Shown here: positions 1 to 43,383 of the stretch, in pieces | How the letters are laid out: each line of letters starts with the position of its first letter | Position numbering within the stretch: position 1 is the first letter of the stretch | From: Chloroflexota bacterium | Lineage (GTDB): Bacteria; Chloroflexota; Anaerolineae; DTLA01 | Length of the DNA: 43,383 bases | Assembly (NCBI GenBank): GCA_014360805.1 | Contig: JACIWU010000019.1 | Location: forward strand, 1 to 43,383 | Direction: 5' to 3' | Notes under the pieces: generated by a model | The model's input: the letters and a program-made list of their open reading frames with translations, nothing else | Database searches by the model: none | What the model was told of the DNA's origin: nothing | Made by a program: the position numbers and the translations under genes

Positions 1-33
1 GAAAGGGCGAAGCCCTGCGGGCGCGGGTTCGCC

Positions 34-64
34 CGTAGGGGCGACTCGCCGAGTCGCCCCTACG
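34..64. repeat. 14-bp inverted repeat with 3-nt loop
   Basis: Arms at 34-47 and 51-64 are exact reverse complements built on TAGGGGCGACTC. It lies in repeat-rich non-coding sequence at the window start. A related hairpin on AGGGGCGACC occurs at 40060-40083, so this is one copy of a dispersed intergenic palindrome family. No gene is seen in 1-327 apart from repeats and the promoter of the gene at 328. Confidence 0.75.
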
Positions 65-83
65 CGGTACGCCGTGTGCGCGC

Positions 84-143
84 GCGGTGGCACCCCTCAC
101 CCTCGCCCTCTCCCAGCGGGAGAGGGAACGGCACGCCCCTTGC
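84..143. repeat. 60-bp direct repeat, copy 1
   Basis: These 60 bases are repeated without mismatch at 212-271. The core CCCTCACCCTCGCCCTCTCCC followed by GGGAGAGGG can fold back on itself. Related versions occur at 4515-4555 and, more distantly, at 28836-28878. Confidence 0.85.
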
Positions 144-154
144 GGGCTACCCCA

Positions 155-201
155 GCCCCGAAGGGGCTTTGCACCTGTAGCGCGGGGGTTCAGCCCCGCG
201 C
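155..201 (+). repeat. 47-bp dispersed double-hairpin repeat, copy 1
   Basis: The unit holds two palindromes in series: GCCCCGAAGGGGC, then GCGCGGGGG-loop-CCCCGCGC. Further copies are at 4411-4457 (same orientation, four differences) and 33282-33328 (inverted). It is always intergenic, which suggests a REP or MITE-like element. Family membership is inferred from the three copies only. Confidence 0.75.
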
Positions 202-211
202 GCCCCGCGCG

Positions 212-271
212 GCGGTGGCACCCCTCACCCTCGCCCTCTCCCAGCGGGAGAGGGAACGGCACGCCCCTTGC
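212..271. repeat. 60-bp direct repeat, copy 2
   Basis: Identical to 84-143. Its last bases, TTGC at 268-271, form most of the -35 box of the promoter at 268-296, so the repeat end appears to contribute to transcription of the YedF-like gene. Confidence 0.85.
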
Positions 272-296
272 CAGAATCGCGGCGAACGCATATCAT
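268..296 (+). promoter_or_regulatory. Predicted promoter of the YedF-like gene
   Basis: TTGCCA at 268-273 and TATCAT at 291-296 are separated by 17 nt, each 5/6 to the sigma-70 consensus. Transcription would begin about 25 nt before the ATG at 328. Confidence 0.6.
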
Positions 297-327
297 AGGC
301 ACAAATCCTCACACCCAGGAGGCGCTT

Positions 328-927
328 ATGAGCAAGGTCGTGGATGCGCGCGGGCTTGCATGCCCCCAACCCGTCATCCTCACCCGAAACGCGCTGCAAG
401 AGGCCGATTCCGTTACCACCATCGTGGACAACGAGACCGCGCGCCAAAACGTGCAGCGGATGGCGCAGGCAAGCGGGGCCGAAGTCCGCGTGGAGACGCG
501 CGAGGACGGCATCTACCTGCACATCGCCAAGACCCCCCATGCGCACCTCGCGGCCCAGCCCGAGCCGACGGGCGAAGCGCCCGCATCCGGCCCGCTGGTG
601 CTGGTCGTGCCGGATCAGTACATGGGGCGCGGCGATGACCCCGAACTGGGCGGAATCCTCATCCGCGCCTTCTTCCACACTCTGGGCGAGGTAGACCCGC
701 TTCCTGAGACCGTCATCTTCTTCAACGCCGGCGTCAAATTGGTCGTGGAAGGCTCGGCGGTGGTGGAAGACCTGAAGGCGCTGTGCGGGCGCGGGGTGAA
801 GGTGCTCGCCTGCGGCACGTGCCTGGGCCACTTCGGGCTGAAGGACAAGGTGGCCGTCGGCGAGGTCTCCAACATGTACACCATCGCCGAAACGATGCTG
901 CGGGCCGGCAAGGTGGTGAGCCTCTAG
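328..927 (+). CDS. yedF: YedF-like sulfurtransferase: TusA domain plus DsrE-like domain
   Basis: 199 residues. The N-terminal 70 residues are a TusA-type sulfur-carrier domain with the CPQP motif, whose Cys12 would carry the persulfide. The C-terminal half (from about residue 95) is a DsrE/DsrF-like domain with a Cys162-x2-Cys165 motif in ACGTC. This order matches the YedF family, often tied to sulfur or selenium trafficking, though no selD or other selenium gene is seen here. The reading frame is open upstream to 268, but the ATG at 328 is chosen because AGGAGG at 317-322 sits just before it and the protein then starts directly at the TusA fold. It is monocistronic and converges on the serpin gene. 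Its exact acceptor is unknown. Confidence 0.85.
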   Translation: MSKVVDARGLACPQPVILTRNALQEADSVTTIVDNETARQNVQRMAQASGAEVRVETREDGIYLHIAKTPHAHLAAQPEPTGEAPASGPLVLVVPDQYMGRGDDPELGGILIRAFFHTLGEVDPLPETVIFFNAGVKLVVEGSAVVEDLKALCGRGVKVLACGTCLGHFGLKDKVAVGEVSNMYTIAETMLRAGKVVSL

Positions 928-969
928 GCCAGGCGGTCCGCGCCGACCGTGCCGGCAACGGGAAATATG

Positions 970-1001
970 CGCAGCGGCGCGCCCGAAAGCACGCCGCTGC
1001 G
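970..1001. terminator. Hairpin between convergent yedF and serpin genes
   Basis: CGCAGCGGCG at 970-979 pairs perfectly with CGCCGCTGCG at 992-1001 across a 12-nt loop. There is no T-run, so it may be a bidirectional or Rho-assisted terminator rather than a classical intrinsic one. Confidence 0.5.
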
Positions 1002-1008
1002 TGGTCAT

Positions 1009-2286
1009 CTACGCCGGGTTGAGCACGCGCCCCACGAACAGGATGGCACCCGTCTGCACGTCGCGGATGAGAAAGACGAACGGGCGGTCCACCGTCAAAT
1101 CCACCGGACTCGCGGGCATCGCCGTCAGCCCGATGACGACGGCAGTCGCGGCGGCCGCTTCGGTGCCCGCTTCGTCCACGGCCACGAAGGCTTTGTGGAA
1201 CACATCGGTGATGGCCAGGTTGCGCGTGCCGTCCATGCCCGAGAAGTCCGCGCTCATGCTGAAGGCATCGGGCATGCCCATCGCCTTGAGCGTGTCGGCC
1301 AGGCTCAGCGACGCATCGTACTTGAACTTGGGCATGGTGAGGTTGACGCTGGCGAATTCCATCTTCGCCAGGATGTCGGCCACCTGGTCGGCGGTGAGCG
1401 CGGCCTCAAAGGCGGGGAAGTGGCCCTTATCGGGGACGAGGATCACCATGGACACCTCTTCGCCGTCGTAGGGCAACTCCACGGCCTGAATCCCCTCTCC
1501 CGCGAAGTAGCGGAAGCGCGCATCTCCGCGCATCATGGGCACGGTAACCTGCGAGCCATCCAGCAGGTAGAACGGCCCATCCTGCGTGCTCTCCTTCTCA
1601 AACGGGTGCAGCCAGGCGGCGTTGAAGTAGATGGCGTTGGCCAGCACCAGGCGCGTCAGCGTGTCAATCGCGCCGGGGGGAATCAAGTCCCGAATCTTGT
1701 CCTCGGTCTGCTGGCTCACCCAGTCGTTGATGGTCTTGCGGGCGGCTTCGGGCGCAGACCGGAAATCCACCAGGCGCAGACCAGCGCCATAGTTCATGGC
1801 GAGAGTGTCTAGGAACGCGGGCAGAAACTTGTAGCCCGCCTGCCCCCACAGCGAATTGGCGACGCTCAGGCGGAAGGGCTTCCCGTCCTTGGATTTGGCC
1901 CCCGCGCCGCGGCTCGCCAGCGCCTGATCCAGCGCGTTGAAGGCGGGGTGCAGCCGCTCCTGGGGCAGCGTGAAACGGAGCACGTCGGCCATCTGGCGCT
2001 CGGTGTTGCCGCGCGCGCCGGCGTAGGTCATCGCCAGGGCCAGCGAGATGCTGTAGGGCGAGTAGAACAGGTTGCCCGGCTCCTGGCGTATGGCCTGGTA
2101 CAGGGCAAAGGCGAAGGCGCTGTTGCCCGCGACCAGTTCGGCCAGGTCCGACGCGCCGACCGCAGGCGATTGGACGCGAGGTTTGTCGGACTGGGCGATT
2201 TGAGCCTGGGCAGATCTGCCGGGGGCGCAGGCCGTCAGCCCCAACAGAACACAGATCATCAGCACGTTCAGCCATGGGATTCTCAT
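1009..2286 (-). CDS. Secreted lipoprotein serpin (serine protease inhibitor)
   Basis: 425 residues, typical serpin size plus a leader. Residues 1-20 form a lipoprotein signal (hydrophobic run ending LTAC, Cys20), so the inhibitor should be tethered outside the membrane. Serpin hallmarks are clear: NAIYFNAAW in the core, and the hinge EAGTEAAAAT with small residues at P12-P9 and Thr at P14, as in inhibitory serpins, followed by DRPFVFLIRD. The loop between hinge and DRPF is about three residues longer than in antitrypsin, so the P1 residue (Thr, Ala or Met in GLTAMPAS) cannot be fixed. GAGGAGGAG precedes the ATG. It follows the VanY-like gene by 89 nt on the same strand. It probably protects the cell against foreign or self proteases; the target is unknown. 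Confidence 0.92.
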   Translation of the reverse strand: MRIPWLNVLMICVLLGLTACAPGRSAQAQIAQSDKPRVQSPAVGASDLAELVAGNSAFAFALYQAIRQEPGNLFYSPYSISLALAMTYAGARGNTERQMADVLRFTLPQERLHPAFNALDQALASRGAGAKSKDGKPFRLSVANSLWGQAGYKFLPAFLDTLAMNYGAGLRLVDFRSAPEAARKTINDWVSQQTEDKIRDLIPPGAIDTLTRLVLANAIYFNAAWLHPFEKESTQDGPFYLLDGSQVTVPMMRGDARFRYFAGEGIQAVELPYDGEEVSMVILVPDKGHFPAFEAALTADQVADILAKMEFASVNLTMPKFKYDASLSLADTLKAMGMPDAFSMSADFSGMDGTRNLAITDVFHKAFVAVDEAGTEAAAATAVVIGLTAMPASPVDLTVDRPFVFLIRDVQTGAILFVGRVLNPA

Positions 2287-2375
2287 CGGATCTCCTCCTC
2301 GTGCAAGTCCGCAACTCGGCCAGAGCGAATGCCCCGGCTATCTCCAAGACGCGCGCGCAAGGCGAAAGGTTCCGC

Positions 2376-3284
2376 CTACTGTAGCCCCTGCAGGTACACG
2401 TCCAGCGTCATGGGCGAGTCGGGGTTGAGGTAGTCCAACGCGTGGAGCATCTCGGCGTGGCCGCGGCCGATCCAGCGAAGATGCCAGGGTTCGTAGATGT
2501 ATCCGGTGAGGCGCTCCTTGCCCTGGGGGTAGGAGAAGACGAAGCCGAACTTGTGAGCGTTGTCGTGGAGCCAGCGGCCGGCGGGAGTCTGGCCGAAATC
2601 GGGGACAAGGTCGGTGGCGTCGGCGCTGGTAACGTCCACCGTGGTGCCCAACTGATGCTGCGAAAAGCCTGGGCGCGCCGAGTACTGGTTGGCGCGGGCC
2701 TCGGCCTCCTCACGAGAGATGGGTTGGCCCGCTGCTTCGGCGCGGCGCATCTCTTCTTCCACGTACTGCGCGAATATGGCGGCCTGCACCGCGTAGGAAC
2801 GGTAGGCCGAGCGGACGAGAAGGTGAATCCCCTCGCGTTCGGCCACGGCGAACATCTCGGCCAGGTCCATGGCGGCCTGGAAGCGAAGTTCTTCCGGGTC
2901 GTTGTTGTAGGTCAGGATACCCAAGTCGTTGAGGGAGATCAAGTCGGTGGGCGCGTAGTCAGGCGAGAGGCCCTGCGTTTTGGTTACCAGCGCCAGCGCG
3001 GCCGCGTCGGGGCCTTTGTACACGATGGGCGTTGGGGTGGGCAGGCGCGGCGTCGGCGTGGCTGTGGGCGTGGGGGTGGGTGTTGGCGTCGGCGTGGGCG
3101 ATGGGGTGCGCGTCGGCGTGTGGGTCGCGGTGGGGGTTGGCGTCGCGGTGGGCCACACGCGGGTGGGCAGAAAGGCGGGCTCCACCGGCACGGCGCGCAA
3201 CTGGGCAGCGGCAAAGAGCGCTAGCGCCAACGGCAAGGCCCAGGCGAGCAGCAACGTGCGCAGGATGAGCGCCGGCCTATCCAC
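2376..3284 (-). CDS. VanY-type D-Ala-D-Ala carboxypeptidase with Thr-Pro linker
   Basis: 302 residues from the proposed GTG at 3284. Residues 7-28 form one membrane segment, 46-86 a low-complexity Thr-Pro linker, and about 105-302 a LAS-family peptidase domain. Zinc ligands are visible: SxHxxGxxxD (His210, Asp217) and ExWH (Glu265, His268), with SAYRSY upstream. It should trim D-Ala from peptidoglycan peptides outside the membrane. The frame is open to 3407, but that extension lies inside the CoA-binding gene and looks non-biological; the GTG lies just past that gene's stop (TAG at 3290-3292) with AGGAG at 3287-3291, which suggests translational coupling. The start is the uncertain part. Confidence 0.88.
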   Translation of the reverse strand: MDRPALILRTLLLAWALPLALALFAAAQLRAVPVEPAFLPTRVWPTATPTPTATHTPTRTPSPTPTPTPTPTPTATPTPRLPTPTPIVYKGPDAAALALVTKTQGLSPDYAPTDLISLNDLGILTYNNDPEELRFQAAMDLAEMFAVAEREGIHLLVRSAYRSYAVQAAIFAQYVEEEMRRAEAAGQPISREEAEARANQYSARPGFSQHQLGTTVDVTSADATDLVPDFGQTPAGRWLHDNAHKFGFVFSYPQGKERLTGYIYEPWHLRWIGRGHAEMLHALDYLNPDSPMTLDVYLQGLQ

Positions 3285-3289
3285 CGCTC

Positions 3290-3700
3290 CTATGCCCCCC
3301 AGCGCTTCTTGTACTCCGCCATCATGCAGCGGTCCATGACGACCGTCATGCCGGCAGCCTGGGCGCGGGCCGCCGCCTCCTCGTTGACGATGCCCAGTTG
3401 TATCCACAGGACTTTCGCGCCCGCGGCGATGGCATCATCAACTACCGCCGGCACGTCCTCGGCGCGGCGGAAGACATCCACCACGTCAAACGGCTCCGGG
3501 ATGGCCCGGAGGCTGGGGTACGCCTTCTCGCCGAGAATCTCACCCTCCACGGTGGGGTTTACCGGGATGATGCGGTAGCCCTTGGACTGGAGGAAGGCCG
3601 CCACGCGGTGGCTAGTCTTGTCGGGATTGGACGAGAGGCCCACGACGGCAATGGTCTTGGTTTGTTCCAGAATGCGTTGGATCACTTCGGGTTCGTTCAT
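3290..3700 (-). CDS. CoA-binding (YccU-like) Rossmann protein
   Basis: 136 residues, the full size of the CoA_binding_2 family. Residues 15-24 (TIAVVGLSSN) form the nucleotide-binding turn, followed by RVAAFLQSKGYRIIPVNP and the family's GEKAYPSL and DVVDVFRR segments. These are cytosolic proteins that bind CoA in vitro; their cellular role is not settled. It is the first gene of a leftward group with the VanY-like protease and serpin, a pairing that does not explain its function. Its -10 box lies only 7 nt from the ATG, so the mRNA may be leaderless. Confidence 0.88.
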   Translation of the reverse strand: MNEPEVIQRILEQTKTIAVVGLSSNPDKTSHRVAAFLQSKGYRIIPVNPTVEGEILGEKAYPSLRAIPEPFDVVDVFRRAEDVPAVVDDAIAAGAKVLWIQLGIVNEEAAARAQAAGMTVVMDRCMMAEYKKRWGA

Positions 3701-3707
3701 GGTGCGA

Positions 3708-3735
3708 AGTATAGCACAAGCGGGGCCGAAAACAA
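3708..3735 (-). promoter_or_regulatory. Extended -10 promoter, possibly leaderless
   Basis: On the minus strand TGC-TATACT (box 3713-3708) is an extended -10 element; a weak TTGTTT (3735-3730) lies 16 nt upstream. The ATG at 3700 begins 7 nt past the box, near the expected transcription start. Confidence 0.6.
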
Positions 3736-3762
3736 AAACGCGCCCGGCACGGGTCGGGCGCG
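3729..3762 (-). terminator. Intrinsic terminator after the zinc-ribbon gene
   Basis: Read leftward, CGCGCCCG and CGGGCGCG form an 8-bp GC stem (3762-3755 with 3746-3739), followed by TTTTTGTTTT. It begins 19 nt past the stop of the 3782-4021 gene and is the clearest Rho-independent terminator in the window. Its T-run overlaps the next promoter's -35 region. Confidence 0.85.
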
Positions 3763-3781
3763 TTGGGATACGCGCGAGGGA

Positions 3782-4021
3782 CTAGAAATCCTCATCTTCG
3801 TCGTCAAAGAAGTCCTCGTCCTCATCCTCGTCCCAGAGGTCTTCGTCTTCCTCCAGGTCGTAGTCATCCAGGAGGTCCAAGGCTTCGTCTTCCTCCTCCT
3901 CGTCCAGGATATCCAGCCGCTGGAAGCGGTGCCGCGGTGCACCGCATTCGGGACAGCGCGCAGGCGGGCGAGAGCCTTCTTCAATATAGCCGCATTCCAT
4001 GCACTCCCATTCCAAAACCAT
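3782..4021 (-). CDS. Small rubredoxin-like zinc-ribbon protein with acidic tail
   Basis: 79 residues. The first 27 hold two knuckles, CMECG and CPECG (Cys7, Cys10, Cys23, Cys26 region), spaced as in rubredoxin or zinc-ribbon domains and likely binding Zn or Fe. The remaining half is almost entirely Asp and Glu with Leu and Phe. The ATG at 4021 is chosen over two upstream ATGs because AAGGAG at 4028-4033 stands 6 nt before it. It is a single gene with its own terminator. The acidic tail resembles nucleic-acid mimics or charged protein-interaction tails, but no function can be assigned. Confidence 0.78.
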   Translation of the reverse strand: MVLEWECMECGYIEEGSRPPARCPECGAPRHRFQRLDILDEEEEDEALDLLDDYDLEEDEDLWDEDEDEDFFDDEDEDF

Positions 4022-4254
4022 AAACGTCTCCTTCTTCATGGCCATACAGCCGTGTCAGACTACCTAGCGTATACACAAACCAGGGTCAAAAAGCAAGGAT
4101 GTGGAATGCGATTCGCGGGACAAGGGGAATCATAGAGAACATTTGCGAGGATATCTCGGGTTAAGACGGACAGGAACGCGTGTTTTCTCGTTTTTTCTTC
4201 GTTTTTCGCATCCAGGACAGGCCCCCATGAGGCCCCAGCGTACACCACCCGGTT

Positions 4255-4274
4255 ATCCACGAATTACACGAACC
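4255..4274. repeat. Dispersed ATCCACGAATTACACGAA-type repeat
   Basis: Related sequences (ATCCACGAA-N2-CGCGAA or its complement TTCGTGT-N2-TTCGTGGAT) occur at 4493-4510, 31904-31921, 33711-33727 and 40164-40181, all intergenic. The 4022-4588 gap holds this, the two 39-bp repeats, a 47-bp repeat and a hairpin repeat, and no credible gene. Confidence 0.6.
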
Positions 4275-4297
4275 TACGCGCACGCCCGCCCGAGGCG

Positions 4298-4336
4298 GAA
4301 GCATCGGGCTGAATGGGCGAAGCCCTGCGGGCTGGG
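4298..4336 (+). repeat. 39-bp direct repeat, copy 1
   Basis: Begins GAAGCATCGGGCTGAATGGG and recurs at 4369-4407 with one mismatch. Part of the same string (GGGCGAAGCCCTGCGGGC) opens the window at 5-22. Confidence 0.75.
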
Positions 4337-4368
4337 GGTGGATTCGCGGTTGCTTGTCGCCCGACGCT

Positions 4369-4407
4369 GAAGCATCGGGCTGAATGGGCGAAGCCCTACG
4401 GGCTGGG
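4369..4407 (+). repeat. 39-bp direct repeat, copy 2
   Basis: Matches 4298-4336 with a single G to A change. It directly abuts the 47-bp repeat at 4411-4457, the order also seen in part at the window start. Confidence 0.75.
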
Positions 4408-4410
4408 CCA

Positions 4411-4457
4411 GCCCCGAAGGGGCTTCGCGCCTTTAGCGCGGGGGTTTAGCCCCGCGC
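4411..4457 (+). repeat. 47-bp dispersed double-hairpin repeat, copy 2
   Basis: Differs from 155-201 at four positions and keeps both palindromes. Confidence 0.75.
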
Positions 4458-4514
4458 GGCATGCGCATGTGCGGTCGTGCCTTTCGCGCCCTTTCGTGTC
4501 CTTCGTGATCCGAA

Positions 4515-4555
4515 CACCCCTCACCCTAGCCCTCTCCCGCCGCGGGCGAGGGAAC
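4515..4555. repeat. CCCCTCACCCT hairpin repeat
   Basis: Variant of the 84-143 repeat: CACCCCTCACCCTAGCCCTC, then CGCCGCGGGCGAGGG closing the hairpin. It lies just past the stop of the leftward flavoprotein gene at 4589 and could end its transcript. Confidence 0.6.
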
Positions 4556-4588
4556 AGCGCCTGCGGGCGGCCAGGGGGATGTGAGGGG

Positions 4589-5812
4589 TTACCCGCCACC
4601 CGCCGCCCCCGCACCGGCAATCGCCCCGCTGGTCCACGCCCACTGCAAGTTGTACCCGCCGCACGGGCCGACGACATCAAGAACCTCGCCTGCGAAGTAC
4701 AGGTGCGGCACCACGCGCGACGCCATCGTAGCCGGATCCACCTCGGCGAGCGGGACGCCGCCCGTGGACACCTGCGCGAACGTAAAGCCGCGCGTGCCCG
4801 TAACGGTGGCCTTGAGGCAGGTGAGCGTCTCCATGAGGCGGGCGCGCTCAGCGTCCGGGATTTCGGTGAGCCTGGCGTCGGGGCGCACGCCGGCCACGGC
4901 CATCACGAGCGGCGGAATCTTCTGGGGCAGGACCGCGCCCAGGAGAACGCGCACGGGGAACGGCTCACGGCTCTTGCGCGCCAGGAGTTCCTCCAGCGCC
5001 GCCCGCACGTAGGGGAGCAGGTTGATCTCCAGCGTCAGGTAGGTGCCCGGGCGCGCGCTCACCAGATGGGCCAAGTCCATGGCCGCCGGGCCGCTGAACC
5101 CGTACTCGGTGAACATCATGTTGCCCATGCTGCGCCCCAGGACGCGGTCGCCGTCGTACAGGGTCAGCGCCACGTCCAGCCGCACACCCTGAAGTTTGTG
5201 GAACCGCTTCACGTCGGCGGTGAGGGGCGCGAGGGCCGGACGAATCGGCACGATGCGATGCCCCAGTGACTCCAAGACCGGGAACAAATCCCCGCGGGAC
5301 CCCAGCGCCGGATACGCCTTGCCCCCGCACGCCACGATGACGCGGTCAAAGGTCTGCACGTGCGGCCCCCCGCCGATCGCCAGGCCGATGCCGCGCGGGC
5401 CGGGGCGGATGTCCGCGATCTTGGTCTGCAGGCGCGTCTCCACGCCCGCCAGTTCCAGCGCCGCCCCCAGAATGTCGGCCACGTTGGCCGCCGACTCGGA
5501 CAGAGGATAGCACCAGCCGTCGGGCGTGGAGTAGATGAGGATGCCCACGTCGCGCAGGCGGGCGACGGTCTCGCGGTGGCCGAAGCGCGCGAACGCCACG
5601 CGCACGAATTCGGGGTCGGCGCAGGCGTACTTGTCGGGCGCGGCATGGACATTGGTGATGTTGCACCGCCCGTTGCCGGTTACCAGAATCTTGCGCCCGA
5701 CGATGGCGTTGGTGTCAAACAGCGTTACCCGTGCGCCGCGCCGCGCCGCTTCCAGCGCCGCCATGATCCCCGCCGGCCCCGCGCCGACGATGCCGATATG
5801 CAGCCTTGCCAT
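4589..5812 (-). CDS. HI0933-family (BaiN-like) FAD-dependent oxidoreductase
   Basis: 407 residues, full length for this family. GIVGAGPAG at residues 7-15 is the FAD dinucleotide fold, and GRKILVTGNGRCNITN is the diagnostic HI0933 signature. The C-terminus has YFAGEVLDVVGPCGGYNLQ and WAWTSG, also typical. The substrate is unknown for most members; some relatives reduce bile-acid intermediates. The frame extends to 5890 but the ATG at 5812 begins the fold properly and has GGAG upstream. It is transcribed alone, divergent from the 2-hydroxyacid dehydrogenase operon. Confidence 0.92.
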   Translation of the reverse strand: MARLHIGIVGAGPAGIMAALEAARRGARVTLFDTNAIVGRKILVTGNGRCNITNVHAAPDKYACADPEFVRVAFARFGHRETVARLRDVGILIYSTPDGWCYPLSESAANVADILGAALELAGVETRLQTKIADIRPGPRGIGLAIGGGPHVQTFDRVIVACGGKAYPALGSRGDLFPVLESLGHRIVPIRPALAPLTADVKRFHKLQGVRLDVALTLYDGDRVLGRSMGNMMFTEYGFSGPAAMDLAHLVSARPGTYLTLEINLLPYVRAALEELLARKSREPFPVRVLLGAVLPQKIPPLVMAVAGVRPDARLTEIPDAERARLMETLTCLKATVTGTRGFTFAQVSTGGVPLAEVDPATMASRVVPHLYFAGEVLDVVGPCGGYNLQWAWTSGAIAGAGAAGGG

Positions 5813-5861
5813 AGAGTGCGCTCCGCCCGATTGAGAGGTAACAAGATGGAACTCGTGCCGG

Positions 5862-5890
5862 AGTGTAGCACGGGCGAGGCGGCGATGCAA
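5862..5890 (-). promoter_or_regulatory. Predicted promoter of the HI0933-like gene
   Basis: Minus strand TTGCAT (5890-5885), 17-nt spacer ending in TGC, and TACACT (5867-5862). The extended -10 compensates for the weak -35. The same layout (TTGCAT-17-TACAAT) serves the gene at 15907. Confidence 0.5.
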
Positions 5891-5938
5891 GAACGGCGGC
5901 GCAGTCGCCTCGCCCGCGATGACGCGGCTGCGCTGTTC

Positions 5939-5967
5939 TGGACGAGAAGGCCATCTCGGTTTATACT
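5939..5967 (+). promoter_or_regulatory. Predicted promoter of the 2-hydroxyacid dehydrogenase operon
   Basis: TGGACG (5939-5944) and TATACT (5962-5967) with a 17-nt spacer, about 30 nt before the ATG at 5998. Confidence 0.55.
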
Positions 5968-5997
5968 GAATGCCGAATCCCTCATCGGAGCGTGGAT

Positions 5998-7011
5998 ATG
6001 GCCGAGAAAGTCAAAGTGTTGAGCGTGCTGAAACTGTCGGATGAGCAACTGGCGCGGCTGCGAGCCGTCTCGCCCGCCCTGGACATCGCGCAGATCACCT
6101 GCAAGACGCCCGAAGACATGTTGCCGCTGGTGGGCGAGCCGGAAATTCTGTACACGTACCACGCCGACTTCCTGCCCGAACAGGCGCCGCGCCTGAAGTG
6201 GGTGCAACTCTCCAGCGCGGGGGCCGATCACCTGCTGGACAAGCCCATCATGAAATCGGACATCGCCATCACCACGGCCAGCGGCATCCACGCCGTGCCC
6301 ATCGCCGAATACGTCTTCGGCTCCATGCTGGCCTTCGCCCGCCGATTCCCCCTAGCCTTCGCCCTGCAGCAGAAGCACGAATGGCCCAAGGGGCGCTGGG
6401 CGGCCCTGCTCGGCGCGGAACTGCGCGGCGCAACCATCGGCATCATCGGCTACGGCAGCATCGGCCGCGAGATCGGCCGTCTCGCCAAGGCCTTCGGCAT
6501 GCGGGTGCTGGCGTCCAAGCGCAACCCGGGCAGGCGCGAAGACGTCGGCTATCGCATCCCCGGCGCGGGCGACGCCCAGATGCAGCATGTGGACGGCGTT
6601 TTCGGTCCCGACCAACTGGAGCAGATGGTGTCGGCGTGCGACTACGTGGTGGTGGCGCTCCCTCTGACGCCCGAGACACGCGGGATCGTGAGCGAATCGG
6701 TCATTCGGGCCATGAAGCCGACGGCGTACTTCGTCAACATCTCACGGGGCGAGGTGGTGGACGAGGAGGCGCTCATCCGCGCCCTGCGCGAGGGCCGCAT
6801 CGCGGGCGCTGGCCTGGACGTTTTCTGGCAGGAGCCGCTGCCGCCCGATAGCCCGCTGTACGACCTGCCCAACGTCATCCTGACGCCACATATCGCGGCG
6901 ACCACGGCGGCCTACAACGACCGCGCCACCGACCTGTTCGCCGAGAACCTGCGGCGCTACCTGGCTGGCGAGCCGCTGCTGAACCTGGTGGACAAGACGC
7001 TGGGATACTAG
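5998..7011 (+). CDS. D-isomer-specific 2-hydroxyacid dehydrogenase
   Basis: 337 residues, normal length. The NAD fold GYGSIG starts at residue 151, followed by the SRGEVVDEEAL segment; the catalytic set is present as Arg in ISRGE, Glu in FWQEPLP and His in TPHIAATT. It should interconvert a 2-keto acid and a D-2-hydroxyacid with NAD(P)H in the cytosol; the substrate cannot be read from sequence. The ATG at 5998 has GGAG at 5987-5990 with a 7-nt spacer; an in-frame GTG at 5992 is too close to that site. It leads an operon with a GalT-like protein, PyrK/PyrD-like proteins and Dtd. Confidence 0.92.
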   Translation: MAEKVKVLSVLKLSDEQLARLRAVSPALDIAQITCKTPEDMLPLVGEPEILYTYHADFLPEQAPRLKWVQLSSAGADHLLDKPIMKSDIAITTASGIHAVPIAEYVFGSMLAFARRFPLAFALQQKHEWPKGRWAALLGAELRGATIGIIGYGSIGREIGRLAKAFGMRVLASKRNPGRREDVGYRIPGAGDAQMQHVDGVFGPDQLEQMVSACDYVVVALPLTPETRGIVSESVIRAMKPTAYFVNISRGEVVDEEALIRALREGRIAGAGLDVFWQEPLPPDSPLYDLPNVILTPHIAATTAAYNDRATDLFAENLRRYLAGEPLLNLVDKTLGY

Positions 7012-7029
7012 ACGCCAAACGAGGAGAAC

Positions 7030-8118
7030 ATGACCGAACACGAACGTACTATCGCCGATTTGGAATCCCTGGTGGCCGCGCTGCCCGAGGCCGAACGCGA
7101 ACGATTTGCCCGCATCTTCCACATTGCAACCGACCAGGCCGACGTGGTGATTCCCGCGCCGATGAAGGCCGAAGTGGAGGCGCTGTTCGGCGGCGTGGAG
7201 CCCGTGCTGCGCCAGACGCTGGTGCGGGTTACCAACCTCATCACCCTGGACGGCACGCTGTTCAACCCGCTGCGTCAGCGCCGCCCCCACGACGAGCGGC
7301 TGGCGTCATCGGTGGACATCCCAGGCCCGACCGCCGACGACCCCTTCTGCGCGCCGCTGGAACGCACTACCGAAAACACCTTCGGGCGGGTGCGCGGCGC
7401 TTTCTCTGTAACGGCAGCGAACCTTGTGCCCATTGAGCGATTCCACTCGGTCATCATCTTTGACGAGCACGACCCGCTGGCTTTCACCGAGGCGTCCATC
7501 GACGACGCGTTGGAAACCGCATTGGCCTGGGCGCGGGCGGCCCACAGCGCCGACGCCGACGTGCGTTACTTCATGCTGTTCTGGAACTGCCTGTGGCGGG
7601 CCGCCGCGTCGCGGGTGCACGGCCACATGCAGGCCGTGTTGGGCAAGGGTATCCACTACGCGCAGGTGGAAGCCTTGAGGCGGGCGGCGCTCCTTTACCG
7701 CATCGGCCACGGCACGGACTACTTCGCGGACCTCTGCGCGGTTCACCAGGCGCTCGGCCTGGGCGTGGAATCCCAGGGCGTCCACGTCTTCGCCTACCTG
7801 GCGCCCAAGAAGGAGAAGGAGGTCTGGGTGGTGGCCGACCGCATCGGGCCGGCGTTTGTCCACGGCGTGTACGGCGCGCTCCAGGCGTATGTGCGGCATC
7901 TCGGCGTCCAGAGTTTCAATCTGGCGCTGCTGTGGAAGCCCATAGACTCCGTGCCCGAAGACTGGGCCGGGTTCCCGGTCATCGCGCGGATGGTGGACCG
8001 CGGCCCGCTCCACAGCAGGACGTCGGACGTGGGTGCCATGGAGTTTTTCGGGTCCAGCGTCGTGAGCAGCGATCCGTTCCGCGTGGCCGACGCGCTGCGT
8101 GAGGCGTTGTCGGGCTGA
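7030..8118 (+). CDS. GalT/HIT-superfamily nucleotidyltransferase-like protein
   Basis: 362 residues. The central region reads like galactose-1-phosphate uridylyltransferase: FNPLRQRRP, then NLVPIERFHSVIIFDEHDPL, then HGHMQ at residues 197-201, which fits the HxHxQ nucleotidyl-transfer motif (HPHGQ in GalT). His199 would be the nucleophile. The zinc cysteines of classical GalT are not evident and the N-terminal 60 residues are unfamiliar, so this is a divergent member and the substrate is unknown. GAGGAG at 7021-7026 precedes the ATG, 18 nt after the dehydrogenase. HIT or GalT superfamily is fairly sure; a specific activity is not. Confidence 0.72.
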   Translation: MTEHERTIADLESLVAALPEAERERFARIFHIATDQADVVIPAPMKAEVEALFGGVEPVLRQTLVRVTNLITLDGTLFNPLRQRRPHDERLASSVDIPGPTADDPFCAPLERTTENTFGRVRGAFSVTAANLVPIERFHSVIIFDEHDPLAFTEASIDDALETALAWARAAHSADADVRYFMLFWNCLWRAAASRVHGHMQAVLGKGIHYAQVEALRRAALLYRIGHGTDYFADLCAVHQALGLGVESQGVHVFAYLAPKKEKEVWVVADRIGPAFVHGVYGALQAYVRHLGVQSFNLALLWKPIDSVPEDWAGFPVIARMVDRGPLHSRTSDVGAMEFFGSSVVSSDPFRVADALREALSG

Positions 8119-8128
8119 GAGGCAAGCG

Positions 8129-8884
8129 ATGGCCCCATGGGTTACACGCGCGCGGGTGGCCGAGGTTCGGGTGCTGGACCCCGATCTGCTCTGGCTTCGC
8201 CTGCGCGCGCCCGACGTGGCCGCATCCCTGCGGCCGGGGCAGTTCATCGCCGTTGTGGATCGCCAGCGGCTGGAGCCGTACCTGCCCACGCCGCTTTTCC
8301 CCACCCACCTCTCGGCAGAGGACCTGGGATGCCTGCTCCAGATGGACGACCGAGACCGCTGGCTGGCGACGCTATGGCCGGAGCGGCCGATTCAGGTTAC
8401 AGGGCCACTAGGCAACGGCTTCGCGCTGAACGCCGCGGCGCGCAATCTGCTGGTGGTGTCCGAGGGGATGGAAGGGCTGCCGCTGCTGACGCTGGTGCAG
8501 GAAGCGGCGGCGCGGCGGCTAGAGGTGTCGTTCCTGGTGTGGAGCCCGTTCAGCCGCGCCGAACTCCTGCCGCCCGGGCTGCTGCCGTCATCGGCGGAGT
8601 ACCGCTCGGCCGTGGGAACCGAGGCCCTGACGGCGGCGTTGAGCGAAACGCTGCGCTGGGCCGATGCGGCCTATGCGGCGGGGTCGCCCGCGCTCCATCT
8701 GGCCCTCGCCGAGGCCATACAGCAGGTGCGACTGCGCTACGCCCGGGGGTTCTGCCAGGTGCTGGTGCGCGGGCGGATGCTGTGCGCGCTCGGCGTGTGC
8801 GGCGTGTGTCGGATTCGGCTGCGTCGCGGGTCGGCCCGCGTCTGCGCCGACGGCCCTGTGTTTGACTTGCGCGACCTGGTGTGA
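8129..8884 (+). CDS. Divergent PyrK-like ferredoxin-reductase/2Fe-2S protein
   Basis: 251 residues. Layout follows dihydroorotate dehydrogenase electron-transfer subunits: an N-terminal FAD-type barrel with LRPGQFIAV, then GPLGNGF starting near residue 92, an NAD-type domain, and a C-terminal 2Fe-2S site with Cys219-x4-Cys224-x2-Cys227-x11-Cys239 and the usual CADGPVFDL ending. It departs from family at two key places: the RPFS-type flavin motif is replaced by LPTPLFPT, and the Gly-rich GGGxG nucleotide loop by SEGMEG. Electron transfer through the cluster is plausible; FAD and NAD use are doubtful. It starts 10 nt after the GalT-like gene and overlaps the PyrD-like gene by 4 nt (GTGA), so they are likely partners. 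Confidence 0.75.
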   Translation: MAPWVTRARVAEVRVLDPDLLWLRLRAPDVAASLRPGQFIAVVDRQRLEPYLPTPLFPTHLSAEDLGCLLQMDDRDRWLATLWPERPIQVTGPLGNGFALNAAARNLLVVSEGMEGLPLLTLVQEAAARRLEVSFLVWSPFSRAELLPPGLLPSSAEYRSAVGTEALTAALSETLRWADAAYAAGSPALHLALAEAIQQVRLRYARGFCQVLVRGRMLCALGVCGVCRIRLRRGSARVCADGPVFDLRDLV

Positions 8885-9752
8885 AGATGCGCGAAACGAT
8901 GAGAGCCTCTGCGAACCTGTCGGTGGATTTGGCCCCTGGGCACAAGACAGGACTTCCCCTGGCCACGCCCATCCTGCTGGGGTGTGGGGCGGCCGGATAC
9001 GGGGCCGCGCCCGAGGCGGTGGATGCGGCGGCGCTGGGCGCGGTGGTTACGCTGCCGCTGGCCGCGCGGGCGGTCGGCAAGTCGCCGCGTTTTGCGCCTG
9101 TGCCCGCGGGTGTCGTGATAGACACCGGAGGCCCGGCGGCGGTGCGGTCGGTGCTGCGCCACTGGGCAAAGCGCTGGCGGCGGGCCAATCCGCCGGTCAT
9201 CGCGCACGTGGCGGGCGAGTCGCCGGCGGAACTGGCCGCCTGCGCCGAGGCCCTGGAGGAGGCGCGCGAGGTCGCTGCGCTGGAATGGCGGGCCGACGCC
9301 CTGCCGCCCGACGAGGCCGCGCGCGCCGCCGCCCGACTGCGCGCTGCCAGCGACAAGCCGCTGCTGGTACAGGTCCCCCTTGCAGGCGCGGCCGACTACG
9401 CCGAGGCGCTGGTCGGCGTGGCCGATGCCCTCGTAGTGGGCGCGCCCCCGCAGGGGACCGCGTGGAGCGTCGAGGACGAAGCCTGGGTGCAGGGCGACGT
9501 GCACGGCCCGGGCGTGTTCGCGCGCTCCTCGCCTTGCGCGAGTTCCCCTTCCCGCTGGTCGCTTTCGGCGGCCTCCACGCGCCGCATCAGGCGGTGCAGG
9601 CCGTGCTCGCGGGAGCCAGCGCCGTGATGCTGGACATCGCCATCTGCCGCCTGCCCGATTTGCCCGGCCAGGTCTTGGCGGCTATCATGGATGAATTGGA
9701 GAACCGAGCGTTGGACGACTTGCGACAACTGGTGGGCCGCGACGCTGGATAG
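8881..9752 (+). pseudogene. PyrD-like FMN protein, frameshifted and lacking catalytic residues
   Basis: Residues encoded by 8881-9522 follow dihydroorotate dehydrogenase: NLSVDLA, GCGAAGYG, LGAVVTLPL. After 9522 the homology continues in another frame (LLALREFPFPLVAFGGLHAP, then AGASAVMLDIAI, the FMN-phosphate loop) to the stop at 9752. Restoring one base within 9520-9524 joins both parts into about 290 residues. The family's NxSxPN motif is absent (ALEWRADAL stands there) and the active-site Lys is Gln in LLVQVP, so even the repaired protein should not be an ordinary dihydroorotate dehydrogenase. GTG at 8881 overlaps the PyrK-like stop; ATG at 8887 is an alternative. The shift may be genuine or an assembly error. 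Confidence 0.7.
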
Positions 9753-9776
9753 ATTGTACAGGCGAGAGGAAACCTC

Positions 9777-10241
9777 ATGCGAGCCGTGGTGCAGCGCGTA
9801 ACGCATGGCAAGGTTACGGTGGACGGCCAAACCGTCGGGGAAATCGGCGACGGGCTGGTCGTCCTGTTGGGTGTCAAAGACGGAGACACGCCCGAAGACG
9901 CGGCGAAACTGGCCGACAAGGTGGCCAATCTGCGCATCTTCAGCGACGCCGACGGCAAGTTCAACCTGTCGCTGCTGGACGTGGGAGGGGCCGCGCTGGT
10001 GGTGTCCCAGTTCACCCTCTACGGCGACTCGCGGAAGGGCCGCCGCCCCAGTTTCACCAACGCCGCCCCGCCCGATGTGGCGGAACCCCTCGTGGCGCGA
10101 TTCTGTCAGGCGCTGCGGGGCCTCGGTGTCCGTGTGGAGGAGGGCCGCTTCCAGGCGCACATGCTGGTGGAAATCCACAACGACGGCCCCGTAACGTTGA
10201 TTCTGGACACCGAGGATCTGGCCCGCCCTCGCCGCTCGTGA
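9777..10241 (+). CDS. dtd: D-aminoacyl-tRNA deacylase
   Basis: 154 residues, standard size. The two family motifs are present: SQFTLYGD near residues 79-86, with the active-site Gln/Thr region, and NDGPVTL near 137-143, equivalent to the Gly-cisPro cross-subunit motif region. The enzyme is a cytosolic dimer that removes D-amino acids (and Gly mischarged on tRNA-Ala) from tRNA. GAGAGG at 9764-9769 lies before the ATG. It is the last gene of the rightward operon, 24 nt after the PyrD-like gene, and is followed by repeats. Confidence 0.95.
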
Positions 10242-10246
10242 GGGGT

Positions 10247-10326
10247 GCGCGGGTATGGGAACCTGCGCTACGGGCGTCGCCGTGCAGGCGCGCGGGTATG
10301 GAAACCCGCGCTGCGGGCGTCGCCGT
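10247..10326 (+). repeat. Two 37-bp direct repeats with a 6-nt gap
   Basis: 10247-10283 and 10290-10326 share GCGCGGGTATGG-AACC-GCGCT-CGGGCGTCGCCGT with three or four changes. The palindromic core GCGGGTATGGAAACCCGC also occurs at 16527-16546 inside the partner-switching operon. It follows dtd directly. Confidence 0.75.
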
Positions 10327-10343
10327 TGGGAGACACACCCGAT

Positions 10344-10372
10344 TTGACATGTGGTGCGGGGGTGAATATAAT
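10344..10372 (+). promoter_or_regulatory. Perfect sigma-70 promoter of the efflux operon
   Basis: TTGACA at 10344-10349, exactly 17 nt, TATAAT at 10367-10372. Both hexamers match consensus completely. The untranslated leader would be about 130 nt, carrying a palindrome (10389-10399) and a hairpin (10437-10460). Confidence 0.85.
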
Positions 10373-10373
10373 T

Positions 10374-10405
10374 AGCGACACAAAATAATAGCGACGCTAA
10401 GCGAC
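10374..10405 (+). promoter_or_regulatory. Candidate operator: AGCGAC repeats and TAGCGACGCTA palindrome
   Basis: AGCGAC occurs at 10374, 10390 and 10400, and TAGCG-A-CGCTA at 10389-10399 is a perfect palindrome about 10-20 nt past the predicted start. A repressor bound here would block a very strong promoter. No regulator gene lies nearby, so the protein is unknown. Confidence 0.45.
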
Positions 10406-10436
10406 GATCCTCGTTGCAAATCATCGCGGTAAGGGT

Positions 10437-10460
10437 AGGGGCAGTTTCAGACCTGCCCCT
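10437..10460. repeat. AGGGGCAG hairpin in the efflux operon leader
   Basis: AGGGGCAG (10437-10444) and CTGCCCCT (10453-10460) pair around an 8-nt loop. The same arms recur at 13942-13969 beyond the operon, so the operon is bracketed by the same repeat family. Confidence 0.6.
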
Positions 10461-10509
10461 GCGGGACCTGATGCTCCAGCGTAGCGTCGCATGATGAGGG
10501 AGTGGCAAC

Positions 10510-11889
10510 ATGAACCGGAAGACTATCGTCATCGTAGCCATCGTGGCGGCTGTGGCCGTTGGTGCGTTCTTCCTGGTGCGCGCGGTGGGCCGAGGCGACA
10601 ACGGCACAACCCAAGCCGAGACTGTAACCGTGGCGCGGGGGGCGCTCACGCAGGTGGTCAACGCCACCGGAAACGTCGCGCCCGCCCAGAGGGCCACGCT
10701 GTCCTTTGAGATATCGGGCCGCGTCCTGGAGGTCCTGGTGGACGAGGGCGACGTTGTCCAGAAGGGCCAGCCCCTGGCTCGGCTGGACGCCACCGACCTG
10801 GAGTTGACCTTGCGGAGCGCCGAGGCATCGCTGCGCGCGGCCCAAGCCCGCTATGAGCAGACCAAGGCCGGCCCCAGCAAAGAGGACATCGCTGCGGCCG
10901 AGGCGAGCCTGGCCAGCGCCATCGCGTCCTATGAGAAACTGAAGAAAGGGCCGACGGCCGACGAGGTGGCCGTGGCCAAAGCCAACGTGGAGCGGGCCGA
11001 GGCCGTGCTGAAGCAGGCGCAGGCCGCCTACGACCGCATCGCGTGGCGTGGGGATGCCGCGGCCTCGCCCCAGGCGCTCCAGTTGCAGCAGGCAACCATA
11101 GACTACCAGACGGCCCTGGCCAACTACCGCGTCGCGACGGCAGGCCCCAGCGAGAGCGCGCTCAAGGCCGCCGAGGCGCAGATTGCCCAGGCGCGGGCCA
11201 ACCTAGAGCGGCTGAAGCGCACCCCCTCGCCTGAGGATTTGGCCATCGCCCAGTCGCAGGTGGATTCGGCGCAGGTCGCCGTGGATCAGGCGAAGCGAAG
11301 GCTGGACTCGGCGGTGCTGCGCGCGCCGTTTGCTGGCGTCGTGGAGAAGGTGTCGGTGGATGTGGGGCAATTGGTGGCTGCGGGGACGCCCGCTGTGATC
11401 ATCGCCGACACGTCCGCCTTCCACATCATGGTGGCGGTGGATGAGATGGACGTGGCGCTGGTGCGCGTGGGGCAGGTGGCGCGCATCGCCCTGGACGCGC
11501 TGCCCGATACCCCGATTCAGGGACATGTGGACCGCGTCGGGCTGGCGGGGTCGCAGACCACAGGCGTGGTTACCTATGATGTGCGCATCGCCGTGGATCC
11601 CACCGACGCGCCCCTGCGCACGGGCATGAGCGCGACGATAGACATCGTCGTGGCCGAGAAGGCCGACGCCCTTGTGCTGCCCAACCGCGCCATTCGCACC
11701 GACGAGAAGACGGGCCAGCGTTACGTGCAGGTGCTGCGCAACGGGCAGGTGGAGCAGGTGTACATCAAGCCCGGCATCCGCGACGAACGCTACACCGAAA
11801 TCCTGGAAGGCCCGGCCGAGGGCGAGACCGTCGTCATCACGACGATCTCATCCAGCCAGCAGTTGCGGAGCCTGTTCGGGCCGCAATGA
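10510..11889 (+). CDS. HlyD/MacA-family periplasmic-type adaptor of an ABC exporter
   Basis: 459 residues. One membrane anchor (about 5-23), a barrel-sandwich segment with VLVDEGDVVQKGQPLARLD (near residue 80), a long Ala-rich coiled coil (about 100-260) with internal repeats around AGPS, then the second lipoyl half (APFAGVVEKVSVDVGQLVAAG) and beta-barrel. These adaptors link an inner-membrane exporter to the outside; MacA and YknX relatives work with the two genes that follow. GAGGGAG precedes the ATG. The three genes form an operon behind the perfect promoter at 10344. Substrate unknown: antibiotics, peptides or lipids are possible. Confidence 0.9.
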   Translation: MNRKTIVIVAIVAAVAVGAFFLVRAVGRGDNGTTQAETVTVARGALTQVVNATGNVAPAQRATLSFEISGRVLEVLVDEGDVVQKGQPLARLDATDLELTLRSAEASLRAAQARYEQTKAGPSKEDIAAAEASLASAIASYEKLKKGPTADEVAVAKANVERAEAVLKQAQAAYDRIAWRGDAAASPQALQLQQATIDYQTALANYRVATAGPSESALKAAEAQIAQARANLERLKRTPSPEDLAIAQSQVDSAQVAVDQAKRRLDSAVLRAPFAGVVEKVSVDVGQLVAAGTPAVIIADTSAFHIMVAVDEMDVALVRVGQVARIALDALPDTPIQGHVDRVGLAGSQTTGVVTYDVRIAVDPTDAPLRTGMSATIDIVVAEKADALVLPNRAIRTDEKTGQRYVQVLRNGQVEQVYIKPGIRDERYTEILEGPAEGETVVITTISSSQQLRSLFGPQ

Positions 11890-11920
11890 GGCTACCAGTG
11901 GCAAGAGCGGGCAGGGTGCA

Positions 11921-12651
<731 letters not shown>

Positions 12652-12655
<4 letters not shown>

Positions 12656-13908
12656 ACATCGCAGAGAGCATCAAGATCGCCTTCAGGAGCCTTTCGGCCA
12701 ACAAACTGCGCGCGGCCCTCACCATGCTGGGCATCATCATCGGCGTCGCGGCGGTGATCACGCTTCTGTCGGTGGGGCAAGGCGTGCAAGTGCTGGTGCA
12801 GGAACAGATTCAGAGCATCGGTTCCAACCTGCTGTTTGTGGTGCCGGGGAACCTGTCGGCCCAGTCCAGCAGGAACGCGGGCAGCGCGATGGCGACTAGC
12901 ACGATCAACACCCTGACCTACGGCGACGCCAAGGCCATCGCAGACCCGCAGCGCGTGCCGGACGTCCAGGCCGTGGCGGTGGAGTCCTTCATAAACACCA
13001 CGGTGGTCTACCGCGACCGAGGCATCCGCACATCGGTGAGCGGCACGACCGTGAACTATCCCCAGGTGCGCAACCACAAGGTGGCCGAAGGGACGTTCTT
13101 CAGCGAGGAGGATTTCAATGGCGGGTCGCGGGTGGCGGTGCTGGGCCATTCGGCTGCCGAGGCGCTCTTCCCAGATGGCTACGCCGTGGGCCAGACGATC
13201 AAGATCAAAGGCATCTCGTTTCGGGTCATCGGCGTGCTGGCCAGCAAAGGCGGCACGGGGTTCGGCGGGGTGGACGATTCGGTGTTCGTGCCGCTGACCA
13301 CGTTCCACACCAAACTGACGCAGCGGCGCTCGGCCTCGGGCGACTACGTTGTGTCGGCCATCTACGCCCAGGCGGTGAGCGAAAGCCGCATGGAGGCGGC
13401 GATGGAGCAGATCGCCCAGTTGCTGCGCGACCGCCACGGCATCCTGTACGAGAGCGACGACGATTTCACCGTCATCAACCAGAAGGACATCCTCAACATC
13501 TTCGGCGAGATCACGTCCATCCTGACCATCTTCCTGGGGGCCATTGCAGCGATTTCGCTTCTGGTGGGCGGCATCGGCATCATGAACATCATGCTGGTGT
13601 CGGTAACGGAGCGCACGCGGGAGATCGGCCTGCGCAAAGCCGTAGGCGCGCGTCGGCGGGATGTGTTGTGGCAGTTCCTGATTGAGGCGATGGTGCTCAG
13701 TTTGGCCGGCGGGTTCATCGGCATCGCGCTGGGCGCCGTAGGGTCGCAACTGGTAGGGCAACTGTCGGGGTCGCTGCAGCCGGTCATCACCGTGTCCACG
13801 GTCTTGCTGGCGACAGGGTTCTCGGCGGCGGTGGGGTTGTTCTTCGGCATCTACCCCGCGAGCCGCGCGGCGGCGCTGAACCCGATAGACGCGCTGCGGT
13901 ACGAGTAG
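12652..13908 (+). CDS. MacB-type ABC transporter permease (FtsX fold)
   Basis: 418 residues: a first membrane helix (about 18-40), a large extracytoplasmic domain (about 45-280) and three C-terminal helices with the family motif SVTERTREIGLRKAVGARRRD between them. This MacB_PCD plus FtsX layout moves substrates from the outer leaflet side by mechanotransmission rather than by a classical channel. ATGA overlap with the ATPase ensures co-translation. Hairpins at 13912-13969 follow. Confidence 0.95.
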
Positions 13909-13911
13909 CAG

Positions 13912-13969
13912 GGGGCGCAACGGCGTGCGCGCCCCAGATGTCAGGGGCAGACTCCTGGGTCTGCCCCTG
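13912..13969 (+). terminator. Tandem hairpins ending the efflux operon
   Basis: First, GGGGCGC (13912-13918) with GCGCCCC (13929-13935). Second, an 11-bp perfect stem CAGGGGCAGAC (13942-13952) with GTCTGCCCCTG (13959-13969) followed by CATTTGT. The T content is poor, so termination is likely but not certain. Confidence 0.55.
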
Positions 13970-13994
13970 CATTTGTCTGGCCTCGGGCTCGGTT

Positions 13995-14153
13995 CTATTT
14001 TGTGTTGGTGAGTAAGGTGCGACACACTCCCTGAGGTGCGCCGCGCCTGTACCAAGCGCACAACTCTGCGGATTCTATTTCCAACAGATCGCGCAGGGCA
14101 AGATAGCGCACAGAGGGGTTGGTCAGTTCCAGGAGCTGGCCCCGTGTACTCAC
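13995..14153 (-). pseudogene. Fragment of a prenyltransferase/squalene-cyclase-like protein N-terminus
   Basis: Read from GTG at 14153, the 52-residue frame starts with GQLLELTNPSVRYLALRDLL, which strongly resembles the N-terminal LL-xxx-NPSVRYxxLRDLL of terpenoid-cyclase-fold proteins found in Chloroflexota. After about 28 residues homology ends and the frame stops at 13995. A full protein would be several hundred residues, so this looks like a remnant. Recognition is from motif memory only. Confidence 0.35.
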
Positions 14154-14164
14154 GGGCGCAGCCC

Positions 14165-15907
14165 CTACGGAATCACAAGGGTGCACGCCTCGGTCGCGCG
14201 CACCCAGTACCCGCGCCCGGGTTCCATCTCCGCTAAATCGTTGCCAAAGGGTGCAGCGGGGCTGTAGTGCTTCCACGGCTGTGGCTCGTCGGCGTAGTAC
14301 GCCCACACCACGGTGTACTTGCCCGCGATGGACGCCAGCGCCTCGGCCACAGGGCGCGCCGTAGCAAAGGGATATGCCACCAGGTTCCACCCGGCAAACA
14401 AGGTCTGGTCGGTCGTGGCGGGTGGCGTGCCATCCACCGTCAGCGTCGCGGCCTCGGTCAGCAGAATCCAGAACGCCGTCTTTTCGTCCAGGGAGTGCAA
14501 CATGCTCGCTTCCGGGGGTAGCGCGGGGTTGTACGTGCGCCACCCCTGCGCGGCGGCGTCCCAGGTGTGAACGATGGCATACCTGCCCGCGATGGATGCC
14601 AGCACGTCGGTAATAGCCGTGCTGTGGGGCACCACGGGCACTGACACCAGGTTCCACCCCGCCGCCAGCGGGATTGAGGTTTGGGTTTGGGATCGGAACT
14701 CGTCGGCGCCGATGTCCGGCGCGGGACCGATGGGCCGCGCGTCGCCGTCCAAATCGTCGGTTACCTGCGCCAATGCCGCTGCCTGGTCAATGGCCGCCGT
14801 GGCCGCGTTCGTCAGGTGCAGGTCTGCGCCCGCCGGGTCGGCGAACCAGTCGCTCTGGGCATTCACGACGTTTCCCGTGCCGGTGGCGTTGGCTCCGTCG
14901 CGGTTTAGCCGGATGTCCATGTTGGTCAGGTTGTAGGCGAAGGTGCCGGAGGTGTCAGCAAAGCGCGCTTCCATGCCCCAGGTCAGGCCGGCGTCGGGGT
15001 TGAGGAGCAGGGCAGTGTTGTGGGCCACCAGCCAGTCGGTAGCATGGACCATCTCAACGACCACGTCGTGGGGCAGGGACGCGTAGATGACGTTGTTACG
15101 CACCACGCCGCCGATGTGATCACCGGGGCCGTGGCTGGCGTTGCCGAAGGCGATGCCCTGGTAGCAGTCCACCAGCAGGTTGCGCTCCACCACCGTGTCG
15201 GACGAGCCTGACCAGAACAGAATGGCGGGGACGGGGGCATTGCCCGGTGTGCGTATGCGGATCCACTGGTTGTCGCGCACCGTCCAGCGGTGAGCATTGT
15301 GGGCGCTGATGCCGTTGGTGTAGTCCTCCGGCGAGGTTGTGGTGTACTCTAGGCGGGAGCAGGCCAGCAGGCCGTCGTCGCTGCCGTCGCCCAGGAGGTT
15401 GACCTTGACCAGTTGGTAGCCGGTGTCCACGATGTGCAGGTTGTACAGGACCGGACGGTCGCGACCCTGCACCGAAATGCCGTGCTCGTCGCCGTTGCGG
15501 ATGGTCAGGTCGGCCACGGTAACGTCGTCGGCATCTATGGCGATGACATGGGTGTTCGTCCACGTGAGCATGCCGCCGCCGTCCAGGACTACGTCATCGC
15601 GGTCCCCGGTAGCGCCCCGAATGGCAATGCTGTCGTGGGTTACCCAGACGGCATCCTGCAGATAATAGGTGCCAGGGGCGACGAGGATGGTGGTGCCGGG
15701 TGCAGCGTTGCGGGCCTGGTCGCGCAGTTCGGCCTCGGTGGAGACGGTAACGATAGGGCCGGTCGGCGGGGGGAAGGGAGAGCATAGGGCGGAGGATGAA
15801 CGCGTCATGCCCGGGCCTTGGGCGCGGGCCGGCAGGTCCGGAGCGGGCACCAGCAGGGGGAGAATAATAAGGAGCATGGCGATCAGTCCCACGAGCATCT
15901 GTCTCAT
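14165..15907 (-). CDS. Secreted right-handed beta-helix repeat protein
   Basis: 580 residues. A signal peptide (about 1-29, ending ARAQG) leads a parallel beta-helix region (about 50-400) rich in short turns such as NLHIVDTG, NNVIYASL and AHNTALLL, like pectate-lyase and PbH1 repeats; it ends with the common PAPDIGADEF segment. Two tandem C-terminal modules follow, each starting AGWNLV and containing LASIAG-Y and a WxxY-P segment (about 420-500 and 500-580). No sortase or dockerin signal is seen. It probably binds or cuts an extracellular polysaccharide; no catalytic residues can be named. GGAGGAGG precedes the ATG. Confidence 0.85.
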   Translation of the reverse strand: MRQMLVGLIAMLLIILPLLVPAPDLPARAQGPGMTRSSSALCSPFPPPTGPIVTVSTEAELRDQARNAAPGTTILVAPGTYYLQDAVWVTHDSIAIRGATGDRDDVVLDGGGMLTWTNTHVIAIDADDVTVADLTIRNGDEHGISVQGRDRPVLYNLHIVDTGYQLVKVNLLGDGSDDGLLACSRLEYTTTSPEDYTNGISAHNAHRWTVRDNQWIRIRTPGNAPVPAILFWSGSSDTVVERNLLVDCYQGIAFGNASHGPGDHIGGVVRNNVIYASLPHDVVVEMVHATDWLVAHNTALLLNPDAGLTWGMEARFADTSGTFAYNLTNMDIRLNRDGANATGTGNVVNAQSDWFADPAGADLHLTNAATAAIDQAAALAQVTDDLDGDARPIGPAPDIGADEFRSQTQTSIPLAAGWNLVSVPVVPHSTAITDVLASIAGRYAIVHTWDAAAQGWRTYNPALPPEASMLHSLDEKTAFWILLTEAATLTVDGTPPATTDQTLFAGWNLVAYPFATARPVAEALASIAGKYTVVWAYYADEPQPWKHYSPAAPFGNDLAEMEPGRGYWVRATEACTLVIP

Positions 15908-15957
15908 GTTGCCCGCCTCCTCCGGAGAATGCAGAGCGCAACCAGGGATTGGATTTC

Positions 15958-15986
15958 ATTGTAGCACGGGGCTTGGGCGGATGCAA
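15958..15986 (-). promoter_or_regulatory. Predicted promoter of the beta-helix gene
   Basis: Minus strand TTGCAT (15986-15981), 17 nt ending TGC, TACAAT (15963-15958). Leader of about 45 nt. Confidence 0.55.
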
Positions 15987-16012
15987 CGCTGGGCCTGGCG
16001 CGCGGCTCCAAA

Positions 16013-16042
16013 GTGTGTTGGCTTCTGGCGTTGCCAACACAC
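16013..16042. promoter_or_regulatory. 10-bp inverted repeat between divergent promoters
   Basis: GTGTGTTGGC (16013-16022) and GCCAACACAC (16033-16042) are perfect complements with a 10-nt gap, one helical turn. It lies between the leftward beta-helix promoter and the rightward STAS promoter at 16071, a suitable place for an operator acting on either side. Confidence 0.45.
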
Positions 16043-16070
16043 GGTGAAGCGAATCCGCTCTGTCCGCAAT

Positions 16071-16099
16071 TGTACACGCGCCACGCAATCGGGTATAAT
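16071..16099 (+). promoter_or_regulatory. Predicted promoter of the partner-switching operon
   Basis: TGTACA (16071-16076), 17 nt, TATAAT (16094-16099). The -10 is perfect, the -35 is 4/6. The start ATG is at 16150. Confidence 0.6.
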
Positions 16100-16149
16100 G
16101 GGCCGTGAACTTTCGCACCATCACCCCATTTGCGCAAGGAGGACTCTCA

Positions 16150-16485
16150 ATGGAGATGGAAGTCAAGCAACTCAAGCGGGCCAGCCTGGTGAAGGTCTCC
16201 GGCCGCGTGGACAGCAGCAACGCCCCCGACCTGGAAAAGGTCCTCAAAGACCTCATGGAGCAGGGGCAGTTTCGCATCGCGGTGGACATGTCGGGCCTGA
16301 ACTTCATCAGCAGCGCGGGCCTGCGTGTCCTCATCTCCACGGCCAAGACGTGCCGCCGCTGGAATCGCGGGGATGTGTACCTGGCGGCGCTTCCCCAGCA
16401 CATCATGGAGACCTTTGAGTTGGCGGGCCTTACCCGCGTGTTCAAGATATTCCCGGATGCGGTAGAGGCCGTCGGGAACCTGTAG
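16150..16485 (+). CDS. STAS-domain anti-sigma factor antagonist
   Basis: 111 residues, one STAS domain. LNFISSAGLRVLIS near residues 50-63 contains the phosphorylatable Ser of the SpoIIAA/RsbV family (Ser in ISSAG). When dephosphorylated it should bind the RsbW-like kinase encoded next and free that kinase's target. The ATG at 16150 has AAGGAGGA at 16136-16143. It heads an operon with a kinase, a second STAS protein and a large phosphatase. Confidence 0.93.
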   Translation: MEMEVKQLKRASLVKVSGRVDSSNAPDLEKVLKDLMEQGQFRIAVDMSGLNFISSAGLRVLISTAKTCRRWNRGDVYLAALPQHIMETFELAGLTRVFKIFPDAVEAVGNL

Positions 16486-16526
16486 CGGCAGGGCGCACCG
16501 CGAGCGAGCGGTGGCGCGTGCGGGCC

Positions 16527-16546
16527 GCGGGTATGGAAACCCGCGC
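16527..16546. repeat. REP-like palindrome within the operon
   Basis: GCGGGTATGGAAACCCGCGC forms a short hairpin in the 91-nt gap between the STAS and RsbW-like genes, and matches the core of 10247-10326. It could tune expression of the kinase. Confidence 0.55.
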
Positions 16547-16576
16547 CACGGGTCGCCTGTCGTGGAAACCAAGCGG

Positions 16577-16999
16577 ATGGAAGAAACCTCTTTGTACGAA
16601 CTGACGGTACCCGCGCGGTTTGAGAACCTGGCCCTCATCGGCGATTTCATCGCCGGCATCGCGCGCAAGGCTGGGTTTGACGAGAAAGGTGTGTTCAACC
16701 TGCAACTGGCCTGCGATGAGGCGTGTACCAACGTCATAGAGCACGCCTACGCCGGCGGCCCCGGGCAGATTCGCATCGCCGTAACCGTGTACCCCGACCG
16801 AATCCAAATCCAGGTCCACGACACAGGCCGCCCCTTTGACCCCCGCGCGGTGCACACGCCCGACCTGGAGGCCCCGCTGGAGCGCCGCGAAACCGGCGGC
16901 CTGGGCCTCCACTTCATGCGCTCCATCATGGACGAGGTGCGATTTGAGTTTGACCAGGACGGCAACCGCCTGACGATGGTGAAGAGGAAAACGCGGTGA
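16577..16999 (+). CDS. RsbW-like anti-sigma factor serine kinase
   Basis: 140 residues, one GHKL ATPase fold. N-box LACDEACTNVIEHAY, G1 box VHDTGRPFDP and G2 box GGLGLHFM are intact. It should phosphorylate STAS antagonists and sequester a sigma factor or other partner; no sigma factor is encoded in this window. ATG 16577 is preferred to an in-frame GTG at 16562, but neither has a strong Shine-Dalgarno. It overlaps the next STAS gene by 4 nt (GTGA). Confidence 0.92.
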   Translation: MEETSLYELTVPARFENLALIGDFIAGIARKAGFDEKGVFNLQLACDEACTNVIEHAYAGGPGQIRIAVTVYPDRIQIQVHDTGRPFDPRAVHTPDLEAPLERRETGGLGLHFMRSIMDEVRFEFDQDGNRLTMVKRKTR

Positions 17000-17349
17000 A
17001 TGTGCGCCGCTCCGACTGGGCCGAGGATGTGTGGGTGGTGGAGGCGCGCGGGCGACTGGATGCCGGCCTCGCGCCTGAGTTGGAGGCGCGACTGAACGCA
17101 CTCCTGGCTGCGGGGCACCCTCACATCATCGTGGACTTCGGGCGGGTGAGTTACATCAGCAGCAGCGGCCTGAAAGTGCTCCTGGTGGCCCTGCGCGCCG
17201 CGCGAAAACAGGGCGGTGATGTCCGGCTGTGTGCCATGAAAGACCGCGTCAGGGAAGTGTTCGTGCTATCCGGCTTCCACAAGATCTTCGCGATTCACGC
17301 GTCCGAGCAAGAAGCGGCAGCCGCGTTCCTGGGCGGCGAGGTGGGCTAG
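16996..17349 (+). CDS. Second STAS-domain antagonist
   Basis: 117 residues from a GTG that overlaps the kinase stop. VSYISSSGLKVLLVAL carries the expected Ser. The N-terminus (AEDVWVVEARGRLDAG) is somewhat unlike that of the first STAS protein, so the two probably serve different partners or respond to different signals. It ends one nt before the phosphatase start. Confidence 0.92.
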   Translation: MNVRRSDWAEDVWVVEARGRLDAGLAPELEARLNALLAAGHPHIIVDFGRVSYISSSGLKVLLVALRAARKQGGDVRLCAMKDRVREVFVLSGFHKIFAIHASEQEAAAAFLGGEVG

Positions 17350-17350
17350 G

Positions 17351-20300
17351 GTGAAGGCAGGACTCCCATTCGGGCGCGTGGCTTTCCAACTGACGGTCGC
17401 CGCCGGCGGGCTGGCCGCGCTGGCCTATGCCGCCGCGACGATGGCATGGCGTCCCCAGGTTGTCCCCCTGCTCCTCTTCGTCGCCCTATCGGCTATCCTG
17501 CAGCGGTCGGGGTTCCACACCACCCAGAAGGTAACCCATTGCCTGGTGGGCATGGTGGACGTGGCGGCGGTTCTCATCTTCGGCCCGCTGGGCGGCGCGG
17601 TGGTCTCGTTCCTGGGCGGGTTCGTGTACCTATGGCTCCACGCGCTGCGGGGCAAGGCGCGCAACTGGGAGACGCTCCTGCTCACCCCGCTGTTTGACGG
17701 CAGCCTGAAGGCGATGATGGCGCTGGGGGGCGGCGCACTCTATCTCCATCTGGGCGGCGACATCCCCCTGCTACGCCCGTCGTGGCACGACGTGCCAGCC
17801 CTTGCGGCGCTTTTCGTCGCGTGGTTCGCCGTGGATCACCTGGCCTGGGGCGCGGTGATGACCCTATCCGGCGGCAGGGCGGGCCTGCGTACCTTCGTCC
17901 GCGACTCGCTCCCCGTCTCCGTGCTGGTGGAACTCCTGCCGCTGCCCATGGCCGTGCCCATCGCGGTTTTGTACGCGCGCGGCGAGATGGGCCTGTTTGC
18001 GGTCGTAACGGCGGGGGTCGTGGCCGCCAGCATCACCTTGCAGGCGTTCTCCGACGCCCGCCTGACCCGCGAGCGGCGGCTCCGCGAACTCACGCTCCTG
18101 GACCGCATCGGCTGGGATTTCGCCCGCGCGTCCCTGAACGTGGACGAACTGTGCGAACTCATCTACCGCTACTGCTCCGAACTCGTGGATACGTCGCACA
18201 CGTTCATGCTGGGAATCGCCGACCCGCAGAACCAACGCATTCGGCACGCGATCATGGTGGAAAACGGCCAGCGGTTGAGTCCCAACGAAATCCCTTACAC
18301 GCCCGGCATCCGCTACCTCCAGGAGCACCGCCAGCCTCTCCTCATCCGCGACATGGAGCGCGAGGCCCTGCCCTTCACGCCGACGGTCATCGGCCAGGCG
18401 ACCCGCTCCGTCATCCTGGTGCCCCTGGTGGCCGACCACGACCTCATTGGCGTCCTGTCGGTGCAACACGCCGACCCCAACGTGTACACCGAGGACGACC
18501 TGCGCATCCTGTCGGCGCTGGCGGCCCAGGGCGCGCTCGCCATCCGCAAGGCCCAGTCCTACGAGGCCGAACAGCGCCGCTCCCGACAGTTGGCCGCCAT
18601 CGCGCGCGTTACGCAACAAGTGGCGGTGCTGCGCGACCTGACTACGCTCTTCAACCTGGTGGTGGACGTCATCCGCGAGACGTTCGGGTACTACTACGTG
18701 GCCCTGTTCACCGTTGACCCGCGCACGGGCAAACTGGACTTTCAGGCGGCCTCGTCCGAGTCGGGGCGCACCTGCTACTTTCAGGTGGAACTGGGCCAGG
18801 GCATCACGGGCTACGTGGCCGAGACGGGCCAGCCCGTTCTGGCTAACGACGTAACGCAGGAGCCGCGCTACAGGCCCGTGGATCACCTGGAGGAGACCCG
18901 CTCCGAGTTGACCGTTCCCCTGCTGCTGGAAGGGCGCATCCTCGGCGTGCTGGACGTGCAGAGCGATCGGCGCAACGCGTTCACCCAGGACGACCTGGCA
19001 ACGATGCAGACGGTGGCGACCCAGGTGGCCGTCGCCATCCACGAGGCGCGGCTGTACGACCGCGAACGCAAGCGCGCGCGGCAACTGGCCGCCGTCAGCG
19101 AGGTGGGACGCAAGATCGTCTCCATCCTCAACCTGGACGCCATGCTGGACGAGGTGGTGAACCTGGTGTCCGAGCAGTTCAACTACCCGCACGTCCACGT
19201 CTTCACCGTGGACGGGGCGCAGCGCGAGGTGGTGTACCGAGCCGGAACCGCCCCCGCCGACTCCGTTTCGGCCCAGTTGCGCTTCGGCCTGGACGCCGAG
19301 GGCATCGTCCCCTGGGTGGCTCGCACCGGCGAGCCGCTGGTGGTGAACGACGTGCAGGCGGACCCCCGCTACCGTCCCGGCCCCAGCATCGGCGACGTCC
19401 GCTCCGAATTGGCCATGCCGCTGCGTTTCGGCAAGCAGATTCTGGGCGTGTTTGACCTCCAGAGTCAGGAGCCCAACGCCTTTGACGCCGAAGATCTACC
19501 TGTGCTCCAGGCGCTGGCCGACCAGATCGCCGTGGCGGTGCGCAACGCCACGCTCTTCGCCGCGCAGCAGGAAGAGGCGTGGGTCTCCACCGTCCTGCTG
19601 CAGGTGGCCGAGGCGGTGGGCCAGCAGACTTCCGTGGAGGGGGCCATCAGCGCGGTGGTGGACATCGTGCCGCTCCTGGTGGGCGTGAACCGTTGCACCA
19701 TCTTCCTGCTGGACCGCGCCACCGGCGAGTTCTGCACCGACGAGGGGTACAGCACGGCGCGGGGAGCCGCCCCCAGGGTGGGCGCCCTGTGCCTTCGCCC
19801 CGCCGATGTGCCCCTGCTCGCCAGGATTGTCGCCAGCAAGTCCCCCGTGATCGTGCCAGACGAGGAAATCACGGCCTGGGTTCCCGCCGACCTGGTGCGC
19901 GCCTACGGAATCCGCCATCTGGCGGCCTTCCCGCTCGTGGCGCGCGGCGAGGTTCGCGGCTGCATGGCGGTGGAATTCGCCGACGCCGCCTGGCCCCCCG
20001 CCAGCAAGGCGCTGGCCATCGTGTCGGGCGTGGCCAATCAGACGGCCACCGCGATTGAAAGCGCCCAACTCTACGACGCCCTCCAGGAAGAGGCCTATGT
20101 CTCCAACGCCCTGCTCCAGGTAGCCGAGTCCATCAACGCCGCCGTGGACCTGGACGAGGCGCTCGGAGCCGTCGTGCGCATCACGCCCATCCTGGTTGGC
20201 GTGGACCGCTGCATGATTCTCCTGTGGGACGAGCGTCGGCAGCAATTCCTGCCCGCGAAGCAGTACGGCGTGGACCGCAAACTGGAGGCCGACTTCGCGG

Positions 20301-21382
20301 GACTGGCCTTCCGCGCCGACGAATTCCCCCTGCTCGGCGAACTGGCGCACCGCAAGGAGCCGCTCATTGTCGCGAATGTAGCCGAAAGCGACCTGGTCCC
20401 GAAGGACCTGGCCGAGAAGTTCGGCATCCGCTCGCTCCTAGCGCTGCCCCTCCAGACCAAAGGCGACATCCTGGGGGCCATGCTGGTGGACTTCCAGGGG
20501 CTGGAGCACCGCTTCCCCGAGAACCGCATGGCCCTGCTCACGGGCATCGCCAGTCAGACCGCGATGGCGGTGGAGAACTACCGCCTGTCCCAGGAGATGG
20601 CCGAGCGCCAGCGCCTGGAGCAGGAACTGGAAGTGGCGCGGAGCATCCAGAAGAGTTTTCTCCCCAGTTCGTGCCCGTTCCTGCCTGGCTGGGAAGTGGC
20701 GGCCCTGTGGCGGTCGGCGCGGCGCGTGGGAGGCGACTTCTACGACATCATCCTGTTTGACGAGCGCCGCGTGGGGTTTGTGGTCGCCGACGTCTCGGAC
20801 AAAGGCGTGCCCGCGGCGCTGTACATGGCGCTGTCCAAGACCATCATCCGCGCCTCGGCGCTGGAACGTCGCAGCCCCGCCGAGGCTCTGCGCAGGGCCA
20901 ACGACCTCCTCGTGGCCGACTCGTCCTCGGGCATGTTCGTAACGGTGTTCTACGGCGTGCTGGACGTGCGCGAGGGCGTCTTCACTTACGCCAACGCCGG
21001 CCACAACCCGCCGCTCCTCGCCCGCGTCGGCGGCCAGACGCCCGAATACCTGTCGGCCGACGGCATGATTCTGGGCGTCATGGAGGATGTGGCTCTGGAG
21101 GAAAAGCAGACGCGCATGAACGCGGGCGACGTGCTGCTTATGTACACCGACGGCCTCACCGACGCCATCAACGAGCGCGAAGAGGAGTTCGGCACCGAGC
21201 GCCTGGCGCGCTGCCTGGTGGACGCGATGAGCCAGACCGCCGAAGCCCTGATTCAGCACATTGACCGCGAGGTTGCCGCTCACGTCAACGGCCAACCCCA
21301 GTTTGACGACTATACGCTGCTGGCCGTGAAGCGGGCCGCCCCAGAAGAGCCGATGCCCGCAACTTCGCGCCCGCAGCCCTAG
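17351..21382 (+). CDS. Giant membrane sensor: 7TM - five GAF - SpoIIE/RsbU phosphatase
   Basis: 1343 residues from GTG. About seven hydrophobic segments occupy residues 8-230. Five GAF domains follow at about 250-400, 420-570, 590-735, 750-905 and 925-1070, joined by helical linkers; GAF4 and GAF5 share LLQVAE openings, a sign of duplication. A PP2C-type SpoIIE domain spans about 1090-1330, with GGDFYD and VVADVSDKG holding metal-binding Asp residues, then AGHNPPLL and LLMYTDGLTDA. It should dephosphorylate the two STAS proteins upstream when its sensors are triggered, closing the partner-switch circuit at the membrane. Ligands of the GAF domains are unknown. Confidence 0.93.
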   Translation: MKAGLPFGRVAFQLTVAAGGLAALAYAAATMAWRPQVVPLLLFVALSAILQRSGFHTTQKVTHCLVGMVDVAAVLIFGPLGGAVVSFLGGFVYLWLHALRGKARNWETLLLTPLFDGSLKAMMALGGGALYLHLGGDIPLLRPSWHDVPALAALFVAWFAVDHLAWGAVMTLSGGRAGLRTFVRDSLPVSVLVELLPLPMAVPIAVLYARGEMGLFAVVTAGVVAASITLQAFSDARLTRERRLRELTLLDRIGWDFARASLNVDELCELIYRYCSELVDTSHTFMLGIADPQNQRIRHAIMVENGQRLSPNEIPYTPGIRYLQEHRQPLLIRDMEREALPFTPTVIGQATRSVILVPLVADHDLIGVLSVQHADPNVYTEDDLRILSALAAQGALAIRKAQSYEAEQRRSRQLAAIARVTQQVAVLRDLTTLFNLVVDVIRETFGYYYVALFTVDPRTGKLDFQAASSESGRTCYFQVELGQGITGYVAETGQPVLANDVTQEPRYRPVDHLEETRSELTVPLLLEGRILGVLDVQSDRRNAFTQDDLATMQTVATQVAVAIHEARLYDRERKRARQLAAVSEVGRKIVSILNLDAMLDEVVNLVSEQFNYPHVHVFTVDGAQREVVYRAGTAPADSVSAQLRFGLDAEGIVPWVARTGEPLVVNDVQADPRYRPGPSIGDVRSELAMPLRFGKQILGVFDLQSQEPNAFDAEDLPVLQALADQIAVAVRNATLFAAQQEEAWVSTVLLQVAEAVGQQTSVEGAISAVVDIVPLLVGVNRCTIFLLDRATGEFCTDEGYSTARGAAPRVGALCLRPADVPLLARIVASKSPVIVPDEEITAWVPADLVRAYGIRHLAAFPLVARGEVRGCMAVEFADAAWPPASKALAIVSGVANQTATAIESAQLYDALQEEAYVSNALLQVAESINAAVDLDEALGAVVRITPILVGVDRCMILLWDERRQQFLPAKQYGVDRKLEADFAGLAFRADEFPLLGELAHRKEPLIVANVAESDLVPKDLAEKFGIRSLLALPLQTKGDILGAMLVDFQGLEHRFPENRMALLTGIASQTAMAVENYRLSQEMAERQRLEQELEVARSIQKSFLPSSCPFLPGWEVAALWRSARRVGGDFYDIILFDERRVGFVVADVSDKGVPAALYMALSKTIIRASALERRSPAEALRRANDLLVADSSSGMFVTVFYGVLDVREGVFTYANAGHNPPLLARVGGQTPEYLSADGMILGVMEDVALEEKQTRMNAGDVLLMYTDGLTDAINEREEEFGTERLARCLVDAMSQTAEALIQHIDREVAAHVNGQPQFDDYTLLAVKRAAPEEPMPATSRPQP

Positions 21383-21396
21383 CAAAGGAGACGCGC

Positions 21397-22029
21397 ATGG
21401 ACAATTTGCACCAGACGATTGCGGCCATCCTGGACGAACTGGAGACCAAGAACGCCGTTCGGGACGCGACCCTGGCCCGCTCCCGCACGCTGATTCGGCA
21501 CTGCGCCAACTCCATCCGCGCGGTGCACCGGGGGGAGTTTGCCGCAGCCGAAGCCCTGCTACAGGCGGCCCGCGATGTCGCCGCCGAGATGGTGCGCGAC
21601 CTGGCGGCCTATCCCGACATCTACTTTGCTGGCTATACCCAGGATGCCCTGAAGGAACTGGCCGAGGCCCACATTACCTACGCCATCATCGCCAACAAGC
21701 CTGTTCCCACGCCCAAGGAGTTGGCGGTGGAGCCAGCGGCCTACCTCAACGGCATCGGCGAGGCCGCAGGCGAGCTGCGCCGCTTCGTGCTGGACTGCAT
21801 CCGCCGCGGCCAGGTGGCCGAAGGGGAGCGCGCCCTGGAAGCCATAGACATCATCTACAGCCACCTGGCGATGGTGGACTATCCCGACGCGATCACAGGG
21901 GGGCTGCGCCGCACCACCGACATGGTGCGCGGCGTCCTGGAGCGCACGCGCGGCGACTTCACCACCGCCGTGCGCCAGGACCAACTGCAAGAGGCCCTAC
22001 GAGACCTGGAGCGCAAACTGGGCCGATGA
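21397..22029 (+). CDS. Translin-family protein
   Basis: 210 residues, all-helical. It fits translin/TRAX: RDATLARSRTLIRHCANSIR then HRGEFAAAE near the start, EAHITYAII in the middle, YLNGIGEAAGELRR, and DYPDAITGGLRRTTDMVR near the end. Eukaryotic translin binds RNA and DNA as an octamer and, with TRAX, forms the C3PO nuclease; prokaryotic members are little studied. AAAGGAG before the ATG and a 14-nt gap place it in the partner-switching operon, possibly as an output. The TRAX catalytic acidic residues cannot be confirmed by eye. Confidence 0.85.
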   Translation: MDNLHQTIAAILDELETKNAVRDATLARSRTLIRHCANSIRAVHRGEFAAAEALLQAARDVAAEMVRDLAAYPDIYFAGYTQDALKELAEAHITYAIIANKPVPTPKELAVEPAAYLNGIGEAAGELRRFVLDCIRRGQVAEGERALEAIDIIYSHLAMVDYPDAITGGLRRTTDMVRGVLERTRGDFTTAVRQDQLQEALRDLERKLGR

Positions 22030-22050
22030 ATCACCCGCACGCCATCGGCC
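22021..22050. terminator. Hairpin between convergent translin and TPR/TolB genes
   Basis: GGCCGATG (22021-22028) pairs with CATCGGCC (22043-22050) across 14 nt. It overlaps the translin stop and abuts the opposing stop at 22052, so it may serve both. No T-run. Confidence 0.5.
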
Positions 22051-22051
22051 G

Positions 22052-23803
22052 CTAGGGCAGCCAGGCCATCTGCCCGCTTATCCAGTCAGGGCTGGACATG
22101 CTCAAGTCCATGATCTTGCGCTGCTCGCTTCCGTCGGCCAGCATCACGTACAGGCTCCAGACGCCGTCGCGGTTGGAGACGAAGGCGATCTGCCGCCCGT
22201 CGGGCGACCAGGTCGGCATCCCATCGTCGGCGGCGTTGACGGTGCATCGGCGGACAAACCCGCCTTCTATCCTCACGGTGTAGATTTCCCAGTTGCCGTC
22301 GTGGCTGGACACATAGGCCACGTGGCTGCCGTCGGGCGACCAGGCCAGACCGACGTCGTTCTTGTCGGCAGTGAGGCGAATGCGCCCGCCGCGGCTCAAG
22401 TCTTCCACGAAGATGCCGCACTCGCGCTGGGCCTCGTCGCATCCGGTGAGGGCCAGGTGGTTCGTGCGCGACCAGGCGGCGGACCAGCCACTGGCCAGGG
22501 GCGCGGCCTCGCCGGACCCGTCCGCAGGCGCCGCCAAAATCATCGCCGTCGGCGAGCCGGCGTCGCGGATGAAGGCGACCTGGGTTCCGTCGGGCGACCA
22601 GAAGGGCCGCGAGTCCCGCGCCGAGGTGGAGATGGCCCATCGTTTGCCGCCGCGCACGTCCAGGACGAAGATGCCGGGCGCCGTCTTGTCGGTGGAATGG
22701 AACGCCAGGCGCTCGCCATCGGGGCTTGTCGCCGGCTGATTCGCGTTTCGGGCAAGGAGTTGGGCCTGCTCCGCTCCGGCGTCCAGCGCCATGATGTCGT
22801 AGGTCTTGCGGGCGTCATCGTAGCGGGCGAAGATGAGCCTCCCGAACGGAAACTCGGACAGGATGGGCGGTCCCGCCGCGCGGGTGGGTAAAGGCGTCAG
22901 CGCGGCTTCGGCCAGCCCGGCGCACCGCTGCGACGCGTCGTTGAGTCGCGCGCGGATGGTGGGGTTGTCGTCCATGCTCTTGGCGGCGGCATACGCTTCC
23001 TGCGCCTGGCACCACAACCCCCAGCCCATGTAGGCATCGCCGTGCCCCACATAGGCGTCGTACAGGCGTTGGCCCACGTCGCGGAAGGTGGGGTCAATGG
23101 TGTACAGTTGGCGGAACACCTCCACGGCCTTGCCCCAATCGGCGCCCGCTGCCCCTGCGCCCGTGCTGTACAGCGCCAGGAGTTCGCGCCTGCGGGCGAT
23201 ATCGGCCGCCGATGGCCGCGCGCGCAGGGCCTGATCGTAGGCGCGGATGGCCTCCTCCAGCCGATTCTCGGCCTCCAGCGCCTCGCCCTGGAGCCGATAG
23301 CAATCAAAGCGGTACTGCTGAATCTCCTGGGGGCGGTAGGTGGGATCTAGCGTGGCGATGTGCTCAAAAGCGGCGGCAGCACCGCTCCAATCGCGCTGGT
23401 TGTACAAGTCCACCGCCTGCGCGAACAGGCCATCCAGCGCGGCCTGGTACACCTCGGACGTGGGAACGCCAGCGGCGGCGCGGGTGCGCTGGGCCACCGC
23501 CAGTTGCGCGCGGGCTTCGGAATAGTCCGGGGCCAGCCTCAACGCCAGTTCAAACTCGGCGATGGCCAGGTCGGTCTCGCCCGCCTGCATGTGGGCCAGG
23601 CCGGCCTGGTAGTGAGCCTCGGCGTTGCGCCGCGCCAGGGTGGCCCGATCCTGCAACCCCTGGTACACCGCCAGCGCGGTAACCGCCGCCAGGAGCACCA
23701 GCAGACCCACAATCACCAACGCCACGCCCAGCCGCGGGTGAAATCGGCGCTTGGGTGCGTGCGTGCTTGGTGTCGGTTGTGTGTCCGTGGGCGCTTTGTC
23801 CAT
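22052..23803 (-). CDS. Membrane-anchored TPR plus TolB-like beta-propeller protein
   Basis: 583 residues. One membrane helix (about 25-48) separates a short cytoplasmic start from TPR repeats (about 58-125 and 150-260; AHYQAGLAHMQAGETDLAIA is typical). A C-terminal WD40-like propeller has at least four blades with WSPDGxxVAF/Y or equivalent (from about residue 390). Such proteins monitor or scaffold envelope complexes; no catalytic site is expected. The frame extends to 24118 but that part overlaps the DUF5107 gene and does not resemble a protein; the ATG at 23803 with AGAGG is chosen. It follows the DUF5107 gene by 79 nt on the same strand. Confidence 0.85.
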   Translation of the reverse strand: MDKAPTDTQPTPSTHAPKRRFHPRLGVALVIVGLLVLLAAVTALAVYQGLQDRATLARRNAEAHYQAGLAHMQAGETDLAIAEFELALRLAPDYSEARAQLAVAQRTRAAAGVPTSEVYQAALDGLFAQAVDLYNQRDWSGAAAAFEHIATLDPTYRPQEIQQYRFDCYRLQGEALEAENRLEEAIRAYDQALRARPSAADIARRRELLALYSTGAGAAGADWGKAVEVFRQLYTIDPTFRDVGQRLYDAYVGHGDAYMGWGLWCQAQEAYAAAKSMDDNPTIRARLNDASQRCAGLAEAALTPLPTRAAGPPILSEFPFGRLIFARYDDARKTYDIMALDAGAEQAQLLARNANQPATSPDGERLAFHSTDKTAPGIFVLDVRGGKRWAISTSARDSRPFWSPDGTQVAFIRDAGSPTAMILAAPADGSGEAAPLASGWSAAWSRTNHLALTGCDEAQRECGIFVEDLSRGGRIRLTADKNDVGLAWSPDGSHVAYVSSHDGNWEIYTVRIEGGFVRRCTVNAADDGMPTWSPDGRQIAFVSNRDGVWSLYVMLADGSEQRKIMDLSMSSPDWISGQMAWLP

Positions 23804-23882
23804 GTCCTCTGTCCGACAGTCTGGGATAGGTTGCGGCCGTTGGTCGGCGCGGGCCGCGTGTCTGCCCGCAGGCCCCGCGCCG

Positions 23883-25421
23883 TTACGGGCGCTGCGCTTC
23901 GGCCAACAGGATACCATCATCGGCCCACAACCGCAAATGGACGGGGCCTTCCGCAGGAGGCAGCCGCCGCGCCACGGGCCGCCCCGGGCCGAGCAGAACG
24001 CGCTCGGAAAGAAGGATTGTGCCCGCGGCATCCACCTGCAACGTGGCTGCCCGTGGCACAGGGCTGAACGCCCCCACTGCAATGCCGCCGCCCCCGCGCT
24101 CCACGCGGACGACGGCATCCGGCGTGGCGGCGGTGAATCCGCCCATGCCGGCCACCGGAATCCAGGTCTCGGTCCAGCCCAGGGACGCGCCGGGGTTCAA
24201 CGCCACGTCATCGTCGGGCCAGAACGTTCGGTTCGCCCCCGCCCACAGTTCCACATACGCCGAGCCATCGTCGGCGAAGGTGGAAAGGCCCGGGAACTCG
24301 CTGCCGAAGGCGAACAGTTTGACCCCACCGACGCCCCCAAGCACGCGGGCCACCCCCACATCCGCGCGAGTGTCATAGGCCCCGACAAACGCAGGCAGCG
24401 GTTCGGCGGCGAAGACGCCCAGCCAGTTGCGCCAGTTGGCGTACAGGCTCAAGTCGCGCCCGCCGACCACGGGCCAGGGCATCGTTGCGCCCTCGCCGGG
24501 GAGCGATGGGTCGCCGGTGCTGTGGACAATCGCCTGCGCCGCCGGGAAGATGAGACGCAGGTCGGGACCGACCGTCGCGCTGCCGGGCGAAAGCATGGCG
24601 TTGGCCCAGAACTGCACGGGCAGGGTGCGGGTGCCGGCGTTGGTGAGCCGCGGCGACACGGTGAAGCGCCCCTCGCCGGCCGCCAGCGTTACGGCGACCT
24701 CGGCGTGGAGCGCGCCGCTCGCACGGCGCAGGACGACCTCCACGCCCGCGCCCTCCCGACGGACGGCAACCTCCCACGGCGCGCCCCATTCGTACCCGTG
24801 CTCGTTCACCGGAAACGCCCATTCCAGGCCGCCGGCTGCCAGCCACCAGTTCTCCTCGCGCGGCAGCGGCCCCCAATACGTGGGCTTGAGCACGCGGTTG
24901 TTGTAGAAAATCGCCTGATTCGTGGGCTTGTACACGCACTGATACAGCCGACCGCCCAATTCGGGCAGGAAGGTGAGCCGCAGGTAGGCGTTTTCTACGA
25001 CCAGCGCCCGGTAGGTGTGCGGCGACGGCTCGGGCCGCGATGCCTCGTAGGCGCTGCGGTCCAGTCGCACCACCTGGCCGCCGTACACGGAATCCGGGGC
25101 GGCCACCAGGTGCGCGGCAAACGGATACGTGAGAACGGTCATGGACTGCTCGTACACCTGCACCTCCTGCGTCGCGCTGGGCGCGGGGCTGGGCGTGCGC
25201 GTGGGGATTGGAGTTGGCGAGGGCGGCGCGGCAGTGGGGGCCGACGTGGCGACCGCCGTCCCCGTCGGCGTGGGCGTGGGGTGTGGCGTTGCGGTCTCCG
25301 TCTGCGCGAGGCCGGGGGTGATGCTCGGCGTGGCGGCAGGCGGGGCGGGCGCGGCGCTCCTGCACCCCCCGCAAAGTAGCCCCATGCAGACCAGCCCGAC
25401 AGCGAGAAGCCATGCCTTCAT
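23883..25421 (-). CDS. DUF5107 lipoprotein with Thr-Pro linker
   Basis: 512 residues. Lipoprotein signal 1-20 (LLCGGC), a Thr-Pro-rich spacer (about 25-90), then a DUF5107 region with LRLTFLPELGGRLYQCVY and FYNNRVLKP, which resembles the entry strands of aldose-epimerase-like beta-sandwich folds. It is probably surface-attached and carbohydrate-related; no function is established. The ATG at 25421 starts the signal peptide properly; upstream in-frame sequence is unrelated. The -10 box TATAAT is only 6 nt before the ATG, so the transcript is probably leaderless. It diverges from the deacetylase gene. Confidence 0.85.
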   Translation of the reverse strand: MKAWLLAVGLVCMGLLCGGCRSAAPAPPAATPSITPGLAQTETATPHPTPTPTGTAVATSAPTAAPPSPTPIPTRTPSPAPSATQEVQVYEQSMTVLTYPFAAHLVAAPDSVYGGQVVRLDRSAYEASRPEPSPHTYRALVVENAYLRLTFLPELGGRLYQCVYKPTNQAIFYNNRVLKPTYWGPLPREENWWLAAGGLEWAFPVNEHGYEWGAPWEVAVRREGAGVEVVLRRASGALHAEVAVTLAAGEGRFTVSPRLTNAGTRTLPVQFWANAMLSPGSATVGPDLRLIFPAAQAIVHSTGDPSLPGEGATMPWPVVGGRDLSLYANWRNWLGVFAAEPLPAFVGAYDTRADVGVARVLGGVGGVKLFAFGSEFPGLSTFADDGSAYVELWAGANRTFWPDDDVALNPGASLGWTETWIPVAGMGGFTAATPDAVVRVERGGGGIAVGAFSPVPRAATLQVDAAGTILLSERVLLGPGRPVARRLPPAEGPVHLRLWADDGILLAEAQRP

Positions 25422-25427
25422 GGGAGC

Positions 25428-25456
25428 ATTATACCCCGCGGCGGCCGGCCCGTCCA
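25428..25456 (-). promoter_or_regulatory. Predicted leaderless promoter of the DUF5107 gene
   Basis: Minus strand TGGACG (25456-25451), 17 nt, TATAAT (25433-25428), six nt, ATG at 25421. Confidence 0.65.
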
Positions 25457-25462
25457 CCCGTT

Positions 25463-25492
25463 TTGACAACCCAGGGCGGGCGCGCCTATAAT
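25463..25492 (+). promoter_or_regulatory. Consensus promoter of the deacetylase gene
   Basis: TTGACA (25463-25468), 18 nt, TATAAT (25487-25492); both hexamers are perfect. Start about 25499, ATG at 25552. The -35 is only 7 nt from the opposing -35, so the two polymerases would compete. Confidence 0.75.
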
Positions 25493-25551
25493 CAGGCGCC
25501 GGGCGGAGCAACCGTTGGGCTCTTCCCGGCGTTACGATTATCAGGAAGGCG

Positions 25552-27657
25552 ATGCCCGTGAACTCCACGATTCGGATCCTGCTCGCTCTTGTCATACTCG
25601 GCTTTGCGGTTGCCGCCAGCCTCGCGCTCCCCGACCGGGTGGCGCCTTCGTCCGCGGACGCCGAAGCGTCGTCCTGGTTGCATTACGATGTGGACTACTC
25701 GGCCGTGCCGGCGTGGGTGCGCATCCGAGATTTGACGCTCAAGGTGCGCGTGGGCCAAGCCGAGAGCGTGGAGGTGATCGCAGGCGGGCGCGTGCTCCCC
25801 TCGGACTACGACCCCGCGAGCGGATGGGTGGTCTTCACCACGAACGCGCCGCAGGTGGATATTCGCATCGTGGGCTTGGTTACCCCTGCCGAGCAGATCG
25901 GCGAAGTGCAGAAGGCGGCCTTGCGGGGCGACAAGCGCTGGGCCTATAGCCTCACCTTTGACGACGGGCGGCTGTCGGTGTGGCAGTATGGCAAGCCTCT
26001 GTTGGACCGCCTGGGATACCGCGCGGGCGTGGCCGTCATCGGCGAGTGGATGCTGCCGCCGGGCTTCTCGTTGGGCACATGCGGGGATAGCATCACCTGG
26101 CGCGGCAATCCCGACGGCGCGCACACCTGGGACTACATGGATGCCAACGAGGTGTCCGCGCTTCTGGCGTCCGGCTGGAGTCTGTACAATCACGGCTTCT
26201 TCCATTCTAGCCCCGAATCCATGCCCGGCTGCGTCGTGGAGAACATTGCCAAATGCACCGAGGCGCTGGAATATGCGCTGGGCGGGTACCGGACGCTGGT
26301 GTACACGGCGTACCAGAATAGCAACTACCTGCGCGACCTGGCGATCGCGAACTACGACATCCTGGGCCTGCCCATCATCCAGGCGGATGGCGGGGGCGCG
26401 ACGGCAGTGGACAACATCCCGTGGAGCACCCTTCCCTATCGGCTGCAACGGTACGATGTGGGCAGGCCCCGGGAGTCGCGCCCCAACACCAGCGCCGCCA
26501 TCTACTACATGGACGACGCACACCAGAAGGCCGTGAACAACCCTACGCTGCACTTCTGGTTGAGCCTTCACGGGCATGAGGTGGCGCCCAACGACGTGGC
26601 TGGGTCGTCGCTGGACTACCTGCATTTCACCTACGGCCCGGGCGGCGCGGATGAGGTATGGGTGGCTCCAGCGGACGAGGTCTTCCAGTACCTGGCCACC
26701 CGCGACCATGCGGTCGTAACCCGCGCGCCGGCCCGCGCGGTTACTGTGGTGTCGCGCCCGCCCGAGATTCGCCAGGTGGCCCTGCGGCAGGGATGGAACG
26801 GATACGCTGGCGCGGTGGACACGTACATTGACTCCGGCCAGCCAAAGAAGAACTTCAACAGCCCGGGCGACGCGGCCGTTCTGCGCGTTACATCCCCTGA
26901 CAGGAAGGCCGCGCTTCTGGGGTTTGACGTGTCTTCGCTGCCGGCCGATGCCCGCATTCTCAGGGCTACGTTGGGCTTCTACGTGCTGAAGCACTCCAAC
27001 GAGGGCGAGATTGACGTATCGGCCTACGTTCTGCGCAAGGCATGGAACCCCGACGAGGCGACGTGGGAGCGGGCCTCGGCGTCCACTCCGTGGGGCGCGA
27101 AAGGCGCCAACAGCACCGATGGCGACAGTCCGGACAGGGACGCCAACGCCACCGACGCGCGCCCGCTGCGCCGCTTCCTGTACATAGATCCGTACACGGG
27201 CCAGCAAACCCTGCTGGATGATGCCACCTGGTACTCGCTGGACATCACGCCGGCGGTGCGGGAATGGGTTGCCAACCCCGCCGCCAACTTCGGGGTGGTC
27301 CTCAAAGGCTCGGTCGGGTCCACGGAAGTGCAGATTGCGGCGTCGGAGTGGCGGGACGTGAACCTGCGTCCGTGCCTGGTGATCACGTATGCGGAACCCG
27401 AATCGCTGCCCGGGGCGCTGGCGTCGCCCACGCCCACGGCGACCGAGACTTCCACGCCGATGGTCTCGCCGACCGCGACGCCAATCCCCACGGGGACGGC
27501 CACGCCCACGGCCACCCCCACACCGACGGCCGGCCCGACGGCAACCCCGACCGCCACGCTGACCCCAACCGCGACGCCGCCAACCCCCGGCAGGCCCCGC
27601 CCCTGGCTCTACCTGCCCGTGGTCGCCGCGAATCATTCCTATCCTGCCCCTCGCTGA
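25552..27657 (+). CDS. Secreted polysaccharide deacetylase-like protein with DNRLRE-type domain
   Basis: 701 residues. Signal peptide 1-37; a small beta domain; a NodB-like region with TFDDG at 135-139 (catalytic Asp137, metal Asp138) and HGFFH at 214-218 (the metal His pair). From about 420 a DNRLRE-like stalk domain (DTYIDSGQPKKNFNSPG, ALLGFDVSSLP), then a Thr-Pro linker and the C-terminal tail WLYLPVVAANHS, a tail type recurrent in exported Chloroflexota proteins. It should de-N-acetylate an extracellular glycan. AGGAAGG lies close to ATG 25552; GTG 25558 is better spaced and possible. Confidence 0.82.
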   Translation: MPVNSTIRILLALVILGFAVAASLALPDRVAPSSADAEASSWLHYDVDYSAVPAWVRIRDLTLKVRVGQAESVEVIAGGRVLPSDYDPASGWVVFTTNAPQVDIRIVGLVTPAEQIGEVQKAALRGDKRWAYSLTFDDGRLSVWQYGKPLLDRLGYRAGVAVIGEWMLPPGFSLGTCGDSITWRGNPDGAHTWDYMDANEVSALLASGWSLYNHGFFHSSPESMPGCVVENIAKCTEALEYALGGYRTLVYTAYQNSNYLRDLAIANYDILGLPIIQADGGGATAVDNIPWSTLPYRLQRYDVGRPRESRPNTSAAIYYMDDAHQKAVNNPTLHFWLSLHGHEVAPNDVAGSSLDYLHFTYGPGGADEVWVAPADEVFQYLATRDHAVVTRAPARAVTVVSRPPEIRQVALRQGWNGYAGAVDTYIDSGQPKKNFNSPGDAAVLRVTSPDRKAALLGFDVSSLPADARILRATLGFYVLKHSNEGEIDVSAYVLRKAWNPDEATWERASASTPWGAKGANSTDGDSPDRDANATDARPLRRFLYIDPYTGQQTLLDDATWYSLDITPAVREWVANPAANFGVVLKGSVGSTEVQIAASEWRDVNLRPCLVITYAEPESLPGALASPTPTATETSTPMVSPTATPIPTGTATPTATPTPTAGPTATPTATLTPTATPPTPGRPRPWLYLPVVAANHSYPAPR

Positions 27658-27669
27658 GGTACGCGGACG

Positions 27670-28476
27670 ATGACATCGCTTGGCTATTTGGGGCTGGGCA
27701 TCGCTGCGGGCATCTTGGGCAGCCTGCTTGGATTGGGAGGAGGCATCCTCATCGTGCCGGGCCTGACGCTCCTTTTTGGCCTGCCCATCAAGACAGCCGT
27801 CGCCACCAGCGTCGTGGCGGTGGTTACCAACTCCCTGGCGGGCAGCCTGGTGTACGTCCGCCGCGGGTTCACCCACATCAAACTGGCGATGATCCTGGAG
27901 ACCACGACCACGATAGGGGCGCTCGGCAGCGGGCTGATCGCCATGTGGGTCAGCGGGCGCTGGCTCTACGGCCTTTTCGCGGCGATGGCCTTGTACATTG
28001 TGTACGCCATGCGGCGCCCCCCGTTGGGCGAGACAGCCGACAACCCCGACGGCGTTCTGCCGGCGGCGTTCACGGACCCCGCCACCGGGCGCGAAGTGCG
28101 CTACGGCGTCCAGCACCTGGGGATTGGCGCACTGGTGAGCACCGTGGCCGGCGTTTTGTCGTCGCTGCTGGGCGTCGGGGGCGGCATCATCAAGGTTCCC
28201 GTCATGTGCCAGGTGCTGGGCGTCCCCATCAAGGCGGCCACGGCCACCAGCACGTTCATGATCGGGATCACGACGGCGACAGCCGCGATGGTGTACTACG
28301 GCGGCGGGTTGGTCATCCCTTCGCTGGCCGTCCCCGTGGCGTTTGGGGCATTCCTGGGCGCGCAGGTCGGTTCGCGCCTGGGTTCTCGGATCCGAAGCAA
28401 GGCCCTGCGAAGTCTGTTCCAGTTGCTCTTGCTGGTGATCGCGGTTCAGATGGGGTGGAGGGCACTGGGACTATGA
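27670..28476 (+). CDS. TauE/SafE-family membrane transporter
   Basis: 268 residues, about eight membrane segments in two repeats, each with a family Gly motif: GSLLGLGGGILIVPGL near 17-32 and SLLGVGGGIIKVPVM near 165-180, each followed by a conserved ATS-V or ATSTFM. The family exports sulfite, sulfonates or other organic acids; substrate not determinable. It follows the deacetylase by 12 nt and overlaps the DUF1634 gene by ATGA. Confidence 0.92.
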   Translation: MTSLGYLGLGIAAGILGSLLGLGGGILIVPGLTLLFGLPIKTAVATSVVAVVTNSLAGSLVYVRRGFTHIKLAMILETTTTIGALGSGLIAMWVSGRWLYGLFAAMALYIVYAMRRPPLGETADNPDGVLPAAFTDPATGREVRYGVQHLGIGALVSTVAGVLSSLLGVGGGIIKVPVMCQVLGVPIKAATATSTFMIGITTATAAMVYYGGGLVIPSLAVPVAFGAFLGAQVGSRLGSRIRSKALRSLFQLLLLVIAVQMGWRALGL

Positions 28477-28814
28477 GATTCGCCACGCCGCTGCATCGCT
28501 TCGTGTACTACGTGCTGCTGGTGGGGCTGTCGGCAAGCGTCGTGCTGATCCTGGCCGGCAGCGTATGGTCACTGGCGGCCACCGGTGCGCTGCCCGAACG
28601 CACGCTGCCTGCAACGCAGGTGCTCCGTTCCGCGTTGGCAGGGGAGGCGCAGGGCCTGGTCTCGGCGGGCCTTCTGGGCATCCTGCTGACGCCGCTGGCG
28701 GCCGTGGCGACAACCGTCGTCGTGTCCGCGTCGCGTCGGGATAGGGTGGGCGTCCTGGCCGGGTTGGGCGTGGCGCTGGTGATGGTCGTGAGCCTGCTGC
28801 TGGGCGGGGCATAG
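28473..28814 (+). CDS. DUF1634 small membrane protein
   Basis: 113 residues with three hydrophobic segments (about 12-34, 60-85, 92-112). DUF1634 genes commonly follow TauE-family genes, as here with an ATGA overlap; a helper role in transport is inferred from that pairing only. Confidence 0.8.
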   Translation: MRFATPLHRFVYYVLLVGLSASVVLILAGSVWSLAATGALPERTLPATQVLRSALAGEAQGLVSAGLLGILLTPLAAVATTVVVSASRRDRVGVLAGLGVALVMVVSLLLGGA

Positions 28815-28845
28815 GGAGGCAAGGGTTTACCCCCTCATCCCCTGG

Positions 28846-28878
28846 CCCCTTCTCCCCCGCAAGCGGGGCGAGAAGGGG
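28846..28878 (+). terminator. Hairpin repeat after the TauE-DUF1634 genes
   Basis: CCCCTTCTC (28846-28854) pairs with GAGAAGGGG (28870-28878), enclosing a second CCCC/GGGG pairing. It is a variant of the CCCCTCACCCT repeat family and probably halts transcription before the next promoter. Confidence 0.55.
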
Positions 28879-28911
28879 AATGGCGCGGCATTGCTGCCCG
28901 CAGGGCGCGCT

Positions 28912-28940
28912 TTGACGTCCCCGCGTCGGCGGGATAGAAT
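28912..28940 (+). promoter_or_regulatory. Predicted promoter of the DUF2723 gene
   Basis: TTGACG (28912-28917), 17 nt, TAGAAT (28935-28940); each 5/6. Confidence 0.65.
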
Positions 28941-28966
28941 GAGCGCCACCATCACCGGAGGGCGCA

Positions 28967-31870
28967 TTGGCAAGACTGCGAGGCATATCCCACATCCTGG
29001 CGGGCATCGTCCTTGGGCTCTTCGCGGGCCGAGTTTGGGCCGAGAGCCAATCCGTTGCCCTATCCGCGCCGCGGCTGCTCCTCATCGCCGGCCTGGTCTG
29101 CGTGGCGGGCGGGGCGCTCGGATGGGCCTCGGCGCGCCTGCGCATCCGCACCTGGCCGCTGTTCGTGCTGCTGGCCTACGCCGCGTGGCCTGTCGTGTCG
29201 CCGGCGGTGGCCGGATGGGTGGCGGCGTTCGCGCTGCTCGCGCTGGCGCTGGCCAACTTGCCCGCGCGGGCCGACTGGCCGGTAGAAGGCCCCGTCGCCG
29301 TCGTCGCCTTCGCCGTGTACGTGGCGACTCTGGCTCCGGGCCTGCTCCCCGCCGACAGCGGCGAATTCCAGTTCGTGGCCCGCGTGCTGGGCATCGCGCA
29401 CCCGCCAGGCTACCCCCTGTACACGCTGCTGGGCAAACTGGCGACGCTCCTGCCCCTCAACTCCGTCGCATGGCGGGTGAATCTCCTATCGGCCGTGTTC
29501 GCCGCGTTGGCGCTGGCGCTGGTGGCGCGAACGGTGCGGCGGCTGACCGCATCGGCGGTGGCCGGTCTCGCGGCTGCGCTGGCCCTGGGCGGCATCACCA
29601 CCTTCTGGGCACAGGCGACGACCGCCAACATCCGCTCGCTCATGGCGCTGTTCACGGCCCTCATGCTCCTTCTGGCGCTGGAGTATGGCGCGAAGCCGTC
29701 CGAAAACGGGCTGATCGCGCTAGCGGTGGCAGCGGGGCTGGCCGTCGGGCACCACGGCTCGTTGGGGTTGCTGTTCATCCCGTTGGTCGTGTACCTTCTC
29801 GTCGCCGACCGTCTGCTGCTCAAGCGCACCCGCTGGCTTCTGACGGCGGCGGGGGCATTCGTGGCGTCGCTCCTGGTGTTGCTGTACTTGCCCGTGCGGA
29901 GCCTGACGGGCGCGCCCTTTGACCCCTCGCCCATTGATTCGGTGGGCCGGTTTCTGGAGCATATCCTGGCGTCGGGCTTCAGGGGCGACATGTTCTACTT
30001 CGCCCGCGCCGACCTCCTTCCTGGGCGCATCGGCGTGTGGCTGAACATCGTGCGCATGGAGTTCGGCGCGCCGCTGGCTGTGGCGATGGCGTTGGCGAGC
30101 ATCGCGGCGCTGGCCAGGCGGCCCAAGGCCGCGCTCCTCATCGGCGGCGTGTTCCTGGTCAACACCGCCACGGCCATCACCTACCGCGCGCCGCAGACGG
30201 TGGAGTACCTCATCCCGTCCTACGTGGCGCTGGCGGTGCTCTTGGGCATCGGCCTGGCCGAGGGGATCGCGTGGGCGTCGCGCCAGGCGACGTTGCGAGT
30301 TCTCGTCGTGGCGGGGGTGCTGGCGTTGTGCGCGGCGCCCTGGGTCGCCAACGCGCCCAGTTTCCGCGCCCTGCATCGGGATTATTCCACCGAGCAGACG
30401 GCGCGAACCCTGCTCGGCTCCGCGCCGGCCCGCGCGACGATTCTCGCCAACTGGCACTGGGCCACGCCCCTCTGGTACCTGCAGTACGTGGAAGGCGCGC
30501 GGCCCGACGTGCGCGTGCTCTACGTCTATCCCGAAGGCGCGACGCCGAACGAGGACGTGTGGATTCGGCGCATCGGCGAGGCGCTGCAGCAAGGCCCCGT
30601 GCTCATCACCAACTGGTTTGAGGCGTACAAGGCCACGCCCTACCGGTTCGTGCGCACCGAAGGTGGCTGGCGGGTGTCGGACGCCCCCATGCGAGACGTG
30701 CCGCCGGGCCTGGTCGCCGTAGATGCCGTCTTTGACGGCAAAATCCGCCTCATTGGCTATCGGCTGAGCGAGAGCGAAACCGCGCCGGGCAAGGAATTGC
30801 GCCTGTGGCTGTGCTGGCAACCGGTGGAGCCGCTGGACCGCGACTACTCGTTCTTCGTCCACCTGGTGGATGCCGGCGGCCGGGTGCAGGGCCAAAGCGA
30901 CCTCACCCGCGACGGCAGGCTGTACCAGGCCGGCGAGGTGGTGGTGGATGAGCATCGGCTTGCCATCCTGCCGACCGCCGACGCGGGCGAGTACGCCGTC
31001 ATCGCGGGCACGTACATCACGCTGCCCGACGGCTGGCGGCGGTTGCAGACGCCGGACGGGCGCGACGCCGTACCGCTTGCCGACGTGCGGGTGCGGCCGG
31101 CCGTGGAGCCGCCCGTAACCCTGCACCCGATGGTGCAGCGGTTCGCGGGCGGGCTGACCCTGGTCGGCGCCGACTGGGACGTCGCGGGATCGGGCGCGCT
31201 GTACCTGCACTGGCGGAACGACGGCCTGCCCGCCGGGGACTACGCGGTGCAATTCCTGCGCGCGGGCGACCTGGCGGCCCAGGGCATCGTCCACGTGCCG
31301 CCTGCCCCGGCCTACTTCACGTCTGGCACGCCCGTGCCCTACGGCGAGGGTTGGCTCTCCATCCGCCTGCACGACGCAACGGGCCGCCTGCTCCAACCGC
31401 TGGGGCCGTGGGGTCGAGCCTGGAGCAACGAAGCCATGCTGCCCCATTTCTCCGCCGGCGCACGGTACGTGAACCTGGGCGGCGAGATGATCTTCGCGGG
31501 CGTGGGCGCGCTGCCCGCCGAGGCCCAGGCCGGCGAATCGCTGCGGGTTACGGCCAGGTTTGTGGCGCTGAAGCCACTCGTGAACGACTACGCCGTGTCG
31601 GTGTCGCTGGCCGCCGACGACGGCGCGTGGGCCGTGCAGCATGACACCACGCCTGCGCTGGGGGCCATCCCCACGCTGAAGTGGACGCGGGGCGTGGCCG
31701 TGGACGACCCGCACGCGCTGGAGATTCCCCCAGGCGCGACGGGGCAGGCCACGCTGCGCCTCACCGTGTACGATGCGTTCACGCTAGACCCGCTGCCGGT
31801 GCTGGACGCCGAACTGGCCCGCCTGGGTCAGGGGCAAAACCTCACGATCGGCAGCGTGCAAGTGCGGTGA
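28967..31870 (+). CDS. DUF2723 membrane glycosyltransferase-like protein
   Basis: 967 residues from a TTG start supported by CGGAGGG at 28956-28962. About a dozen membrane helices cover residues 5-470. PADSGEFQFVARVLGIAHPP near 125-145 is the DUF2723 signature; the acidic DSGEF sits where protein O-mannosyltransferase relatives have their catalytic Asp. The C-terminal 400 residues are beta-rich, with repeated modules (from about 590, 715 and 840) likely facing outside. It probably transfers a sugar from a lipid carrier to an exported acceptor. No ATG fits the start of the first helix, so TTG is accepted. Confidence 0.85.
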   Translation: MARLRGISHILAGIVLGLFAGRVWAESQSVALSAPRLLLIAGLVCVAGGALGWASARLRIRTWPLFVLLAYAAWPVVSPAVAGWVAAFALLALALANLPARADWPVEGPVAVVAFAVYVATLAPGLLPADSGEFQFVARVLGIAHPPGYPLYTLLGKLATLLPLNSVAWRVNLLSAVFAALALALVARTVRRLTASAVAGLAAALALGGITTFWAQATTANIRSLMALFTALMLLLALEYGAKPSENGLIALAVAAGLAVGHHGSLGLLFIPLVVYLLVADRLLLKRTRWLLTAAGAFVASLLVLLYLPVRSLTGAPFDPSPIDSVGRFLEHILASGFRGDMFYFARADLLPGRIGVWLNIVRMEFGAPLAVAMALASIAALARRPKAALLIGGVFLVNTATAITYRAPQTVEYLIPSYVALAVLLGIGLAEGIAWASRQATLRVLVVAGVLALCAAPWVANAPSFRALHRDYSTEQTARTLLGSAPARATILANWHWATPLWYLQYVEGARPDVRVLYVYPEGATPNEDVWIRRIGEALQQGPVLITNWFEAYKATPYRFVRTEGGWRVSDAPMRDVPPGLVAVDAVFDGKIRLIGYRLSESETAPGKELRLWLCWQPVEPLDRDYSFFVHLVDAGGRVQGQSDLTRDGRLYQAGEVVVDEHRLAILPTADAGEYAVIAGTYITLPDGWRRLQTPDGRDAVPLADVRVRPAVEPPVTLHPMVQRFAGGLTLVGADWDVAGSGALYLHWRNDGLPAGDYAVQFLRAGDLAAQGIVHVPPAPAYFTSGTPVPYGEGWLSIRLHDATGRLLQPLGPWGRAWSNEAMLPHFSAGARYVNLGGEMIFAGVGALPAEAQAGESLRVTARFVALKPLVNDYAVSVSLAADDGAWAVQHDTTPALGAIPTLKWTRGVAVDDPHALEIPPGATGQATLRLTVYDAFTLDPLPVLDAELARLGQGQNLTIGSVQVR

Positions 31871-31872
31871 AT

Positions 31873-32055
31873 TAGGGCGGCATTCCACCGCCGCCGGAGA
31901 GCCATCCACGAATAACGCGAATCCACGCGAATGGGGAATCGTAGGCACGTGGGGCGCCTTTCCGTAGTGCGGCTAAGGTGCGACGCACTTCGGAAGTGCG
32001 TCGCACGTTGGCCGCCAACACAAGTTTGTAGGGCGGCACTCCGCAGCCGCCCGAG
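31873..32055. repeat. Pair of 27-bp TAGGGCGGCA repeats in a gene-free region
   Basis: 31873-31899 and 32029-32055 share TAGGGCGGCA-TCC-C-GCCGCC-GAG. Between them lie the CCACGAAT repeat (31904-31921) and a 29-nt palindrome. No gene is credible in 31871-32159. Confidence 0.65.
31978..32006. repeat. Perfect 29-nt palindrome
   Basis: Arms GTGCGACGCACTTC (31978-31991) and GAAGTGCGTCGCAC (31993-32006) around a single G. A decayed relative (AAGGTGCGACACACT) occurs near 14014. It would form a strong hairpin or cruciform. Confidence 0.85.
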
Positions 32056-32159
32056 GCAGGGCCAGTATGCGAACGTGCCCTGCGCCCATGCTTTTCATGC
32101 TGCCGCTTGTCGGTCTGACCAGTTTCCACCGAAATGGCACCACCGCTGGTACAAACTCC

Positions 32160-32188
32160 TTGACACAGGGGCAGGAGTATGGTACAGT
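32160..32188 (+). promoter_or_regulatory. Predicted promoter of the cassette gene
   Basis: TTGACA (32160-32165, perfect), 17 nt, TACAGT (32183-32188, 4/6). Leader about 75 nt. Confidence 0.6.
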
Positions 32189-32269
32189 TACGGTAGAACG
32201 GATGTTGGACGGCTTCCGAACACGGCAAAAGGGCATTCTTGGGGGTGAGATCCCCAGTAGGGTATATGA

Positions 32270-32548
32270 ATGGAATTTGAATGGGATCCGCAGAAGGCAG
32301 CCAAGAACTTGCGGAAACACATGGACGATGAGTTGCGTCCCGAATATGATCTGCGCGAACTACTCAAGGGTGGCACTCGGGGCAAGTATGTAGCCCGCTA
32401 TCGTGCAGGTACTAATCTGGTGCTGCTTGACCCCGATGTGGCCAAGGCCTTTCCAGACGAAGCCGCAGTGGATGAAGCTCTGCGCCTGGTGATACGGTTG
32501 TCGGAGATACAACAGGGCAAGAAGGGAGCCGTAACAAAGGCCCGATAG
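32270..32548 (+). CDS. Small toxin-antitoxin-like protein in a putative integron cassette
   Basis: 92 residues from ATG 32270, or 75 from ATG 32321. Residues 1-17 (MEFEWDPQKAAKNLRKH) match the start of BrnT-type toxins. The rest begins MDDELRPEYDLRELLK and contains LVLLDPDVAKAFPDE and VDEALRLV, as in small uncharacterised proteins often found beside toxin genes and presumed to be antitoxins. The join suggests a deletion that fused a brnT start to a second gene, or a start overlap. Composition is less GC-rich than its neighbours. It has its own promoter, and an attC-like site begins 14 nt after its stop. No partner toxin is seen. Family assignment is from motif recall. Confidence 0.68.
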   Translation: MEFEWDPQKAAKNLRKHMDDELRPEYDLRELLKGGTRGKYVARYRAGTNLVLLDPDVAKAFPDEAAVDEALRLVIRLSEIQQGKKGAVTKAR

Positions 32549-32562
32549 AGGGCGATATGGCA

Positions 32563-32624
<62 letters not shown>

Positions 32625-32729
32625 GTATGGGCCTTTGCGTTGCGCGGCGTGAATCGCCATGTCGGCGGCGAATGGCTTGCATCCGCATAGCGACCCCCCA
32701 GGCGGCGCATCGTGCAAGCCCCTCCCGAA

Positions 32730-32758
32730 TTGACACAATCCGCGCCTTGGCGTACACT
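32730..32758 (+). promoter_or_regulatory. Predicted promoter of the RRM gene
   Basis: TTGACA (32730-32735), 17 nt, TACACT (32753-32758). The leader is about 100 nt. The 105 nt between the attC-like site and this promoter show no gene. Confidence 0.65.
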
Positions 32759-32770
32759 GTATTTGTGTCA
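32731..32770. promoter_or_regulatory. TGACACAA/TTGTGTCA inverted repeat flanking the -10 region
   Basis: TGACACAA (32731-32738) overlaps the -35 box and TTGTGTCA (32763-32770) lies at the transcription start; they are perfect 8-nt complements 24 nt apart. The layout suits an operator. Confidence 0.5.
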
Positions 32771-32819
32771 GGATGACCACACACCGGGTGCGGCCGATTT
32801 CACTGACCGTGTGGAATGT

Positions 32820-32838
32820 GTCCGATGCCGTATCGGAC
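32820..32838 (+). promoter_or_regulatory. Leader hairpin upstream of the RRM gene
   Basis: GTCCGAT (32820-32826) pairs with ATCGGAC (32832-32838) over a 5-nt loop, 27 nt before the ATG. RRM protein leaders in cyanobacteria are cold-regulated; the same is only inferred here. Confidence 0.5.
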
Positions 32839-32865
32839 GCCAGGGTGAACCCAGAAAGGGGTAAC

Positions 32866-33192
32866 ATGAACATCTATGTAGGGAATTTGGCGCGGGAGAC
32901 CACCGAAGCAGAACTGCGCCAGGCCTTTGAGGCCTTCGGTCAGGTGAGTTCGGTCGCCATCATCAAGGACAAGTACAGCGGCGAATCCAGAGGCTTCGGA
33001 TTCGTGGAGATGCCCAGCGCAGCCGAGGCGCAGGCGGCCATCGCTGGCCTCAACGGCAAGGAGTTGGGCGGGCGCGCGCTGAATGTGAACGAGGCGAGGC
33101 CCCGCGAGGACCGCGGTGGCCGAGGCGGCGGTGGCCGCGGCGGAAGCCGTGGCGGAGGCTACGGGGGCCGCGGCGGGCGCCGCTCCTTCTAG
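32866..33192 (+). CDS. RRM RNA-binding protein with Gly-Arg-rich tail
   Basis: 108 residues. One RRM with RNP2 IYVGNL (3-8) and RNP1 RGFGFVEM (42-49), both with the aromatic residues that stack on RNA. The tail (about 82-108) is Gly/Arg-rich with RGG-like repeats. This is the small bacterial Rbp type, usually linked to cold or stress response. GAAAGGGG precedes the ATG. Its promoter carries a candidate operator, and a terminator follows at 33218. Confidence 0.93.
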   Translation: MNIYVGNLARETTEAELRQAFEAFGQVSSVAIIKDKYSGESRGFGFVEMPSAAEAQAAIAGLNGKELGGRALNVNEARPREDRGGRGGGGRGGSRGGGYGGRGGRRSF

Positions 33193-33217
33193 TCCTCATC
33201 GCAGTCTCCTTGTGTGC

Positions 33218-33255
33218 AAAGCCCCAGGCTCGGACGCGCTCCGGGCCTGGGCTTT
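33218..33255 (+). terminator. Terminator of the RRM gene
   Basis: AAAGCCCCAGGC (33218-33229) pairs with GCCTGGGCTTT (33245-33255) with one bulged C. The A-run before and TTT after give the intrinsic form, though the T-run is short. Confidence 0.65.
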
Positions 33256-33281
33256 CGCCTGGGCGCGAGCGTGAACACACC

Positions 33282-33328
33282 GCGCGGGGCTAAACCCCCG
33301 CGCTATGGGCGCGAAGCCCCCTCGGGGC
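33282..33328 (-). repeat. 47-bp dispersed double-hairpin repeat, copy 3 (inverted)
   Basis: Reverse complement matches 4411-4457 with three differences. It lies in the 600-bp gap 33193-33793, which holds only repeats, a terminator and a promoter. Confidence 0.75.
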
Positions 33329-33350
33329 TATTGAATCTCGCTACTCCAAT

Positions 33351-33524
33351 AGAACACTCGCATCTTGAGTTCGGCCCGTCAGAACAGGGGGCCGCTAGAT
33401 GTAGGGCAAATTGCCGATTTGCCCTACGATGGCCGCTAGAACACTCGCATCTTGAGTTCGGCCCGTCAGAACAGGGGGCCGCTAGACGTAGGGCAAATTG
33501 CCAATTTGCCCTACGATGGCCGCC
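33351..33524 (+). repeat. 87-bp tandem duplication
   Basis: 33351-33437 and 33438-33524 are adjacent copies with three single-base differences. Each contains the inverted repeat GTAGGGCAAAT/ATTTGCCCTAC (first at 33401-33427). No coding sense is apparent. Confidence 0.85.
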
Positions 33525-33732
33525 GAGAGAGCAGCGCCAACCGAATGTGCGCCCTCCCGATGGGCCTCCTGGCGCTATGTTACCACATCGTGCGTTCTTA
33601 TGAAAGAGCGAGCGTGAGTAACAGCCCGCAGGACTTCGCCCGTTTTGCCCGAGGCTTGAGCGTCGGGCGGCGTGGGCGCACCCCCCATCCCCGGCTTTGC
33701 TCGTGCCCATTCGTGTTCTTCGTGGATGCACT

Positions 33733-33760
33733 TTGATTCGGCCGCCACCTGTGCTATACT
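33733..33760 (+). promoter_or_regulatory. Extended -10 promoter of the SbcC-like gene
   Basis: TTGATT (33733-33738), 16 nt ending TGC, TATACT (33755-33760). Confidence 0.6.
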
Positions 33761-33793
33761 GCCCGTAGTTCAGCCACGGCGAGGTGAGGTTCC

Positions 33794-36346
33794 ATGATTC
33801 CGGTACGCCTTCAGGTTCGCAACTTCCTCTGCTACAGCGACAACGCCCCCGTGTTGGATTTCGCCGGCATCCATGTCGCCTGCCTGTCGGGGGCCAATGG
33901 GCATGGCAAGTCGGCGCTGCTGGACGCCATCACCTGGGCGCTGTGGGGCAAGGCCCGCGCACGCCAGGACGACCAACTCATCCATCAGGGGCAGACCGAC
34001 ATGGACGTGGAGTTTGACTTCCTGATGGACGGCCAACTCTACCGCGTCATCCGCAAACGCACCAGTAGGGGGCGCGGGCAAAGCGCGCTGGAGTTGCAGG
34101 CGGACAGAGGCGGCAAGTTCGTGGTGCTGACCGAAGACTCGCAGCGCGCAACCCAGGCGCGCATCAACGCGATCCTTCGGATGGACTACGACACGTTCAT
34201 CAACTCCGCGTTTCTGGTGCAGGGCCGCGCCGACGAATTCACGGTGAAAGCCCCCGCGGAACGCAAGCAGGTGCTGGCCGACATCCTGGGCCTGGCGCTC
34301 TACGACCGCGCGGAGGAAATCGCCAAAGATCATGCGCGGCAGGCCGAGCAGGAAATCGCCCACCTCACCGGCGAGATTCAGAACCTGGACGGCGAACTGA
34401 AGAATCTGGCCGCGTATCGGGATGAGGAGAAGGCGCTTGCCCTGGAGAGCGAAAGTCTGACCCGCCAGCGGGAGGACGCCGAGCGGGCCACGCGGGAGGC
34501 CGAGGTGGTGCTGAGCGGCCTGCAACAGAAGAAGCGCGAATTGGACGAACTGGCCGCAAGGCGGGCGCAGGACGAGCGCGCGCTCCGAGACAGGGAGCAG
34601 AGGCGCGAGTCTGTGCTGAAGCAGATGGCCGTGCTGGAGGCCCTGCTGGCCGAGGAGGCCGACATCAAGGCGGGCTACCAGCGGCTTCTGGAAGCGCGAG
34701 AACGCGAAGCGGCCCTGGCGAGCAAGGGCATTCGCGCCAACCAACTGAACGCCGAAGCGGTGCGCCTGGAAGGCCGCATCGCCCAGGCCCGCCAGAAACT
34801 GGCGCTGGAACTGGAGCATGCGCAGAAGCAGGCCGCCGACAAGGAAGCCGAGGCCCAAAAGGCCGAATCTCTGCGGGCCAAGCGAGCGCAGGTCGCCAGG
34901 GAACTGGAAGCCCTGGACGAGAAGGAACGCCAGCGGGACGCTCTCCGCCAGTCCATCCAGGATTCGGGCCTGGAAGCCGAGCGCCTGAGGTCCGAGAACG
35001 AGCGGCTGCGCCGGGAAATGGCCGACCTTAGGGGCAAGATTGACCAACTGGGAGCGGCGGGAGCCACCTGTCCCCTGTGCCGTTCGCCCCTGAGCGACGA
35101 GAGCCGCCAGCGTCTGATTGAGGACATGACGGCGGAGGGGCGCGCCAAGAAGGAGCAATTCACGGCCAACCAGAACCGTATGCAGGCGCTGGACGCCGAG
35201 CGCGAGCGGCTGGAGCGCGAACTGGGGGCGCTGGACGCGGCGCTGAAGGGCCGCGGCGCGAAGCAGCGGGAAGAAGCGGCGCTCTCGGAGGCGCTGGCCC
35301 GCGCAGAGACGGCTGTAGAGGAGGCGAAGCGGCTGCGCGAAGCGGCGGCTGACATCCAGCGCCGCCTGGAACGCGAGGAGTTCGCCCAGGACGAGCGGAA
35401 GCGCCTGGCCGAGGTGCAGGCCGAGATTCGCGCGCTGGACTACGACCCGCAGGCCCACGAAGAAGCGCGCCGCGCACTCCAAGCCCTGGCCGAGTACGAG
35501 ACCAAGCACGCCAATCTGCTGAGCGCGAGCCAGCGGATTGACGGCCTTCGGGCCGACATCGCCCGCTACGAGGAGGAAATCGCCCAATTCCGGAAGGCGC
35601 TGGCCGAGTCCGGCGACCGCAAGGTCCAACTGGAGGCAGAATTGGCGACCCTGCCCCGTGCCGAAGCCGACGCGAAGGCGAAGCGGGCCGAAGCCGAGTC
35701 GCTGGCCGAGCGCGAACGGCGCGCCCGCGATCGGCTGGCGATGGCGCGCCAGAAACTGGAGTATTGCGACCGCCTGGCCGCGCGCAGGGAAGAGAAATCC
35801 CGGGCGCTGGAAGAGGCCAGAAGCAACAAGAGCCTGTACGATGACCTGCGGCTCGCCTTCGGCAAGAAGGGCATTCAGGCCATGATCATAGAAAGCATCA
35901 TCCCGGAGATTCAGGACGAGGCCAACGCCCTTCTGCAGCGCATGACCGACGGTCGGATGCAGGTAACGCTCCAGACGCAGCGGGACACCAAGTCGGGCAC
36001 CACGGTGGAGACGCTGGAAATCCACATCTCGGACGAACTGGGCTCGCGCCCCTACGAGTTGTTCTCCGGAGGCGAAGCGTTTCGCGTGAACTTCGCCATC
36101 CGCGTCGCGCTGAGCAAGTTGCTGGCGCGGCGGGCGGGCGCGCAACTGCGGACGCTCATCATTGACGAGGGGTTCGGCTCCCAGGATGCCGCGGGCCGCC
36201 GCAAACTGGTAGAAGCGATCCAGTCGGTGCAGGACGACTTTGACAAGATATTGGTGATTACCCACGTGGAGGAATTGCAGGACGCATTCCCCGTCCGCAT
36301 CCACGTGGAGAAGACCGCCGCCGGCTCCACGTTCAGCATCATGTAG
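33794..36346 (+). CDS. SbcC/Rad50-like ATPase with zinc hook
   Basis: 850 residues. Walker A GANGHGKS at 33-40, Q-loop region FLVQGRADEF, two long coiled coils (about 180-420 and 440-690), a zinc hook CPLC at 426-429, signature FSGGEAFRVNFA from 757, and Walker B LIIDEGFGS near 790. It should tether and process DNA ends as the ATPase half of an Mre11-Rad50 type complex. The nuclease partner SbcD/Mre11 is usually adjacent but is not found here; the previous gene is the RRM protein and the next is convergent. GAGGTGAGG precedes the ATG. Its last 8 nt overlap the convergent phosphatase gene. Confidence 0.93.
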   Translation: MIPVRLQVRNFLCYSDNAPVLDFAGIHVACLSGANGHGKSALLDAITWALWGKARARQDDQLIHQGQTDMDVEFDFLMDGQLYRVIRKRTSRGRGQSALELQADRGGKFVVLTEDSQRATQARINAILRMDYDTFINSAFLVQGRADEFTVKAPAERKQVLADILGLALYDRAEEIAKDHARQAEQEIAHLTGEIQNLDGELKNLAAYRDEEKALALESESLTRQREDAERATREAEVVLSGLQQKKRELDELAARRAQDERALRDREQRRESVLKQMAVLEALLAEEADIKAGYQRLLEAREREAALASKGIRANQLNAEAVRLEGRIAQARQKLALELEHAQKQAADKEAEAQKAESLRAKRAQVARELEALDEKERQRDALRQSIQDSGLEAERLRSENERLRREMADLRGKIDQLGAAGATCPLCRSPLSDESRQRLIEDMTAEGRAKKEQFTANQNRMQALDAERERLERELGALDAALKGRGAKQREEAALSEALARAETAVEEAKRLREAAADIQRRLEREEFAQDERKRLAEVQAEIRALDYDPQAHEEARRALQALAEYETKHANLLSASQRIDGLRADIARYEEEIAQFRKALAESGDRKVQLEAELATLPRAEADAKAKRAEAESLAERERRARDRLAMARQKLEYCDRLAARREEKSRALEEARSNKSLYDDLRLAFGKKGIQAMIIESIIPEIQDEANALLQRMTDGRMQVTLQTQRDTKSGTTVETLEIHISDELGSRPYELFSGGEAFRVNFAIRVALSKLLARRAGAQLRTLIIDEGFGSQDAAGRRKLVEAIQSVQDDFDKILVITHVEELQDAFPVRIHVEKTAAGSTFSIM

Positions 36347-36986
36347 GCGGGGGTGCCGGTGGGCCGGGCTGCGCTTCCAGGTGCGCGCAATCGTTGAGCA
36401 GGCGCAGGCTCGGCACGCCAGCGACGACATCCACGACGGTCAGCGACGCATTGCGCAAGTCGTAGGCCCACCAGTTGGTAAAGCGGTCGGGGAGCAGGTA
36501 GGCCAGGGCGGCCCGCAGGCTGCCGCCGTGCGCCACGACGACCACCGTTTCGTCCCCCGGGTGCGCGGCCAGAATCTCGTCCACGGCCCCCCACACGCGC
36601 GTGAAGAACGCCCTGCGGCTTTCGCCCCCGGGCCAGTGAAAGTCCAGGTTCATCTTGTCGGCCCAGGCTTCAAACAGGCCCGGGAATCGCTCGCGGAATT
36701 GCGCGATGGTGAGGCCGCTCACCTGCCCGAAGTGGATTTCGCGCAGGCCGTCGTGGGGGATGAGTGGGCACGCGGTGGACTGGGCGATGGGTTCGGCGGT
36801 CTGCAGGGCGCGGCGCAGCGAACTGCTGTACACGGCCACGGGCGCGAACTCGTGGGCGATGCGCCGGGCTACCGCCTGGGCCTGCGCCAGGCCGGTCTCC
36901 GTCAGGCAGGTGTCTTCCCAGCCCTGCCAGTAGCCGATGTCGTTGGCTTCGGTGGCGCCGTGCCGTACAAAGAGCAATGTCGTCAT
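36339..36986 (-). CDS. Histidine phosphatase (phosphoglycerate-mutase-like)
   Basis: 215 residues. RHG at 8-10 gives the catalytic His9; SSSLRRALQTAEPI, GLREIHFG and VVVAHGGSLRA supply the other phosphate-binding residues. Likely a broad phosphatase or a GpmB/CobC relative acting on a small phosphate ester. AAGGAAG lies before the ATG. It is the last gene of the rex-nth operon, 28 nt after nth. Confidence 0.9.
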   Translation of the reverse strand: MTTLLFVRHGATEANDIGYWQGWEDTCLTETGLAQAQAVARRIAHEFAPVAVYSSSLRRALQTAEPIAQSTACPLIPHDGLREIHFGQVSGLTIAQFRERFPGLFEAWADKMNLDFHWPGGESRRAFFTRVWGAVDEILAAHPGDETVVVVAHGGSLRAALAYLLPDRFTNWWAYDLRNASLTVVDVVAGVPSLRLLNDCAHLEAQPGPPAPPPT

Positions 36987-37014
36987 GAGCGTCTTCCTTC
37001 GGATTGCCGGCGGT

Positions 37015-37707
37015 CTACGGTTGCATCGTCTCGGCGGGGCCGCAGGTCCGGGCGTAGTAGTCGCACAGGTCGCGGAGCGCGCACTCGGCGCAGCGTGGGC
37101 GTCGCGCCGCGCACACGGCCCGACCGTGGCGGATCACGTTGATGTGGAAGGCGTAGTAGATGTCCGGCGGCAGGAGCGCCTCCAGCCGTTCGTGAGCCTG
37201 TTCGCGGCCCGTCTTGTCGGGGATAAGCCCCAGCCGCCGCGTTACGCGATGCACGTGCGTATCCACCGGGAAGGCCGGCATGCCCAGGGTGAACAACAGG
37301 ATGATGGCGGCCGTCTTCGGCCCTACGCCGTTGAACGAGAGCAGGTAGCGCCGGGCCTCCTCCGTCGGCAACTCGCGGAGGAACTCCAGCGACAACGCGC
37401 CGCGCTCCGCCGTGATGCGCTGGAGCGCCTCTTTGATGCGCGCGGCTTTCTGCTTCCACAGGCCGGCGACCTGAATCGCCTGGCCGATGGCCTCCACGGG
37501 CGCGTCGCGGACCTGCTCCCACGATGGGAAGGCCTCGCGCAGGCGCTGGAACGCGATGTCGCGCAGGCGGTCGTTGGTGTTCTGGCTGAGGATGGTCAAC
37601 ACCAGCGACTGGATGGGGTCACGCCCGGATGGAGGCGGCGGTTCGCCGTAGGCAGCCAGCAGACGACGATGGACTTCCAGGGCCTTCGCCCGGACATCAG
37701 CGACCAT
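37015..37707 (-). CDS. nth: Endonuclease III
   Basis: 230 residues. Helix-hairpin-helix FNGVGPKTAA with catalytic Lys131, PVDTHVHRVTRRLGL with Asp149, and the 4Fe-4S cluster ligands Cys199-x6-Cys206-x2-Cys209-x5-Cys215. A bifunctional glycosylase/AP lyase for oxidised pyrimidines. It follows rex by 25 nt. Confidence 0.94.
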   Translation of the reverse strand: MVADVRAKALEVHRRLLAAYGEPPPPSGRDPIQSLVLTILSQNTNDRLRDIAFQRLREAFPSWEQVRDAPVEAIGQAIQVAGLWKQKAARIKEALQRITAERGALSLEFLRELPTEEARRYLLSFNGVGPKTAAIILLFTLGMPAFPVDTHVHRVTRRLGLIPDKTGREQAHERLEALLPPDIYYAFHINVIRHGRAVCAARRPRCAECALRDLCDYYARTCGPAETMQP

Positions 37708-37732
37708 GCGTGGGTTCCACCTTGTCCGGCGG

Positions 37733-38347
37733 CTACAGGTAGTACGTGAGGCGCTGGAGTTGCACCGCCGGGTCCACGTACTGGATACGCACGCCCGCCG
37801 GCACCTTCACCGAGATGGGCGCGTAGTTCACGATGGCGCGGATTCCCGCCGCGATCAGCGTGTCGGCCACCTCCTGGGCGGCGGAGGCGGGCGTGGCGAT
37901 GATGGCGATCTGCGCGCCGATGCGCTTCACTTCCTCCGGAATCAAGCGGCTATCCTGAACCACCAACGAGCCGACTTGCTGGCCGATTTTCGCGGGGTCA
38001 TTGTCAAAGGCCGCCGCGATGCGGAAGCCCTTAGGCTTGAAGCCCGCGTAGCGCACCAGCGCGTGCCCCAGGTCGCCCACACCAACCAGCACCACGGGCC
38101 ACTCGCGGTCCACCTTCAGAATCTTGCGCAGTTCCTGCGCCAGATACGCGATGCGGTATCCCGATCCCTGCTTGCCGAACTCGCCGAAGAAGGAGAGGTC
38201 CTTGCGGATTTGGGCCGCGCTGTAGCCCAGCCGCTCGCCCAGTTCCTGGGACGAGGTGATCTCGCGCCCCTCCTTGAGCAGATGCTCAAGGGCGCGCAGA
38301 TACAGGGGCAGGCGACCGATGACGATGTCGGGTACACGTGTCGGCAT
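37733..38347 (-). CDS. rex: Redox-sensing transcriptional repressor Rex
   Basis: 204 residues. An N-terminal winged helix (about 1-75; [20 protein letters not shown] is the recognition part) followed by [10 protein letters not shown] and a Rossmann fold with [10 protein letters not shown]. Rex senses NADH/NAD and represses fermentative or respiratory genes when NADH is low. The ATG at 38347 has AGGAGGAAC before it; an in-frame ATG at 38362 overlaps that site and is rejected. First gene of rex-nth-phosphatase. Confidence 0.95.
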
Positions 38348-38395
38348 CTCGTTCCTCCTCATGTAATCGCGTGATGGTTCAGCGGTACGGCACGC

Positions 38396-38424
38396 ATTAT
38401 AGCAGATTTCACAAGTTTGTGCAA
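38396..38424 (-). promoter_or_regulatory. Rex operon promoter with CACAA/TTGTG element
   Basis: Minus strand TTGCAC (38424-38419), 17 nt ending TGC, TATAAT (38401-38396). The spacer and -35 carry CACAA-GT-TTGTG (38410-38421). Rex sites are built from TTGTG/CACAA halves, though usually with TTGTG outermost, so autoregulation is only a possibility. Confidence 0.55.
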
Positions 38425-38429
38425 AACTA

Positions 38430-38677
38430 GTACGTCATCCGTGCCGACGGATAGAACGAATATCGCGAGCAAGACGCCTGCCAACTATGGTTTTCGTCTT
38501 GTCTGAAGTCTGTCCGCGGGGATAGGATAACCTGCGCATGTGGATGGCAGGGGCAACAAAGGGCGCCGCATAGATAAAATGGAAGGGCTGACGACCTTGT
38601 TGTACAATCGCGGGTTAGTGGGGTGTTCCACCCTATCCGCATACAACTTATGGCATTTTGCCAAGGAGGTCAGCCCG
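38430..38677 (+). ncRNA. Non-coding left flank of the IS110 element, possible bridge RNA region
   Basis: About 250 nt without a gene precede the transposase. In IS110-group elements this left end encodes a guide (bridge) RNA that pairs with target and donor. TACAAT at 38603 and short hairpins at 38621-38633 and 38651-38663 (TGGCA/TGCCA just before the ribosome site) are visible. No RNA fold could be verified and the element edges are unknown. Confidence 0.3.
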
Positions 38678-39762
38678 ATGAGCATTGTATACTATGGCGG
38701 TCTGGATGTCCATCAGGAGAGTATCGTGGCGTTTCTCTTCTCACCCGAGACCGGGGAATGTTTTGAGGATGAAGTGCCCAATGACCGCAAGCATCTGGAG
38801 CGTGCTGCGAAACGGTGGCGCAAGCGGGGGGAGTTGCGCCTCTGCTATGAAGCCAGCAGCGCGGGGTTTGTCGTCAAGCGGTGGCTAGATGAACTGGGCA
38901 TTCCTTGCGAGGTGGTCGCACCGGCATTCATCCCGAAGGGGCCTGGAGACCGCATCAAGACCGACCGTCGGGATGCGCGCAGGCTGGCCCTATTGTACCA
39001 ATCCGGGATGTTACGTCCTGTGCGCGTTCCTGATGAGAGGGAAGAGATGGCGAGGTCCGTGGTGCGCCATCGGGAGGATCTCACACGCGACATGACGCGG
39101 ACGAAGAACCGCATCCTGAAGTTTCTGGGGTTGTTAGGGCTTCGGTACACCCAGGGGCGGAACTGGACGGAGAAGCACCGCAAGTGGCTGCGTTCCTTGA
39201 ACCTGGAGCCTCTTCAGGCGATGGTGGTGGAGAGCCATCTGCGCGTTCTGGAGCAGTTGGAGGCGGAGCGAAGGGAGGTAGACCAGAAGATTGCGGAGAT
39301 TGCGGAAACTCCTTTTTACCGAGAGAAGGTGCAGCGGTTGATGTGCTTGCGCGGGATTGCGTTGCACACCGCCATGGTGTTGATTACGGAGATCGGGGAT
39401 GCCCACCGGTTCCGAGGATCGCCTGAGTTGATGAGTTATCTTGGGCTGGTGCCCCAAGAGTATAGTTCGGGGGAACGTCGGCGGAGCGGGAAGATCACGA
39501 AGGTGGGGAACAGCCACGCGCGGTGGGTTCTGTGCGAGGCGGCCTGGAATCAGGCGCGTCCCCTTGGGAGGAGTGATCGGTTGGCGAAACAGCACGCAAC
39601 CAACCGCCGGAGGTGGTTGCGATCTCCCAGAAGGCAGAGCGGCGGCTGCATCACAAATTCTGGAAAGTCGCGGTGCGCAAAGACCGGAACACGGCAGCGA
39701 TAGCCGTCGCGCGAGAGATGGCCGGGTTTGTCTGGGCGCTACTGACTTTGGACGCTGCGTAG
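38678..39762 (+). mobile_element. IS110-family transposase, frameshifted near its end
   Basis: About 361 codons if repaired. N-terminal DEDD RuvC-like domain: Asp10 in GGLDVHQ, Glu58 in CYEAS, Asp96 and Asp99 in KTDRRDARR. C-terminal Transposase_20 region with CLRGIALHTA and LGLVPQEYSSGERRRSG, which includes the catalytic Ser. After about 39600 the frame breaks: the family ending QPPEVVAISQKAERRLHHKF continues one frame over to the stop at 39760-39762, so one base appears lost. Unrepaired, the frame ends at 39703 with a nonsense tail. AAGGAGG lies 8 nt before ATG 38678. It sits between rex and the metalloprotease gene. Confidence 0.85.
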
Positions 39763-40197
39763 GAGGATACCAGGGTAAAGGTGAGAAGGCCCTAAAAGGG
39801 GAGACTGGAGACGGTGGCCTGGGGAGGACCCTCGGTCGCCCCTATGCGGTAAACCGGCCCGTCAAGGGCATGGCCGAACCCGCGTCCGTAGATCGAGGCT
39901 GCTCCCGACGCACAATGTATCATGCGGTACCCAACCCGCGAATATCCGGTTGACACATCGTCGCCGAGTTCCTCTCCAGTCTCCCCTGGGGGTTTCGGAT
40001 CACCCTTGCCCAAAGAAAGCGATGAACAGATGGCGCTACTTGACACGCCCTTCCATATCAGGGGCGACCCGCCGGTCGCCCCTACGTGCGAAACGTCGCC
40101 CCGCGGGGTTTCGCCTATTCAGCCCAATGCCCCAGCGTTGGGCGCAAATACCCTTCGCGTGGGTTCGTGTGATTCGTGGATGCCGCCAGCCCGCGGC
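39763..40197. other. Gene-free region right of the IS110 element
   Basis: 435 nt with no credible gene. The left part (to about 39960) is probably the right end of the IS element, including CCGGTTGACA near 39947-39956. The rest holds the AGGGGCGACC hairpin and a TTCGTGTGATTCGTGGAT repeat (40164-40181). Confidence 0.5.
40060..40083. repeat. AGGGGCGACC inverted repeat
   Basis: Arms 40060-40069 and 40074-40083 are perfect complements with a 4-nt loop; related to the hairpin at 34-64. Confidence 0.7.
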
Positions 40198-40956
40198 CTA
40201 GTACACCACCCGCTTGCCCAGCAGGCGGCCGATCGCGATCTCCGTCAGGCCGATAACCGCGGCGAAGAAAAGGTCCACCGCGGCGGTAACGGTGAACGCG
40301 TAGAGGAGCGGGTTCATCACCCGAGCCAGCACCCCCTGCACCGACTCCATCGTGGGCTTCCAGCCGGCCAGGTACAGAAGGACCGCGGCGACGGCGGCGT
40401 AGAGGAGCAGCGGCTTCCAGGCTTCCCTATCCGACTCGCTCGGGAACATGGCATTGCTGATGGCGAAGACGAGGTACATCCACAGCCAGAAATCGGCGGC
40501 GCGTATGGACTGGGACAGCGCGCCCCATGCCTGCCCCCACTGGCCCGAAGCCACCGCCAGCCGCAGCGCCTCCGTGCCTAGCGCGTAGCGGCCGATGGCG
40601 ATGATGAGCAGGCTCGCCACCACCAACGGGGCCAGCCCGATGAGGGATCCGCGCACGATGTCGGTCTGGGCGATGCGCACCGCGCCGTACTGCACCTTGC
40701 TCTTGGTCTTGCGCTTGGGCCAGACGGAGAAGCCCAGCGTGCGGACGCCCAGCAGTTTCGCCGTCAGCCAGTGCGCCACCTCGTGAACCAGGATGCCCGG
40801 GAACAGGAACGCAAACTGCAGGTACATGACGACTTCTGCATCGGCGCCCAGGAGGAACAGGACGCCCTGCAGGTGATGCGTGATCCACCGCGTCAGCAGG
40901 AGCACCATCACGAACCCGACGAAGAAGGCGGCGACCGGCGTCCAGGGGCCGAGCAT
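40198..40956 (-). CDS. M50/site-2-protease-like membrane metalloprotease
   Basis: 252 residues with about six hydrophobic segments. HEVAH at 58-62, inside a membrane helix, is the zinc-binding HExxH. NAMFPSESD at 168-176 has the spacing of the second M50 motif (NxxPxxxxD), giving Asp176 as a likely third ligand. Such enzymes cut membrane proteins within the bilayer. The frame continues to 41064 but overlaps tpiA; ATG 40956 with AGGGGGAA upstream, 13 nt after the tpiA stop, is chosen. It lacks a PDZ domain and is shorter than RseP. It is last in the desulfurase-nifU-nfo-tpiA run. Confidence 0.75.
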   Translation of the reverse strand: MLGPWTPVAAFFVGFVMVLLLTRWITHHLQGVLFLLGADAEVVMYLQFAFLFPGILVHEVAHWLTAKLLGVRTLGFSVWPKRKTKSKVQYGAVRIAQTDIVRGSLIGLAPLVVASLLIIAIGRYALGTEALRLAVASGQWGQAWGALSQSIRAADFWLWMYLVFAISNAMFPSESDREAWKPLLLYAAVAAVLLYLAGWKPTMESVQGVLARVMNPLLYAFTVTAAVDLFFAAVIGLTEIAIGRLLGKRVVY

Positions 40957-40969
40957 CGTTCCCCCTGCG

Positions 40970-41746
40970 CTAGCGGCGCAGCCCTTTCGCCTCCGCCGAG
41001 AGGCGCACAATCTCCACGAAGTCCTCGGCTTTGAGGCTTGCCCCGCCCACCAGCGCGCCGTCAATGTCGGGCTGGCTCATGAACTCGGCGATGTTGCCGG
41101 GCTTCACGCTGCCGCCGTATTGAACCCGCATCCTGTCGGCAACCGACTCGCCGAACAGACGCGCCACCGTCCCCCGGACAGCGGTCTTGATGGTGGTGTT
41201 GGCGCCCTCGCCCGTGGCCGGCTTGCCCGTCCCGATGGCCCAGATCGGCTCGTAGGCGATGACGATGCCCGCGGTCTGCTCGGCGGTCAGCCCCGCCAGC
41301 GCGCCGCGCACCTGCGCCTCCACCACTTCCTGCGTCTGGCCGGCTTCGTTCTGCGCCAGGTTCTCCCCCACGCAGACGATGGGAATCAGACCGTGCACCA
41401 GAGCCGCCTTCACCTTCAGGTTCACCGTCTCGTCGGTCTCGCCGAAGTACTGCCGCCGCTCCGAATGTCCGAGGATGACGTACTGGCAGAACGGCTTGAG
41501 CATGAGGGGCGAGACCTCGCCGGTGTAGGCCCCCTCGTCCTTCCAGAACATGTCCTGCGCGCCCACGCCAACGGTGGAGCCGCGCAGCGCCTCGGCCACG
41601 TGGGGCAGCGACAGGAACGGGGGACACACCACCGTCTCAATCCCCCCGATGGCTTCCAGCGCCGGCCGCATCGCTTTGACCAGCGCGACGGATTCCTCCA
41701 CGGTCTTGTACATCTTCCAGTTGCCGGCGATAATCGGTGTTCGCAT
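40970..41746 (-). CDS. tpiA: Triosephosphate isomerase
   Basis: 258 residues from ATG 41746, the standard length. GNWKM (Asn9, Lys11), ILGHSERR (His94), AYEPIWAIGTG (Glu166, loop 6) and the phosphate-binding YGGSVKPGN and GALVGGASL are intact. It interconverts dihydroxyacetone phosphate and glyceraldehyde 3-phosphate. AGGAG lies 6-7 nt upstream, and a promoter at 41783-41811 supports this start. The frame is also open without a stop to ATG 41893, giving a 307-residue form described separately. Confidence 0.95.
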   Translation of the reverse strand: MRTPIIAGNWKMYKTVEESVALVKAMRPALEAIGGIETVVCPPFLSLPHVAEALRGSTVGVGAQDMFWKDEGAYTGEVSPLMLKPFCQYVILGHSERRQYFGETDETVNLKVKAALVHGLIPIVCVGENLAQNEAGQTQEVVEAQVRGALAGLTAEQTAGIVIAYEPIWAIGTGKPATGEGANTTIKTAVRGTVARLFGESVADRMRVQYGGSVKPGNIAEFMSQPDIDGALVGGASLKAEDFVEIVRLSAEAKGLRR

Positions 41747-41893
41747 GGCGTTGCTCCTGTGCGTAGGTGTGAGTTCGCGCCTATTATACGCGAGGGGGGC
41801 CTCCGAGCCAACCGGCGCGGGCGGTTCGGACTCGCCGAATTCGTAGAGGATCAGGTAGCGCCCGTCGGGCTTGAGAATTCGCCTCTTCTTCAT
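41747..41893 (-). other. In-frame 49-residue extension of TpiA, coupled to nfo
   Basis: From ATG 41893 the frame reads MKKRRILKPDGRYLILYEFG and runs on into TpiA with no stop. GGAGG stands 6 nt before this ATG, which also overlaps the nfo stop as ATGA, so translation here is likely. The KPDGRYLILYEF segment resembles small Chloroflexota proteins I recall as free-standing. Either a separate small gene lost its stop and fused to tpiA, or TpiA is made in long and short forms. Confidence 0.6.
41783..41811 (-). promoter_or_regulatory. Internal promoter for short tpiA
   Basis: Minus strand TTGGCT (41811-41806), 17 nt, TATAAT (41788-41783), about 37 nt before ATG 41746. Confidence 0.6.
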
Positions 41894-42768
41894 CCTTCAC
41901 CTCCGCGCAGCAGGGACGAATCGCCCATCAGCGCGCGCAACACTCGGAGATTCTCCACGTCCTCGGCCATGTCGGGGCCTTTGGGCGTCTCCAGAATCAT
42001 GGGGCGGTCGGCGAATCGCGGGTCGTTCACCAGGAGACGGAACGCCTCCAACCCCAGAAAGCCCTGGCCGATGTGCTCGTGCCGATCCGCGCGGCTGCCC
42101 AGTTCCCGCTTGGAATCGTTCAGGTGAAACACGCGCAGCCGATGGAGGCCGAGAATGCGATCAAAGGCATCAAACGTGGCGGCGTAGGCCTCCGGCGTGC
42201 GCAGGTCGTACCCCGCAGCGAAGGCATGGCAGGTGTCAAAACAGACTCCGATGCGCTCCGGATGCCGCGTCTGGGCGATGATCTCGGCCAGTTGCTCAAA
42301 GGATCCGCCGAGGGTGCTGCCCGCGCCTGCGGTGGTCTCCAGGAGAATCCTCGTCGGGACGTGCGCCGTTCGCTCGTGGATTTCGTCCAGCGCCTGGGCC
42401 ACGCGGCGCAGGCCTGCCTCCTCGCCCGCTCCCGTATGCGCCCCGGGATGGGTAACGAGATACGGCAGCCCCATGCGGCCCGCGCGCTCCATTTCGTCCA
42501 CGAAGGCGTCCACCGACTTGCGCCAGAGTTCGGGGTTGGGCGACGCCAGGTTGATGAGATAGGCGTCGTGCCCGACGATGGGGGCGATTCCGGTGGCCCG
42601 CCGGTTGGCGTGAAAGCGTTCCAGCGTCTCGTCGGTGAGCGGTGCGGCCCGCCACTGGTTGTTGCTCTTGGTGAAAATCTGGATGGCCTCGCAGCCGATG
42701 GAATGGCCGCGCTGGATGGCGCGATCCACCCCGCCCGCGATGGACATGTGAGCGCCAAGCCTGGGCAT
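41890..42768 (-). CDS. nfo: Endonuclease IV (AP endonuclease)
   Basis: 292 residues, complete. Zinc-ligand motifs of the family are all present: GAHMSIAGG, LVTHPGAHTG, LLETTAG, GVCFDTCHAFAAGYD, FHLNDSKRELGSRADRHEHI and ILETPKG. It cleaves 5-prime to abasic sites and complements the Nth encoded at 37015. GGAGG stands just before the ATG. The stop overlaps the start of the TpiA extension. Confidence 0.96.
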   Translation of the reverse strand: MPRLGAHMSIAGGVDRAIQRGHSIGCEAIQIFTKSNNQWRAAPLTDETLERFHANRRATGIAPIVGHDAYLINLASPNPELWRKSVDAFVDEMERAGRMGLPYLVTHPGAHTGAGEEAGLRRVAQALDEIHERTAHVPTRILLETTAGAGSTLGGSFEQLAEIIAQTRHPERIGVCFDTCHAFAAGYDLRTPEAYAATFDAFDRILGLHRLRVFHLNDSKRELGSRADRHEHIGQGFLGLEAFRLLVNDPRFADRPMILETPKGPDMAEDVENLRVLRALMGDSSLLRGGEG

Positions 42769-42833
42769 ACCCCCTCCGCAAACGCCACGCGCCGCCAGGC
42801 CAGGGCGACATCCCCGAAGTGCGCCCCGGCCGC

Positions 42834-43232
42834 CTAGAACTCGCAGGGCTTGCCTGCCCAGTGGTGCTCCACCAGCGCGTCCAGCACCCGGCGCGCGCCC
42901 TCAAAGTGGGCCTTCATGTCGTCGGACTCAAACCCTAGCGCCGCGCTGAACGCCGCCCAGTCCACATACCCCAGTTCGCTCACGCGCCGGCCATGGATGA
43001 GGCGACACAACAGGTCGGCGGTAACGAACATCTCCGGGTCGCACATGCCGCACTCAAACTTCACATCCTCAATCCGCTCGTCCGCGATGCGGGCGTAAAG
43101 GTAGAGGTGGTCTTTGCTCCCGCGGCACGCCAGCGCGTCGGCGCAAACGGTCGCATCGGCCAGCCGCCCGAGATACGGGCTTGGCCCCGCGAAGATTTCA
43201 CGGAACTTCTGGATGATGACTTTGTCGGACAT
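42834..43232 (-). CDS. NifU/IscU-like Fe-S scaffold protein
   Basis: 132 residues. Three conserved Cys positions appear in the IscU order: Cys in ACRGSKDHLYLYARI, Cys pair in FECGMCDPEMF, and a later Cys in ADLLCRLI; ATVCADALACRG departs from the usual ACGD, so it is divergent. The gene follows a cysteine desulfurase end by about 30 nt, which supports a role as scaffold accepting sulfur. ATG 43232 or GTG 43238 may be the start; neither has a clear ribosome site. Confidence 0.72.
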   Translation of the reverse strand: MSDKVIIQKFREIFAGPSPYLGRLADATVCADALACRGSKDHLYLYARIADERIEDVKFECGMCDPEMFVTADLLCRLIHGRRVSELGYVDWAAFSAALGFESDDMKAHFEGARRVLDALVEHHWAGKPCEF

Positions 43233-43264
43233 CTCCACGCACCCGATTGTGCTCCCGCGCGCAG

Positions 43265-43383
43265 TTATGGTTCCCGCACGGGGAGTATGGGCAGCCCCTC
43301 AAACATCGGTTCTGCAAGGATTTCGCGCACGGTATCCAGGAAGACCTTGCACTCGTCCAGCGTGTTGTACATGTACAGCGAGA
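43265..43383 (-). CDS. Cysteine desulfurase (SufS-like), C-terminal fragment at window edge
   Basis: 38 codons and a stop are inside the window. The end reads SLYMYNTLDECKVFLDTVRE, the usual C-terminal SLYxYNT-x-E-x-xxFL of SufS/CsdA-type desulfurases. The remainder lies beyond position 43383. These PLP enzymes release sulfur from cysteine for Fe-S assembly, fitting the NifU-like gene just downstream. Confidence 0.7.
   Translation of the reverse strand, partial: SLYMYNTLDECKVFLDTVREILAEPMFEGLPILPVREP

Follow-up and report, generated by a model that had tools for sequence, protein, structure and literature searches.

The window, a 43,383-nucleotide stretch of DNA from a Chloroflexota bacterium, carries five collinear genes, two of which encode proteins resembling PyrK and PyrD, the subunits of class 1B dihydroorotate dehydrogenase (DHODH). 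The features of this region are as follows.

5939–5967, + strand: promoter-like site (9/12, consensus match only), upstream of the five collinear genes
5992–7011, + strand: D-2-hydroxyacid dehydrogenase (PF02826/PF00389), opening the probable transcription unit
7030–8118, + strand: HxHxQ-motif protein, 362 aa, GalT/HIT-like as a lead only, without Pfam or NCBIfam match
8129–8884, + strand: divergent PyrK-like protein, 251 aa, intact ORF
8783–8845, + strand: four cluster cysteines of the PyrK-like protein (C219, 8783–8785; C224, 8798–8800; C227, 8807–8809; C239, 8843–8845)
8881–9519, + strand: readable N-terminal part of the PyrD-like gene, 81% identity to the intact congener, omega 0.22
9519–9520, + strand: 13-nt deletion by comparison with both congeners, frame shifted
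9520–9752, + strand: remaining, C-terminal part of the PyrD-like gene, read in a different frame (ALLALREFP...), conserved in congeners
9777–10241, + strand: D-aminoacyl-tRNA deacylase (DTD), also a neighbour of the pair in several other families

The five genes from the hydroxyacid dehydrogenase to dtd are flanked by two promoter-like sites (5939, 10344), an arrangement that, as far as consensus matches can indicate, suggests a single transcription unit. The second site (10344–10372, after dtd) is a perfect sigma-70 consensus, TTGACA-17-TATAAT (12/12), upstream of membrane-fusion-protein/ABC transporter-like genes. A search of the window for tRNA genes found none. Both congeners, G001 and G002, have the order GalT-like, PyrK-like, PyrD-like, DTD; in G002 the hydroxyacid dehydrogenase is also present upstream, and the G001 contig begins inside the GalT-like gene. 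The label GalT-like stems from a sequence-only reading of this DNA and holds in part: the HxHxQ motif is present (HGHMQ), but the protein matches no Pfam or NCBIfam family and finds only Ap4A phosphorylase as a faint match in the PDB (E 0.89). Homologues of this protein also stand beside the pair at two loci of family f29 (L115, L116).

The PyrK-like protein combines FNR-type FAD/NAD modules that lack their cofactor motifs with an intact C-terminal [2Fe-2S] domain. The translation bears out the earlier claim that the four cluster cysteines (219/224/227/239) and GPLGNGF (residues 92–98) are retained while the flavin and NAD motifs are lost: LPTPLF replaces the canonical RRPxS and SEGMEGLPL replaces GGGxGxAPL, and the canonical CGP has become AGS. 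The protein exceeds the PF10418 cut-off (41.7 vs 23.9 bits); PyrK is its best curated match, yet it stays far under the NCBIfam PyrK cut-offs (57.4 vs 219 bits). Structure prediction, run on the PyrK-like protein alone, yielded a PyrK fold (pLDDT 94.3, pTM 0.91), and, among the matches listed by a structure search, L. lactis PyrK (5ksw_B; Z 27.7, rmsd 2.6, 242 aligned) ranked above Nfn and sulfhydrogenase subunits (Z 24–25). L. lactis PyrK is also its closest solved relative by sequence profile.

The PyrD-like gene starts with GTG at 8881, within the GTGA overlap of the two genes (8881–8884) that the sequence-only reading had described. That reading had also treated it as one open gene, which it is not: frame 1 spans 8881–9519 only and the remainder to 9752 lies in another frame, because 13 nt found in both congeners are missing directly after 9519. 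In G001 and G002, which belong to the same genus, the gene is whole, with a frame of 293–294 aa. Omega before the deletion is 0.22 vs G002 and 0.20 vs G001, and behind the deletion (71 codons from 9537) it is 0.29 and 0.38, respectively. Thus, the sequence behind the deletion is still constrained, and the break is either recent or an assembly error.

These data bear directly on whether the two genes are functionless, decaying relics of a replaced PyrDB/PyrK, a reading with which the broken frame in the window would agree, as would a few further assemblies where the genes are broken or split (L070, L089). We regard it as very improbable. Omega is well below 1 in both genes, including behind the deletion (whole genes, 0.11–0.36; PyrK-like, 0.27, 0.27 and 0.11; PyrD-like between congeners, 0.36), the open frames are intact in almost every one of the 61 class members that were read, and the partners are present or absent jointly. 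The neighbouring genes gave omega values of 0.08 (DTD) and 0.15 (GalT-like).

As had been noted, the PyrD-like protein of the window lacks NxSCPN (EWRAD instead), the FMN/substrate lysine of TKT (TLPL) and the lysine of VKLSP (VQVP); it also lacks INT. The roles that we assign to the canonical PyrD and PyrK residues are presumed from the L. lactis dihydroorotate dehydrogenases, in which we take the TKT lysine to be Lys48. The FMN-phosphate region had been read as kept. GG and GA are indeed present, but the phosphate-contacting G-T is D-I in the window, and D/R-S in most relatives, and the site is therefore only partly kept. The intact congener protein scored under the cut-offs of NF005574 and TIGR01037 (75.7 vs 269 and 62.6 vs 270 bits), and all of 13 PyrD-like members matched these profiles at E ≤ 0.01. 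PyrDB is thus the best curated match, far under cut-off, and the closest solved relative is L. lactis PyrDB.

The changes seen in the window recur across the class, in both divergent PyrD and divergent PyrK, as alignment of homologues revealed. For PyrD, residues were tallied in an alignment of 70 divergent and 64 canonical sequences, the two sets being parted by the NxSCPN motif, so that the count for this loop and its catalytic cysteine (0/70 vs 64/64) reflects the motif that defined the sets. Nine positions are invariant in all 64 canonical sequences and absent or rare in the 70 divergent ones, namely the lysine of TKT (mostly N/G/A in divergent PyrD), the asparagine of LNxxGL in LNxxGLQN (L and others), the N, S, C, P and N of NxSCPN, and the N and T of INT (A/S and P). 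The serine of LSG is replaced by Y/H/F/A. Family alignments rule out that the catalytic residues are displaced yet present. Newly conserved in 68 divergent rows are a proline after VT (52/68), W102 (66/68), the proline of KLP (60/68) and a Pro-Pro (50/68 at each place). In the PyrK-like alignment, whose 64 rows include a few canonical ones with an odd FAD motif, the Fe-S cysteines are kept in 62–63/64 rows, RPxS, GGGxG and CGP decay, and W177 (52) and E157 (54) are newly conserved.

These alignments also leave room for a genuine oxidoreductase acting on a different substrate, in which FMN would be held by the phosphate loops and electrons would arrive from ferredoxin or flavodoxin through the PyrK-like [2Fe-2S] cluster rather than from NADH/FAD. 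In divergent PyrD the FMN-phosphate loops persist (GG in 68–69/70, GA in 70/70), the first-strand A-x-G is kept in nearly all, and the VKLSP lysine position holds K or R in 51/70 (Q in the window), and the protein may therefore still bind FMN. Moreover, a review (PMC8097209) describes relatives in which electrons travel from flavin to flavin through the interface cluster. Set against this, the TKT lysine, NxSCPN, INT and the LSG serine are gone in the divergent family, the G-T that would contact the phosphate has D (47) or R (10) in its first place in 57/70, hence an acid in 47/70, with S in the second place in 44, and a search of the divergent PyrD alignments for a new conserved catalytic Cys/Ser loop found none. 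Such an FMN-dependent enzyme, receiving its electrons by way of the cluster, is a serious rival to the reading we prefer, and one that we hold possible though doubtful.

A second, canonical pyrD and pyrK had been suggested as something to look for in the genome, and both were found, on contig C101 together with a pyrF-pyrE fusion. This pyrD carries EVNISCPN and this pyrK carries EKPFSL and GGGYGAAPL, and the canonical set rules out the PyrD/K-like pair as the sole DHODH of the genome. The genome has its pyrB on contig C87, and contig C74 encodes a third PyrK-type protein (NfnA-like), beside a GltD-like gene as in Nfn. The pair of the window does not stand among pyrimidine genes, as had been observed.

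Three genomes that are 93–96% complete (G040, G082, G177) contain both divergent partners and no canonical pyrD or pyrE over cut-off. In G082 and G177 pyrB, too, has no match over cut-off, and G040 has a single pyrB match (242 bits), arranged like the second, paralogous match in its relatives. As pyr genes tend to be clustered, the loss of a single contig from the assembly could account for each case, and these genomes do no more than suggest a pair independent of pyrimidine synthesis. The clearest link to pyr genes among the divergent loci is in G307 (L132, G307:C34:5568-16305), where the divergent PyrK/PyrD pair lies directly behind pyrB, pyrFE, canonical pyrD and canonical pyrK, an arrangement that may signify a pyrimidine link for the pair. 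It would favour a pair that assists or regulates pyrimidine synthesis as an additional subunit, or that acts as a reserve dihydroorotate dehydrogenase. We consider such a role unlikely: in the window no pyr genes adjoin the pair, nor do they, as far as the gene clusters show, in the other divergent loci examined, except in G307 and at L117 and L118, where a carbamoyltransferase-type gene lies some kilobases from it; the three genomes above keep the pair without a canonical pyrD or pyrE over cut-off, the possibility of a missing contig notwithstanding; and divergent PyrD has lost the catalytic residues. As a separate observation, in G055 (G055:C10:159902-160672) and its relatives of family f19 a PF01180 protein adjoins pyrB and pyrE and the usual high-scoring pyrD is absent; this protein looks like another type of DHODH.

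Many Chloroflexota keep a second, altered class 1B DHODH pair, whose partners are nearly always kept or absent together. Profile searches of 298 class genomes, with thresholds fixed after both score lists had been viewed (≥141.9 bits for D; ≥89 bits for K, where the next band is at ≤82.7 bits), found both divergent partners in 109, D only in 7, K only in 7 and neither in 175, so that each partner occurs in 116/298. Counted as misses were G270 and G188, whose K scores 80 and 78 bits beside a D, and G229, whose D is cut by a contig end. Co-occurrence gave a Fisher p of 3.6e-63, a figure inflated by relatedness. The partners are on different contigs in at least 31 of the 109 genomes, and in three they share a contig but lie far apart (G028, 0.41 Mb; G212, 0.52 Mb; G235, 1.82 Mb). 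Chance resemblance to PyrD/PyrK is ruled out by the profile matches, the fold and the 109 joint occurrences.

Divergent PyrD was read as sequence in 61 of the 116 class genomes over threshold. Outside the class it was found in family f70, G444 and G307; three further high matches that were read (L058–L060) proved to be canonical PyrDB. Among these non-class genomes, a divergent K-like gene was present in 15 of the 16 searched (14 of f70, G444 and G307), including all 9 in which divergent PyrD was read as sequence. In f70, divergent PyrD is separated from its partner, and in several genomes it neighbours Mur ligase and FemAB genes; at L121–L125 it is a standalone gene with a Mur ligase and a FemAB-type gene close by, and the K-like gene lies either elsewhere or ~3 kb off. 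The matches listed by a wider contig search for relatives were mostly canonical PyrK, and among those read only L135, L137 and L146 look divergent. The congener PyrD-like sequence had no tblastn match in 72,556 plasmid records, and a plasmid link for the pair was rejected on this basis. Our literature search for a divergent PyrD/PyrK pair found no paper.

In a quick, unrooted PyrD tree, 68 divergent sequences split from 64 canonical ones on a single branch (SH-aLRT 99). L058–L060, PyrDB from other classes of the phylum, fall on the canonical side next to the split, and the canonical PyrD of the class (L134, L020) and of G307 (L132) group together elsewhere in the canonical part. The tree is compatible with a native PyrDB/PyrK that was replaced and acquired another job. 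Distances of D and K correlate across 38 adjacent pairs (r 0.66, Mantel p 0.001), to which species relatedness contributes; by a strict gap rule, K is adjacent at these 38 of the 70 divergent loci and lies at larger distance at more. The PyrK-like protein of G017 (L022 1477-2244, G017:C168), whose gene adjoins that of its partner, has lost all four cluster cysteines. Both G017 proteins are the longest tips in the pair trees, and its PyrD-like protein is also the longest in the PyrD trees, as dependence on the cluster would predict, in this single case.

The sugar/hydroxyacid operon in which the pair had been placed is present in the window but is local: a GalT-like gene occurs at 5/70 divergent loci, whereas a Crp-type regulator occurs at 11/70 and 19 DTD genes (9 on the same strand) were found. 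The GalT and hydroxyacid genes are therefore not a functional context that applies generally across divergent loci.

Comparison of the sequences establishes that the pair shares ancestry with PyrDB and PyrK, that its catalytic and NAD/FAD motifs have been lost whereas the [2Fe-2S] ligands persist, and that both proteins are under selection and are retained together. The sequence-only reading had proposed a repurposed redox pair of unknown substrate. Its first half, a repurposed and non-pyrimidine pair, is well supported by the canonical set elsewhere, the class-wide residue loss, the unlinked co-occurrence, the single clade and the purifying selection. Redox action on a substrate is less certain; with changes at the flavin-ring site and at those for FAD and NAD, the [2Fe-2S] ligands are the one feature clearly preserved, and a substrate may therefore not exist. 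We give about even chances to a class 1B DHODH turned into a non-pyrimidine iron-sulfur complex, an electron carrier or redox sensor. Such a converted complex probably lacks NAD and FAD; whether it holds FMN is uncertain.

Under this proposal, the pair would derive from PyrDB and PyrK by a single remodelling early in these Chloroflexota, and the resulting complex would neither oxidise dihydroorotate nor exchange electrons with NAD, nor serve pyrimidine synthesis. The subunits would still assemble like PyrDB/PyrK, a two-subunit assembly (a heterotetramer in class 1B DHODH) being what we infer from co-occurrence, and the PyrD-like barrel would mainly be a scaffold needed by the PyrK cluster. According to the review PMC8097209, PyrK appears to need PyrDB for the insertion of its Fe-S cluster, and PyrDB is destabilised when PyrK is missing; a scaffold role would thus explain co-retention without catalysis. 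The [2Fe-2S] cluster would be the working centre, passing single electrons to or from an outside partner or sensing redox state or iron, and the altered barrel pocket, with its newly conserved Pro-Pro, Tyr-Gly-Pro, Asp-Ser and K/R, may hold a different, perhaps regulatory, ligand. In its most specific form, a flavin-free and NAD-free pseudo-dihydroorotate-dehydrogenase whose iron-sulfur scaffold acts as a redox/iron sensor or one-electron hub, long kept in Anaerolineae-like and Chloroflexus-like bacteria, the proposal is tentative.

Annotation pipelines are likely to label such proteins as subunits of dihydroorotate dehydrogenase, and pathways reconstructed from those labels would be misleading. 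If our reading holds, the proteins would represent a rare joint loss of catalysis in both subunits of a three-cofactor redox enzyme, with one cluster kept, and a testable two-gene system in culturable Chloroflexota.

Among known systems, NfnA/SudB and the sulfhydrogenase gamma subunits share with the PyrK-like protein a PyrK-type FNR module and a C-terminal [2Fe-2S] domain, as the structure search indicated, but they bind FAD and NAD(P) and their partners are GltD-like or hydrogenase subunits (in part after PMC8097209). The closest likeness is to class 1B DHODH (PyrDB and PyrK; L. lactis 1EP1-1EP3, 5KSW), with which the pair shares full-length homology, the PyrK fold, four [2Fe-2S] cysteines, adjacent overlapping genes and the GG/GA barrel loops. 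Unlike that enzyme, the pair lacks the NxSCPN base loop, the FMN/substrate lysine, RPxS and GGGxG, scores under the NCBIfam cut-offs and, in the window, lies outside a pyr operon. Pseudoenzymes are non-catalytic paralogues kept as partners, in which fold and partner are retained and catalytic residues are lost. The pair resembles them in its retention of fold and partner and its loss of catalytic residues, but what seems to have happened in this case is that both subunits of a redox enzyme jointly gave up most of their cofactor sites, all but one, across the class.
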